Assembly: GCA_963995505.1 (NCBI GenBank)
Contig: OZ023182.1
Span: forward strand, 10,160,707-10,224,706
Source of the DNA: Hypericum androsaemum
Taxonomy: Eukaryota > Streptophyta > Magnoliopsida > Malpighiales > Hypericaceae
Direction of reading: 5' to 3'
Length of the DNA: 64,000 nucleotides
A model generated the notes under the pieces. That model had not been told where the DNA came from. It was given only the letters and a program-made list of their open reading frames with translations, and did not search any database. Both the position numbers and the translations under genes were made by a program. Positions 1 through 64,000 of this stretch are shown in pieces (position 1 is the first letter of the stretch; every line of letters begins with the position of its first letter).

Positions 1-1010
1 TATTATTATTCCATAACAAAACGAAATACATTAGGACCTCTTTAATAATTTTCCGGTCTTGAACCTTTTATATAAATTAATACTTTCAATAAAATAACAA
101 GGTAATATTTTTTTTAACGCACTTATATAAATCTATTGGTCCATCAACATTATAAATTTATAATTTCTTAAAACTATATAGATAGTTAAGATAATTTAGC
201 AAAATATGAATCTATTGTTATTTGCTTTTCATTGAAATTTAAATCAAAATAAATTTTGTCTCTAATTTTTCTTCTCGACATTCAAAAACTCTAGTGTGGT
301 GTTCTCAAACTGTAACAACAAATTATGATGGATTTTTCACACTATTATTATTTCTTTTCATGTTACCGGTTCTAATAGTATGTATCATCTTTGGCTTCAT
401 CTTCAGCCGGGTTTTCAATTATGGTTTCGACAATCTCTTCTAAGCGTTAGACCTCTGAACATCTTTTATTTTCACTCGAGTAATCTAATAGGTGATTGAC
501 ATCCATTTTATTGAGATACCAATATCACTAATGGGGTGCGTGTTCAATGATCTCTTTTGTACTCACATAAGGCTTATGTATTTGGTTTTTCATCGTTACT
601 TTCTTGACACCTTTTAGACGGAAACCACTGCATTGTTGAGTACGATTTATGAAACCTTTTCTTTTTATTTATATAGTAGTTCTTGTCAATAAAATACTAA
701 GAATTTGAATCTAGTCATTCAATGTATCGAATAACTAGATTCAAATTCCTAATATATCAGTAGATTGAACATACATTTAATTTTAGTACATTGAACTAGC
801 TTTACATTTCTAGCATTTTATATTCATGCATGTACCTATATAAATAAATTTAAGTTCGCTGAATATAAAATACTTCTTTTAATTAATAAATTATTAATTT
901 ATCGATTAATTAAAATATCTCTAAATTAATAAAATTTTATAATTCTGAAATTATTTATTTAAAGAGGTTCTAATGTAAGTTTTGTGTTTTATTAAAAGAA
1001 AATTTTCATA
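1..1010. mobile_element. Possible TIR element, left edge at or beyond window start
   Basis: The first 45 bases and the stretch around 955-1003 are imperfect inverted copies of each other, sharing the core of an 'acattagaacctcttta' type end. The interior is AT-rich with AT palindromes (about 880-945) and has no convincing coding sequence. This resembles a non-autonomous DNA transposon. The left boundary cannot be fixed because it touches the window start, so target-site duplication cannot be tested. Confidence 0.35.
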
Positions 1011-1557
1011 ATTGATTCACTTTTTTTTAAATTAAAAACACATACTATTAGGAGTTGAGGGATACTCTTGGCTGGACTGGACCGTCTCCCTTCCAAACGT
1101 CCAACCACTCTGCAGTAATTGGATTTCAAGTATTTTGTGTTGTTTGTCTTTTTCAATTCCACAATAGACTCCCCCACAAATGTTTTCCAATAAATTGAGT
1201 AGTCTATTGTGGGTACAAATTATTTGTCTTATAAAATTTTCTCTTGGCAACAAATTTCAGAAAATGTAAACTATTTTTCGGAAAAATAGTTTCATGAAAC
1301 GATGCTCTTTCCGTTTCTTTTCAAATTAGAGTATGACCCGGAAAGAAAGTGAGCACTTAGGAAGCATATGGCAATGTGGATGGGTGTGGCGTGTGGAAGA
1401 AAGAAAACACAAGGAGGGTATGAAAGAAAGAGTAACACTTTGAGTAAAAAGCAAGGAAGATACAAAGGATTCCGTTTTATGAGGTGATATCAGAAGCTAA
1501 GCATATATTCCTGCCCTATGATACATACAATAATACCAGAGCAGGTAATACTACAAC

Positions 1558-1600
1558 TATGGTCTGGTCTGGTCTGGTCTGGTCGGGTCGGGTCGGGTCG
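1558..1600. repeat. Pentanucleotide microsatellite GGTCT/GGTCG
   Basis: A run of GGTCT units changes into GGTCG units, about eight pentamers in all. It lies about 260 bp upstream of the X8 gene start. No function is implied by the sequence. Confidence 0.8.
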
Positions 1601-1748
1601 TGAAACGCAGCGTTTGATCCATCTGCACTGACTGCGGCTTGCCTTGTATGAGACCTTTCTTGGGGTTCACATTTCCGATGGACCAAAGTGAGTGATGAGT
1701 TGCACTGCCCGAGTAGCTAAGGAATCAATCCTCCCTTGCCAACAATCA

Positions 1749-1760
1749 TGTATATATAAT
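1749..1760 (+). promoter_or_regulatory. Probable TATA box of the X8-domain gene
   Basis: TGTATATATAAT lies about 100 bp upstream of the ATG at 1859, a spacing compatible with a short 5' leader. Inference from position only. Confidence 0.45.
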
Positions 1761-1858
1761 AAGCACATGCAGAACCATTAATGCAGAGGCAGTAGAGGCA
1801 CTTGGACTTGGAGGAGGAGGATCTATCACCTGATACAAACTAACTCCTCATTTCAAGA

Positions 1859-3065
1859 ATGACACGAGGAGGAGGATCTCCTACCAGAGTTGCCATCCTT
1901 CTACTTAATCTTATACTTGCTGCTACCTTCTTTAAGCATTCTGGTATTTAATCCATCCACACACTACTAATGTCCATCTCTGCATGTCCAGTTAACTAAT
2001 TTCCATAGCGACATATTAGTTCAATTAGTAGCATAATGGTCATTCGATCTGTGCAGATGCTAGACGAGGAGGAGGAAGATTAATGCATGTGCTTGGGAAA
2101 AAACACTCTCACTACTCCAAGCTTAAGAAAGTGAGGCACTTGGACTTGGCTCCCTTGCTTCTACAGAGGGAGATCATGGATTCCTCCAACACCAGCCCCT
2201 ACGTCAGCTCCCCTCTCACTTTGCCGCCTTACGACTCCCTGGGCCCCACCGTCTCCCTCCCTCCTTACTGCGTCTACCCACCCAACACCCCTCTCCCTCC
2301 TCCCTCCCCTTCCCTTCCAACCCTACCAACGCCTCCCCTTCCCTTCCCGGGCCCACCAGCCTCCTTCCCATCCCCTCCTTCTGGCCCCACCATCGGAGTC
2401 CCACCAGCCTCCTTCCCTTCCCCTCCTTCTGGCCCCACCGTCGGGGTCCCACCAGCCTCCTTCCCTTCCCCTCCTTCCGGGACCATCATCGTAGGAGGCC
2501 CACCAGCCTCCATCCCTTCCCCTCCTTCTGTGCCCGCCATAGGAGGCCCACCGGTCACCATCCCGTTCCCACCACCTTCCGGGCCAACCATAGGTGGCCC
2601 ACCACTGTTCCCTCCTTCCGGGCCTAGCCCGTACGTGTTCCTGCCGCCGATAGTGTACCCGCCGCCAGCGGGGCCCCCTCCGCCAAGGCAGGTATCGACG
2701 ACGACGACGTGGTGCGTGGCGAAGCCCACTGTGCCGGATCCGATCCTGGAAGAGGCCATGAACTACGCGTGTGGGTCGGGGGCGGACTGCGAGCCAATAC
2801 AGGCGAGTGGGCCTTGCTACGCACCCAACACCTACTTCGCGCACGCGTCCTACGCCTTCAATAGTTACTGGCAGAAGACAAGGTCGGCGGGCGGAAGTTG
2901 CTCCTTCGGGGGCGTCGCCATCCTTGTCACCCTTGACCCCAGTGAGTAGTGTGCTCTTCGCTTCATTAATCTTGCATTTTCTTTTATCTTTTAATTAATA
3001 GGGTAATTAATTAATATGCATAATCATGCGCAGGTTATGACGGTTGCCATTTTGTGCACGCTTGA
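1859..3065 (+). CDS. Secreted proline-rich X8 (CBM43) domain protein
   Basis: Three exons (1859-1943, 2057-2941, 3034-3065) with matching phases give 333 aa. Exon 1 encodes a signal peptide: a basic start, then a leucine/isoleucine-rich core. Exon 2 encodes a basic stretch, then about 170 residues of Pro/Ser/Gly-rich repeats (units like PPASFPSPPSGPT), then an X8 domain beginning WCVAKP. Six cysteines fit the X8 pattern. The sixth (YDGCHF) lies in the short exon 3, which is the best support for the last intron, whose donor is GTGAGT. X8/CBM43 domains bind beta-1,3-glucan (callose), so a cell-wall or plasmodesmal role is inferred. The domain is C-terminal and no GPI-anchor tail follows, unlike typical plasmodesmata callose-binding proteins, where X8 comes first. 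Reading only the large exon would lose the signal peptide and the last cysteine. Confidence 0.85.
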
Positions 3066-4180
3066 CGTGTTGTCGTCGACTCGAGGCTCAGCGTCTTTGG
3101 AGGTTTTTTTTTTAATATTTTATTTGTCGAAGTTAATACCAATAGCCCTAGCAATAATTTATTATACACGTTTACATTGGCCTGAGTTTTGTTTCAGTAC
3201 AAAATTTAATATATAATTTCCTTGTAATTAGGCTGGTGTATTGTAAGGGCATTACTTAAAATTGTGAACTACGTATCTCTCTGTCCTCTGTTTCTTTTTA
3301 AGAGTGGTTGGATTGTAGACAGTGATGATGACGCATTCGTTAAATTGCAAAGGAATTTATGTAATGGTAACGGACAATTGCATTAAAATGGACAAGACAA
3401 CAATCGGACTATTGCAACTGCAATACGAAAAGTCAAAACCAATAGAGTACATTAACACGGACGAGACAACAGTTTATTCCAATTTGACACGCCCGCTAAC
3501 CTTAATAAATAAACCAATAAAGAGGAGTGGAATATGTGTTTCTGTGGCGGACAGTGGATGAGAATCGAATTTAAATTATAAAAATTATGATTCGTATTCA
3601 ATTTGTTCAGTGACAAATTTAAATATGAATTGTAAGTCATCGAATTTGAATTAGATTTTTAAGTTTTTTGAATTTAATTTGAAATATTTTGGGTACTAAA
3701 TTAAATAGTCTATATATCCTTAGTTCCGAAGCTTAGATAATTTTCTTATTTTTATGGAGCTATTCATCTAGTCATGTATGTTTGTACTTCCTATTTTTCT
3801 CCTCTTTTTAAATTTGATTATATTTATTATATATTTTTAATACATAATTTGAGAAATTATTTTGCAAATCGAATTCAAATTCTATTTGCCGAATTGACGA
3901 ATTTAAAATATAAACATTTGGATTCGATTTTTCAAAGAACAAGATTCATTTATATCGACTTGAATCATCACTAGGCGGGGATGAGAGGAGTTCCCAAACT
4001 CATAAAGAAGGACATGATGGCAGTTCTAGATCTCTGTCGCTGGTCAAAGACATGTTAACAAGTAGTACGTCAAAAACGAAACCACTTGGTGAGTGAAATT
4101 TGTACGCCAAACGAAACCACTTTGGCAACTCAGAAAGGAGGACAGACAGGATAACTCCCAAGTACCTAACGTTAAGGGAC
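3066..4180. other. Spacer without recognised gene
   Basis: The 3' flank of the X8 gene is followed by AT-rich DNA. Short open frames here (for example 3322-3561) have no recognisable domain, biased composition and no splice context. I see no gene. Confidence 0.6.
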
Positions 4181-5399
4181 ACGTGATCCAGGGGTTTTTT
4201 TATATACCAAAATGGTGTTACAGTTAAAAAGTAATACAAAAATGGAACTAAAGTTTTACGAATATTGCCCCTAATTCTCTTATTATTTCCTAGATTGCTA
4301 TTTTCATCCCTCATGATCGGTTTTGGATTGAGTGGGGACAACATAAAAGTTGTCCATATAGAGGGAATTTCATTTGAACCATCAGATTTCATTAAAAATC
4401 GTGTCTACAGATCTGACAATCATCAAAAACCGTGTCTGTAAGTTCAAAACCTTGATCTATTTCAGTGGGAATAAGTTTTGTCCCCACTGAATCCAACCCC
4501 TTTTGATCTCCTTCAGTGGGACTGAATCTATCTGAACCCGAAATTGATGACTTTTGATGACAAAAATGAGTGATTTAAATTGGTCGAAATTAATGACAAA
4601 AAAAGCTGAAAAATGGTGGTTTAAATAAATTGGGTTTGGATTCAAAGGGGACTACATAAAAATCATCTCCATGGTATGGACTAAATATGAGCCTTTAGAT
4701 TTGATCAAATTCTTTTTTTACAGATCTGATGGTCAGAATCTGTTGAGGGTATTTTCGAGTTTTTATCCATACATACTCATTAGGATTCCACCATTTTCCT
4801 ATATAATCCCATAAAAAAATATCATCTACCTTTTATTCCCTCCTTCCCCGCCGCTCCCCCGCCCCCCATCCACCATTTGGCTTCTTTTTCTCTCTCTCTT
4901 GGTTGTTTGATTCTTTTGTCTCATCAGTGGGAATTAGATTAATATTTTGGCTTGTGGAGTCACTGAAAGGGATTGGCTACCCGTACGGGTTCGATCAGAA
5001 GGGAACCATCGATGGATTAGTATTTTCTTGGATCTGTAAATTCCGAGCAATCTGTTAGGGTTTTTTCTTTCATGTGTAGGAGATGAGATTGTAGAGGCGG
5101 AAGTAGTTGGTGTTGATGACGAGAAATTGAGATTTTGATGCAATAGGTCGCGTAAACCAAAAACCTATCTTATCAATACACAAATGTATAACTCTTTTAT
5201 TTAGTCTTTTTTTTGGGTTTTTTTCGTCAGCTTTTTCGTTGATTATTTGATCCGAAAGAAATGACCCATATGCTGTTTCGACTTTGATTATTGCTGGATT
5301 GGTCGATTTCATGTAGTTCTGATGATTTTGTATTTAAAGATTGGAACTTTATGTTGGTGTTTGGTTGTTGTTTGAACTTAGTGCTTAAAATTCTAGCAA

Positions 5400-5745
5400 A
5401 AATTCATAGATGAATGATGTCAATATTAAAGTAGAATGATACCAATATCCTAGAACGATGATACAAATATTCGAGAAGAATGAAACCAATACATTCAAAT
5501 GGTATACATTTTCACTTATAATGGGATACCAATATTGGAGAAGATGAAAACCAATATCACGGTGGAATGAAACCAATATAATAGTAGAATGAAACCAATA
5601 TAATAGTAGAATGAAACCAATAACATAGAAGATGGAAACCAATATCATAGTAGAATGAAACCAATATTATAGTAGAATGAAACCAATAGCATAGAAAATG
5701 GAAACCAATATCCGAGAAAATAGAAACCAATATTTCCATACTTGT
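5400..5745. repeat. Minisatellite with AAACCAATAT core
   Basis: About a dozen degenerate units of roughly 20-25 bp contain the core aaaccaatat followed by a variable spacer such as aatagtagaatg. The same core forms the minisatellite at about 48740-49160, so the two tracts are related. Confidence 0.8.
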
Positions 5746-6355
5746 ATTTCCATAATTTGTATTATTTTGCTGATATTTTTTTAATTATTATATTTCCAAT
5801 ATTGCCCCTATCCCTTTCAGTGGAGATTACCCATATTCCCACTAAATTTGAACCCGTTTAAATTTAGTTACTGAGAATGTGGTCGAAATTAATGACAAAA
5901 AAAGCTGAAAATGGTGGTTTAAATTTAGTTACTGAGAATGTGGTCGAAATTAATGACTTTATCGGCGCGAAATAAATACCTCAAAAGGCTAGATATTAAA
6001 TTGCCAACATAAAGGGTGGGTTTAAATTGGGAAGAGTGGTTAATTGGAAAGAGAAAAGTTTAAATTGGACTACAATCGAGAAAAATAAATACTCTACCTA
6101 TAATGTCTAATTCATTTATTGAATTAATATTCGCAAAAATAGGTCCGCCTGATTTTTTTAATAAATGAAATAAGTCATCTTAATTAGAGTATTTTTTAGC
6201 TATATCATTCCCAAAAATAGTTCCGTCTTATTTTTTAAATAAATGATGGCTATTTTTAATGATTAAAAAATCTTTTCTCAAACCAATTTAAACCCTTTGG
6301 AGGTATTTATTTCCAGCGTTTTTGTAAGAGAAAAGATAATAAACGGCAACCAATT

Positions 6356-6480
6356 TTGGGAACCATTCATTATGTCGACCAGTATGGCAACAAATTACGC
6401 CATTTAATTACGGCAACAAATTACGCTAATTAATTAAGGCAACCAATTAATTATTGCAACCAATTAATTACAGTTCGACC
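6356..6480. repeat. Degenerate tandem repeat, GGCAACCAATTA type
   Basis: Several imperfect units of about 20-25 bp contain ggcaac(c/a)aatta followed by attacg. They lie within the right part of the 4190-6669 element. Confidence 0.55.
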
Positions 6481-6760
6481 AGAATATGACTTTTTACGTC
6501 GTATTTTGTCGTTTCATAGTTTACGATGAAAAATATCGTATTGTGGTTAAATACGATATAAAAAATCGTATTCTGATCATTCCTGCCGACGTGAATATCA
6601 AATTCGTAAAACTTTAATTTTGAACTCTATTTTTGTATATTTTTTACTGTAATACTATTTTGGTAAAAGACGTGATGCGGATGGCGTGTGTTTTTTTTTG
6701 GGGAAAAAGGATGGTGTAGTATTTGGGTGGGACTGTTTCAGTTTGTCTGTTTCCCTCCAA

Positions 6761-6772
6761 TATATATTTATA
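6761..6772 (+). promoter_or_regulatory. Probable TATA box of the IMPDH gene
   Basis: TATATATTTATA lies about 75-85 bp upstream of the ATG, followed by a CT-rich leader (about 6780-6822), a usual plant core-promoter arrangement. Positional inference. Confidence 0.5.
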
Positions 6773-6844
6773 ACCGATCCCTCCCTCCATCCATCCCCGT
6801 CTCATCTCCGTCTCTCTCTCTTAAACCCTAATTAGCATTGGAAG

Positions 6845-9280
6845 ATGGAAGACGACGGCTTCCCCGCCGACAAGCTTTTCAAGCTGGGCTACTCCTACAC
6901 CTACGATGACGTCATCTTCCTCCCCCACTACATCGACTTCCCCACCGACGCCGTTTCTCTCTCCACCCGCGCCTCCCGCAACATCCCTCTCTCTATCCCC
7001 TGCGTCTCCTCCCCCATGGACACCGTCACCGAAGCCCCCATGGCCGCCTCAATCGCCGCCGCCGGTGGCATCGGCATCATCCACTCCAACACCTCCTCTT
7101 CCCTCCAGGCCTCGATGATACGCTCCGTCAAGTCCCGCCGCGTCCCCGTCCTCTCCGACCCCCTCTTCCTCTCCCCCGACGCCCGCCTCCCCGACCTCCA
7201 ATCCCCCGTTGTCCTCGTCACCGACTCCGGTCAGTTCCCTGGAGTTTGTTTTTGTTTATTGTTGCAATAGTTATCTGATTGTCTTCGAATTATCTTCTTC
7301 CAGGCACTCCACGGGGGAAGCTTCTGGGGTACGTGGCGAGATCGGACTGGCTGGCCCTTCCCAACAAGGACGCCAAGGTCGCTGCTTTCATGCATGCCAC
7401 GTCCCCTGACAAGGTGTGCGTGCCTTGGAGCTCGGAGCTCGAGCAGATTGATGCCCATTTCAAGGAACAGGGGGTTGAGCTAGCGGTGTTGGAGGAAGAC
7501 GGGGGAGAGCTGGTGGATGTGATCACCAAGGAGGACGTGGAGAGGGTCAAAGGGTACCCCAAGCTTGCCAAGGGCACGGTTGGGGCCGATGGCAGGTGGA
7601 TGGTTGGGGCGGCCATTGGGACCCGGGAATCTGACAGGGAGAGGCTCGAGCACTTGGTCAAGGCTGGCATCGACGTGGTGGTCCTGGACAGCTCCCAAGG
7701 GAATTCCATTTACCAGATTGAGATGATCAAGTTCATCAAGGGGACTTACCCCGGCTTGGATGTGGTTGGTGGGAATGTGGTGACAATGAGCCAGGCTCAG
7801 AATCTGATTCAAGCTGGCGTGGATGGGCTCCGCGTTGGGATGGGTTCTGGGTCTATTTGCACCACCCAGGAGGTCTGCGCTGTCGGCCGAGGGCAGGTAA
7901 TGAGGGAAATCCGAGGAAGGACCATAATTTCACAGTTACCTCTCCTTGTTGGTTGATATGGAGTGTCTGGAGTTCTAACCGTTGTCAGTTAAATGATTAC
8001 AGGCTACCGCTGTCTACAAGGTATCATCCATTGCGTCACAAAGTGGTATTCCTGTCATTGCAGACGGTGGTATCTCAAACTCCGGGCACATTGTCAAGGC
8101 TTTAACTCTGGGAGCATCCACTGTAATGATGGGAAGCTTTCTAGCTGGAAGTCTTGAGGCCCCTGGTGCCTACACTCGACTTGCGGTATGGCACTCTTAA
8201 GGAGCTGTTGGCATCCATTTAATTGATTGTGTTTGATTGAATGGTCTACTTAGTACAACTGATGCCGTGTTACTCAGAAATGACAAGATGGACGTTAATG
8301 CATGCCTTCTGTTTCTCTAGACTTTTTTTATGTTTAATCTTGTTGAGACAGGATGCATCTCTTTGTGGTGATCTGAAACATGCTCTAGGTTGACATGATG
8401 TTCCAATAATTTTCTGTTTACAGAATGGCGAGCTGGTAAAAAAATATCGTGGCATGGGTTCCTTGGAAGCAATGACTAAAGGGAGCGATCAAAGATACTT
8501 GGGTGATACGGCTAAGCTAAAGATTGCTCAGGGCGTTGTTGGTGCAGTTAAAGATAAAGGATCCGTACTAAAATTTATACCTTACACCATGCAAGCAGTA
8601 AAGCAAGGATTCCAGGACCTTGGTGCTTCTTCTTTGAAATCTGCTCATGATCTGTTAAATTCAAACACCATAAGACTTGAGGTAAGGTTTTGACTTATTT
8701 TAGTTCCCCCCTTTAGACGTTCTTCTTAAATCAGTGTTTTTCTCTTCTTTCACATTTTCAGACCAATATTTCATCTTTTTAATATACATCACCAGTTCCA
8801 AGTTACCTTTGATAGCACAGCATAAATACGCAATACTATCTTCAAATTCTTTTCAAGTGTTTGGGCTTAAAATTGCTATTCAGCCATTGATATCAAAGGT
8901 TGTAACTTCTTGTCAGTAAAGGGTGATTGTAACTTCTTTCGATATTTTGCGTCTGTTTGCTAGTCCATGAGAACATATTTAGTCATTTTCCGTAGATTTA
9001 AGGATAATCTTCCACTCCCTTTGGATTCTGTGTGCTCCCAGATGATTGTATTTGGTTGGATGTTGAAGTTTTCTGCCAATGGCAATTTTATGTTCTTTGC
9101 AAGTATGTTCTGCGATGGAGAGTTTGCAATAAGCTTTTAGACCAGGTAAAATAGGTCTACCTCTTGTTATTATGGTATGCAATGACCCAATTTGGCTGGA
9201 ACTGTCAGGTGCGAACCGGAGCGGCTCAAGTTGAAGGTGGAGTGCACGGGCTGGTTTCTTATGAGAAGAAGGCCTTTTGA
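6845..9280 (+). CDS. Inosine-5'-monophosphate dehydrogenase
   Basis: Five exons (6845-7229, 7304-7896, 8003-8185, 8424-8681, 9209-9280) join in frame to 496 aa, close to the usual plant length of about 500. The enzyme oxidises IMP to XMP with NAD+, the committed step of guanine nucleotide synthesis, in the cytosol. Visible landmarks are the N-terminal barrel segment ([23 protein letters not shown]), a CBS-type insert around residues 95-225, the catalytic loop [12 protein letters not shown] with its active-site cysteine, [18 protein letters not shown] and a C-terminal [11 protein letters not shown]. All introns are GT-AG. Exon 1 is much richer in GC than later exons. The ATG lies in the context gaagATGG. 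The RlmI-like gene follows on the same strand about 1 kb downstream. Confidence 0.95.
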
Positions 9281-10283
9281 TCTTTAGAATTCATCAACAT
9301 TCTCCGTCACTTCACAGTGGCTGGTTGGAGAGTTGCACATTGACATCCATGCCGATGCCCAAGGGTGGAGTTTTGCAGACTTTCCTCTAAAAGCCTTCCC
9401 GTACGCTAGGAGGTTGTAGATGTCCGAGCATTGTCCACAGGGATGATGGCTCTCACCACCCTTCATTTTATTTACCATCGTCGTAATTTTTCCGAGAGAG
9501 AGAATCGATGTATCAATCAAGCTTCCGAAATGTCATGGAAGATATTGAGCTGGTGCTGGTTGGGTTTTGTATTTCGTGAACTGTGATGCGTGGAATCTCA
9601 TATCAGTCTTAAATAAATTGTTATGTTTTATTGCTTGCACCTCCATGCGGACATGGTGGCATATGATTGGTGCTCAATGGCTTTTCTTTAGTTGACGGAA
9701 AATGACAATTATTCGGATGGTAGAAAGGAGAAATAATATTGATCTTCAGCGAAATAGATGGAACGATGCAAACAATTGGTATAGCAGAACTTGTGTTTTC
9801 TCTTCTCTTCTGTACATGGCTTGTTGCTCTCTTGTTCACATTCAGGTCCCCCCTGCATCATTTAATCGGATTTCGAGTGGCTATAACCTTGGCAAGTCGA
9901 CCATTTAGGTAGGCCAGTTAGACGATTCTTTGCTGTCCAGTGCTTGAGCGTTCCTTGCAACTACCGGCTTGCGAAAGATGGACTGGACAACTTTAATCTC
10001 AAACCATAACAAGATGATGATGATGATGTTACAAAGAGTCTATTCTAGTATGTGATTTCCACGTTGCATTCATTTTCTTACAGTTCCAGGGAGCGTGTCC
10101 AAAAGGCAGGAGAATGAAATGAATGTTGGGTGGGAATGGAATCTCTTCTTTGTCGTGTCCTGCTCCGCATTCGGATAGTTGTCGTCTATTTCTGGATGAC
10201 ACAGATGCATTCCCAATCTATAAGATTTGGTGGGAAAAACAAACCCTCCCTATCCAGAACCGGAAGGAGCAGGGGTGGCCAAG
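9281..10283. other. Spacer / 3' flank of IMPDH and 5' flank of next gene
   Basis: About 1 kb between two same-strand genes. It should contain the IMPDH 3' UTR and the upstream region of the methyltransferase gene. The short open frames have no recognisable domain. Confidence 0.6.
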
Positions 10284-13089
10284 ATGAAGGCTTCAGCCAC
10301 GCGCATCATCAAGTCTGTGCCTTGCACGCACCCCGCCCCGGTCCTTCATCAGGTTGCCGCTTCCCAGCCTAAAGGTGTGGCCTTTTCTTTCCCTTGCTGG
10401 TTCCCATCTTCAAAGTTTACATCTTTAATAAGCTAGTTCCTTCATTCTATTGGAAGAGCATCCATCCCTTGCTGGTGCAAGTTTGTTCCTTTTTTGTTTG
10501 TGAGCCCGCGTGTTGTGTAGGTGTTGCAAAGGTAGTGCTAAAGAAGGGGAAGACCCAACTTTTTAAGGGTGGAAGTCCAATGGTTTATAGCGGAGCAGTT
10601 GATAGAATCGTCGGCAGGCCACAGCCCAAGACGGGGGACGTCGTCCTGGTTACCGATGGGACCGAGAAACCTGTTGGATGGGGCTTGTACAACTCTGTCT
10701 CCATGTTCTGTGTCCGGATAATGCAGCTAGAAGAGGAGGCAATCAGGTCCGTGTGTATGTGTGTGCTCAAAGCTCCAACAGCCTCATTTTGTAGGTTTTG
10801 TCAATGTCTGAAAAGAGATGTCGAGAGAGTTTTGTTGCGCTGCGCAGAGATCCCTGTTGTGCACTGAACATGGAGAAGCTGCTTGAAACGAGGATTGCTG
10901 CATCCGTGGACTTGCGTAGGAGGTTGGGCCTTCCCTCGGGTCATACAAACGCTTATCGCCTCTTCAACAGCGAAGGAGACAGGTATGCTTAATGTTTCAT
11001 GGATTTCATGATGTTATGTCCCGGTTGCATATGGTTTTCCTCTCAGCACTTCTGAGTGTTCCACATGAGGCTAAACCACAAAGAAATTTTGTTCTAGGTT
11101 TTGTCTCAAAATTAAAGTAGGAAAGGTACAACTAAAGGGAATATGTAGACCATGCTTTTGCAGTACCAGGGCTTGGTGATAATACGTGTTAGATTTAATT
11201 CTTGATACCTATTACTTTACCACTGGATATTACCTGCAGATTGTCTGGACTTATTATCGATGTTTTTGGAGACTTGGCGGTTATAGCCTCTTCCGCTGCT
11301 TGGGTCGAGAAGTACAGATCCGAAGTAGAGGCATTTGTCAGTAGAATTGATGAAATTAACCATATAAACTGGAGGCCATCGGTTGAGATATTGAGAGAAG
11401 AAGGGATAGAATCATCTGGTTTGAAAGAGATCCAACAATCTCTTTCCCCGGAGAAAATAAAGGTAGCTTCACGCCCAGAAACATATATATTTACGCTCAC
11501 CTGCCCTATGCTTGCTTGCTTTTTTTCATTCACTGGTTTGCTTTGGAAGTTGCAAAACATGAGCTGAGGGGAAAATACACACTTCAGCAGCAAATTCCTA
11601 TTTCTTTTGCGAATAAAATGAAGTAGCAGTTTCTATGCTGTATTTGACAGGCTATGATAAATGATGATCAAGGTGATGTCTGGATGGTACATACTTTTGT
11701 TAACATCCTTATTTGACGTTCTTATGGTGTCCAGAGTCGCATAAAGCTTTTGCCAACTTCTAGTTCTTCTACACACTCAGAATGATCTAGTTGTAGTTTC
11801 ATCCGAGGCATTCTGAGTTTGGCTATGGATCTTCTATTGTGACCTTTGATTCAGTTTCGAGATGTCAATTAATTGACACATCTTTTGCATCCCGCATGTG
11901 CTAGGTCATGGAAAATGGAATTTCTTATGCAATTTCACCCACTGGCCAGAAGACAGGGTTTTACGCGGATCAGCGAGAAAATCGCCAGTTCTTATCATCA
12001 ATCTCTGGGGGTAAGAAGGTCCTAGACATATGTTGCTATAGTGGCGGGTTTTCTTTAAATGCAGCTTGTGGAGGTGCTTCGGATGTCACAGGTATACATT
12101 TTCCTCTCACTTTCGCCTCATAAATGTTCTAATGCTTGGTCAATGAAATGCGTTGTTGAGACGAAAAAAAAAGAGAAAAATCACGCTTCAGTTGTCTTGC
12201 CATTACCTATCGAGCTTGCAGGTGTTGATACATCGATGTCGGCTTTGGAGCTTGCTAGAGAGAATGTTATGCTTAATAACCTGGATCATGGAAGAATTTC
12301 CTTCTTGAGAGAAGATGCCACAGAGTTTATGAAGGATGCTGTTTCAAGAGGTGAATCGTGGGATATAGTCGTGTTGGATCCGCCAAAACTGGCACCAAAC
12401 AGAAAGGTAAACCAATATACAGATGCCTAACTCTGGAATTGTGTTCATTGACAAAAAGATACAACTTTGAACCCTGTTAAAAACCCATATGTTCTCTACT
12501 GTGACCTGACATATCCGCTGCATGTGGCTCTTTCCGTGAAGGCGCTGCATAACGCATCAGGCATGTACAGGAATTTGAATTCTTTAGCATTGAGATTAAC
12601 AAGAGCAGGAGGCCTTCTTATGACCTGTTCGTGCTCTGGAGCTATGACCCAAAGTGGGACATTCTTGCGTGTTCTTCAGGCGAGTTGCTTCTTTCTTTAT
12701 CTGTTTTCCCTATCAATTAGGCCGAAGATTATAGCAAACCAAATAGGGCATGCACTTGCATCACTTTTTCCTTTTTGTGGCTATCTGTCTCCATCACTTC
12801 AGAGCAAGCAGAACGATCTTTTCTAAAGCATCTCTAGTTCTTTTGTAGCACTTGCCAGGTTCATAATTTTGTGCTATTACCGTCGTTGTCTGTTTCCTTG
12901 TTCTCTCCAATATCGGACCGTAACGCTTGCTCTCTCTTCTCTTGAGTTGGTGTGAGTCAGGGAGCAGCGTCAACGGCTGGAAAGAGAATTACGGTCGTGA
13001 GGCAGGCAGGAGCAGCTTCGGACCATCCTATTGACCCTTCATATCCAGAAGGTGCTTACCTTTCGAATGTCTTGCTGAGGGTAACATAA
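10284..13089 (+). CDS. RlmI-like PUA-domain SAM-dependent rRNA methyltransferase
   Basis: Nine exons (10284-10374, 10521-10746, 10848-10982, 11240-11462, 11651-11686, 11905-12091, 12222-12406, 12542-12679, 12961-13089) give 449 aa. Order: an N-terminal PUA-like RNA-binding part (KKGKTQLFKGGSPMVYSGAVDR), a middle segment (ALNMEKLLETRI, AYRLFNSEGDR), then a Rossmann methyltransferase with GQKTGFYADQRENR, motif I LDICCYSGGFSLNA, motif IV VVLDPPK and TCSCSGAM. The C-terminus (HPIDPSYPEGAYLSNVLL) is typical of the family. E. coli RlmI makes m5C in 23S rRNA, so by family the plant protein may modify organellar rRNA, but no clear targeting peptide was established. Intron 8 appears to be GC-AG (CAG|GCGAGT at 12680). 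Exon 5 is only 36 nt and is the least certain call. Convergent with the ALIS gene. Confidence 0.85.
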
Positions 13090-13440
13090 AATCACATTAT
13101 AACACTATTCGGACGTAAAAGAGGAGGAGGATTAGTAGTAGTAGTATTCATTAGATCAGAATGGAATAATATATTACAGACAGTGGTTGTACTTGTGATG
13201 TATTCTCTCTCTGCCTAGGTTTTTGCATAAAATCTCCAAACTGCGTTTGGTCAATCTGATAGAATTACAACCTTCAAACAAGCTCTAGTCCTTTACTTAC
13301 TACTTCGATTATACATATTGACATCGCAATACATAAACATTACAAGCTTTGAGACAATCTCGCAAAAAAAAAAGAATAATACAAAGGTACGAGGCAGTTG
13401 CGGATAAGCCATCAATCAGGTTTCATGGCAACCTCCTCTT
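13090..13440. other. Convergent intergenic region
   Basis: This 350-bp stretch separates the 3' ends of the methyltransferase (+) and ALIS (-) genes and should hold both 3' UTRs. It includes a short agtagtagt run. No gene seen. Confidence 0.6.
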
Positions 13441-15320
13441 TTATCGTCCTCCCGGGGCTCTGTTCCATGACAAATACGATGGATCTCCGAGACGCCTGAA
13501 AAATATGGAACCAGCCAGAGTTATACCACACATTTTGAATATCGACGGCCCACGATTAAAGTGGGATGGGCAACAATGTCATAATTTTCATTCATCACCA
13601 GAACCTCATTGGCTCTCTGAAAGACTGCCAGCCAGACATGTTATCATCTATCCCAAATGGGAAGGGTCGATGGCTGAGACATCTAACCCTTTGGAGTGTG
13701 GTCGTGTGCGGACCAAATTCAATCATAGTTCTTTCCTCCACATCCACCTTGTAACACAGTTTCAGAGGCAGATTAAGATTGGTGAAAGCGGACGAGATTA
13801 GTTACCTTGGCTTGATGAGATAGGCCAGGGAGAAGCACATGGCTAAGAAGAAGCACATCCCTCCGATGGTGATATAAGCGATGCCCAGAAAGTCATTCTT
13901 TCCACCAAGCCAGCTAGCTGTTGAGAGGACGAGTTTCTTTTTGCCACTGAAACTGTACGTGTTGTAGTTGTTCTTTAGCGTCACATTAATTGTATCACCT
14001 ACCTTGAGTTCAACCTCTATTTTGCCATATATCTTCCTAAAAGTTGGTAGCGCTGCAGTTCGCATCCAAACGATGAGGTCCTCCTGCTCACTCAGCTGTA
14101 ACAACACCCATACTCGAGATGGTCAGGCAAAATGGCACAAGGTTTCCAGAACAGGCAAATTCAAACCAAGCAGAGTTTGCAAAACTAATGGCAAGCAGTA
14201 TGTATTCCAGCATCGTGATTTAACGACTTCCTCCTCTACATGTTAACCACCTTTCTCCTTGTACTAGCTAGCCGGATGATGATTGATGATTCAGGTTAAA
14301 CCATAATCACAAGTAGTTACTCGCTCGCTGGCACTGCGTAAACTAAGTAACAACATCTCACCCACGAGGATGTAAAAAAGTAGTGGAATGGCTTACCGGT
14401 ATGGTAGTAGTCAGATTTCCGCCACCAATGAGACCACCGCTCTGGAAGTTATCGGGGAAGACGTGTTTGCCAAACTTGTGGTCTCGATCACTCTTCCAAG
14501 AGATGTGATTCTTATTGACATTTAGCTGGGCGTTGTTGCGCGAGAAGGCATAAGTATCATTGAACAAGCTCCAAGCGATGAGACCGCAGGGAAGGATAGC
14601 TTTGCCATTGGCAATATCTTCAGGCTTGCAGCCACTAGTCTCGTTGTGACTGCTCGTGCTTCGTAACTGCTCGTCGTTGCGACTCTTGACATAGCGACGG
14701 TGATTCTGGTAGAAGTTGTCGAGCTGGTAGTAGACGTAGATGGGAGGCTTCATGTGCTTGGTGACGTTCAAGATACGGGTGCAGGTTTTGTCAGCGGAGG
14801 AGTCCTGGATGAAGGCGAGCTTGTTGGATCTATTCTGGGAAGGAATGCAGTCGTCGTCGTAGCGGTCAACGATCTCCACAACCTGAGGGTTAGTCAAGTC
14901 AAGTCAAGTCAAACAACAAAGATGATTAGCAAAGAAGCAAGATTCAGCTTTAAGCGCGGGGAAGAGAGAGAGAGAGAGAGAGAGAGTAGTATTAGCAGTT
15001 ACATCGCGGGAAGCGTACAAAGAAGCAACGCCGATGGGGACAAAGACGACGGTTACAAGCAAGAAGGCGGCTATGACCCAGCGGGGGGTGAGGATGGGCT
15101 TGCAGGCGGGGAGTTCTTGCTGGGTGAACCTCGAATCTGTTGTTGTTGTTCCAACCCAAACACAAATTAATTAGTCTTTACCTAACAAATAAATACATAC
15201 ATAAAGAAAAGAAAATAGAGAGAGAGAAAGAGGAATACACTTGGGGCGCTTGGAAGTGCGCCTGGGGCCGGCATCTCCGTCGGCACTGCTCGACGCCGCC
15301 GCCGCCGCCGCGTTGCTCAT
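13441..15320 (-). CDS. ALA-interacting subunit (CDC50/LEM3 family)
   Basis: Five exons on the minus strand (15320-15241, 15129-15003, 14882-14397, 14095-13806, 13495-13441) give 345 aa, near the usual 340-350. The protein is the beta-subunit of P4-ATPase lipid flippases, needed for their ER exit and activity. Landmarks: an Ala/Ser-rich N-terminus ending KRPK, then FTQQELPACKPILTP, a first membrane span, the large lumenal domain (VVEIVDRYDD, QPIYVYYQL-like IYVYYQLDNFYQNHRRYV, CGLIAWSLFNDTY, SEQEDLIVWMRTAALPTFRK, NNYNTYSFSGKKKLVLSTAS), a second span (GIAYITIGGMCFFLAM), and a short tail LGDPSYLSWNRAPGGR. The exon 2 acceptor was chosen so that KRPK runs directly into FTQQE; the nearby alternative AG breaks the frame. 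A GA microsatellite lies in intron 2. Confidence 0.92.
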
Positions 15321-15511
15321 CGGACAAGGAGATCTCGAAGCCTGTTTCCTTCCTCTTTAGTGGGATCGGAGATCGGATATGAGAGAGAGAGAGAGATGAG
15401 AGAATGGTGGGAAGAAGAAGATGGAGGAGGATGAGGAGGAAAAGGGGCCGGGGGGGCGTTAACTACTAAAAAGAAAGAGGAAAGGAAGTCGCCGTTCAAT
15501 AACAACAACAA

Positions 15512-15774
15512 CAACGCTTCTTCTTTCCAACTTCGCCTTTGACTTTGATTGCACCCAGACCGGATCCAGTCCACGCGCCCACGCCCACCTTTTGCGATTT
15601 TTCTTGTTAATTACTCTTTTCTTTTTAAACGTGTTTCTAGAATTACAATACACCAACAATTCAATGCATCAACTCAAGTGATTATAATTTCTAAAAGAAA
15701 CGTTTAATTAAATTTAATCCCGAAGCCGGCCTATCACCACTTTTTTAAGGGGAGAGGCTGGCCCCCACTCCTCT
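15512..15774. repeat. Left part of a tandem-duplicated unit, interrupted by the MULE
   Basis: This segment just upstream of the ALIS gene recurs at 26341-26603 in the same orientation with only a few differences. Its continuation appears after the MULE at 25895-26337 and recurs, uninterrupted, at 26604-27045. The order is therefore A-[MULE]-B-A'-B', a direct duplication of about 0.7 kb whose first copy was split by the transposon. Confidence 0.85.
15767..15774. repeat. Target-site duplication of the 10.1 kb MULE, left copy
   Basis: actcctct precedes the left TIR and follows the right TIR at 25895-25902. It occurs once in the uninterrupted paralogue (26596-26603). A 9-bp reading (cactcctct) is equally possible because the right TIR ends in C. 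Confidence 0.85.
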
Positions 15775-16072
15775 GGGTTTTTTTTCTTTATGGTGTTACT
15801 ATTCACCCTTTTTTGTGAAAAAAGTGTCCGAAATGAAAGTATTGCGGGGACGGTGTCCACGTGGCACGGACGCCGGAAAAAGTCGGATCTTGGTCCAAGA
15901 TCCGACCGTTTTTCTCGGATGATATATCCGACTAAAAAAGTCGGATCTTGGTCGATAGGCCATATATCCGAAATCTGAATAGGAGATTTCGGATATGACC
16001 AAGATCCGACATTTTTTGTCGAATTTATCATATTGGTCCAAGATCCGACTTTTTTTGTCGGATCTTGGTCCG
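15775..16072 (+). repeat. Left terminal inverted repeat of the MULE
   Basis: Inverted match to about 25594-25894. The outer part reads GGGTTTTTTTTCTTTATGG and onward. The inner half contains several short palindromic modules made of aagatccgac, a T-rich loop and gtcggatctt, each able to form a hairpin. Confidence 0.9.
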
Positions 16073-16148
16073 CTATAACAAGATCCAACAAAAAAAGTCG
16101 GATTTCGGTCCATATAAACACCAAAATCTGACTTTTTCCGTCGCTCAG

Positions 16149-16628
16149 ACTCCCGTCCCCGATATCGCCGCTCCCCGCTCCCGCTCCCGCTCTCCCCGCC
16201 CCCGCCCCCGCTCCCGCCCCCCGCCCCCCGCCCCCGCCCCCCGCCCTCGCTCCCCGCCCCCGCCCCCGCTCCCCGCCCCCCGCCCCCCGCCCCCGCCCCC
16301 GCCCCCGCCCCCGCTCCCGCCCCGCTCCCCGCTCCCCGCCCCCCGCCCCCCGCCCCCGCTCCCCGCCCCCGCCCCCGCTCCCGCCCCCCGCCCCCGCTCC
16401 AAGCCCCCGCCCCCGCTCCCGCCCCCCGCCCCCGCTCCCCGCTCCCCGCTCCCCGCCCCCCGCCCCCCGCTCCCCGCCCCTGCTCCCCGCTCCCCGCCCC
16501 CGCTCCCGCCCCCGCCCCCCGCCCCCCGCCCCCCGCTCCCCGCTCCCCGCCCCCGCCCCCGCCCCCGCCCCCCGCCCCCGCTCCCCGCTCGCCGGCTCGC
16601 CCGCCTCTCGGTCCGGCCCCCGACGTCG
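16149..16628. repeat. Extreme C-rich/G-rich low-complexity tract
   Basis: About 480 bp made almost only of CCCCCGC, CCCCGCT and related units on the plus strand, so G-run units on the minus strand. It reads through as Pro/Arg/Ala- or Gly-rich in several frames, and I treat it as non-coding. The minus strand has many closely spaced G-runs suited to G-quadruplex formation. It is in sharp contrast to the AT-rich DNA on either side and lies between the left TIR and the PMD gene. Confidence 0.9.
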
Positions 16629-16639
16629 TATTAGGTAAA

Positions 16640-16800
16640 ATTTTTTAATTAGTTAATTTTTTAATTAGTTAATTGTGAATGTTAGTTAATTGGTTAATTG
16701 TTGTTGTTAGTTAATTGGTTAATTGTTGATATTTTTTATTTTTGAGGGATGTTAATTGTTGATGTTGGTTAATTGTAATTTGTAGATAATTGGTTAAAAA
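16640..16800. repeat. TTAGTTAATTGGTTAATTG short repeats
   Basis: Degenerate units of ttagttaattggttaattg with spacers occur between the GC tract and the GACCGG repeats inside the MULE. Probably leader or subterminal DNA. Confidence 0.6.
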
Positions 16801-17020
16801 AAATTTGGTCCGAATGGTGCGACCAAAATTTTGGTCTGACCGGTCTGGCCAAAAAATTGATCAGACCAAATTGACCGAAAAATGGTCCGACCGGTTTGAC
16901 CAAAAAATAGTCCGACCGGTTTGACCGAAAGATGGTCTGACCGGTTTGACCGAAAGATGGTCCGGCCGGCCAGTTTGACCAAAATAAGGTCCGAGTGGTT
17001 TGACCGTTAAACAATGTGAC
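16800..17020. repeat. Left subterminal GACCGG-containing repeat cluster
   Basis: About seven to eight units of roughly 22-26 bp contain ggtc(c/t)gaccggtttgaccaaaa. A related but tighter cluster with the same GACCGGT core lies at the other end of the MULE (25117-25215). Paired subterminal clusters suggest transposase-binding sites (inference). Confidence 0.7.
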
Positions 17021-17163
17021 CGTAATATGGTCTGTAATAACGCTATTTTAATTAATTTTTTGATTAATGTTCTAATTGTTCAATGTTTAACATTGTTGGA
17101 TTTGCTAAGTTTGTTAATATATTGGTATATAATGTTCTAATATGTCTATTGTGTTGTTTAGAT

Positions 17164-20014
17164 ATGGATGCACAGCCATACGGGCATTTTCTAGGGAATG
17201 GAGGACCCTTAGATACGTCGGTATTAGTGCACCAGGATGTGCACCGTTCTCAGGACGTGTGGAACCGTGAGGTTCGTGAAGGGATTAACGATAATCAGGA
17301 CACATTGTTGAAGATACACCGACGGAAATGGACGGTGTCTCATGTGCAGAACGAGGCCTTTATAGCCTATATGAAGGAGGCAGGTTTCTGGGATGTTTGG
17401 TGTATTGGCTGGGTCGTTCTCGAAACAGCATTTGTTACAGCCTTGGTGGAGCGGTGGCGGCCCGAGACCCATACGTTCCATATGCCTGTGGGTGAGATGA
17501 CAGTTACTCTTCAGGACATTGCTGTGTTGTTCGGGCTTCCTATCGATGGTCACCCAGTAACAGGGTTGCAGACACCTCCTGATTGGCACGAGTTCTGCGT
17601 ACGCCTATTTGGCAGTAACCCGGCAGATACCCCTGGAATGGTTTGGAAAAACCAAATTGCCCTTAAATGGTTCGAGGACCATTTTGACCCTGCTACTATC
17701 CCAATTGATGCTGGTGATGAGGTCGTAAAACGATATGTTCGAGCGAACATATTGCGACTTATCGGATGCATTCTTTTTCCCGAGTCTAGTGATGCCAGGG
17801 TGAACACATACTGGTTGCCACTTCTAGAGAATGTAGAGGCAATTGGTTCTTACAGCTGGGGTAGTGCGTGTTTGTCACACACGTACAGCCATTTATGTAG
17901 AGCCACAAGCTCGACACGTTCACTTATTGCCGGGGCGATGACGCTAGTATGTATGTGGGCTTGGGAACGGATCATCCCAAATCGTCCGGTTTTGTTAAAT
18001 CCGGCAGTGCAACAACCTGGGCAAGCACTGGGCATCAGGTACAAATTATTACTTAATGCGCTGTAGCCGCTGATTAATCTTATAGAATTGACGTGATATT
18101 TTTATGTCACTGTGCAGGTGGAGTGGAAAATTTAACAGAGCGGCCAGCAAAAAAATAACAACCGTATCTGTTTACAGACGCAGGTTGGATGAGCTTAGAG
18201 AATCAGATGTAAGTAATTTGTTTATTAAATTTTAATGAATAGTTTTGACTTAAATCATACTGTGTTGCATACATATAACCATGACCATTTGGACGAGCTA
18301 CGACTGTGTGCATTTGTTACAGGTTGTATGGATGCCGTATAACGACGAGATTCTTAGCAATCTCCCGACAATATGCCATCGTGATTGTGGCTTATGGTTG
18401 GCACGAGTCCCGTTGATATGCTTTTTGCATGTGGAGTGGCATTATCCTGATCGGGTGTTACGACAGTTCGGATTACTCCAGGGTATTCCGGCTAGCCCTG
18501 AGATCGATGAGGCGACACATAGTGCGGTGGATGGTCGGGGTCAGGTTGGCCAAAATTGGAATGCTATTTACGAAGGCCATGTGAAGATCTGGGTGGAATT
18601 TCGGACAAGATATGTGTATCACGGAGTACCTACATCGCCGTATATCCATTATCATGATGGATATATGGATTGGTACAGGAAGATTACTCGGCGATTCATC
18701 AGCCCTGCTAGCGCAATGTTACATATGAGTGTAAGTAAATTTAGCTATGTTAAATAAAGATGTTGTCTATTTTAATTTTAATAGCGATGTTCCACAATGC
18801 TAATGATAATAAAATTTTATTTGTAGGCGGATGTTGTTGAGCATATACGCCACAGGTCTTCAGACATTTCAGAAATTCAGAATTTGTCGCAGGTTGCACT
18901 TGGGTTCGCCGGCGAGCAAAGACGGTACCTAGGTCTCCGCGACAGCCAGGCACCTGTGGGACTGGCGGAGCACATGACATACGATCTTCCTCAATCAGAG
19001 AGGGTATCTGTCGTGAGACGCAAAACCACCCTTTTCAACAAGCGGCAACCAATACCCCGGCCTGAGCTCGTACCTGGTTATCAAGTGGAGCCCATGGTCT
19101 GGGAAGATTATCGGTCGAGATCGCAGATTCCAGCAAACACAGTGACGTCTCTCAGCATGGATACCTCCGCCTCTCATCCATTCTCCCAGCACACAGATTT
19201 TGGCACCCCCGGCTCCGCTTCCCAGCCGTCCCACCAGCACTCGAGTTACGGCCTAGCCCACACTGGGGTGCCGCATTCCCAGCTGTTTACTCCCCCTGGG
19301 CAGAGGTATTTGTTTATCTTAATGTGTGGTATTAATTATGAATTTTATTACAATATGTTCAATTGTTTTGATTTCATTATTATATAAATTTTTGGGTTTG
19401 TTATTAGGGGTGTTCTCATTGGAGACGGTACAACGGCAGCTAGGTCTGTGCAGCCGTTTTCTTACGGACTGGGCCCTTCCGGATCGGGTTTCGGCGTCGC
19501 CCCCTCCGCTGCTCATCCATTATTCAGGGAAAATATATTTGGTTGGCCCCAAACTGGGGCTCATACGTCTGACACGCAGTCCAGTTTTGGTTTGACCAGG
19601 TCTGGTGTACAGACATCCCAACTATTTGAGACACCTACACAGAGGTTGGTTCTCTACAATCCAACTGTGTGTAAATTATGAATTTTATTTAAAAATTTTG
19701 AATTGATTGTATGGCTTTATTGTGTTGATAACATAATTTGTTGATTTTGATAAATTTGTATGATATTTTATAATAGGACTTCGCCACGTGATACTACAAC
19801 TCATGGTAGTGGTGACTCTTCATTTGACGATCCAACCGATTTTGAGGATGAAGAAATACCTCTGGTCCGGCGTCAGCCTAATCGGGGAGCTAGAGAGGCT
19901 GGTGTGCGATGTTTTACAGGAGGACACCTGAATGTGCCTGGAAAGGGAAAGGGGAAGGCGAATGCTCACGCAGATAAGCATCAAAAGGAGAAGCCTCAGA
20001 AGAAGAAGAAGTAG
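17164..20014 (+). CDS. Plant mobile domain (PMD) protein of the MULE
   Basis: Six exons (17164-18038, 18118-18208, 18323-18730, 18827-19305, 19408-19644, 19777-20014) join in consistent phase to 775 aa. The N-terminal two-thirds matches the plant mobile domain, as in MAIN/MAIL1 and related proteins: TLQDIAVLFGLPIDG, a long helical segment with YVRANILRLIGCILFP, SYSWGSACLSHTYSHLCRA, and VVWMPYNDE after exon 3. The C-terminal third is low-complexity: Ser/Pro/His-rich with repeats around HPFSQHTDFG and HPLFRENIFG, an acidic patch, and a lysine-rich end KKKK that could serve nuclear localisation. PMD proteins occur both as host genes acting in genome stability and silencing and as transposon passengers. 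The start is the first ATG giving a sensible N-terminus; an upstream in-frame ATG at 17083 gives a hydrophobic extension I consider untranslated. Confidence 0.85.
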
Positions 20015-20312
20015 TTTATGCTTCTGTACTAGACATTCGTTGGATGCTTTTATGACTGTATTAACTTCACTTTTTTTATGATTTGTGTTTTAGTTCTCGA
20101 AACTTTTCAAACGTTATACCTTTCTAGATAAGTATGCCGTCAAGATATTAAACAAAGTACGGTATAAGGAAATACGACATGACAAAACTAAGAAGTGCAA
20201 TACTAAAATAGGATGACAACAATCTGAAATAACAGATAAAAAAAATGTCTTTATGTTTCTCAACACGTTGTCACAATTCTCATCAGAATTCCCGGTAGGG
20301 ACATATTTGCCA

Positions 20313-22047
20313 CTATTCCTTGAAAACTCGTTTAACATTCTCGTGATCAACACTGAAATGTATTCGATTTTCTTCATACGAGACATAAATCTGTTCAAAA
20401 AATACGTAATTAGGTCAATGATTATATTAAAATAATTTACTGACGACGATGTAATGATAATATAAGCTTACATCTTTCACTAGCAACACACATCCATCAC
20501 AGTAGGTACTCTCAATGTCTTGTAAACTCCCCGTGATTTTGCCAGTAGGATCCTTCATAAATTTATAGATATGAAGTCTTTGATAATTAAAAAATATGAT
20601 TAAGAAATAAATAATATATTATATTATAATACCTGAAAAACTGCTCGGAAACTATTGCCGTATACATGTTTCTTCTTTTTCACGTACAGAACCATCTGCA
20701 AGTCTCTTAGTTAACAATAACATTACTTGCAAATTGCAAAATTTTCATATATGTACAAATGTTACCTGTGGAATTGTGATGCTTTCAGAGATTGTTTTTA
20801 CATCCTCAATAGATACTCCATCAACGTTAGCTCCATACATCAAACCTAAAAAATTTAAAAATTAGATACTCCATAAATGTAAGTAACAAGTATGTATAAG
20901 TATTTTCGTAATACCGTGAGATAGAACAAATTCAATAGCTGTTGTCCATGGTTCATTGTTGAAAATGTCATTGGCTTTGCGGTCTGCTTCAGCTCGTATG
21001 GCTTTCCTTCGAAGGGCTGATTTAGCTTCAGCTTCCTTTTTATGCAGCTCTAACCTCTTTTGTTCTTGGAGCCACTCAAAGGCCTCTGAGCCATATAGTG
21101 CCTTCAAATCGGCACCACGTCCCTCAGGATATGGTGCTGGAGGATAAGGACGACGACCATCATAGGATGGTGCTGGACGAGTTTGTTCTTGGGAATCTTC
21201 ATCAGATTCTCCATTTTTCTTGAACACTTTGACCACGTTCTCATCAGTAATGCTAAATAATTTGTTGTTCGGGTATGGGGACGAGTCAACTTTTACCTGT
21301 TGAAGAACCAGAAAATCAGTAAACAACTATCTGGGACTATTGAGGAAAAAAAAGGATATGCTCACATTTTTAAGATACAACACACATCCAGCTTCAACAA
21401 GACCGGTAGAGTCAATTATGGTACCAGTAATACTGCCTGTAGAATCCTGTAATATATTAAAAGTTTAAAAATTATCTCACATAACATAAATATGTAAGAA
21501 TAAATAAAATTCTTTTAATTGTACCTTTAATGTCGCAAGTGCGCCAATTCCGACACGCTGAAAACGGGTCACCTCTACAACCATCTACAAGCAAATACAA
21601 AATACTTGTTATAAAATTGACTATGATGCTAACTCAAATTAAAGGATAATGTAAAATTTCTTACCGACATAACTGTAGTACCACTATAGGTATTTTTGAA
21701 GCTCTGAATACTTGTCCCTTTAAAACAGGTTCCTATCATCATCCCTGTAAAATAAATTAAAATTTAATAAAAATATTATGTGATCCAATATAGAAATACG
21801 GAATACCTTCAACTGTCAGAAAGTCCATGGCTCTACTCCACGGTTCTGGATCTCGCTTGACAAGCTTGTAATAACAGTTGCTTTTGGTAGGTTTCTGAGG
21901 AGGGACTTCTGATCTATCGTTGGATGGCCTCTGTAATCGTTTGAAAATATACCCAAACTTAGAACCACATAGAGCATTCCAATCAATTTGAGGATGCTCC
22001 GGCTCTTCGTCATCATGTGCGATTGGCTCTTTGCCACTTCTCCTCAT
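20313..22047 (-). CDS. Tandem OB-fold protein, HROB/DUF4539-like, carried by the MULE
   Basis: Nine exons (22047-21807, 21744-21665, 21584-21525, 21446-21366, 21296-20915, 20845-20766, 20695-20633, 20552-20472, 20390-20313) give 381 aa. The protein has two repeats, each with EPW..A..F, then a strand-rich part: LKDSTGSITGTIIDS, EAGCVLYLKNV and ITDENVVKVFKK in repeat 1; FQDPTGKITGSLQDI, CDGCVLLVKD and VDHENVKRVFKE in repeat 2. This pattern matches the OB-fold of HROB (homologous recombination OB-fold protein, which supports the MCM8-MCM9 helicase) as I know the family. Intron positions and phases match between the repeats. Between them lies a charged, probably helical linker. The role in transposition is unknown; ssDNA binding or repair of excision or insertion gaps is an inference. 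The start ATG at 22047 is the first in the exon and less certain than the rest. Confidence 0.65.
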
Positions 22048-22225
22048 TGGCACACCTGAACAATTATGACAATAAATATATACATAAAATGTGTAATGCG
22101 TCATTATTCTGCTAAGATAGAGTAACTTAAACTTCAAACTGTTACAAAGAAACTCAACACAACCCACATAGAGTTTCACAAAATATTACAAAGTACAATC
22201 CTTTCAGTTCAAAATTAATTACAAT

Positions 22226-24901
22226 TCAACGTCCACGACGGCGTCTACTCGTACTTGCCCCTACGGATACAGCTGCCGCTTTAGCTGCTTTAGCCGCTCT
22301 TGCCGCCGCAACTGCTCTTATATTAGTACAATTGGCTTTTGTGTGACCCCTTGTTTTACAGAGCGTACAACGGACGAAAGGCACTGTATCCATTTCATTA
22401 TGTATGCGCTTCCGTGGCTGTCCTCTACCCCTCGCTAATCTTTCATCTGGAATGAGCCTTACAACCGTAGGATCTTCAGGATACGGCCAATATTTAGGAT
22501 TGCCCAGAGGAACAAACTTCAGTTGGTAGCAAGCTTGTGTGGTTTCCAGGCGATAATACTTATCCACAAATATCTTGTAATCGATGCCAAGTTCAGTACA
22601 ACACGCCATCACATGTGAGCACGGATAGTGGTAAGCCTGGAATTTGCCGCAGCCACAAAATCCTGTGGAAAGATTAACTGAATGCTTTCTGTCCCCCTTT
22701 TGTCTTCTCATATCGTACCCAGTGCGAACTTCGTACGATCCAACTGTACTGTCAGAAACTCGCACTCTATGTCCATTGGCCTTTCCCTCCCACCGCTCCA
22801 ACCTGTTTAGGAGCCTCTGTGACATCAATATTTTGCCAGTACAGCTCTCTTTCATACACTTAGTTGATCTCTCTTCAAAATATTCGGTTAGCTTGTTAAA
22901 TGTCTCTGCCACCAAGGCCGTCACCGGTAAACGACGAACTTTTTTGAAGATCATATTTACGCACTCGGCAAAATTCGTCGTCATGTTACCATATCGGCGT
23001 CCGCCATCCCACGCTAAGCTCCACTTGGGCAATTCCTGTTCATACATCCAGTTGAAGACCTCCTGGTCGACATTCCATATTTCTCGCATGTTAGCTTCCA
23101 ACTTCCACAGTTGAGCTTGCATTCCTACAACCAACATAGTAAAAATATTAAATGTGGAGTAACAACTTGTAAAATAGTTTTAGACTACAAAACATTTGTG
23201 CATGTCACCTGCAATCTTCATGACATTCCTCATGGCGTCGTTTTTGAAGTGTTTGTTAAGATTGCTTGCTACGTGTCGAAGACAATATCGATGGGCGGTA
23301 TCACTGTCTTCTCCCCAACCATACTCCGTATTCATTGCCTTTAATATGCCAGCATGTCGATCAGAAATAACACATATTCCATGTCGGCCAGGCGTGACGT
23401 ACTTCCGGACTTGTTTCATGAACCACGGCCAACTATCCGTGTTCTCACCCTCTACCAGAGCAAATGCTATTGGAATTATAGCATTATTACCATCAATTGC
23501 AGTGGCGATCAGGAGGACATGCTTGTATTTTCCATACAAGAACGTTCCATCAATCTCCAAGACAGGCATGCAATGTTTGAAAGCTTCAATGCAAGGCTTG
23601 AAGCTCCAAAAAACTCGCTTAAAGATCTTTGTTCCAGGAATTAGTGCTTCCACGTAACCAGGGAGGGTGTGATAATATTCCCATTCAACAACAGTTCCAG
23701 GATTATTTGCCTTGCATGCTGCAAACCATTGCGGAAGGCGATTGTAAGATTCTTGCCAATCCCCCCATAAATCTTGAAACGCCTTCTCTTTTGCCCACCA
23801 AGTCTTCGTATACGAGGGTCTAAACTTCATATGGTCGTGGATCTCTGACCTTAAAGTGGCCACACGAATTTCTGGTTGCTCCTCTACTCGTTTCTTAATA
23901 ATTTGTGCAATGAAAGCAGAAGTGAGTTGTTTATGATCCTGCGACTTTCGTAGGCGACCACAGGTATGTGGGTAGGTGTGTTTCATGATTTTCCATGGAC
24001 TGAAAAGTGTGCCCCTTCTTTCCTGTGAGACACGGATCTCCCATTTGCAATCATCAGTCTCCCATTTTTTACACTTCACAGAAAAAGTTTCTGGCCTTGT
24101 TTCTTTTCGGACAAACTCACGCCCATCGTTCATTACGAACGCCTCGATCTCCCTCTTTGCATCAAATTTGCTCTTCCAAATCGTACCCTCTTTCAACAAA
24201 CCAGAACAACTTCCATCTATTGCTCGGTCGCAATCCCATTCTTCACCATAAACAGTCATCGATGATTGTTCACCGGGATCAGTTAGAGCGAGTTCACCGT
24301 ATTGTTGTTCTCGGTATTGTTGTTCCTCTTCTTCTACTACTTCTTCTTCATCTTCGTCTTCTTCTGCTTCATTTTCGTCTTCTTCTGCTTCGTCTTCGTC
24401 TTCTACTTCTTCTGCTTCGTCTTCATGATCAAAATTGTATGTGGCATATGGACCCGTCTCTCTAGGATCATTTTCAAACCAATCAAATATTGGTTCATGA
24501 GCAACATCCATCCCCGTTGACGTACCAGCTTCAACGACAAACGGGTTGTAATTATTAACCCTCTTTTCCACAATGATTGTAAGCTTAATCTCCTTCACCA
24601 TTGGTCCAAAGAAGTTAATCATGGTCTCCAGCATTATCCTAACATCTTCATCGTCGTTAATAAACATTGGACCAAATTGTCCTCTTCCAAATGGACATCT
24701 AAATATCAATGGCCCAAATTCTTCATTTGGACCTATTGGGATCTTTTCGTTAACTTTTTTCTGCAAGATATTGTATCTAACAAATGCTGCATGAAACTTC
24801 AACTTCTCTTTCCTACCACCTTGGTAATCAAAACCGGTTTCATTGTTGTTGAAAATTACTCCATCGTATTTCAACTTTATTCTTATAACCCGGTTAGCCA
24901 T
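22226..24901 (-). CDS. MULE transposase (MURA/MuDR type)
   Basis: Two exons (24901-23209, 23124-22226) give 863 aa. Order: an N-terminal domain of about 120 aa with an Ile/Val-rich PB1-like look; a very acidic stretch (about 158-195); a MuDR-type DNA-binding part with conserved Cys/His (VKCKKWETDDCKWEIRVS, HTYPHTCG, about 240-320); the MULE catalytic domain; a SWIM zinc finger (C721, C723, C733, H735); and a CCHC knuckle (C817, C820, H825, C830). The catalytic acidic residues are likely D451 (LEIDGTF), D514 (VISDRHAG) and E618 (NFAECVN). The C-terminus is Ala-rich, then RRRRGR, a possible nuclear signal. No stops or frameshifts, so potentially active. It lies upstream of and in the same direction as the OB-fold gene, with about 180 bp between them. 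Confidence 0.93.
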
Positions 24902-25116
24902 TATGAATACTACAACAAAAGAAAACAGTATGCAATTCTATATTAGCAACACAAAACATAATTTATATTAACGAAAATATCATATAAACATACATTCTTC
25001 TCCATCAATTTTTTGGTCCGAGACCACCTTAAGAACCAGATGAAATTTAATCGGACTGGCAGGGTGGTCACTTTTTGTACTCGACCATCCGGAATTTACC
25101 AAGAAAAAATTCACAA

Positions 25117-25215
25117 TCTGACCGGTCCGACCGGTCCGACCGACCCGACCGACCCGACCGGTCCGACCGGTCCGACCAGTCCGACCATTCCGACTCATTA
25201 AACCGGTCTGGCCAT
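25117..25215. repeat. Right subterminal GACCGGTCC repeat cluster
   Basis: About nine tandem 10-bp units of the form gaccggtccg/gacccgaccg, followed by a degenerate ccggtctggcc. Similar in core to the left cluster at 16800-17020. Confidence 0.75.
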
Positions 25216-25242
25216 TGGGGTTGGTCAGTTTATAAAATTCGC

Positions 25243-25475
25243 ACACCCACAAAATTTTAAACAATCAGATATCACACTCAAAAAATATAAGGAATTAATA
25301 ATTTCAAAAGCTAACATATACTAATTATTTTTAATTAATGAACAAACTCTACATATATACACCCACAAAATTTTAAACAATCAGATATCACACTCAAAAA
25401 ATAGAAACAATTAATAATTTCACAGCTAAAATATACTAATTATTTTTAATTAATGAACAAACTCTACATATATAC
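25243..25475. repeat. Tandem duplication of about 116 bp inside the MULE
   Basis: Two nearly identical adjacent copies (25243-25358 and 25359-25475), each starting acacccacaaaattttaaac. They lie between the right subterminal cluster and the right TIR. Non-coding. Confidence 0.85.
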
Positions 25476-25593
25476 CAAAATATTAAAGTAAATTAATTTA
25501 CCTGGTTTTGGGCAGGGTCTTCTATGGTGGTACGCAGGACGTCTTCGTATGGATGACAAAAGGCTTCTGCGAGGTATCCATTATATAGGCGAT

Positions 25594-25894
25594 ATGACGA
25601 CCAAGATCCGACCAAAAAAGTCGGATCTTGGACCAATATGATAAATTCGACAAAAAATGTCGGATCTTGGTCATATCCGAAATCTCCTTTTCAGATTTCG
25701 GATATGACCTATCGACCAAGATCCGACTAAAAAAGTCGGATCTTGGTCATCTGACAAAAAAAGTCGGATCTTGGTCCAAGATCTGACTTTTTCCGGCGTC
25801 CGTGCCACGTGGACACCGTCCCCGCAATACTTTCATTTCGGACGCTTTTTTCACAAAAAAGGGTGAATAGTAACACCATAAAGAAAAAAAACCC
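25594..25894 (-). repeat. Right terminal inverted repeat of the MULE
   Basis: Inverted copy of the left TIR with the same palindromic aagatccgac modules. It ends in AAAACCC immediately before the duplicated actcctct. Confidence 0.9.
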
Positions 25895-26337
25895 ACTCCT
25901 CTCCCGTTCCAATTCCATGATCCCATCCCATCCTGATTAATTTTTTTTTCTATTTCCTTTTCTTTTTCAAGAATATACTTAATTGTAGTTATTGTATTGA
26001 ATATTTCCAAGTCTTGCATTTGTTGGGGCTTGGACCAGGACCCAGCCGACCCCCTTCTTACAATTTTTTTTGGAAAAAGTACACGTAAGAATTGATATGT
26101 GTTTTAAAATTTTAGATTTGGTTCTTGTGATTATTTTTTTAGATAGTTGACGTCCTACTTTGATGATTTTTTGTTTAAATCGTTGCTGACACGTATGGAG
26201 TAACGACTGTTCCTCGCTGAATTAACTTTGTTCCTAGTTCAATTCCTAACTGCAACTGCTAATTATAAATTAATGATAAATTAGTTCTAGAATAAATCCA
26301 CAACCGCAAATCATCCAAGAACAATAATAAGTACAAG
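25895..26337. repeat. Right part (B) of the MULE-split duplicated unit
   Basis: It begins with the second copy of the target duplication and matches 26596-27045. One visible difference is a roughly 10-bp indel near 26090 compared with 26790. It is followed directly by the second copy of part A. Confidence 0.85.
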
Positions 26338-26340
26338 AAA

Positions 26341-27045
26341 CAACGCTTCTTCTTTCCAACTTCGCCTTTGACTTTGATTGCACCCAGACCGGATCCAGTC
26401 CACGCGCCCACGCCCACCTCTTGCGATTTTTCTTGTTAATTACTCTTTTCTTTTTAAACGTGTTTCTAGAATTACAATACACCAACAATTCAATGCATAA
26501 ACTCAAGTGATTATAATTTCTAAAAGAAACGTTTAATTAAATTTAATCCCGAAGCCGGCCTATCACCACTTTTTTAAGGGGAGAGGCTGGCCCCCACTCC
26601 TCTCCCGTTCCAATTCCATCCCGTCCCATCCTGATTAATTTTTTTTCTATTTCCTTTTCTTTTTCAAGAATATACTTAATTGTAGTTATTGTATTGAATA
26701 TTTCCAAGTCTTGCATTTGTTGGGGCTTGGACCAGGACCCAGCCGACCCCCTTCTTACAATTTTTTTTGGAAAAAGTACACGTAAGAATTTCACGTTGAG
26801 GATATGTGTTTTAAAATTTTAGATTTGGTTCTTGTGATTATTATTTTTAGACAATTGACGTCCTACTTAGATGATTTTTTGTTTAAATCGTTGCTGACAC
26901 GTGTGGAGTAACGACTGTTCCTCGCTGAATTAACTTTGCTCCTAGTTCAATTCCTAACTGTAATCGCTAATCATAAATTAATGATAAATTAGTTCTAGAA
27001 TAAATCCACAACCGCAAATCATCCAAGAACAATAATAAGTACAAG
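26341..27045. repeat. Uninterrupted second copy of the A-B unit (empty MULE site)
   Basis: Contains part A' (26341-26603) joined directly to part B' (26604-27045) with a single actcctct at the junction. It documents the pre-insertion target sequence of the MULE. Non-coding: fragments of the ALIS upstream region and AT-rich DNA. Confidence 0.85.
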
Positions 27046-28668
27046 GAATAAGTAAATGCTATTGAATTAAATTGAATAACCAAGATCTTCACAACCAAAA
27101 CCTGGGTCTCCTCTCTCGACTCGACCTAGAGATTTAGTTCCTCATAATCTTGGCAAAGACAAAATATCAAAAGTATTTGTTCTTTGGAATAAAAAGGTCC
27201 CATCTAAAATAAGTCTAGAGGCTTATATATAAGTCCTCCTAACTCTAAAAACCTACAAGGGTCGTCCACAGAGTCTTAGGCGATTAGAAATTGAATTTCC
27301 AAAATTGCCCCTTAAAATTCGCTAATAATATTCTGCCAGACCAGCCTTCATTATTTTGGTCGTATCTCCCTTGTCCAAGCTCCGATTTACTCTAATTCGG
27401 CTTTCAAATTGACCAAAATACCCTTCCAAGTCAGCTGTTCTTGCTAGACTCCTTCTTCAAGTATAATTCCTTTCCAAAATTTTCTCCTTTTCCTACAATT
27501 TAGCACAAAGAACTCATTAGTCACCCAAAACTTAAATGTTGACTAAAATGATACTAAACTAAAGACAATAGTGCAAAAATGACTCAAAATTCTATGTGTT
27601 TAATGCGCGTTTTAGACACACATCAAAACTCAAGTCATTTACAGTCCCTTTTTAGTCCAAACAACAATAATGAATTAAAGCAACAACAATATTTTGCAGG
27701 AAGCAAGAAAATTAGCAATTCAGAGTTCTGAGTTTTGGGGATTTAGGGTTTTGGTAAATTGGGAGGCTACCAGACTAAAGAAGAGGGCGAAGGAGAACAG
27801 ATGAGTGTGGAGGAGCGCCGAGGAAGGGGATTTAAGTTTTGGGGTTTAGGAATTTAGGTTTAGATTTGGTATTTAACATGGAGGGTGGATGGAGAACGAG
27901 CGGAGGAGAGGGCAAATGAGGGCAAAGGAAGGTGGCGAGACGAAACAACAAAATTAATAGTTGAAAAGGGGGAGGGAGAACTTACCGCTGGAACTTCCGA
28001 TGGCGCCGGGGCAGTACATGAAGATTTTCACTACCACCGCTCCTTTAGATTTCCACCATTCACAATGGCTTTCTCCCTTTGTTCTGGGTTCTTCTCTGTT
28101 CTTACATTGCCAGAGATCGGAGACGACGAGCAGAGGGGAGAGCCGGAAGGAGGCTGTTTGAGGAAGAACGAGTCTTTTGATGGGGTATAGACTGAGGGTT
28201 GGTTGGACTTGTTTCATCTACTTTAGAGAGAGGAGAGAGATGGAGGGGAAAGGGAAGAAGAAAAGGGATTATTTTGAATAAAATGTAAACTAGTGTGAGA
28301 TTCTTTCAAAGTTTTTACTACGACACATCAGCAACAGCTGGGTAAAACATTTCCGAGATGGCTTGCCACGTAGGGCATAAAATGTCGCTGTTTTAATTTT
28401 GGGCAGAAGGAGCTGTCTGTGAGATCCTTTAGAAAATTCAGGGACCCGTTTTAGAAGTTTTTTATCACATGGTTGAAAGTGTAAATCGGCCAAACTTTCC
28501 CGTTTTATTGGAACTCCCTTTCTTACACATTTGGAGCGGACGACAGCTCACTCAACCCCCTATCACACTGCGCTGCATCTATCATCTATTCAGTGACGTC
28601 AACACCTGGCTCAATAAACCACCGACTCTTTTTTTTTTATCGGGAGGAACAAGAAGAAGAAGCTCAAA
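27046..28668. other. Spacer with possible decayed LTR; upstream region of SSADH gene
   Basis: 27.0-27.65 kb has features seen in Ty3/gypsy LTRs read on the minus strand (a tatataag TATA-like motif near 27225, the gcgcgttttagacacacatca edge near 27605-27625), but no TSD or internal domain was found. From 27.7 kb to 28.67 kb the DNA contains short frames (for example 27885-28190) without a domain. The region just before 28669 is presumably the SSADH promoter and leader. Confidence 0.35.
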
Positions 28669-33479
<4,811 letters not shown>

Positions 33480-34985
33480 GGTTGTGATTTCACGACATGT
33501 ACCGTAGTATGCCAGTTTTATCCTTGTCTTTCTACTCTTAGTCAAACTAGAATCTAACCCTCCTGTTTTGTCGGACGATGCGAACTTGAGTTTTTAATCA
33601 TTTTTATAGAGAAAATTTCAGACAAGATTAGTTTATTTTTTGTAGGAAAAAGTTAAGATAAGTATGTGGTTTCATCGTTTTCGTCTTAGGGTCATGAAGT
33701 TTAGTTTGGTGGAAGGAGGTGGGTTTACTTCAAGATGGGAAAATGTTGGCGTTGGAGTCCGATTAGACAAGTCCTCTTTTACTTCAAGAGGAACTTTATT
33801 AGAGAAACGATTGCATGAAAATTTAGGAAAGGGTTTAAAATAAATATAGGATCTGGATCGTGCAAGTAGCAACAATCTACATACGATTACCCTCTACTGA
33901 AGATATTGCTTGTAGTAGTGGGGGCCCATTAGTGTAATATGGATGGCGGTGGTATATAGCTTAGTTGTGAATTTTGGGGGTTTGGATTGGGTACGGAGTG
34001 AAGAAATCATTTCGAACGGTTTGGAATGAAGGGGGGACTGCGCTGGCAAGCGTAGGTATGTGATACTGGCATGCGCAGTTATGTGATACTGGCATGCGCT
34101 ATTATGTGATATTGGTATGCGCAGTTATGTCATAATGGCATTTGTTTCAGGTATGTGTTTGCTCGTGGCTTTTTTTATTTTGGTCCCTATATTTTAGCAT
34201 TTTTGCAAGAAAACTTTTGCGTGTTTTCATTCTGAACGGTTCAGAATCTGGGCATTCCGTACCCAATTCATACCCGAATTTTGGATGCTAATCTATTTTA
34301 AAAAAAAGAATGAAGAATGTTTTGGCATTGTAAAGTGGGTGGTGGCGTAAAGATGGGAACCACAAATTAAGATTTACCTTATATTTTATTTATATCATCT
34401 GCATTCTACTTATTCGCCAATTAATTCCGATTTTATTTTTAAAAGGAGGCTAATTAAAATACTGTTGTATTACCATAAATTTATACTCGAGACCCGTGTT
34501 ATAGCAATATTTTTACTAAACATTTAGAAATGTTTGGTGAGAGGTTTAGCTTGCCTTGGAAAGAAAAGAGAGGAATATATTCGTTCATTGGCAGCACAAG
34601 GCAGCGGGGATAGGATATATTCACTTCAGACTAAAAAGGATGCTTGTATTTCAAGCTGTATACTAAAAAGTCTCACGTCGATGGTTAATCTTTTTCTTTT
34701 CTTTTTTGGTGATGGCTAACTAAAAGTTAAAACACCGCTTTTTGCTAATGCCATAGATTAGGGATGAATTGATAGATAGAGAAGACGACAAGAGCCAAGT
34801 TCTAAAGCAAGGAGTGCCTGCTGTGCTGGGCGGCTGGGCTTCATAATCTAATTCCTTTCCCGCTTATAATCCTTTGACCAATTATATCCAAATTCTAGGT
34901 ATATATCATATCCACATACAGTACAACTTCTCTTTTTTTTGAAGAAGAAGAAAAAAATATAACTTCAGAGAATTTATTATTTAAA

Positions 34986-35027
<42 letters not shown>

Positions 35028-36394
35028 TTCTCCAAAAATTTTAAAATTGAGTTTTTTTAGTAATAAATTTGTAAATACTAAAAATTGACTTTGTCTATAT
35101 TCAAATAATTTAAAATCTTGGCTTATTAGGTTATCAAAATGTTATACTTGTCGAAATATTTTTTCATAACAACACGACGATCGCTAGTATCATTTAAAAA
35201 CAATCTAGAAGATGAATAATAATGTAAAACCTATCAAAATAAGTAAGTTTAGTACAAATTAATATCTTAAAAAGTATAAAAATTGAGTGTACCCAAATTT
35301 AGCACAAAAATTATCTGAAAAAAGTATTAGTTATTATGATAGAGAGGTTATTAAATTTTAACAATGGTCCGACTCAGAATTGAGACTTTTTATCAGTTTA
35401 GAGAGATTATCACTTTACAATAGATCACTTTATAGATATTTTACTATATATCTAATTGGTATTAATAAAATATCCAAATAAGGAGAATTGAGTGGACATT
35501 GGAGCTATTTGGAATTATTATTATTATATGTAACGCAATATTATTAGGGGCTTAAGGCAATTTATTTTTTTTAAAGGTAAATATTATACCTAGTTACAAT
35601 GTCAATGATTGAACTCTTGTCTTCTTTGAAGTTAAGTAACGCCTATGCTGCTATGCCAAATGTCTGTTGTCTTAAAGCAATTTATGTTAATTATTTCAGT
35701 GATCATGGCAGGGATTTAAATGCCGCCTTATTTATTTCAAAATAAACAGAGTTCTTTTTTTTTGTTAGTCCCTATTTTATGACGCAACTCTTTCAATATA
35801 TTTTTATCTTGATCCAAATTTTTTTAATTGAATCCAAATCATTGTACAAACTTCCATTGATTAAAATAAGGAGAATTTGGCACAACAATACTAGCAAAGC
35901 GGTCGGTAATACTGAAAGTAAGATAATGATCGCTCGAGGGTCACACTCCAACCCAAAATTTTAAAGTTATAAGTATGTGAATTTTCTATACTTATAAAGT
36001 TGTCTAACTAATATGAGATTTCTTAATCGTGCACTTTATTAATATAGATAACATAATTAAATCACATGAATCTTTTTTAACATATCTTAACGGATATCAG
36101 ACTATCCATAAGTAGCGGTGCAAAATATAAAGTTTAATACATGATAAATATAAAATGAATAAAAATATAAAAATTGTACTTGCTTTGGTTGTTTTTAAAA
36201 CAAAAGGTATGCTAGTACTCCACCGTGATGTGTATGCATATACACCTCGCAAGTATAAAGATTCTCTTTCTATATCTAACTTACATTTTTTGATCAAGAA
36301 GGAAATCAAATCGAGAAAGCTGCATGTAATCTGGTCAACTTTTCAAATTACCCGTTACATCCAGCACCCACCCAGGATATACATTCGCTTTCTA

Positions 36395-36436
<42 letters not shown>

Positions 36437-36900
36437 TCGGCTTTCCTACTACGTACCAAATACAAAATGAACTTAGATACGGTTATTTAACATTTATCAA
36501 AGTGGGGGCAATTTCCCATGCTTAAAATTATAAATTAGTTGTTTTTTTAAATACTTTACAAAGTTGTCTTATTGATTTGCAGAATTATCCTCAATAGATT
36601 TCTTATTTCAGAAATTGTACCATTTATTATCATATATATATATAAATATGAGTGCCCATAAATAAAAATTATATTAGTGCGATGCAAAAAGCTCTTAAAA
36701 TAGATGCAGGACCATTAAACTCACTCCAATAGTCTTACATATATGATACACGCACATATATATATATGATGCAAAAAAAATACAGGAAAGGGAGGGAGGC
36801 GGATAAAGTTTGGGGGTTAATAATAGGTACACTCATATTTATTAACGCAAAGGGTACTGATTCTGAATAGAGAGAGATATTTATTAGAGTAGAGAGTTGG
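33480..36900. other. AT-rich intergenic region with TA microsatellites
   Basis: About 3.4 kb with no convincing gene. It includes four imperfect 27-bp units of atgtgatactggcatgcgcagtt (34050-34150), a long TA run (about 34990-35024), a second TA run (about 36400-36433) and more AT-rich DNA. Possible remnants of mobile elements could not be delimited. Confidence 0.6.
34985..35025. repeat. TA dinucleotide microsatellite
   Basis: An uninterrupted (TA)n run of about 35 bp in intergenic DNA. Similar shorter runs are at 36402-36433, 50130-50152 and 58380-58398. Confidence 0.85.
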
Positions 36901-36907
36901 ACTCTGG

Positions 36908-36915
36908 TATAAATA
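36908..36915 (+). promoter_or_regulatory. TATA box of the MYB-CC gene
   Basis: TATAAATA lies about 120 bp before the ATG, followed by a leader that contains a long CT microsatellite (36975-37020). Confidence 0.6.
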
Positions 36916-36972
36916 AAAACGCAGCTTACCCATCTTTATTCCGGCTGCCCATTTGCATCGCATTTGTTCTTG

Positions 36973-36974
<2 letters not shown>

Positions 36975-37020
<46 letters not shown>
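36975..37020. repeat. CT microsatellite in the 5' leader of the MYB-CC gene
   Basis: About 22 CT units directly upstream of the start codon region. It is open in the frame of the gene and could add a Leu/Ser run if the upstream ATG at 36964 were used. Confidence 0.85.
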
Positions 37021-37022
<2 letters not shown>

Positions 37023-37032
37023 CGGGGCTCGA

Positions 37033-39751
37033 ATGTTCCGGACGAGGACGCCCTCAAATATGAGCAGTGAGAGGGGGATGGGGGACTCGGGTCTCGTCCT
37101 CACCACTGACCCTAAGCCCCGCCTCCGTTGGACTCTTGAGCTCCACGAGCGCTTCGTCGATGCCGTCGCCCAGCTCGGCGGCCCCGACAGTACTTCCCTT
37201 TCCCTTCTCTTCTCTTCTCTGACATGATCAGTTCTGTAACAAGTGATTAACTTGGTCACTGGTGGTGTAACTTGTCAGAGGCCACTCCGAAGACCATCTT
37301 GAGAGTCATGGGTGTGAAGGGCCTTACCCTTTACCACCTCAAAAGCCATCTCCAGGTTTCCTTCTTTCTAGTTTTTCAATATAGATTGATATACGGTCGC
37401 CTGGCTATATCATAAAAATATCAATATTTCCTTGTTTGTGTGTTTCTTCTTCTTCTTCTTCAGAAGTTCAGACTTGGGAAGCAACCCCACAAAGAATTGA
37501 ACGATCACTCCATCAAATATGGTAAGACCGGTTCCCATTTTTTTTTCCCGTACCAACCAATTAATTTTCATATCTTCTTTTTTGGTAAATAAAACTGTCG
37601 GTCAAAGTAAGAGGAGAGCATCATTAACTCAAAACAGAAACGCAAGCAATTAATGACACGCGGGGAATAAAACTAATTTGAACCTACAACAACTATATAT
37701 GCAGCTTCTGGATTGGAACTCCAACGGGGTGCGGCATCTTCTCCATCCATGATGGGACTCAGCATGAACGAGTAAGCCCCCACGTTCATTTAAATAGTTT
37801 TTAGTCAATCCCAAAAATTTCCTTCTGCGAATATATATATTTTTTGGGTAAATTACTGTGGTATCCCTCGGATTTGACTAAATCATCGGTGTTTTAAAAA
37901 TTATTCTCACGTCCTTCGTGTTTGATTTTATTATGCGTTCGGGTCCCTGGCTGATGTCAGCAGCTCTTTTTTCATTTTTGTTACTAAAATTACCAAAATA
38001 CCCTCAAAAAAGAAGATCATCCCTTCCTCGTCTTGATCGTTCTTCTCGCCAGTGGCAACTTAACAACTCAAAACCCAGAAAAATTAATCGCAAAAAGATC
38101 ATCCCTTCCTCCTCCTAAAATCGACGTCCCCTCTCTCGATCGGCCAGCACAGCACCTCCTGTCGGCAGTACAACCATCAACCGACGCCGGTACCCTTGGA
38201 ATGCCGGTACCCATGAACTCGCCGACGCCGACACCGACAACCACCCTCTACCACCATTCGTGGTCTCACTCCTCGACTACAGGAGAACATGAGACTGGGA
38301 GGAGAGCGAGGCCTATTGGTTGAGGCGGAGTTGAATTGGAGGTTGGGTTTTGTCCGGGTAGCCCTCCAGGTCCACCTTCATCTTCGATTACAGCGAAGGA
38401 GGCTCGTCGGGGTGGGTTCTTAGGGTCGAGGAGAAGGTCAGAGCGCAGGTCTCGTCGGAGAGGCGGTTGAAGATGTTCGACGAGGTCAATTTCACAGGAG
38501 ATGACGAAGACCACCGTCGTTGTCCTTCTGGTCTTCATCTCCATCGCCGATTGGAAAGGCCATCTTCATCTTCCGTTTGACGTTTGCCGACGACGAGAAG
38601 AGATCCATCTAGAGGAAGAAGATGAAATTTTTTTTGTTTCTAAGGGTATTTTTATAATTTTAATGATAAAAATAAAAAAGAGAGCTGATAATGTCAGCCA
38701 GAGACCCGAACGTATAATAAAATCAAACACAAGGGACGTAAAAATAAATTTTGAAACAGCTGCTGACATCAGCCAGGGACCCGAACGTATAATAAAATCA
38801 AACACGAGGGACGTAAAAATAATTTTTGAAATAAGGGGGACTAAATCGTCGATTTAGTAAAATCCGTGAAATACTACAATAATTTGCCTTTTTTTTGGAA
38901 CTCAAATCTGAAACTTTTTTGAGAATAACTTAAATTTGATTCATGGTTGACACTTGACACCACTAGTATGCAAATGGAGGTCCAAAGAAGGTTGCATGAA
39001 CAACTTGAGGTACTTAATTACTTTGCCCTATATATACAGATCTATACCCAAGTCTCTTTAATTCTCTTATATAATCTAATAAAATGGGAGACTGAAAACA
39101 TATCTGATTCTTAATACCGAAGAATATCGTCAGACCTAAAAATGTAAGTATGTCTGTCTAAAAACATCCGTCTTCCTAGGCAATTAACCTAATTAACTAT
39201 AATCCAAAAGTTTTGAACGTGTGCAGGTACAGAGACACCTTCAGGTACGGATTGAAGCCCAAGGGAAGTACATGCAAAGCATGCTCGAGAAAGCTTCCCA
39301 AACCCTAGCCGGTGAGAATTTCACTTGTACAAGTAACAACAACAAGAGTAATATTCAGAACCAAGGAGGAGGAGCTCCCGATATGGGTCATGGGATCGGT
39401 CCTCTCAATTTCCCGCCCTTCCAAGCCCAAGGCAAGACCCTTTTGATTTGGCCTGACGATCTCCGGTTGCAAGAGATGGCAACCGGGACGGTGTGCATTG
39501 GTGGCCCCCAGGATGACCCTTTCAAAGCCGACCACATTCAGCTTGGCCCGCCTAGTTTGGACTTGGAGAGAGCGGCTAGCACCGACCATTTGGATTCCAT
39601 ATCGGATATATATGAGACGAAACCGATGTTTCAGGGCAATGGTTTGATGGTAGGGGGTCAGAAGCTAGAGAGGCCGTCGTCGTCGAGACGAGCGCATCTC
39701 CAGGGAGACAGAATGAGTCCCATCATGAACACTTCAGGCCGGTTTGGTTAA
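37033..39751 (+). CDS. MYB-CC (GARP) transcription factor, MYR/PHR1-like
   Basis: Six exons (37033-37189, 37279-37355, 37464-37521, 37705-37771, 38967-39009, 39227-39751) give 308 aa. The single GARP-type MYB repeat reads PRLRWTLELHERFVDAVAQLGG, then [31 protein letters not shown]. The MYB-CC coiled coil with LHEQLE follows (MEVQRRLHEQLEVQRHLQVRIEAQGKYMQ), and the C-terminus is unstructured. Members bind DNA as dimers and act in phosphate or flowering regulation; the closest look is to MYR1/MYR2-type proteins rather than PHR1, because the MYB repeat is near the N-terminus. Intron 4 (1.2 kb) is mostly a transposon (37847-38888). A copia element begins about 50 bp after the stop codon, so the native 3' UTR is probably disrupted. 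An upstream in-frame ATG at 36964 would add a Ser/Leu run; I prefer 37033. Confidence 0.88.
37847..38888. mobile_element. MULE-type TIR element in intron 4 of the MYB-CC gene
   Basis: 1,042 bp. The ends are GGTAAATTACTGTGGTAT and, inverted, GGCAAATTATTGTAGTAT. Long imperfect TIRs of over 110 bp include cgttcgggtccctggctg. The right end holds two copies of the subterminal segment in tandem (about 38685-38830). Flanking 9-mers tattttttg (37838-37846) and ttttttttg (38889-38897) match at 8 of 9. The interior (about 38030-38600) is more GC-rich than the TIRs and has coding-like composition, as in Pack-MULEs, but I do not recognise the source gene. Confidence 0.75.
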
Positions 39752-39803
39752 ATTATATTTACTGTGTCTACTTAACTTATATAGAGATATGGCTACTTGT
39801 TCC

Positions 39804-40006
39804 TATTATGGATCCTTATCTTCTCATCTGGTTATTTGTATTCAAACCGATCCCGCGTGATCTTTAGTTTGTAAAGTTCAAAGTTCAATTTATAATTAGC
39901 TAATAGTTATTACTAGTAGTGGTTGAATTGTAATAGGAGTCTACTACAATGTTGTATTTATTAGCGTTTGATCAGTAATGAGAAGGAGTGGCATACATTT
40001 TCTTCA
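39804..40006 (+). repeat. Left LTR of the copia element
   Basis: Starts tattatggatcc and ends ttttcttca. Near-identical to 44551-44753. Confidence 0.9.
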
Positions 40007-40018
40007 TGGTATCAGAGC
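40007..40018 (+). promoter_or_regulatory. Primer-binding site (initiator Met tRNA)
   Basis: TGGTATCAGAGC abuts the left LTR, the standard minus-strand primer site of plant copia elements. Confidence 0.9.
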
Positions 40019-40082
40019 CGAACCTGGTTTAAGTCCACACAAAATTAGCCTACCTATCGCAAAATTAATTCCCTACCAAAAT

Positions 40083-43000
40083 ATGTCATTGGATGGCACT
40101 AACAGTTCGGGTACCAATCTCCCGGACCATGGTGATGTTATTGCTGTCCCAGTACCAATCAATAGTGTGGATTCGTCATCACCATACTATTTGCATCCGT
40201 CTGGTCATCCAGCTCAAGTTTTCGTCTCGGAGCAATTGCACGACGGAAATTATGGCGAATGGGTGATAGACATGAGCGACCTCTTATTCGCAAAGAATAA
40301 GTTTGGTTTTGTCGACGGCTCGTTGTCACGACCTCCTCCAGATTCCGGCGATCTCAATCATTGGATTCGAACGGGCCACATGATCAAAGGATGGCTTCGA
40401 AACTCAATGATCAAGGAGATTCGAAGTAGTGTTCGTTGTGCCAAGACAGCTCAAGAGATTTGGGCTGACATCTCTGAGCATTTTGGACAAGGAAGCGCTC
40501 CCCGAGCTTATGATCTACGGAGAGCGATTTCACTCCTTCGTTAGGATCAAATGACTGTTTCCGCTTATTACACTAAATTAAAGGGTCTTTGGGATGAGGT
40601 TCAAGCAATACGACCTCTACTAAAGTCTTCTTGCACTAATTGTGATCATGAAATGCAGAAACAGATATTGAAGATCCGTGAGGAGCAGCTCTATGATTTT
40701 CTGATGGGACTAGACGACGTATTCAATACTGTCAAGTCACAAATCCTAAGTACACAACCTATTCCAAGCCTACGTCAAGCCTACCACCTTATAGCCCAAG
40801 AGGAACAAAGGCGAGTGATCTCCTCAGCGAGGAAGTCGACGCCGGAATCTGCTGCTTTCAATTTTAGTTCATCGCATTCGGACTCTTCTAGGGGTCTTGG
40901 AAATCGGCGATCCAACAACAACAATGGAGGCAGTGGTAACAACAATAATAATAGACCCAAATGTACCCACTGTCAGAAAACTGGGCATACCGAGGATACC
41001 TGTTATGAGCTCATTGGGTATCCGGATGGGTGGAAAAAAAGAGGCCGTGATAATCAACGACGTGGTCGTGATGCTGGAAGTGTTGGTCGTGATGCTGGTG
41101 CTAGGGTTCCTCCTAAGGTGGCACAAGTTCGCAGTGATGATACTCCCGTTCCAGGATTTACGCAAGACCAGCTGGCGAGTCTTATGCGACATTTCGGGAT
41201 CAAGGAAGAAGCCAATGGCAGTTCATCCACGTCATTGACTGAAAATTGTGCAAATATGGCTGGTAAGAATTTTTATTCTCGACCTTGGGTCATTGATTCT
41301 GGAGCGACCGACCACATTACTTGTCATTCCGACTGGATGAATGATTCTCTTCGCGATCAAAATCATCCTCCTGTCAAGATTCCCAATGGCGATGATATAC
41401 CTGTACAAGGGATCGGTACAATTGATTTGTGTGATAAATTGCGTCTTGATCGGGTCTTATATATACCAAAATTCCAATGCAATTTATTATCAATTAGCCG
41501 ACTAACAAGGGATCTAAATTGCATGGTTATTTTTCTGGCTGATGTTTGTGTCATACAGGACTCGGCTTCGAGGAAACTGATTGGAGCGGGTAGGCAACGG
41601 GACGACTTGTACTATTTTGAAGACGTGCGAGGGGGTTCAGCATTTTCGACAGTGCAGGTCAAGGATGTTGCAATTTGGCATCAAAGGCTGGGGCATGCTC
41701 CCATTACAAAGTTGTGTCAGATACCGTTCTTGGATTTCTTGTCTTTTCCAAATAAGTTTACTCATTGTGACTCTTGTGTTCGGGCCAAACAAACCCGCTT
41801 ACCCTTTTGCAATAGTTCAATTCAAACAATGACATACTTTGAATTAATACATTGCGATGTTTGGGGTCCATATAAGACTCCGGCTTCATATGGTGCTCAT
41901 TATTTTCTAACAATAGTCGATGACTTCAGCAGAGGCATTTGGACGTATCTAATCAAGTATAAATCCGATGTCACTCGATGTTTACTTGCATTTTTCCGCA
42001 TGGTCGAAAGGCAATTTGGATACAGAGTCAAAGGAGTTCGATCTGACAACGGGATGGAGTTCCGATCCACAGAACTACTTCAATATTATGAGAGCAGTGA
42101 GATTATTTTTCAGACGAGTTGCGCCTATACTCCACAACAAAATGGAGTCGTCGAGCATCGTCATCATCATATTCGTGAGGTAGCACGATCTCTTCGATTT
42201 CAGTCACATTTACCTATTAAATTCTGGGGTGAATGCGTACTTGCTGCTACCTACATAATCAACCGTTTGCCATCTTCGGTGCTTGATTGTAAAACTCCGT
42301 ACGAAGTAGTCTATGGAAAGTTACCATCGTATGACCATTTTAGAGTATTTGGATGCCTGGCCTATGCTCATAATCACACGAGAACTGACAAATTCGATGA
42401 TCGGAGCAAGCCGTGTGTTTTTGTAGGGTATCCTCTTACTCAAAAGGGGTACCGGCTTTATGATATATCTGCAAATAAATTTTATGTGACCAGAGATGTC
42501 ACGTTTGTCGAAGGCAATTATCCCTACAAGCCGGAGATGATATCCGATTCTATTAAGAATGCACATGGATCTCAGGTTATTAATTCAAGAATTGCTTATG
42601 ATCCTGTTGAAGTGGGTGGTGACAAAACTGTTGAAATGGGTGGCGACAGAATTGTTGATTCAAGAGGTGATTTTGATCCTGTTCAATTGAGTAGTGACCA
42701 AGTAATATCTATTAATCCAGAAATTACGCAAGTGCCACCAGAACCAGTAATTAGAACTAATCAATCGGTCCCGATACCAAAGCATGCTCCTACCCCAGTT
42801 TCAACTCCTCCACGACGAAGCACCAGAAATAAGCATGTTCCTTCCCATCTTTCTAATTATGAGATCGAATTACCCCCCTCGTACGTCGTCCCGTCTGCCA
42901 ATCCCGTTTCAAAAGGTAACCTCGTGGCTCATCCTTTGACGCATTACATTAGTTATGATAAATTTTCCGCTGCTCACCGGGTATATCTAACCACTCTGGT

Positions 43001-44543
43001 TTCCCACCATGAGCCTCGTTATTATCATGAAGCAGCTAAATCTCCATGTTGGAGAGATGCCATGCGGAAGGAGATTCAAGCTCTCGAAAAAAGTGAAACG
43101 TGGGATATCGTTGCTCTCCCGCCTGGCAAGAAGGCTATAAACTCGAAGTGGGTTTATAAAATAAAATTTAAGCCAAATGGTGACATCGAACGATACAAGG
43201 CCCGATTAGTTGCTCGTGGTTTTAAACAAGTCGAAGGTATTGACTATCATGACACTTTTGCTCCTGTTGCCAAACTAGTATCCGTTCGGTATTTACTTTC
43301 TATTGCAGTAAAGAAAGGCTGGATTATTCAACAATTAGACGTTGATAACGCCTTCTTACATGGCAATTTAACTGAAGAAGTATTCATGAACATTCCACGA
43401 GGTTTTGCTCGGCCTGGGGATAGGCGAGTTTGTCGACTCCGAAAGTCGCTCTATGGCCTTAAGCAAGCTTCTCGCAGCTGGTACAGCAAGTTTACTGCTA
43501 CACTTTTGGCCCTTGGTTTTCGGCGATCTAGGGCAGATTATGCCTTATTTATTCATCATCGTGGGAATCTCGTCTTATTTCTACTAGTGTACGTGGATGA
43601 CATCATATTAGTTGGAGATGATCTCGACATGCTTCAGCACACAAAGACTTACTTGGATCGTTCTTTTGGTATAAAGGATCTTGGTGTCTTGAAGTATTTT
43701 TTGGGGATCGAAGTCGCACGCACACCGGATGGACTTGTTCTTAGCCAACACAAATATCTACTTGATATACTTAATGAGTGTGGCCAGCAAAATTCTCGGC
43801 CAAGTGCGGTTCCTATTGAGCAAAACCACCGCTTGGAAAGGATGGGCGAAGTCGCTGACGATGCCACTCGCTATCGCCGCCTAGTTGGTCGATTGATGTA
43901 TTTGACTGTTACTCGACCCGACATTGTTTACGCGGTCAACATCTTAAGTCAGTTCGTTGATAATCCAAGCCCGGCTTACCTTGATGCTGCAGATAGGGTG
44001 CTTCGGTATCTCAAAACAACTCCCGGACAGGGCATATTGTTGAATAAACAATCAAGTTTCAATCTGGTTGCCTATTGTGATGCTGATTGGGCAGGGTGTC
44101 CCATGACTCGACGATCCCGTAGTGGTTATTTTGTCACTCTTGGTGGTTCTCCAATTTCTTGGCGAAGCAAGAAGCAAAGTGTGGTGGCCCGTTCGTCCGC
44201 AGAAGCTGAGTATCGAGCAATGGCGGTGACGGTTAGTGAAGTGCTCTGGCTTCGTTGGTTACTTGGTGATTTTGGCGTTAGACAATCGGGCCCGACCCCT
44301 CTCTTTTGTAACAATCAAGCTGCATTATACATTACTCAGAATCCAGTCTACCACGAACGTACGAAGCACGTGGAGATGGATTGTTATTTCGTTTGGGAAC
44401 GATCTATTTCCAATGACATTTCTCCTTGCAAGATCAGTACCACGAACCAATTAGCCGACCTGTTTACCAAAGGTCTTGGAGCTGATCATTTCTGCACACT
44501 TGTTTCCAAGTTGGGTGTTGTTAATCTGCACTCTCCAACTTGA
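40083..44543 (+). pseudogene. Copia gag-pol polyprotein, interrupted by one in-frame TAG
   Basis: One reading frame from the ATG at 40083 to the TGA at 44541-44543, broken only by TAG at 40542-40544. Domains in order: gag of the UBN2 type, CCHC knuckle (CTHCQKTGHTEDTC), aspartic protease (WVIDSGATDHIT), GAG-pre-integrase (WHQRLGHAP), integrase core with acidic residues in HCDVWGP and RSDNGMEF, reverse transcriptase with YVDD (LLVYVDDIILVG), and RNase H (YCDADWAG, AEAEYRAM). Apart from the stop, no frameshift was seen. The TAG lies inside gag, upstream of the zinc knuckle, so it is more likely a disabling point mutation than a recoding signal; the flanking codons do not resemble known plant readthrough contexts. 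Annotated as a pseudogene for that reason. Confidence 0.88.
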
Positions 44544-44550
44544 AGGGGAG

Positions 44551-44753
44551 TATTACAGATCCTTATCTTCTCATCTGGTTATTTGTATTCAAACAGATCC
44601 CGCGTGATCTTTAGTTTGTAAAGTTCAAAGTTCAATTTGTAATTAGCTAATAGTTATCACTAGCAGTAGTTGAATTGTAATAGGAGTCTACTACAATGTT
44701 GTATTTATTAGCATTTGATCAGTAATGAGAAGGAGTGGCATACATTTTCTTCA
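44551..44753 (+). repeat. Right LTR of the copia element
   Basis: Matches the left LTR; preceded by a purine tract and followed by the second gttcc. Confidence 0.9.
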
Positions 44754-44841
44754 GTTCCGATGCCTACATTAAATTGTGATTGACTGGATTCGAAAGTAGA
44801 CATAGTTAGGAGATGAGATGTAGGATTTTGGTCTTCATATT

Positions 44842-46605
44842 TGTTGAGATAAAAAAAATGTGAGAACGCTAAGAACGATCTCGTGACGGCCCGGAGTGCT
44901 CGTCCCAAGGTCGATCTAATACTACAGATAACAAGATTGGCAGAAGTCGAGACTACTACTAACCTAAACTAAGATAAAGAAGCCGAAGCTTGATAGATAT
45001 TGTGTGTTTGATTTGTGGATGTCCCTGCCTTGCCCCCAAGCCTTGCTTATATAGAGGAGGTAGACCGACCCTGCCTTCTCCTAGTCGGGCCAAAAGACTC
45101 CAAGCTCTATCTCCTTCTGTCGCCTATCCTTATCGCTGCCAAGCCTTATCCTTACCCGATCCGGACTTTTCGGTCTCCAGACGTTTACGTGTTCCCTTGA
45201 ACTCGATCGTATCCAGACTCTTCAAGCTTATCTTGCCTTTTTCAGAGTTTAGATTTATCTCTATCTTCTGACTGAGAATTGTTTTAACCTCACGAGAATT
45301 TGAGTACACCCGGTCTCCTTGGGGCGGCCAAACTCTTCTTGAGTTAGCCTTACTTCGGCCTCTTTATAGCCACCTAGAACAACCTTACACCGGGCACCGT
45401 CCTTAACCTTTAGAGATCATCGTCCTACTCGAAGTGAAAGAAAACATGATCCTACTCAAGCTAAGAGCAGCTGGCGCCCTTCTTAGTGTCCTTAACTGGC
45501 ACCGGGTTTAGGAGCCTTTAATAGGCGCCTCATTTGGTACCTCATCCGGTGCCACATCTGATTAAAGTGGCCTTTTGACATTCTTCTGCCTCGAATTTGA
45601 AGAAGCCATAAACTACAAAGTTGTAGCTCTATGACTTACCTTTACACATCAACTTGAATCGTATTAATCCGAGATTTGAGTCAAAAGATATGACCTGGCG
45701 CCGGATTTGCTTCCTCTACCTGGCACCAAGTTTGCTGCCCACACTTGGCACCGATTTTAGATAACCTTCCACTCTTAATTGGCCCAAGTGATGAACTACG
45801 AAGTTGTAGGCCTATTATTATCTTTCCATAGGCTCAGGAATCACCTTAATCTGAAGTCCGAGTCAAACGTTATGACCGCTTTGCTGTAGACAGCCGAAAC
45901 CCCCTTTCCCTGCCTTTAGCTGGCGCCGAGTTTGGCCGTCAAGAGTTGGCACTGGGTTTAGTTGCACTCAGTTGGCGCCACATTTAGTTGGTACTGGGTT
46001 GGCCCTTCACTCAGTTGGCGCTGCATTTAGTTGACGCCACATTTAGTTGGCGTCGGGTTGGCCCTTAACTCGGTCGGCGTCAATTTTAGCTAATGTCGGG
46101 CTCACCTCCATTGAGTTGGTACCTCACTCGCTTTAGGAGAATAAATGCTCCATTCGGCTTCACCTTCTCGAACTTGTGAAGTCAATCACGCACCCAACTC
46201 CCATACTCGAAGCCCCAACCTTGTAAATTATTTTGCCCGTCAACAGATAGGTATTGTGAGATAGCTCCCTCAAGCCAATGAGCGTCCGGCCTCTCCAAGT
46301 GAGTGACCCGATTTAAGAAAGGCTATCTATCCCTAACAAGTGTATGACTTGACCCGAGAGAGTTTCACCTCACTTGAGGCTGAGGGTACCCAAACTGACT
46401 TGAGGTCAGGGGTACTTAGATCGCCTTACCCTAAGGGTACTTAAGGTGATTCAATGCTGAGAGTACCCAAGCTAATTCAAGGCTGAGGGCACCCAAATCG
46501 ACTTGAGCGTACCCAGCCAAGGTAAGTTGACGTCTAAGTCCAGGAACTTCAATAATCGTCCTAGTCGATCCCAAGCTCCCAACACGTTTTTTTTGCACTT
46601 CAACA
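44842..46605 (-). mobile_element. Probable solo LTR or LTR fragment, minus orientation
   Basis: Read on the minus strand, the segment starts TGTTG and ends CAACA and carries a TATA box (CTATATAAG near 45047-45055, minus strand). It holds degenerate internal repeats of ttggcgccgggttt type (about 45450-46130) and gggtacccaaa type (46380-46520). The 5-bp flanks atatt and ataat do not match perfectly, and an alternative right edge exists at 46584, so the boundaries are tentative. No internal retroelement domains adjoin it. Confidence 0.4.
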
Positions 46606-48400
46606 ATAATACATATCATCATCGATCATAAGCTCCCTGATTTCTATTAAATAGTGATAAAATAGATGCTTTGTAAAATGCCATGAATATTATGGCAATC
46701 CATCTAAAATATTGGTACTTTAATTTTTTTTTGGTGGAAAAATATTGGTACTTGAATAGTTGGTTACTGTATCGACATCATCGGTCAATTTGGGTCACGT
46801 TTGCCCCTACTAAGGAAAAATTTCCGGGACTGTAGAAATACCCATATCCTGAGGGTTAGATTTTACCCGTACCCTACGAATCTAGGGTATGTTGACTTTG
46901 ACTGGGTCTAGAGTAGGGCATGAGTATGGGTCCATGTTTTGAAGTAGGGTCTATGGTATGGTATAAATCCATAATTAGACCCTGTGGGTCAGATCATACT
47001 CTTAGATTTTTACCCTACTTTATCTTCTACCCTAATTTAAACCTAGTTAGACCCTATTGATAATTTATATAATATGCTTTATGGTTAACTTTAACATATT
47101 TATTATGTTGTTACTCAACCAGCTTATAAGATGTCGTGAATGATTTATCACTAGAAGCCGACATTATACATTTTTTTGTTGAATTGATTATGTACTTCAA
47201 ACTCGAAAAGAAAAACTTTATACTATTCAAATTAAATTACAAAATTTGATGTTTTATTAATTTTTGTATTGAATGTTGATGTGTAACATAGTAGATGTCT
47301 TGAATTCATTTAAATTTTATATAAAAATTAACTTTTGCTTAAAAATTATCAAAATGCAGAACGTTAAAAGGTTGGACCCTGGGTCTCCAGAAAGATAGGG
47401 TATGAATCTAATAATAAAAAATTTGTAGAGTCTAGGGTAGGGTACGAGTCCAACTAAAAAAATTAAGGTATGAGTAGGGTCCTATCAATACCCTACCCTA
47501 CCTAACCTATTGCCATCCCTAAGTTTCCTACTGAAGCCTTTATTTTATGAGTTATTTTTTTCCGAAGGATTTAATGAGTTAGTTGCTCCATTCAAGTTAG
47601 TTAGATCTATCATTGGCAACAAATAACTTGACCTATCATTGACAACAAATTAAATGAGAATGATTTTCTAGTGATTGTCATGTATAAGTGATAATATTTG
47701 TATCGGTATCATCCTAAAAATGAGTGAAGCCCATCGATCAAGGACAAGTTCTGCTACCCTAAAAAAAAGAACATGGGCTGCTGAGTTGGCGTCCGGTACT
47801 GTAGGCGAGACGCTTCTTTACCATAGACGAAAGAATTTTCTTTAATGATCGCTTTATATCACCACCCCAATAAAAACAAACCAAAAGAAAAGAAGTTTGT
47901 TTATTCCCACAGGAGAAGCCGACACAGAGCATCTTCCTTTGATGTATGTGGTTCCTTTTGGTAGTTTACTACTCCATCCTATTCCTACCATTCTACATCG
48001 GTCGGGCAACTAATTAGGCTGCCCAACATGCACACGTACGTTGAAGGGAAAACCTAAATTAGTTATACCCGAAATTTATGCAATACTCACAATTGGAAGT
48101 ATGACATCCACGTATCTGAGTTTTATATTAATGATTTTAGTATAGGCCAGAAAAGATAAAGGATGGTCGAGAAGATATTAATAAATGTTGCATGCACATG
48201 TATTCCTAATCTGTATTGGAATAGAAGATTATGATTATGAAGAGGGGACCCTGCAAAGTGAAACAGACTCATAGATGGAAAGAAGAAAAGCTAAATAAAG
48301 CCTAAAGGAGAGGGCGAATACTACGCACTCCCATGCACCGCTCCATACTTTGAGGAAGCTTCTATCTTTTCCACTACTAACACCAAATCAAGCTTCTGCG
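46606..48400. other. Spacer with possible hAT-like relic
   Basis: 46790-47521 has many GGGTA/TACCC motifs and a right edge reading ttgccatccctaa, which on the other strand resembles the TAGGG(G/A)TGGCAA ends of hAT non-autonomous elements. A matching left end was not found. The remainder is AT-rich without a gene. Confidence 0.35.
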
Positions 48401-48412
48401 TCGGTCCTTCCC

Positions 48413-49773
48413 GGGAGCAGATTCTACGGGAACAAGGCTAATCCCCAAATTTGGGGATTAAAAGAAAGATTGTGGCAATCTAGGTATTAACAAAATAATT
48501 AAAGGTAAAATTGGAAAACTAATAAAAACAAAAGGAGAGATGGAAAATTAGCTGGCACACTTTTTATGGAAAGACTAAAAAGATAAAAATAAATAAATAA
48601 ACCAATCTCACGTTAAAAGAGGAAAGGATTCTTTCTCTCTCTCATTAAATTATTGTCAATTTCAAAAATTCTACCACCTACCAGATTATTATTTTTTAAA
48701 TAAACTCAAAAAACCAAAGAACGAAAATACAATAGAAAACTAATATCAGTACGTACTCAAACCAATATCATTACGTACTCAAACCAATATCAGTATGTAC
48801 TCAAACTAATATCACTACGTACTCAAACCAATATCAGTACGTACTCAAACCAATATCATTACGTCTGAAAACCAATATCAGTACAGACTAAAACCAATGT
48901 CAATACGTACTAAAACCAATATCAATAGGTAATCAAATCAATAACAAGATGTACTCAAACCAATATCAATACATACTCAAGCCAATATTATTAGCGATTG
49001 AAACCAACATCAGTACAGAGTAAAACCAATATCAGTATAGACAAAAACCAATATCAGTACGTACTCAAACCAATATCATTACATCTGAAAACCAATATTA
49101 ATACATACTCAAACCAATATCATCAGCGACTAAAACCAATATCATACAGACTAAAATCAAGCAGAATTTTTTATAATATCAGTACGGCGGCATTATTCGC
49201 GACCGAGTCTCTTCCTCTTCTTCTTCTTCTCTCTCCCAATGCCATTTCAATCCCTAAACCCAAAATTACGCGAAGGCTGGGCGGGAGCGGGGAGCTCCTT
49301 TTCTCTCTGGCGATGACACGGGTCCACTTCTCTAGGCACGATGTGACTTGCGGGCTTAGACCCAGCGACGCGGGGTGGTGCACGGCTTGTCCAGCAGCGG
49401 CAGCGTCGGCTCTTCAACCCAGCGACGCGGGTGGAGGGTGAGAAGAAAAAGATGAAGAAGAAGAAGAAGAAGAAGAACAAGAAGAAGAAAAGGAAGAGAC
49501 GTGAGGAATTTTTAATGGAGGAGGGAGAGAGAGAAAAAGAAGAAGAATAAAAGGAAGAGACGTGGGAGAGATGGTGGGTTGTATTTAATTGATATCTTTT
49601 TTTTTGAAGGAATATTAATTGGGTATCTTTTATTGTTTGAAAAAGTCAAAAATGTCCTTGATTGGTTATTGACCATCAGATTTGAAGATTTTTTTTAAAA
49701 AATGAATCTAATGGTCCAAAAATCTAGTCCCCACCTATGGACAAGATTTCTTTAGTCCCCGCTCAATCCATCC
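48413..49773. mobile_element. Candidate non-autonomous element with AAACCAATATCA minisatellite
   Basis: The 12-mer tcggtccttccc occurs at 48401-48412 and again at 49774-49785, bracketing 1.36 kb. The outer ends show partial inverted similarity (gggagcagattctacggg versus ggatggattgagcgggg). The interior has a minisatellite and a GC-rich patch (49190-49440) that may be captured coding DNA. Right-end sequence (rtggggactagat and related) resembles the left subterminal part of the 4190-6669 element, so the two are probably one family. A 12-bp flank repeat is longer than the usual 8-11 bp for MULEs. Confidence 0.45.
48740..49165. repeat. Minisatellite with AAACCAATATCA core
   Basis: About 20 degenerate units of roughly 20-21 bp, for example core aaaccaatatcagtacgtact. 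Open in one frame but with no recognisable protein. Confidence 0.85.
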
Positions 49774-49785
49774 TCGGTCCTTCCC

Positions 49786-50131
49786 ACCTCTTAACTTACC
49801 GCTTAATTATGTGCCTAATCAACTAATAACGGTATTGTTTTAGTTTCACCAATTTTCAAGTTCAAGTAGATAGAAATACAGTAGTCTTAAATACTTGTCG
49901 AAAAATTTTACAACGTTTTGATAATCCTACACGACTCAAATTTACATTAATCTACATAGTAAATACACATACCAGATAGTTACCGCCTAATTAATTTGCT
50001 TGAATTGTTGGCGCTGAACACAAATTCGAGGCCTGAGGAGAGTGAGTAGTCTGGAGCGTGAGAGGCCTTATGGAAGCTTCATGGGCCTAGCCCAAGATAC
50101 TTAACTTAAGTTGCTAGGATCATGAGCTATA

Positions 50132-50162
<31 letters not shown>

Positions 50163-50913
50163 TTGAAAGGTAAATTATTACACTATGATGCTACCAATGT
50201 TTGAACCTTGGAGCTACTAAATATTTACAACGTCTTGTATCGTTGAACTACAAACCCTTTCGCCCGCACGCGCGCGCGCACACACATATATATAACACAT
50301 TTTTCTCACATTTTTTTGGTGAAAATGGTGGGCACTAGCCTTTCACCAAAAACAGAAATACACGGGGAATTAAATGCCAAAGCTAAATCCTCCTCTATTG
50401 ATTGGAGTATAGAACATTATGTAATAGGAATTAGACGTGCTCTAGCTCTTTTACCTTATTGTTCTATCGTTAACATTCCTAGATCTCAAATACTGTTGCA
50501 TATTGGCTTTGTCGTCGATCTCGCCTTAATCTTTTGCCTCCGAATTGGGCAAAGTCCTATCCGAATGAACTTGATGTACTTATCTATTCGGATTTCCCGA
50601 CTTAATATATAATATGATCATTTTCCCTCAAAAAAAACTCAGTTGTTGGTGTTGGTCAATTTATGATATCCTTCAAAAGACAAAAGGAGAAGCCCGATTT
50701 TAATTTATTAGTAACCCCTCCATTTCATACCAACTTACTAACCATATATACAACACATTAATCTCATTTCAGACTGAAGCTCCATCGTTGCTCAAGCTTA
50801 ATCAAGCAATACTAGATGTATATAATTATCCCCAACCGATTAACGGATGTACATGGATCAACAAAAGTTTCGCTCGTGTCCAACCATTAAGTAGTAACCC
50901 ACCCATCTATCAG
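49786..50913. other. Spacer downstream of the DUF620 gene
   Basis: AT-rich, with a TA run at about 50130-50152 and a CG/CA run at 50265-50290. The 98-codon frame at 50316-50612 has no recognisable domain. The 3' UTR of the DUF620 gene presumably starts at the right end. Confidence 0.55.
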
Positions 50914-52965
50914 CTAGCAAGAAGCTACGATATCAGCTGGAGGGATGAAGTGGTCCGAGGAGAGCCCCTGGACATTGAAGACGACGTCGTCGATGCGCCA
51001 GTGCTCCTCCATGCGGGTGCGGCTGTGTTGGAGAGTGTCCTCCTGGAAGCGGAACAGGGTGGCGACAGAGCGGCCCTGGTGCGCGAGGAGGACGCCATCG
51101 ACGTCCCTGTAGTCGGAGATGCTGCTGCCGATGGTGGTCTCCCAGTAGACGGGGTCTTCGTCGTCCTCGTGGGAGAGGACGCGTGTGAGGTGGGAGTCCT
51201 CCAGGTAAACCAGGAGGCCGCTCTTCTGGCAGAAGTAGCCGTACAGCACGTGCCTGAGCACCTCGGCGGCACCCTCGCTCCTCTCCATAACCGCCTCCCG
51301 GTCAGCCGCCACCTTGAGGACGAAGCAGTCGGTCTCTCCGATCCGTTTCTCCCCCAGGCACTGCGCTTTCCCGAACAGGGTCGCCGTGCTCCTCGGGTCC
51401 AGCCCCTGCAATAGCCCATTTATTTATTTGTATATATTTACCAAATTCATTAATTATGATATTTTGTTATACTATGATTATGAAAATCAGCCTCCTCATT
51501 TTGCTATCTACTAATTGGTATATTTTATCTTTTAGACGTCTTTGTCTATTGTTTATGTACTTTACTTTCATGTATGTATTGTATCTTTCCTATTATCTAA
51601 TGATAAGTTTTTAAGATCACAATTTAAAAAAAAACAGAAATGATATTTGGATTTTGAATTTGAAAGACAGTCGTTCAAAAAAAAAGTGGGAAATTAAAGA
51701 GGAGAAGGTAATTAAAAGTCTGGAAAAGCAAAAGGCAGCATAGCGTCACATGACAAAAGCGAATCACGTGCACTCCCTCAGTCCAGTCAATTAATGTTTT
51801 ACATTCTTTGGTTCTTATATGTAATAATGTAAATAGGTTTGGCCGTATAGCGAAAATATGTCCCATAAAGGAGGAGACAAGCTCCTACATCTGTGTCAGC
51901 TCAATAATTCTGCCCTTCCCAAACCTTTATTGGGATTGTAACCCATCTTACGTTTCTCATTTCAACCCAACGCGACGACCCATCCAATTCTTAATTTGCT
52001 AATTCCCTAAAAAAAAGAACAAAATCTTAATTTGCTACACCCAGGCTAGGGATTAACATTATTATGGAACCTTAATTATGCATTATGTTTAATAATTATT
52101 AAGACGAATGATGAATGGTACCTGGATGATGCGGCGGAGAGGCCGGTGGGGGCCCTTGGCAGCGTGGGTACCCATCCACGGGGTATGGCGCCAGACGGTG
52201 TTGCCGTCGCTTCCGGCTACGACCTTGTTGCCGGAGACGACCAGCTCGAGTGACCACATCCCCGGGGACATCTGCCATATGACGAAGCACCCGGCGTCGG
52301 TGCTGCTCCGGCCACCGAGGGACTTGACTGTCTTCCCGGAGGAGACCTCGGTCTCGCAGCGGACCATCTTCAAGTCACCCGTGGCGTACATGTTCTTGTG
52401 GGCCTTGGTCTCCTGCTTGGACAGAATCCCCGTCGCCGCTAGATACTGCTGTATTATGTAATGCGCCACCGAGTTCTTCTGTTTTTAAATAAAGATTAAT
52501 TAACTAACTAATTAACTAACTAACTAACTAATGGGTATCTATATAGAAGGAAGTAGTAGTAGTAGTTGTAGTAGTACTACTCACAGTAGGGAAGGCGGCG
52601 TCTTTGTGGGTGAGGCGGAGGTGGAGCGGGTGGTGGTGGTGGTTGAGGGGAAGGGGGATGGGGGCGAGGGGGCATCCGAGGACGCCGAGGAGAAGTCGCA
52701 AATCGTGGGTCTTGGGGGGGAGGGAAGCGTAGTAAGGGGATGACATATTGGAAGGAAGGTGGTTGTTGATACTCGTAGGGGAAGGGGACTTGTTGTTGTC
52801 CTTGTGGTGCATCCCGAACCACTCACGGATCAGCTCCCAGGAGCTCTCCTTCTTGGCGGCCGCGTCATCCTGTGTGTCGGGGTCTGGACCTTCCACGAGG
52901 GGCGCAAGTGGTACTTGTACGCACCACGGCGCTCTCCCTTGCTTGTTTCTGGATCTCGTCCCCAT
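50914..52965 (-). CDS. DUF620 family protein
   Basis: Three exons (52965-52585, 52478-52122, 51405-50914) give 409 aa, in the range of the family. DUF620 is a plant family of unknown biochemical role, with a fold related to lipoprotein-like beta structures. Conserved stretches visible: KNSVAHYIIQQYLAATG, MYATGDLKMVRCETE, FVIWQMSPGMWSLELVVSG, VAGSDGNTVWRHTPW, AAKGPHRPLRRIIQGLDPR across intron 2, GETDCFVLKV, HVLYGYFCQKSGLLVYLEDS, YWETTIGSSISDYRDVDG and FNVQGLSSDHFIPP. The N-terminal 125 residues are variable, with Pro/His-rich segments. The gene is GC-rich compared with its flanks. A TATA-like stretch lies upstream at about 53111-53127 on the minus strand. Confidence 0.92.
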
Positions 52966-53711
52966 TATTGATTATTACAACAAACAAAAAAAAAACCCCT
53001 CCCCCTTGTTTGTTGTGTTGGTTGTAAGGATCTATCTGATGAGGAAGGAGGAAGGTCTTCTTAATTGTAAGGCTTTTGCTTTTGTAGAGAGCAATATCCC
53101 ATTGGGTATTGTATTATATATTATATGGAAGAGACCAAAAGGGACACCATATCTGCTCTATATGTACATTTATCTAATTTTATTTCTGTATAATATTTTC
53201 TAGCTTTGTCGCTTTCCCTTTTCTCGGAATGCTCCAGTCTCTCACTCCAAAAAAACAATATATATGAATAGCAAGTATCCTCTTTGGTTTTTCTAAAAAA
53301 AAGTGTCCTCTTTTTGGTTGGCCTTCTTTTTCTCTGTTCCCAATAGAGAAAAAAGAAAAAGGGGAATTTGAACAACTCGGTGGGTAGTCAAGGATTATTC
53401 GGATGGATCCTACGGTAGAACATTGGCCGAACTCAATAAGGATCAGGATTTGGGTCTGGATCTGGATCCATGTGTGAGAGGAGTCGGCTTGACGGGGGCA
53501 AGCCTAATGGATTCAGGGGGGCCATCCTTTAATTTTAATTGAAGGCATAGGAGGAGAGAGGGAGTAGGGACTAAACCAAGGAAAGAGTTGTGTTGTGTCT
53601 ATCTCCTAACGAATTGTATTTGGGTGTGAAAAGCGTTCAAATGTTGTTTTCGGTGGGTGCCAACTAACCACATCCCGCCCACTTTGCTTCCCATCTACAT
53701 AATATAAAAAT
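52966..53711. other. Promoter and 5' flank of the DUF620 gene
   Basis: A non-coding region upstream of the minus-strand DUF620 gene, with A/T-rich DNA and a possible TATA box. No other gene is seen. Confidence 0.5.
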
Positions 53712-55038
53712 AGAAAAAATTTATTTTAGTATCCTGTAGTATTTCTCACTTAAATGTTCTGTGCTTTAAAATACATAGAACAAGTCCTACTTATTTTAAG
53801 TTTTATCGAAAATAGGTTCCGGACAGTCCCGGTAGCTGCCCGCAATTTTTTTTTTCAAAACACACCACTTCTTATCCTACGTGAATTGTCACATCATCAG
53901 TTTATGTGATGAATTTTTTATGACATGGATTGTGGTAAATTATCATTATAGTGTCACATTTGTTTATATATTTTTAAAAACTCACTGTATAATCTCTCAC
54001 CCTCGTACTCATGTTCTTCCTCCTTCATCCTCTTCAAAAGAAACTTCAAAATCCAAGAGACCTACCAACATCAAAACCCACCATTGTTAAAATCCCATTA
54101 CAGTAAACAAACAGACCCACATTACCCCTAACAGAAAAAGAAAAAACTTAAAACTTTGAAATCCAACAGCTTCACAATAAGGTCGTCTTCCCCGACACAC
54201 TCTCTTCTCCAATGTAATCTCCGGGACCACCCCGCCGGACCTCCAGTACCTCGTCAACCTCACCATCCTCAACCACTCCGAAAACCTCCTCGCCGGCGAG
54301 ATCCCTCAGGAGCTCCCTTGCTGGGCAGATCCGGACCTGTGTGACCACAATAAGGTCATTCCTCGTCGGTGAACGCGGAGGCGGTGGCGACCTCGACCTC
54401 CATCGATGAGAGCAAGAAGAGGCAGATCTTCTTCTCCTCTTCTCCTACTACTAGTGGGGCAACGAGATTCCCACATCGGAGAACCTTCTCCTCGCCCTCA
54501 TCCTCGTCGCCATCACCCTCTTCTTCGGCATCGGGATAGAGTTTATAGTTTGATCTTAATTCCTTTCACGGAGTAATAAAGGATATAATTAAGTGGCTGT
54601 AACAGAGAGATTGGGGTTCTTTCCATAGGATTGATATTTTCCTTTGCGGTTTCTATGAATTAAAGGATTTTATTTTCAGATTTATTTGACAGTTTGTTCC
54701 ACCTACCCCGCGGACTTGCTTGAGAGGAACGAGAGAGGTGGATTGGGGAAGAAGACGTAGGGTCTTTTTGAATGTTTAAAACAAAGTTAGAACAATTTTG
54801 GAAAATTTTCACCTGGCACATCATCTACTATGTAGATGCTAAAATGTTGAGATGACGGTCCACGTAGGTGTCAAAACTACGTTGTTTTGAAAAAAAAAAT
54901 TGTGGGCGGCTAACTGGGCTGTCCGAGACCTGTTTTTGATATAAGTTAAAATAAGTTGGATCTATTCTAAGCGTTTTAAATTATAGGGTACCTAAATGAG
55001 AATCTGTGATACTATAGAATACTAAAGTGAACGTTTTC
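53712..55038. mobile_element. Pack-MULE-like element carrying an LRR-receptor fragment
   Basis: Left about 53723-53860 and right about 54880-55030 are imperfect inverted repeats of about 150 bp, sharing segments such as ggtt/ctccggacagtccc/cagt and gcccgcaattttttttttc. Boundaries are approximate and I could not fix the TSD. The interior is far more GC-rich than the TIRs and holds a captured gene fragment (see 54200-54330). Confidence 0.65.
54190..54540 (+). pseudogene. Captured fragment of an LRR receptor-like gene
   Basis: One forward frame reads like a leucine-rich repeat: ISGTTPPDLQYLVNLTILNH, then ENLLAGEIPQEL, spacing typical of plant LRRs (LxxLxxLxLxxNxLxGxIPxxL). The reading then changes frame and includes what may be a membrane-span segment (LLLALILVAITLFFGIGI, about 54490-54540). 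No start, no kinase and frame changes, so not a working gene. The exact source gene is not identified. Confidence 0.55.
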
Positions 55039-55889
55039 CTATAAATATTTACCGCAAAACAACCAACTCACGGTGGGTATTACTTTACAATCCTGGCGGG
55101 ATATATTTATGTTAGACAAAAACTGAGCGAGCTACATATTCTCCACCGGATATTAATATTGAAATTAATAGCGATTTGAGTAGCATGTGATGAAGAATCG
55201 ACTGCGACTGAAGGATGGTCAACATCGCTAGGCTAAGATAGATTAGTACATTTATTTATGGGCAAATTATCCTCACATCCCTGTACTTTGGTCACCCTCC
55301 CCCTAGGGTCCCTGGATTTTGGAAAATGATTGTCCCGTCCCTAAATTTTGATGATAATAGACTTTCGGGTCCCTGGAGCCGGAATATTCCATATTCTCCG
55401 GCGAACCCCCACTTGAAAAGACTGAAATGCCCCCTCTTTGTGAAAAAAATTTATTCTCTCTTCATCTTCATCTTTAGAACAACAAGAACAAATTCAACAA
55501 TATCAAGAACATCCAAATTAAAATCAAGAACATCCTAATTAAAATCAATAACATCCCAATTAACTAAATAATTAACAACATCCAATTAAACACCTAATAA
55601 TATCTAATTAAACACCGAGATGTAGAATCAAGAACCCTAATTTCCATCCTCGACGAAGAACACTAAGAACCTTCCCTGCAACAGCGACGAAGCCAGATTG
55701 AGCTTATATCTTCAACAAAATATAAATTATATCCCACCAAGCTAAGCTCAGCCCAAGTTAAAGATTCTAACTTCAACAAAAACCCATCACCCAGAACAAA
55801 GCAGAACCAACATAGAACCATCAATCTTCAATCTTTATATCTTCTACCATGAAAACGAACCCAATTAAGCTTATTGGGAGTAAATTTAA

Positions 55890-56046
55890 GAGAAGTATCA
55901 GTGATGGGTAGCGGAGAATCATCGACGCCGAGCTTGTCCAGCTTCAAAGACGACAACTTGTGCCAGAAACTGTCGTCAACGCAGCTCTGAAATGGTGCGA
56001 ATCGCAGCAGAGATCCGCCGGTCTCATCCTCCTTGTGTCCGGCCAT
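55890..56046 (-). pseudogene. Captured N-terminal fragment of ATG7
   Basis: From the ATG at 56046 (minus) the frame reads [20 protein letters not shown] and continues with [23 protein letters not shown]. That is the conserved start of plant autophagy E1-like enzyme ATG7. The match ends near 55895, where ATG7 would continue with its N-terminal domain, and unrelated sequence follows. Only about 50 of roughly 700 residues are present, so no enzyme can be made. Confidence 0.8.
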
Positions 56047-56189
56047 TGTAGCTGTTGTTGATCCTAGAACAAGAGAGGAGGAATTCAAAGGGACCCACAA
56101 GGGGAAGGAACAAAAGAAGGGGAGGAAAAACCTTCAAGCCGGGTTCGCCGCCCCTTCGACTACCTCGGCTGGGAGAAGCCGGAAGAGGA

Positions 56190-56340
56190 GGACGACGGGG
56201 TCCGGGAGATCGCCGGGGCTGGCAGAACAAGTCGAGCAGCGTTAGGACCATCTCGGTCATCCGCCTCTCGGAGGACTCCAGGAGGATGTCGATAAGGGCT
56301 GGGACGGCGTGGATGAGCAGCTACATGCGTCCTCCACGCC
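56190..56340 (-). pseudogene. Captured fragment, probably of an ARM/U-box E3 ligase gene
   Basis: The minus-strand frame reads HAVPALIDILLESSERRMTE followed by MVLTLLDLFCQ, which resembles an armadillo repeat of plant U-box ligases. It joins the ATG7 fragment with no clear intron. Assignment is tentative. Confidence 0.4.
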
Positions 56341-56789
56341 GGCTACTTCGGTTCCACCACGGTCGTCGATTAGGAATGCCCTCGGTTTCAAATTTTTTTA
56401 AGGGTTTTCCGATTATTTCCATTTTTTAAAGGGTTTTTCGATTGTTCCGATTGTGTTTCTAGGTTTAAGTTTTTATATCTAATTGGTTTTAATTTTCATT
56501 GAAAAGGTTTGAATTTAGGTTTAGGATTTTGGTTGAAGGTAGGAAGAAGATGAGTGCGGGGAAGAAGAAAATAGAGAACGAGAGATTTTTTATTTTTTAA
56601 GTGGGAGGGGCATTTTAGTCTTTTCAAGTGAGGCTTTACCAGAGAATATGGAATATTCCGGCACCAGGGACCCGAGAGTCTATTATCATCAAAACTTAGG
56701 GACGGCACAATCATTTTTCAAAATCCAGGGACCCTAGGGAGAGGGTGACCAAAGTACAGGGATGTGAGGGTAATTTGCCCTTTACTTAT

Positions 56790-57826
56790 TTAAACAGTAG
56801 CAAATAAATGAAGCGGTTTCAGCCCCAACCTGATTAGCGGAAGCCCAACCTTGATGGATAACCCATCAAACCTCTAAATGGGCTTTCCAATTTTCATTTC
56901 TCTATGAATATTCACATTTTAATAACATCATATTCATTGCCTTTGTTTAAAGATTAAAAAAACCAACAATTAAGCACGTCAAATTGATGCGCTTTAAGAT
57001 AAGGTAGAGTCTCGTTTGACCAACGCATAAATCCGAAATCCGCTGAATCCTGGCTGACTCACGACCCAACTGTACTCCTCTGGCTTACCCACACTATCCC
57101 TATTCATCCTACCTGACCAATCAGTATCCCACCTTAATTATAACTCAACCCATTTAAATACTTGGAATTCTTTTTATACGAGGGTACTGTATAATATGTG
57201 CATGATATTCTTTATATAAATATAATTAAGTACGGCTGGCTGATGACATTTTATCATTGTACAATTTACAATCCATCCTAGGGATTCTACTTTTCTTTTA
57301 TTCTGATTAAATTATCAATAATATACATATCTTCATTTTTCGTACTTATAATCGGGTTGCTGATTAGCTTTGGCGTAGCCAACGGCTTATGTTTTTACCT
57401 CCAGATTGGGATCTTGTCTACCTTGATAAATTTGATGTACGACTTTTCTCTGATTCTCCAACTTAATATATTTAACGCATGTTTATCCCTAAAAAAAATA
57501 CTATTATTTAATATGTTAAAAATATCATAAAATACTCCTCTCTCATGGCTGGTCTCATCCGCCACGACGCCGCTGTTTCTCAACTGAAGTGGTAAGTTGA
57601 AAGCTGATGAGATGGATGGCCAAAGAGAGATAATAGATGATACATAAATTTTTTTTTTGAGAATATAGATGAGATACATAATTAAGTCCAAGTGTAACTC
57701 AAATCTTCTGGTGCGTCCAGTACTTGGTAGGAACCATCGGGATTATAAAAATGAGAAACCGAGAGATTCAATTGGCGCCAGTTTTAATTCCCTCTCGTGG
57801 CCGTCGATAGATTAATTAGTCAAGCA
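56790..57826. other. Intergenic spacer
   Basis: AT-rich DNA with no recognisable gene. The frame at 57395-57691 (minus) has no domain and contains poly-T/A runs. Confidence 0.55.
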
Positions 57827-58267
57827 TGGGAAACAATAATATGCCAGTAATTAACGAATAATGAAATGAAACGAAAAAGAATACAAGATTTGGTGATTCA
57901 GTTCGTCAGAGTTTATTCACTAAATTATTTGTACGTCACTATACTTTTTGTCACACTTCACAATGAGTATTACATGTGTTTATATAGAGGAGCAACCCTA
58001 ATTAGACAAAACAAGAAACCGATTTAAGCCTATGCAAACTTGGCTTGCGGCCGCAAACCACCTGGCATCCGCAAGGTCCCTGATTTCAGCACCTTCTGCC
58101 TGACGCCCCCCTGCGGTCGCCAACCCCTTGGCGGCCGCCAGCTCCTTCAGCTCCAAAACGTGTCTGGCACTTGCCAGGTCCCTTCACGAGTACGAGTACT
58201 CTTGTATGATCTTCGCTCGATCATCTAACACCTTCTCTGAGCACCTATAAAGCTCCATAACCCAACA
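57827..58267 (-). mobile_element. Solo LTR with 5-bp target duplication
   Basis: 441 bp. On the minus strand it begins TGTTGGGTTATGG and ends TTTCCCA, and is flanked on both sides by aagca (57822-57826 and 58268-58272). A TATA motif (CTATATAAACAC) lies on the minus strand near 57980. It includes a GC-rich patch with three gcggccgc-like motifs (58045-58140). With no internal domains between LTR edges, this is a solo LTR left by recombination. Confidence 0.78.
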
Positions 58268-58857
58268 AAGCAAGCGACGGTGACCTCAGACTGAAAGTAA
58301 GGGAGGGCCATATGCTATTAAAGAATAAGGTAGAATCAGACAACAGCCTTTCTTGTACTGTAATAAATTACGAATCGTTGTATATATATATATATATTTT
58401 TTGAAGGAGAGAGTTGGATGAAGGGGGTTGGGGATGTAGCTTGTCATTTATGACCAAACAAGTAGGAATCCTGATTTTCTACCAAAATATATAAATTACA
58501 AATCCATCAGTGTAATGTCCAACTCATCCCAAATGCAACGTGGGTGTGATTACTATATTGGGGATAGCAATTAATGCAAGTGAGCCACTAGCTCTTTGGT
58601 AGCTTGTGAGGGATATCACATGACAATTCCGTAGCAGAATAGAATTGATTCCACCACATATATCAATTACGGAATCGACAGCATATTAATCATACAAGAC
58701 TGTGATCCACCCATGGCTTAAAATCGACAGCACCAATTCCCCAACACCATTGATTGCATGATCGACCCATGCACTAAATATCGTATATATATATATACAC
58801 ACACAGTAGTCGAGTGCTTGCTTTCTTTCCATAGCAAAGCTACCTTCTCTGCATGAA
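58268..58857. other. Upstream region of the organic cation transporter gene
   Basis: Non-coding. It includes a TA run (58380-58398) and a TATA-like TATATATATATATACA at about 58783-58798, 60-75 bp before the ATG, a likely core promoter. Confidence 0.5.
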
Positions 58858-60294
58858 ATGGAAAATAGTAAAAGTGCCACCACCGCTCCACTGCTTCTCT
58901 CCCATTATTCTTCTCAAACTGAGACCCTAAACCCACTCCCCCTTCCAAAACAACCTCCTTCTCCTCCTCTACTAGCGTCTCCTGACCAAGCAGCAGATGT
59001 CGATGACGAATGCTCGCACAAGGTGGGCATCCTCCAGGCCGTCCTGGTCTCCCTGGCTTGGGTGTTCGACGCTCAGCAGACCTTCATCACCGTTTTCACA
59101 GACGCCGATCCCTCCCTCTCATCTTCTAATATTAATACGCCGCCCACCACATCCATCTTGTCCGAGTGGGGACTCGAGTGCGCGAGCTCCTTGCTCAGAG
59201 GCCTCCCGGCTTCGGCCTTCTTCATGGGGTGCCTGGTCGGGGGAGCCCTCCTGGCGTCCCTGGCCGACTCCTCCTTGGGGCGCAAGAGGATGCTCCTGCT
59301 GTCCTGCTGGGTCATGTCCATCTCTTCCCTTCTCACCGCATTCTCCCCCAACCTCTGGGCCTACTCCGCCCTCAGGTTCATTTCCGGCTTCGGCAGGGCA
59401 AGCATCGGCACATGCGCCCTCGTCCTGTCCACCGAGCTGGTCGGAAAACGGTGGAGAGCCCAGGTCGGGATCATCGGCTTCTTCTGCTTCACGCTGGGGT
59501 TCCTCTCCCTCCCCGCCCTGGCCTACGCCACCCGGGGATCCTCCTGGAGAGTGCTCTATCTCTGGACAGCGCTCCCTGGGATCCTATACTGTATAATAGT
59601 CCACGTGGCGGTGCGCGAGTCCCCAAGATGGCTGCGACTGCACGGGGGCGACAACAACATAGACGAAATGTACGAGGCGATGAGGATTCTGGTGAACAAG
59701 GGGTGGGCGGTGAAGAGGGTGGGTGCGGTGATGGGGGTAGGGTTCGGGGTTGGGTTCGTGTACTACGGGATGCCGCTGGGGCTAAGAGGCCTGGCCTTCC
59801 AGAACCTGTACCTGAGCGTGGCCTTCAACGCCCTCTCGGAGCTGCCCTCCTCACTGGTGACGTTGGCGCTGGTGGGCCACCTCGACCGGAAGCCCGCGCT
59901 GGTGGTGTTCACCCTCTTGAGTGGGGCCCTCAGCGTCCTCTCGGCCGTGTCCCAACGGAGCGGATACCTTCAGATAGGGGCGGAGATGGTGTCCTTCTTC
60001 AGCGCATGCACCGCGTTCAACGTGCTCCTCATATACACCGTCGAACTCTTCCCGACCTGCGTCAGGAACTCCGCCGTGTCCATGGTGAGGCAGGCCCTCG
60101 TGCTTGGGGGCGTCTTCAGCCCCGTCCTGGTCGCCGCTGGGGCTCACAGTGCGCTTTTGTCTTTCGGGGTGTTTGGGCTTGTCATCGGGCTTTGTGGGCT
60201 TTTCGCGATGTGCTTGCCAGAGACAAGAGGCAAGCCCATTTGTGATACTATGGACCAGGAGGAGAACAGCGCCAGGCCCATTTATTGCGCCTAG
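58858..60294 (+). CDS. Organic cation/carnitine transporter (MFS, OCT family)
   Basis: A single exon of 478 aa. A hydrophilic N-terminus with a di-leucine and proline run leads to SHKVGILQAVLVSLAWVFDA, the first membrane span. The extracellular loop is short, then come MFS landmarks: SLLRGLPASAFFMGCLVGGA, DSSLGRKRMLLLS (the GxxxDxxGRR-type loop), GFGRASIGTCALVLSTE, ESPRWL, and in the second half YYGMPLGL, FNALSELP, DRKPALV, TVELFPTCVRNSA and LPETRGK. Plant OCTs transport carnitine, polyamines or other cations at the plasma or vacuolar membrane; the substrate cannot be read from the sequence. It is shorter than most relatives (about 515-530) because the central loop between spans 6 and 7 is trimmed. 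The third-position GC content is very high, which also opens long antisense and shifted frames. Confidence 0.93.
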   Translation: MENSKSATTAPLLLSHYSSQTETLNPLPLPKQPPSPPLLASPDQAADVDDECSHKVGILQAVLVSLAWVFDAQQTFITVFTDADPSLSSSNINTPPTTSILSEWGLECASSLLRGLPASAFFMGCLVGGALLASLADSSLGRKRMLLLSCWVMSISSLLTAFSPNLWAYSALRFISGFGRASIGTCALVLSTELVGKRWRAQVGIIGFFCFTLGFLSLPALAYATRGSSWRVLYLWTALPGILYCIIVHVAVRESPRWLRLHGGDNNIDEMYEAMRILVNKGWAVKRVGAVMGVGFGVGFVYYGMPLGLRGLAFQNLYLSVAFNALSELPSSLVTLALVGHLDRKPALVVFTLLSGALSVLSAVSQRSGYLQIGAEMVSFFSACTAFNVLLIYTVELFPTCVRNSAVSMVRQALVLGGVFSPVLVAAGAHSALLSFGVFGLVIGLCGLFAMCLPETRGKPICDTMDQEENSARPIYCA

Positions 60295-60299
60295 TTGTG

Positions 60300-60371
60300 A
60301 TTAATTTACAAATTAATTAATCATGAGCTATAAACCACGCTCACCCAAATGAATGTAGTTAGTATGGGTTT
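60300..60371. repeat. First copy of a duplicated 3'-flank segment
   Basis: About 70 bp just after the transporter stop codon (attaattaatcatgagctat, then ...ttaagtggcttg) recur in the same orientation at 61224-61294. The two copies bracket about 850 bp of unrelated DNA. Confidence 0.85.
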
Positions 60372-61223
60372 AAGTGGCTTGATGATTTCATATAGTGATT
60401 ATTACATATTATAATCGAGAAATCATAAAATAATTGACATTAAATTAATTAACGAACGAATTCGTTTAAACGTAAATACACTTACTTTTTGTAGTGCAGT
60501 ATCCACAGGATCGTAACAGATTCTCGTCACTGATTGGTTCTTATCCACGTATAAACGAAGTAAGAATAATTTTGACGACTTTATCCGCCTCGGAGTCGAA
60601 TTGAGAACTACAAAGATCAAAAACGTATTTTTTACCCCTTGTGTATTTGTATGTGCTGTCTTTTTTCTTACTTCAGTTGCCCTTGTCCACTTCTCTTTTT
60701 AAGGGGAAAATTTTGTTTTCCCACGTCACCACCAAGTGGTGGTCTCACCTCCACTTGTTAAAGATACTATTAGTAGCTTGTCCTCAAGACTAGGAGGTGG
60801 CAGAGAAACTAAATCATCTATCCCACACATAAGGGATGATCTGGCAGAAAGGCACACATAGGAGAGATCATGGGTGACAAATCCATCATCTCCCACTCAC
60901 ACATGATTGATCATAGTCAATATTTTCTCTTATCGTGATAGACAAATATTTCGTGCGACCAGCATACATCGAGAAGAAGGATGGTTAGCCGGAGAAGAAG
61001 ATTAATTAATTTCTTTGATTTTAAGGGGTGGAGTAAAATTTAACAAGGGAGGATATTTTGGTCATTTCAAGTGGGGGTTCACTGGAGAAAATAGAATATT
61101 CCGGCTCCAGGGATCCGAGAGTCTATTATCATCAAAACTTAGGGACGGGATAATCATTTTCCAAAAGTCAGGGACCCTAGAAGGAGGATGACCAAAGGAC
61201 AGGGACGTGAGAGTAATTTGCCC
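60372..61223. mobile_element. Inserted segment ending in a B-family MULE right TIR
   Basis: The right 200 bp (about 61020-61223) matches the right TIR of the 55260-56780 element. The left TIR is absent and the left part (60420-60990) is of unknown origin, with no coding domain. It looks like a truncated or rearranged Pack-MULE. Confidence 0.6.
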
Positions 61224-61294
61224 ATTAATTAATCGTGAGCTATAAGCCACGCTCACCCAAATGAATGTAGTTAGTATGGGGTTAAGTGGCTTGT
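61224..61294. repeat. Second copy of the duplicated 3'-flank segment
   Basis: Matches 60300-60371 with a few substitutions. It starts directly after the MULE right TIR. Confidence 0.85.
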
Positions 61295-61419
61295 AAATAA
61301 AAGTATCTTCCGCTTGCTTTTGTGGACATAACATGTTCACGCCATGATAATTAATATTTTCTTTTGAAGCTTTAACGTATTTTAGCACCAAGTGAGTATG
61401 AAGAAAAAATTGCAAAAGT

Positions 61420-62676
61420 ATTTTATGTTTTGATCGAAACCTGTCCACAAGAAGTTACTGCTACAGAAACAACGGAGGAGCAAAAATTTAAGGCTACGGA
61501 GAAGGCGAGGAAATGGAAGAACGACGATTTCATTTGCCGCTACACAATTTTGTAGTCCCTAAACAACACACTTTTCAATGTGTTCCACATCCACAAGACT
61601 GCTGCAGAATTTTGGAATGCTATCAAAAGGAGGTATATCAGCGAAGATGCTATAATAAGTCTTTTTTGGTTGACAAGATGGTGGATTCTCGATCGGTCAT
61701 CGATCAGGTCAATGAATTAAATGATATTTCAATAGAATAAGCTGATGCTGGTGAACCCATTTCTAAGACTTTTCAAGTTTCAATCATCATTGGTAAACTT
61801 CCAACTTCATCGAAAGATTACCAAAAAAAATTGAAACACAAGAAGATGAACTTCTGCAGGGTATTCAAATTGAGACCTTCTCAAAAGAGATGATTCAATC
61901 TATTTGAAGAATGATGGTGTGAATCATGTTGATAAAAAGAACCCTTAAGAAACTTCTAAGGACAACCAAGAAAAGTCCAAAGAGAGGAAGAATTTCAAGG
62001 GCGATAGGAATGAGAACAATGAAAAGAAGAAGAAGAAGAAGAAGGTTAGCAATTATATGTGTGGCAAATCTGGTTACTATGCTAGAGAATGCAGTCACCA
62101 AAAATGCGACAAGAAAAAGGAACAAGCAAATGTTGTTGACGAGAAAGATTTTGTGGCTGTTTTGTCCGAAATTTGTCTTGTTAACGATGGTACAACTGAT
62201 TGGTGGATTGACTCGGGTGCTACTTGTCATGTCACACCAAAAAAAGTTTGTTCAACACATATAAAGTGATGAAAGAAATCAAATCTGTCTACATGAGAAA
62301 TGCTTCTTCAAGTGAAGTTCTTGACATATGAACTATTGTTCTTCCCCTCACATCAGGAAATAATATTACTTTGAAGAATGTGTATCATATTCCCACTATA
62401 CGGAAGAATCTTGTATCTGTCCATAAACTGGATAATTTTTTTTTCAAAGTAGCCTTTTGTAGCTCAAAAAGTGGCTATCACTAAGAAAGAGAAATTTGTA
62501 GGAAAAGGCTACATGAAAGACAATATATACTTGTTAAATGTTAACTACAATAAAGACACATCTTCTGCTTACTTTCCCAATTTTTTATTTTAATATTAAT
62601 GAACATGTGAATTGGCATTATAGATTAGGACATATTGAAAAAAATGCTATGAGTCGTATGATAAGAAATGATTAAT
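61420..62676 (+). pseudogene. Decayed copia gag-protease fragment
   Basis: Broken frames in three phases retain gag-like text (FWNAIKRRYISEDA, LVDKMVDSRSVIDQVNELND), a zinc knuckle remnant (YMCGKSGYYARECSHQKC, first position altered), a protease motif (WWIDSGATCHVT) and GAG-pre-integrase text (NVYHIPTIRKNLVSV). Stops and frameshifts are frequent. It is cut off at 62677 by a MULE insertion. Older and unrelated in detail to the intact copia at 39.8 kb. Confidence 0.8.
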
Positions 62677-64000
62677 GTGCAAATTACTCTTAAATCCCTG
62701 ACCTTTGGTCACCCTCCCCCTAGGATACCCGACTTTTGGAAAAGAATTGTCACGTCCCAAAGTTTTGATGATAATAGACTCTCGGATCCTTGGTACCAGA
62801 ATATTCCATATTCTCTGACGAACTTTCACTTAAAAAGACTAAAATGGCCCTCCTACTAAAAAAATTAAAAATTTATTATTTTCTTCCCACTTCATTTCTT
62901 CCACCCACTTCATCTTCTACCTTTCACCTTTAATAAAAAACTAAACCCAAATAAAATCAAAACCAAACAGAACAACGTGAAGAAGAAATTTCTAACCAAA
63001 TCCAAACCTTTCGCCGTTGGCTTCCATTGCTGTTCTAGTTCGTCGTCTTCTACGTCAGAGAGGGATGAATTAGTTGAGACTTTCCTGAACCCGAACCCCG
63101 ATTGTCGCCGCTTCGGTCGATGCTGCTGTCGCCACGATGAAGCCCACGATCGAACGAGAGCTCCTGTGGTCCCAGACTCTCGATTCTCGGCATGTGGCGG
63201 CTGTAATCGAGCTGGCGGCAGAGCATGATGACCTCTAAGGGGGCCGACACAATGCCTCGTACCACAATCTTTCTACCGTCGAGTTCCATCATCCCTGAGC
63301 CCCATCTGGTCATTGACATCACTAGCTTCGGTCCGACTATGGCATTATTTTTACCGTCGCCGGTCAATCGAAGTTACGGAAAACGAAGCTAGCAAGCAGA
63401 GGGAGAGCGGGCTGGGCTCCAGGGATCCTGTGGGCTCGAAGGGGTCTCATCATCGTCATTTTGGGGAGGAGCAGGGTGTCATTGTGGGGCTGGAACTTCA
63501 CTTCTCCTGGTGACCGGTGGGTTCAAATATTGGGATAGTCATCAATTTTTCTCCTCCTCACCAAAAACCCTAAAACTAAAATTATGGATGGATCTCGGGG
63601 AGTTCGAATGTGTTTTCTTGTGGGGGTACCTGGTTTGAGTGTATTCCTTTTTATGGATGAAAGTTTGCTAACTTTTTTCTAATTTTTGATTAATTTATTA
63701 TTTTGTTTGATTAGATTTGGGTTTGGTTACGTTGTTGGGTTTGATTATGCCATATTATTTAGTAGTGTGAATTTATTGATTAGGTTTTGCTGTTGAAATC
63801 CATGTTGAAAACTAAGAAGGTTTGTGTTTGTGTTTTGATTGAAGTTGGGAGGTGGGAGGTAGAAGATGAAGTGGGAGGGAGAAGGTAAAGGGATGGAAAG
63901 AGGTTTTTTTATTTTTTAAGTACAAGGGGCATTTTAATCTTTTCAAGTAGGGAATCGCCAGAGAATATGGAATATTCCGGCTCTAGAGACCCTATAGTCT
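62677..64000. mobile_element. B-family Pack-MULE-like element, cut by window end
   Basis: The left TIR (62677-62865, gtgcaaattactcttaaatc) and the start of the right TIR (63915-64000) match the ends of the 55260-56780 element. The interior at about 62990-63520 is GC-rich and coding-like in several frames on both strands, consistent with captured gene DNA, but I do not recognise the source. The right boundary lies outside the window. Confidence 0.75.

Follow-up and report, generated by a model that had tools for sequence, protein, structure and literature searches.

MULEs are abundant plant DNA transposons whose ways of gaining copies and whose accessory gene roles are still largely open. Those carrying an antisense PMD gene are described and common (PMC6446971, Table 1; PMC5418596), which agrees with the statement of the initial annotation that some MULEs carry PMD genes. 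In plants they correspond to groups 42 and 45-50 of Dupeyron et al. 2019, where group 42, MULE-Solanaceae_1, is given as 'unknown ORF and PMD (antisens)' (PMC6446971, Table 1), and an anti-silencing role of the MULE-borne PMD has been offered as speculation (PMC5418596). VANDAL21 encodes three proteins, of which VANC is reported to remove methylation and to bind short motifs within non-coding tandem repeats (PMC5735166, PMC10398659). Human HROB contacts MCM9 through its OB-fold and still binds ssDNA when the OB-fold is deleted (PMC11055865); the whole protein (also MCM8IP) binds ssDNA and RPA1 (PMC7290032). HROB homologues are broadly present in land plants according to section 3.2 of PMC11675949, a section in which transposons are not mentioned. 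A literature search judged by titles and the starts of abstracts, with most subscription journals outside its scope, yielded no paper linking HROB, DUF4539 or PF15072 to transposons. The association of a MULE with an antisense PMD gene is the known part of the locus described here, and the HROB-like gene within a MULE may be the new one.

The window (the whole 64-kb stretch of DNA that was analysed) lies on contig C3 of a 385-Mb genome. It contains a MULE at positions 15775-25894, that is, 10,120 bp between long TIRs with three intact gene models inside. The features of the element and its borders are as follows.

15767..15774, no strand: left copy of the TSD, ACTCCTCT, 8 bp
15775..16070, + strand: left TIR, about 296 bp, beginning GGGTTTTTTTTCTTTATGGTG
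16832..17006, + strand: array in the left non-coding part, its units about 25 bp long and containing GGTCCGACCGGTTTGACC
17164..20014, + strand: PMD gene, 6 exons (17164-18038, 18118-18208, 18323-18730, 18827-19305, 19408-19644, 19777-20014), 775 aa
20312..22047, - strand: tandem HROB-type OB-fold gene (OB gene), 9 exons (22047-21807, 21744-21665, 21584-21525, 21446-21366, 21296-20915, 20845-20766, 20695-20633, 20552-20472, 20390-20312), 381 aa
22226..24901, - strand: MULE transposase gene (MURA), 2 exons (24901-23209, 23124-22226), 863 aa
25120..25194, + strand: array in the right non-coding part, built of 9-bp GACCGGTCC units
25599..25894, - strand: right TIR, inverted counterpart of the left one
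25895..25902, no strand: right copy of the TSD, ACTCCTCT, 8 bp
26326..27051, + strand: tandem copy of the flank with the empty target site at 26596-26603 (278 bp at 97.8% and 463 bp at 94.2%)

Aligned over 298 columns, the two TIRs showed 93% identity (E about 1e-125). They are flanked by a direct duplication whose length is ambiguous between 8 and 11 bp owing to the adjoining CCC/GGG, and symmetric TIR ends would make it 8 bp; both the TIRs and the 8-11 bp TSD are those expected of a MULE. A segment of about 0.7 kb occurs in two tandem copies (25884-27051; 15498-15774) that are 94-98% identical, one of them harbouring the element and the other corresponding to the empty site. The initial annotation had described a single TIR element with a TSD and three intact genes, and this description held, with TIRs at 93% identity, an 8-bp TSD, an empty site and three gene models, all of which were built from splice signals and homology alone. 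Short repeat arrays of the GGTCCGACCGG type (also written GGTCCGACC) lie close to both ends and are possible binding sites of a protein of the element. Their core motif GGTC[CT]GACC occurs seven times on the + strand of the 64-kb window, all seven within the element. The left TIR is separated from the PMD gene by a C-rich minisatellite of about 440 bp (16168-16604) made of CCGCTCC / CCGCTCCCCGCCC units. Elsewhere in the window, at 39804-44753, lies a retrotransposon named Copia-type by eye, with end repeats of about 203 bp that are 96% identical and an open frame of 1330 aa.

The transposase matched the MULE domain PF10551 (E 1e-18, 68 bits, cut-off 27.6) and the SWIM zinc finger PF04434 (1.2e-5, 25.2 bits, cut-off 19.6), with a CCHC-type zinc-finger match falling below the cut-off. 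Since this frame is full-length, the element is not a Pack-MULE, which would carry host gene fragments and no transposase. The PMD protein matched PF10536 (E 1.4e-76), and its gene lies inside the TIRs, antisense to the transposase, as in PMD-bearing MULEs. At G000:C8:16594889-16673436, the PMD model was matched over its full length (1-347) eight times within 80 kb, with hits on either strand; unlike this cluster, the MULE-borne PMD genes match the model exon by exon.

The OB gene sits between the other two, on the strand of the transposase, and starts 178 bp past the transposase stop. Its product matched PF15072 (HROB) over two stretches (E 5.2e-16, 58.8 bits, cut-off 30.8). Scanned singly, unit 1 reached 34.5 bits and unit 2 28.2 bits, the latter just under the cut-off of 30.8. 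The two units share 36% identity (E 1e-21), and their alignment score exceeds the mean of 2000 shuffles by 31 standard deviations; they have four intron positions and phases in common, and in both the OB-fold is preceded by a segment EPW..A..F....G. This architecture, two OB units in 381 aa, is not that of the HROB family, whose members have a single OB-fold within a long protein that is mostly disordered. The absence of any relation to HROB had been set beforehand as a ground for rejecting this reading of the middle gene, and the profile match was significant; the tandem HROB-type identity proposed for the 381-aa protein thus stood, as did the combination of a PMD protein, an HROB-type OB protein and a MULE transposase within one element (PF10536, PF15072 and PF10551 matches). 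In the 178 bp before the gene (22048-22225), an acceptor-like TTCAG/GTGT was seen 8 nt upstream of the OB start codon in both the window and the diverged locus L015, with a GTAA-type donor candidate upstream; this site may mark an intron in the 5' UTR or splicing that begins in the transposase transcript.

Beyond this profile, relatives of the OB protein were scarce in the collections searched. In the protein database, none of 2309 candidates sharing words with it matched at E <= 0.01, and none of 876 candidates matched an alignment of the two units at E <= 10. We recovered no credible match among solved structures (best E 0.73) and none in NCBIfam. A scan of IMG/VR returned 11 pattern matches, none of them a relative. 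With the transposase as query, the protein database, which holds plant proteins, yielded 334 matches at E <= 0.001 (3312 candidates); among the 120 transposase homologues listed, 11 models also matched the PMD protein and none matched the OB protein at E <= 1. The control of the Pfam search gave one match, below the cut-off, in Bacillus subtilis.

Searching the genome with the OB protein, we scored at least 94 loci (882 candidates), and in 83 of them the matched stretch, which covers roughly one third of the protein, was free of stops. These loci were compared with 150 scored MULE-domain matches (of 736 candidates) and 117 PMD matches (of 858 candidates), the PMD set leaving out 18 second pieces of genes already listed. 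At least 67 of the 94 OB loci had a PF10551 match within 4 kb, in all 67 cases upstream and on the same strand, and at least 43 had a PMD match within 6 kb, always downstream and on the opposite strand (43/43). Among the matches listed, at least 39 of the 94 loci had both neighbours and 23 had neither, the latter figure counting against the view of a fixed gene set. The family model PF15072 itself gave 40 matches in the genome at E <= 0.001. None of the 40 lay within 5 kb of a listed OB locus of the window type, nor within 10 kb of a listed MULE match, and the latter result likewise weighs against this view; six lay within 10 kb of a listed PMD match, where about 0.6% each was expected, and five of these six were oriented as in the window element.

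Regions were drawn for 127 MULE-domain matches, of which 20 were fetched as such and six with other bounds. Among these 26 loci we found 10 close siblings and two diverged relatives (L015 and L029), and the other 14, as well as all eight short loci, had no match to the window transposase at E <= 1e-4. Nine of the 10 siblings (about 9.9 kb read for each) contained all three genes in order within the stretches fetched. The OB frame was open across nine exons in six of them (L009, L010, L011, L012, L025 and L028), and was broken or missing in four, with stops in the older copies L022 and L031, a deletion in L013 and no OB gene in L014. The transposase frame was open throughout in L011, L012, L014 and L025. 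Apart from L010-L013, where the bounds of the fetched stretches cut the PMD gene, no sibling with a PMD gene had it open at full length. The sibling L014 (2665-7503) is an internal-deletion derivative with both TIRs, an open transposase frame and an 8-bp TSD of its own (CACTTGGT), and has neither the OB nor the PMD gene, as would be expected if the OB and PMD proteins act in trans. The existence of many near-identical copies would be at most an indirect sign of active transposition. The middle gene is thus no one-off capture: it is present in nine of 10 siblings, at no fewer than 94 loci, in the diverged L015 and, at the adjoining stretches L038/L039, beside a decayed transposase.

The diverged copy L015 has the gene order of the window element, with a single-unit OB gene on the transposase strand and matching intron positions. 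Its transposase is 65-71% identical to that of the window and its PMD pieces 45-75%. It is a dead copy, with five stops in the aligned transposase, five in the PMD gene and, as read by eye, a frameshift in OB exon 2. Between the window and this one diverged and itself decayed copy, the dN/dS of OB unit 2 was 0.44 (153 codons, bootstrap 0.27-0.66, 0/500 replicates >= 1), and that of OB unit 1 against the single L015 unit was 0.58 (0.29-0.96, 4/500 >= 1). A rougher count, made without bootstrap, gave 0.36 for the transposase and 0.38 for the PMD gene. As far as codon comparison can tell, these values show one OB unit to have been under selection against amino-acid change between two lineages, and, by the rougher count, the transposase and PMD genes as well. 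The changes common to the close copies of the OB gene, two non-synonymous and one synonymous, were too few for a selection test.

Other loci indicate how the OB gene may have evolved. L029 had transposase and PMD matches and no OB, class II or class III match, so that MULEs of such a kind exist without the OB gene. L038/L039 are adjoining stretches of contig C14, the ends of the element lying outside the stretches read. They contain a diverged and decayed transposase piece with 40% amino-acid identity (515 columns) and 69% nucleotide identity (1556 columns), followed by a damaged single-unit OB gene on the same strand and then by two HROB-like genes, one per strand. L035 and L037 contain a head-to-head pair of HROB-like genes, and L036 only a fragment of one (class II). 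Searched by tblastn with the window transposase and 120 homologues (E <= 1e-3), none of these three loci showed a transposase. Such head-to-head pairs of class II and III genes (L035, L037, L038) are apparently multi-copy, class II scoring best with the HROB model. Among the OB domains compared, OB unit 1 had its best score with the plus-strand gene of L035 (240, versus 171 with unit 2) and OB unit 2 with L015 (290). Each unit thus has its own best partner, and the tandem protein seems to be the union of two OB types that are also found singly, rather than merely a very recent duplicate of one unit. Single-unit, tandem-unit and decayed three-gene loci coexist in one genome, which suggests that an HROB-type gene placed after the transposase, on the same strand, diversified there.

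The anatomy of the element, its high copy number and the retention of its gene order in one diverged lineage are direct observations. We lean, with some reserve, towards the view that this MULE is intact and was amplified recently, and that its family has a fixed trio of genes, for a transposase, an HROB-derived OB protein and an antisense PMD protein, the OB protein being a trans-acting helper of amplification. The OB gene seems to be a functional component of the transposon and no accident, and the diverged relative points to selection on it. By analogy with known families, the transposase would cut at the TIRs. The OB protein, for which we infer a role most likely as a trans-acting helper, would be nuclear and would raise net amplification as an accessory factor, most likely by using its OB surfaces to bind proteins of host replication or recombination where excision leaves gaps or where branched intermediates form, and the PMD protein would act on the chromatin or the transcription of the element. 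Since the OB-fold of human HROB is its MCM9 contact and the protein deleted for it still binds ssDNA, the argument "OB-fold, therefore ssDNA handling" does not follow, and binding to ssDNA by itself is a poorer starting hypothesis than contact with a host replication or recombination protein. For the window element, recruitment of MCM8-9, gap repair and anti-silencing would all be no more than analogies.

The main rival, again by analogy, is that the OB and PMD proteins form a VANC-like module for anti-silencing or gene regulation, comparable to VANB and VANC of VANDAL elements and perhaps acting at the repeat arrays near the ends; we give it a minority chance. The activities reported for VANC and the three-protein coding capacity of VANDAL21 (PMC5735166, PMC10398659) fit such a module, as do the GGTCCGACCGG-type arrays on both sides, with a core motif found nowhere else in the window, and the earlier proposal of anti-silencing for MULE-borne PMD (PMC5418596). 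Yet a VANC-type protein with DUF1985 and DUF287 is not what we found: the PMD protein had a non-significant match to DUF1985 (E 0.19, below the cut-off and within the PMD match) and no match to DUF287. Moreover, VANB is uncharacterised, and a k-mer count at the ends of L015 gave no array comparable to that of the window element.

That the OB protein is a direct mimic of HROB, recruiting or blocking the host MCM8-9 helicase in the repair of the excision gap, seems unlikely to us. At the position that we would tentatively equate with the MCM9-contact phenylalanine of human HROB (F553), unit 1 has D and unit 2 has S, as read by eye, where L036 has F, which would speak against a mimic, although a MAFFT alignment of the OB domains places this loop less clearly. 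On its side are the PF15072 homology and the facts that human HROB, whose OB-fold contacts MCM9, activates MCM8-9, and that MCM8 and MCM9 occur in most plants (PMC11055865).

Less probable still is that the OB gene is a passenger, that is, a host gene that a MULE picked up (transduplication) and that has multiplied by hitchhiking while serving no purpose for the element. Host gene capture by MULEs is known (PMC6446971), and the broken OB frames of L022, L031 and L013 and the absence of the whole gene from L014 and L029 could be explained in this way. Against it, position and orientation are kept in the diverged element with a dN/dS below 1, the matched piece is open in 83 of the 94 loci, and further HROB-like genes stand beside another transposase. 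An artefact of assembly or annotation, or a host gene that came by chance to lie inside a MULE, to which gene models based on splice signals and homology might lend some colour, can practically be set aside given dozens of loci in identical order, clean TIRs, TSD and empty site, and a diverged relative.

Returning to the trio with a trans-acting OB helper, it could be taken one step further: a branch of plant MULEs would have taken up an HROB-type gene, duplicated and diversified it, and would use it to steer host recombination at excision gaps such that cut-and-paste ends as copy gain, a scenario that we consider doubtful as a whole. A selected, element-borne relative of a homologous-recombination factor would offer a concrete handle on how MULEs gain copies. 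Our results also suggest that some of the HROB-like (PF15072) genes in plant genomes belong to transposons, a point of importance for surveys in which these genes are taken to be orthologues.

Among known systems, plant Helitrons with RPA-like genes are likewise DNA transposons carrying an OB-fold gene, of the RPA type; they belong to another superfamily with a rolling-circle mechanism. The mudrB protein of maize MuDR differs from the window OB protein, and the gene set of MuDR is different. MuDR (mudrA, mudrB) resembles the window element in being a MULE that has an accessory gene beside its transposase (PMC6446971). The window OB protein shares its PF15072 OB-fold with HROB (MCM8IP, C17orf53), but it is transposon-encoded and has two OB units in 381 aa, and any contact with MCM8-9 would be by analogy. 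Human HROB is 647 aa long. VANDAL21/Hiun of Arabidopsis (VANA, VANB, VANC) resembles the window element as a three-gene MULE with accessory proteins and short repeat arrays in its non-coding parts, whereas the window element has no significant DUF1985 or DUF287 match, has long TIRs and carries an HROB-type gene instead. The closest likeness in gene content is with the PMD-bearing MULE groups, which, as tabulated, have a SWIM transposase, a PMD gene that is often antisense and, in several groups, long TIRs (PMC6446971, Table 1). The 'unknown ORF' of MULE-Solanaceae_1 may be the same gene in the same arrangement. The window element differs from these groups, as described there, in that its extra gene is identified, as a tandem HROB-type OB-fold protein.
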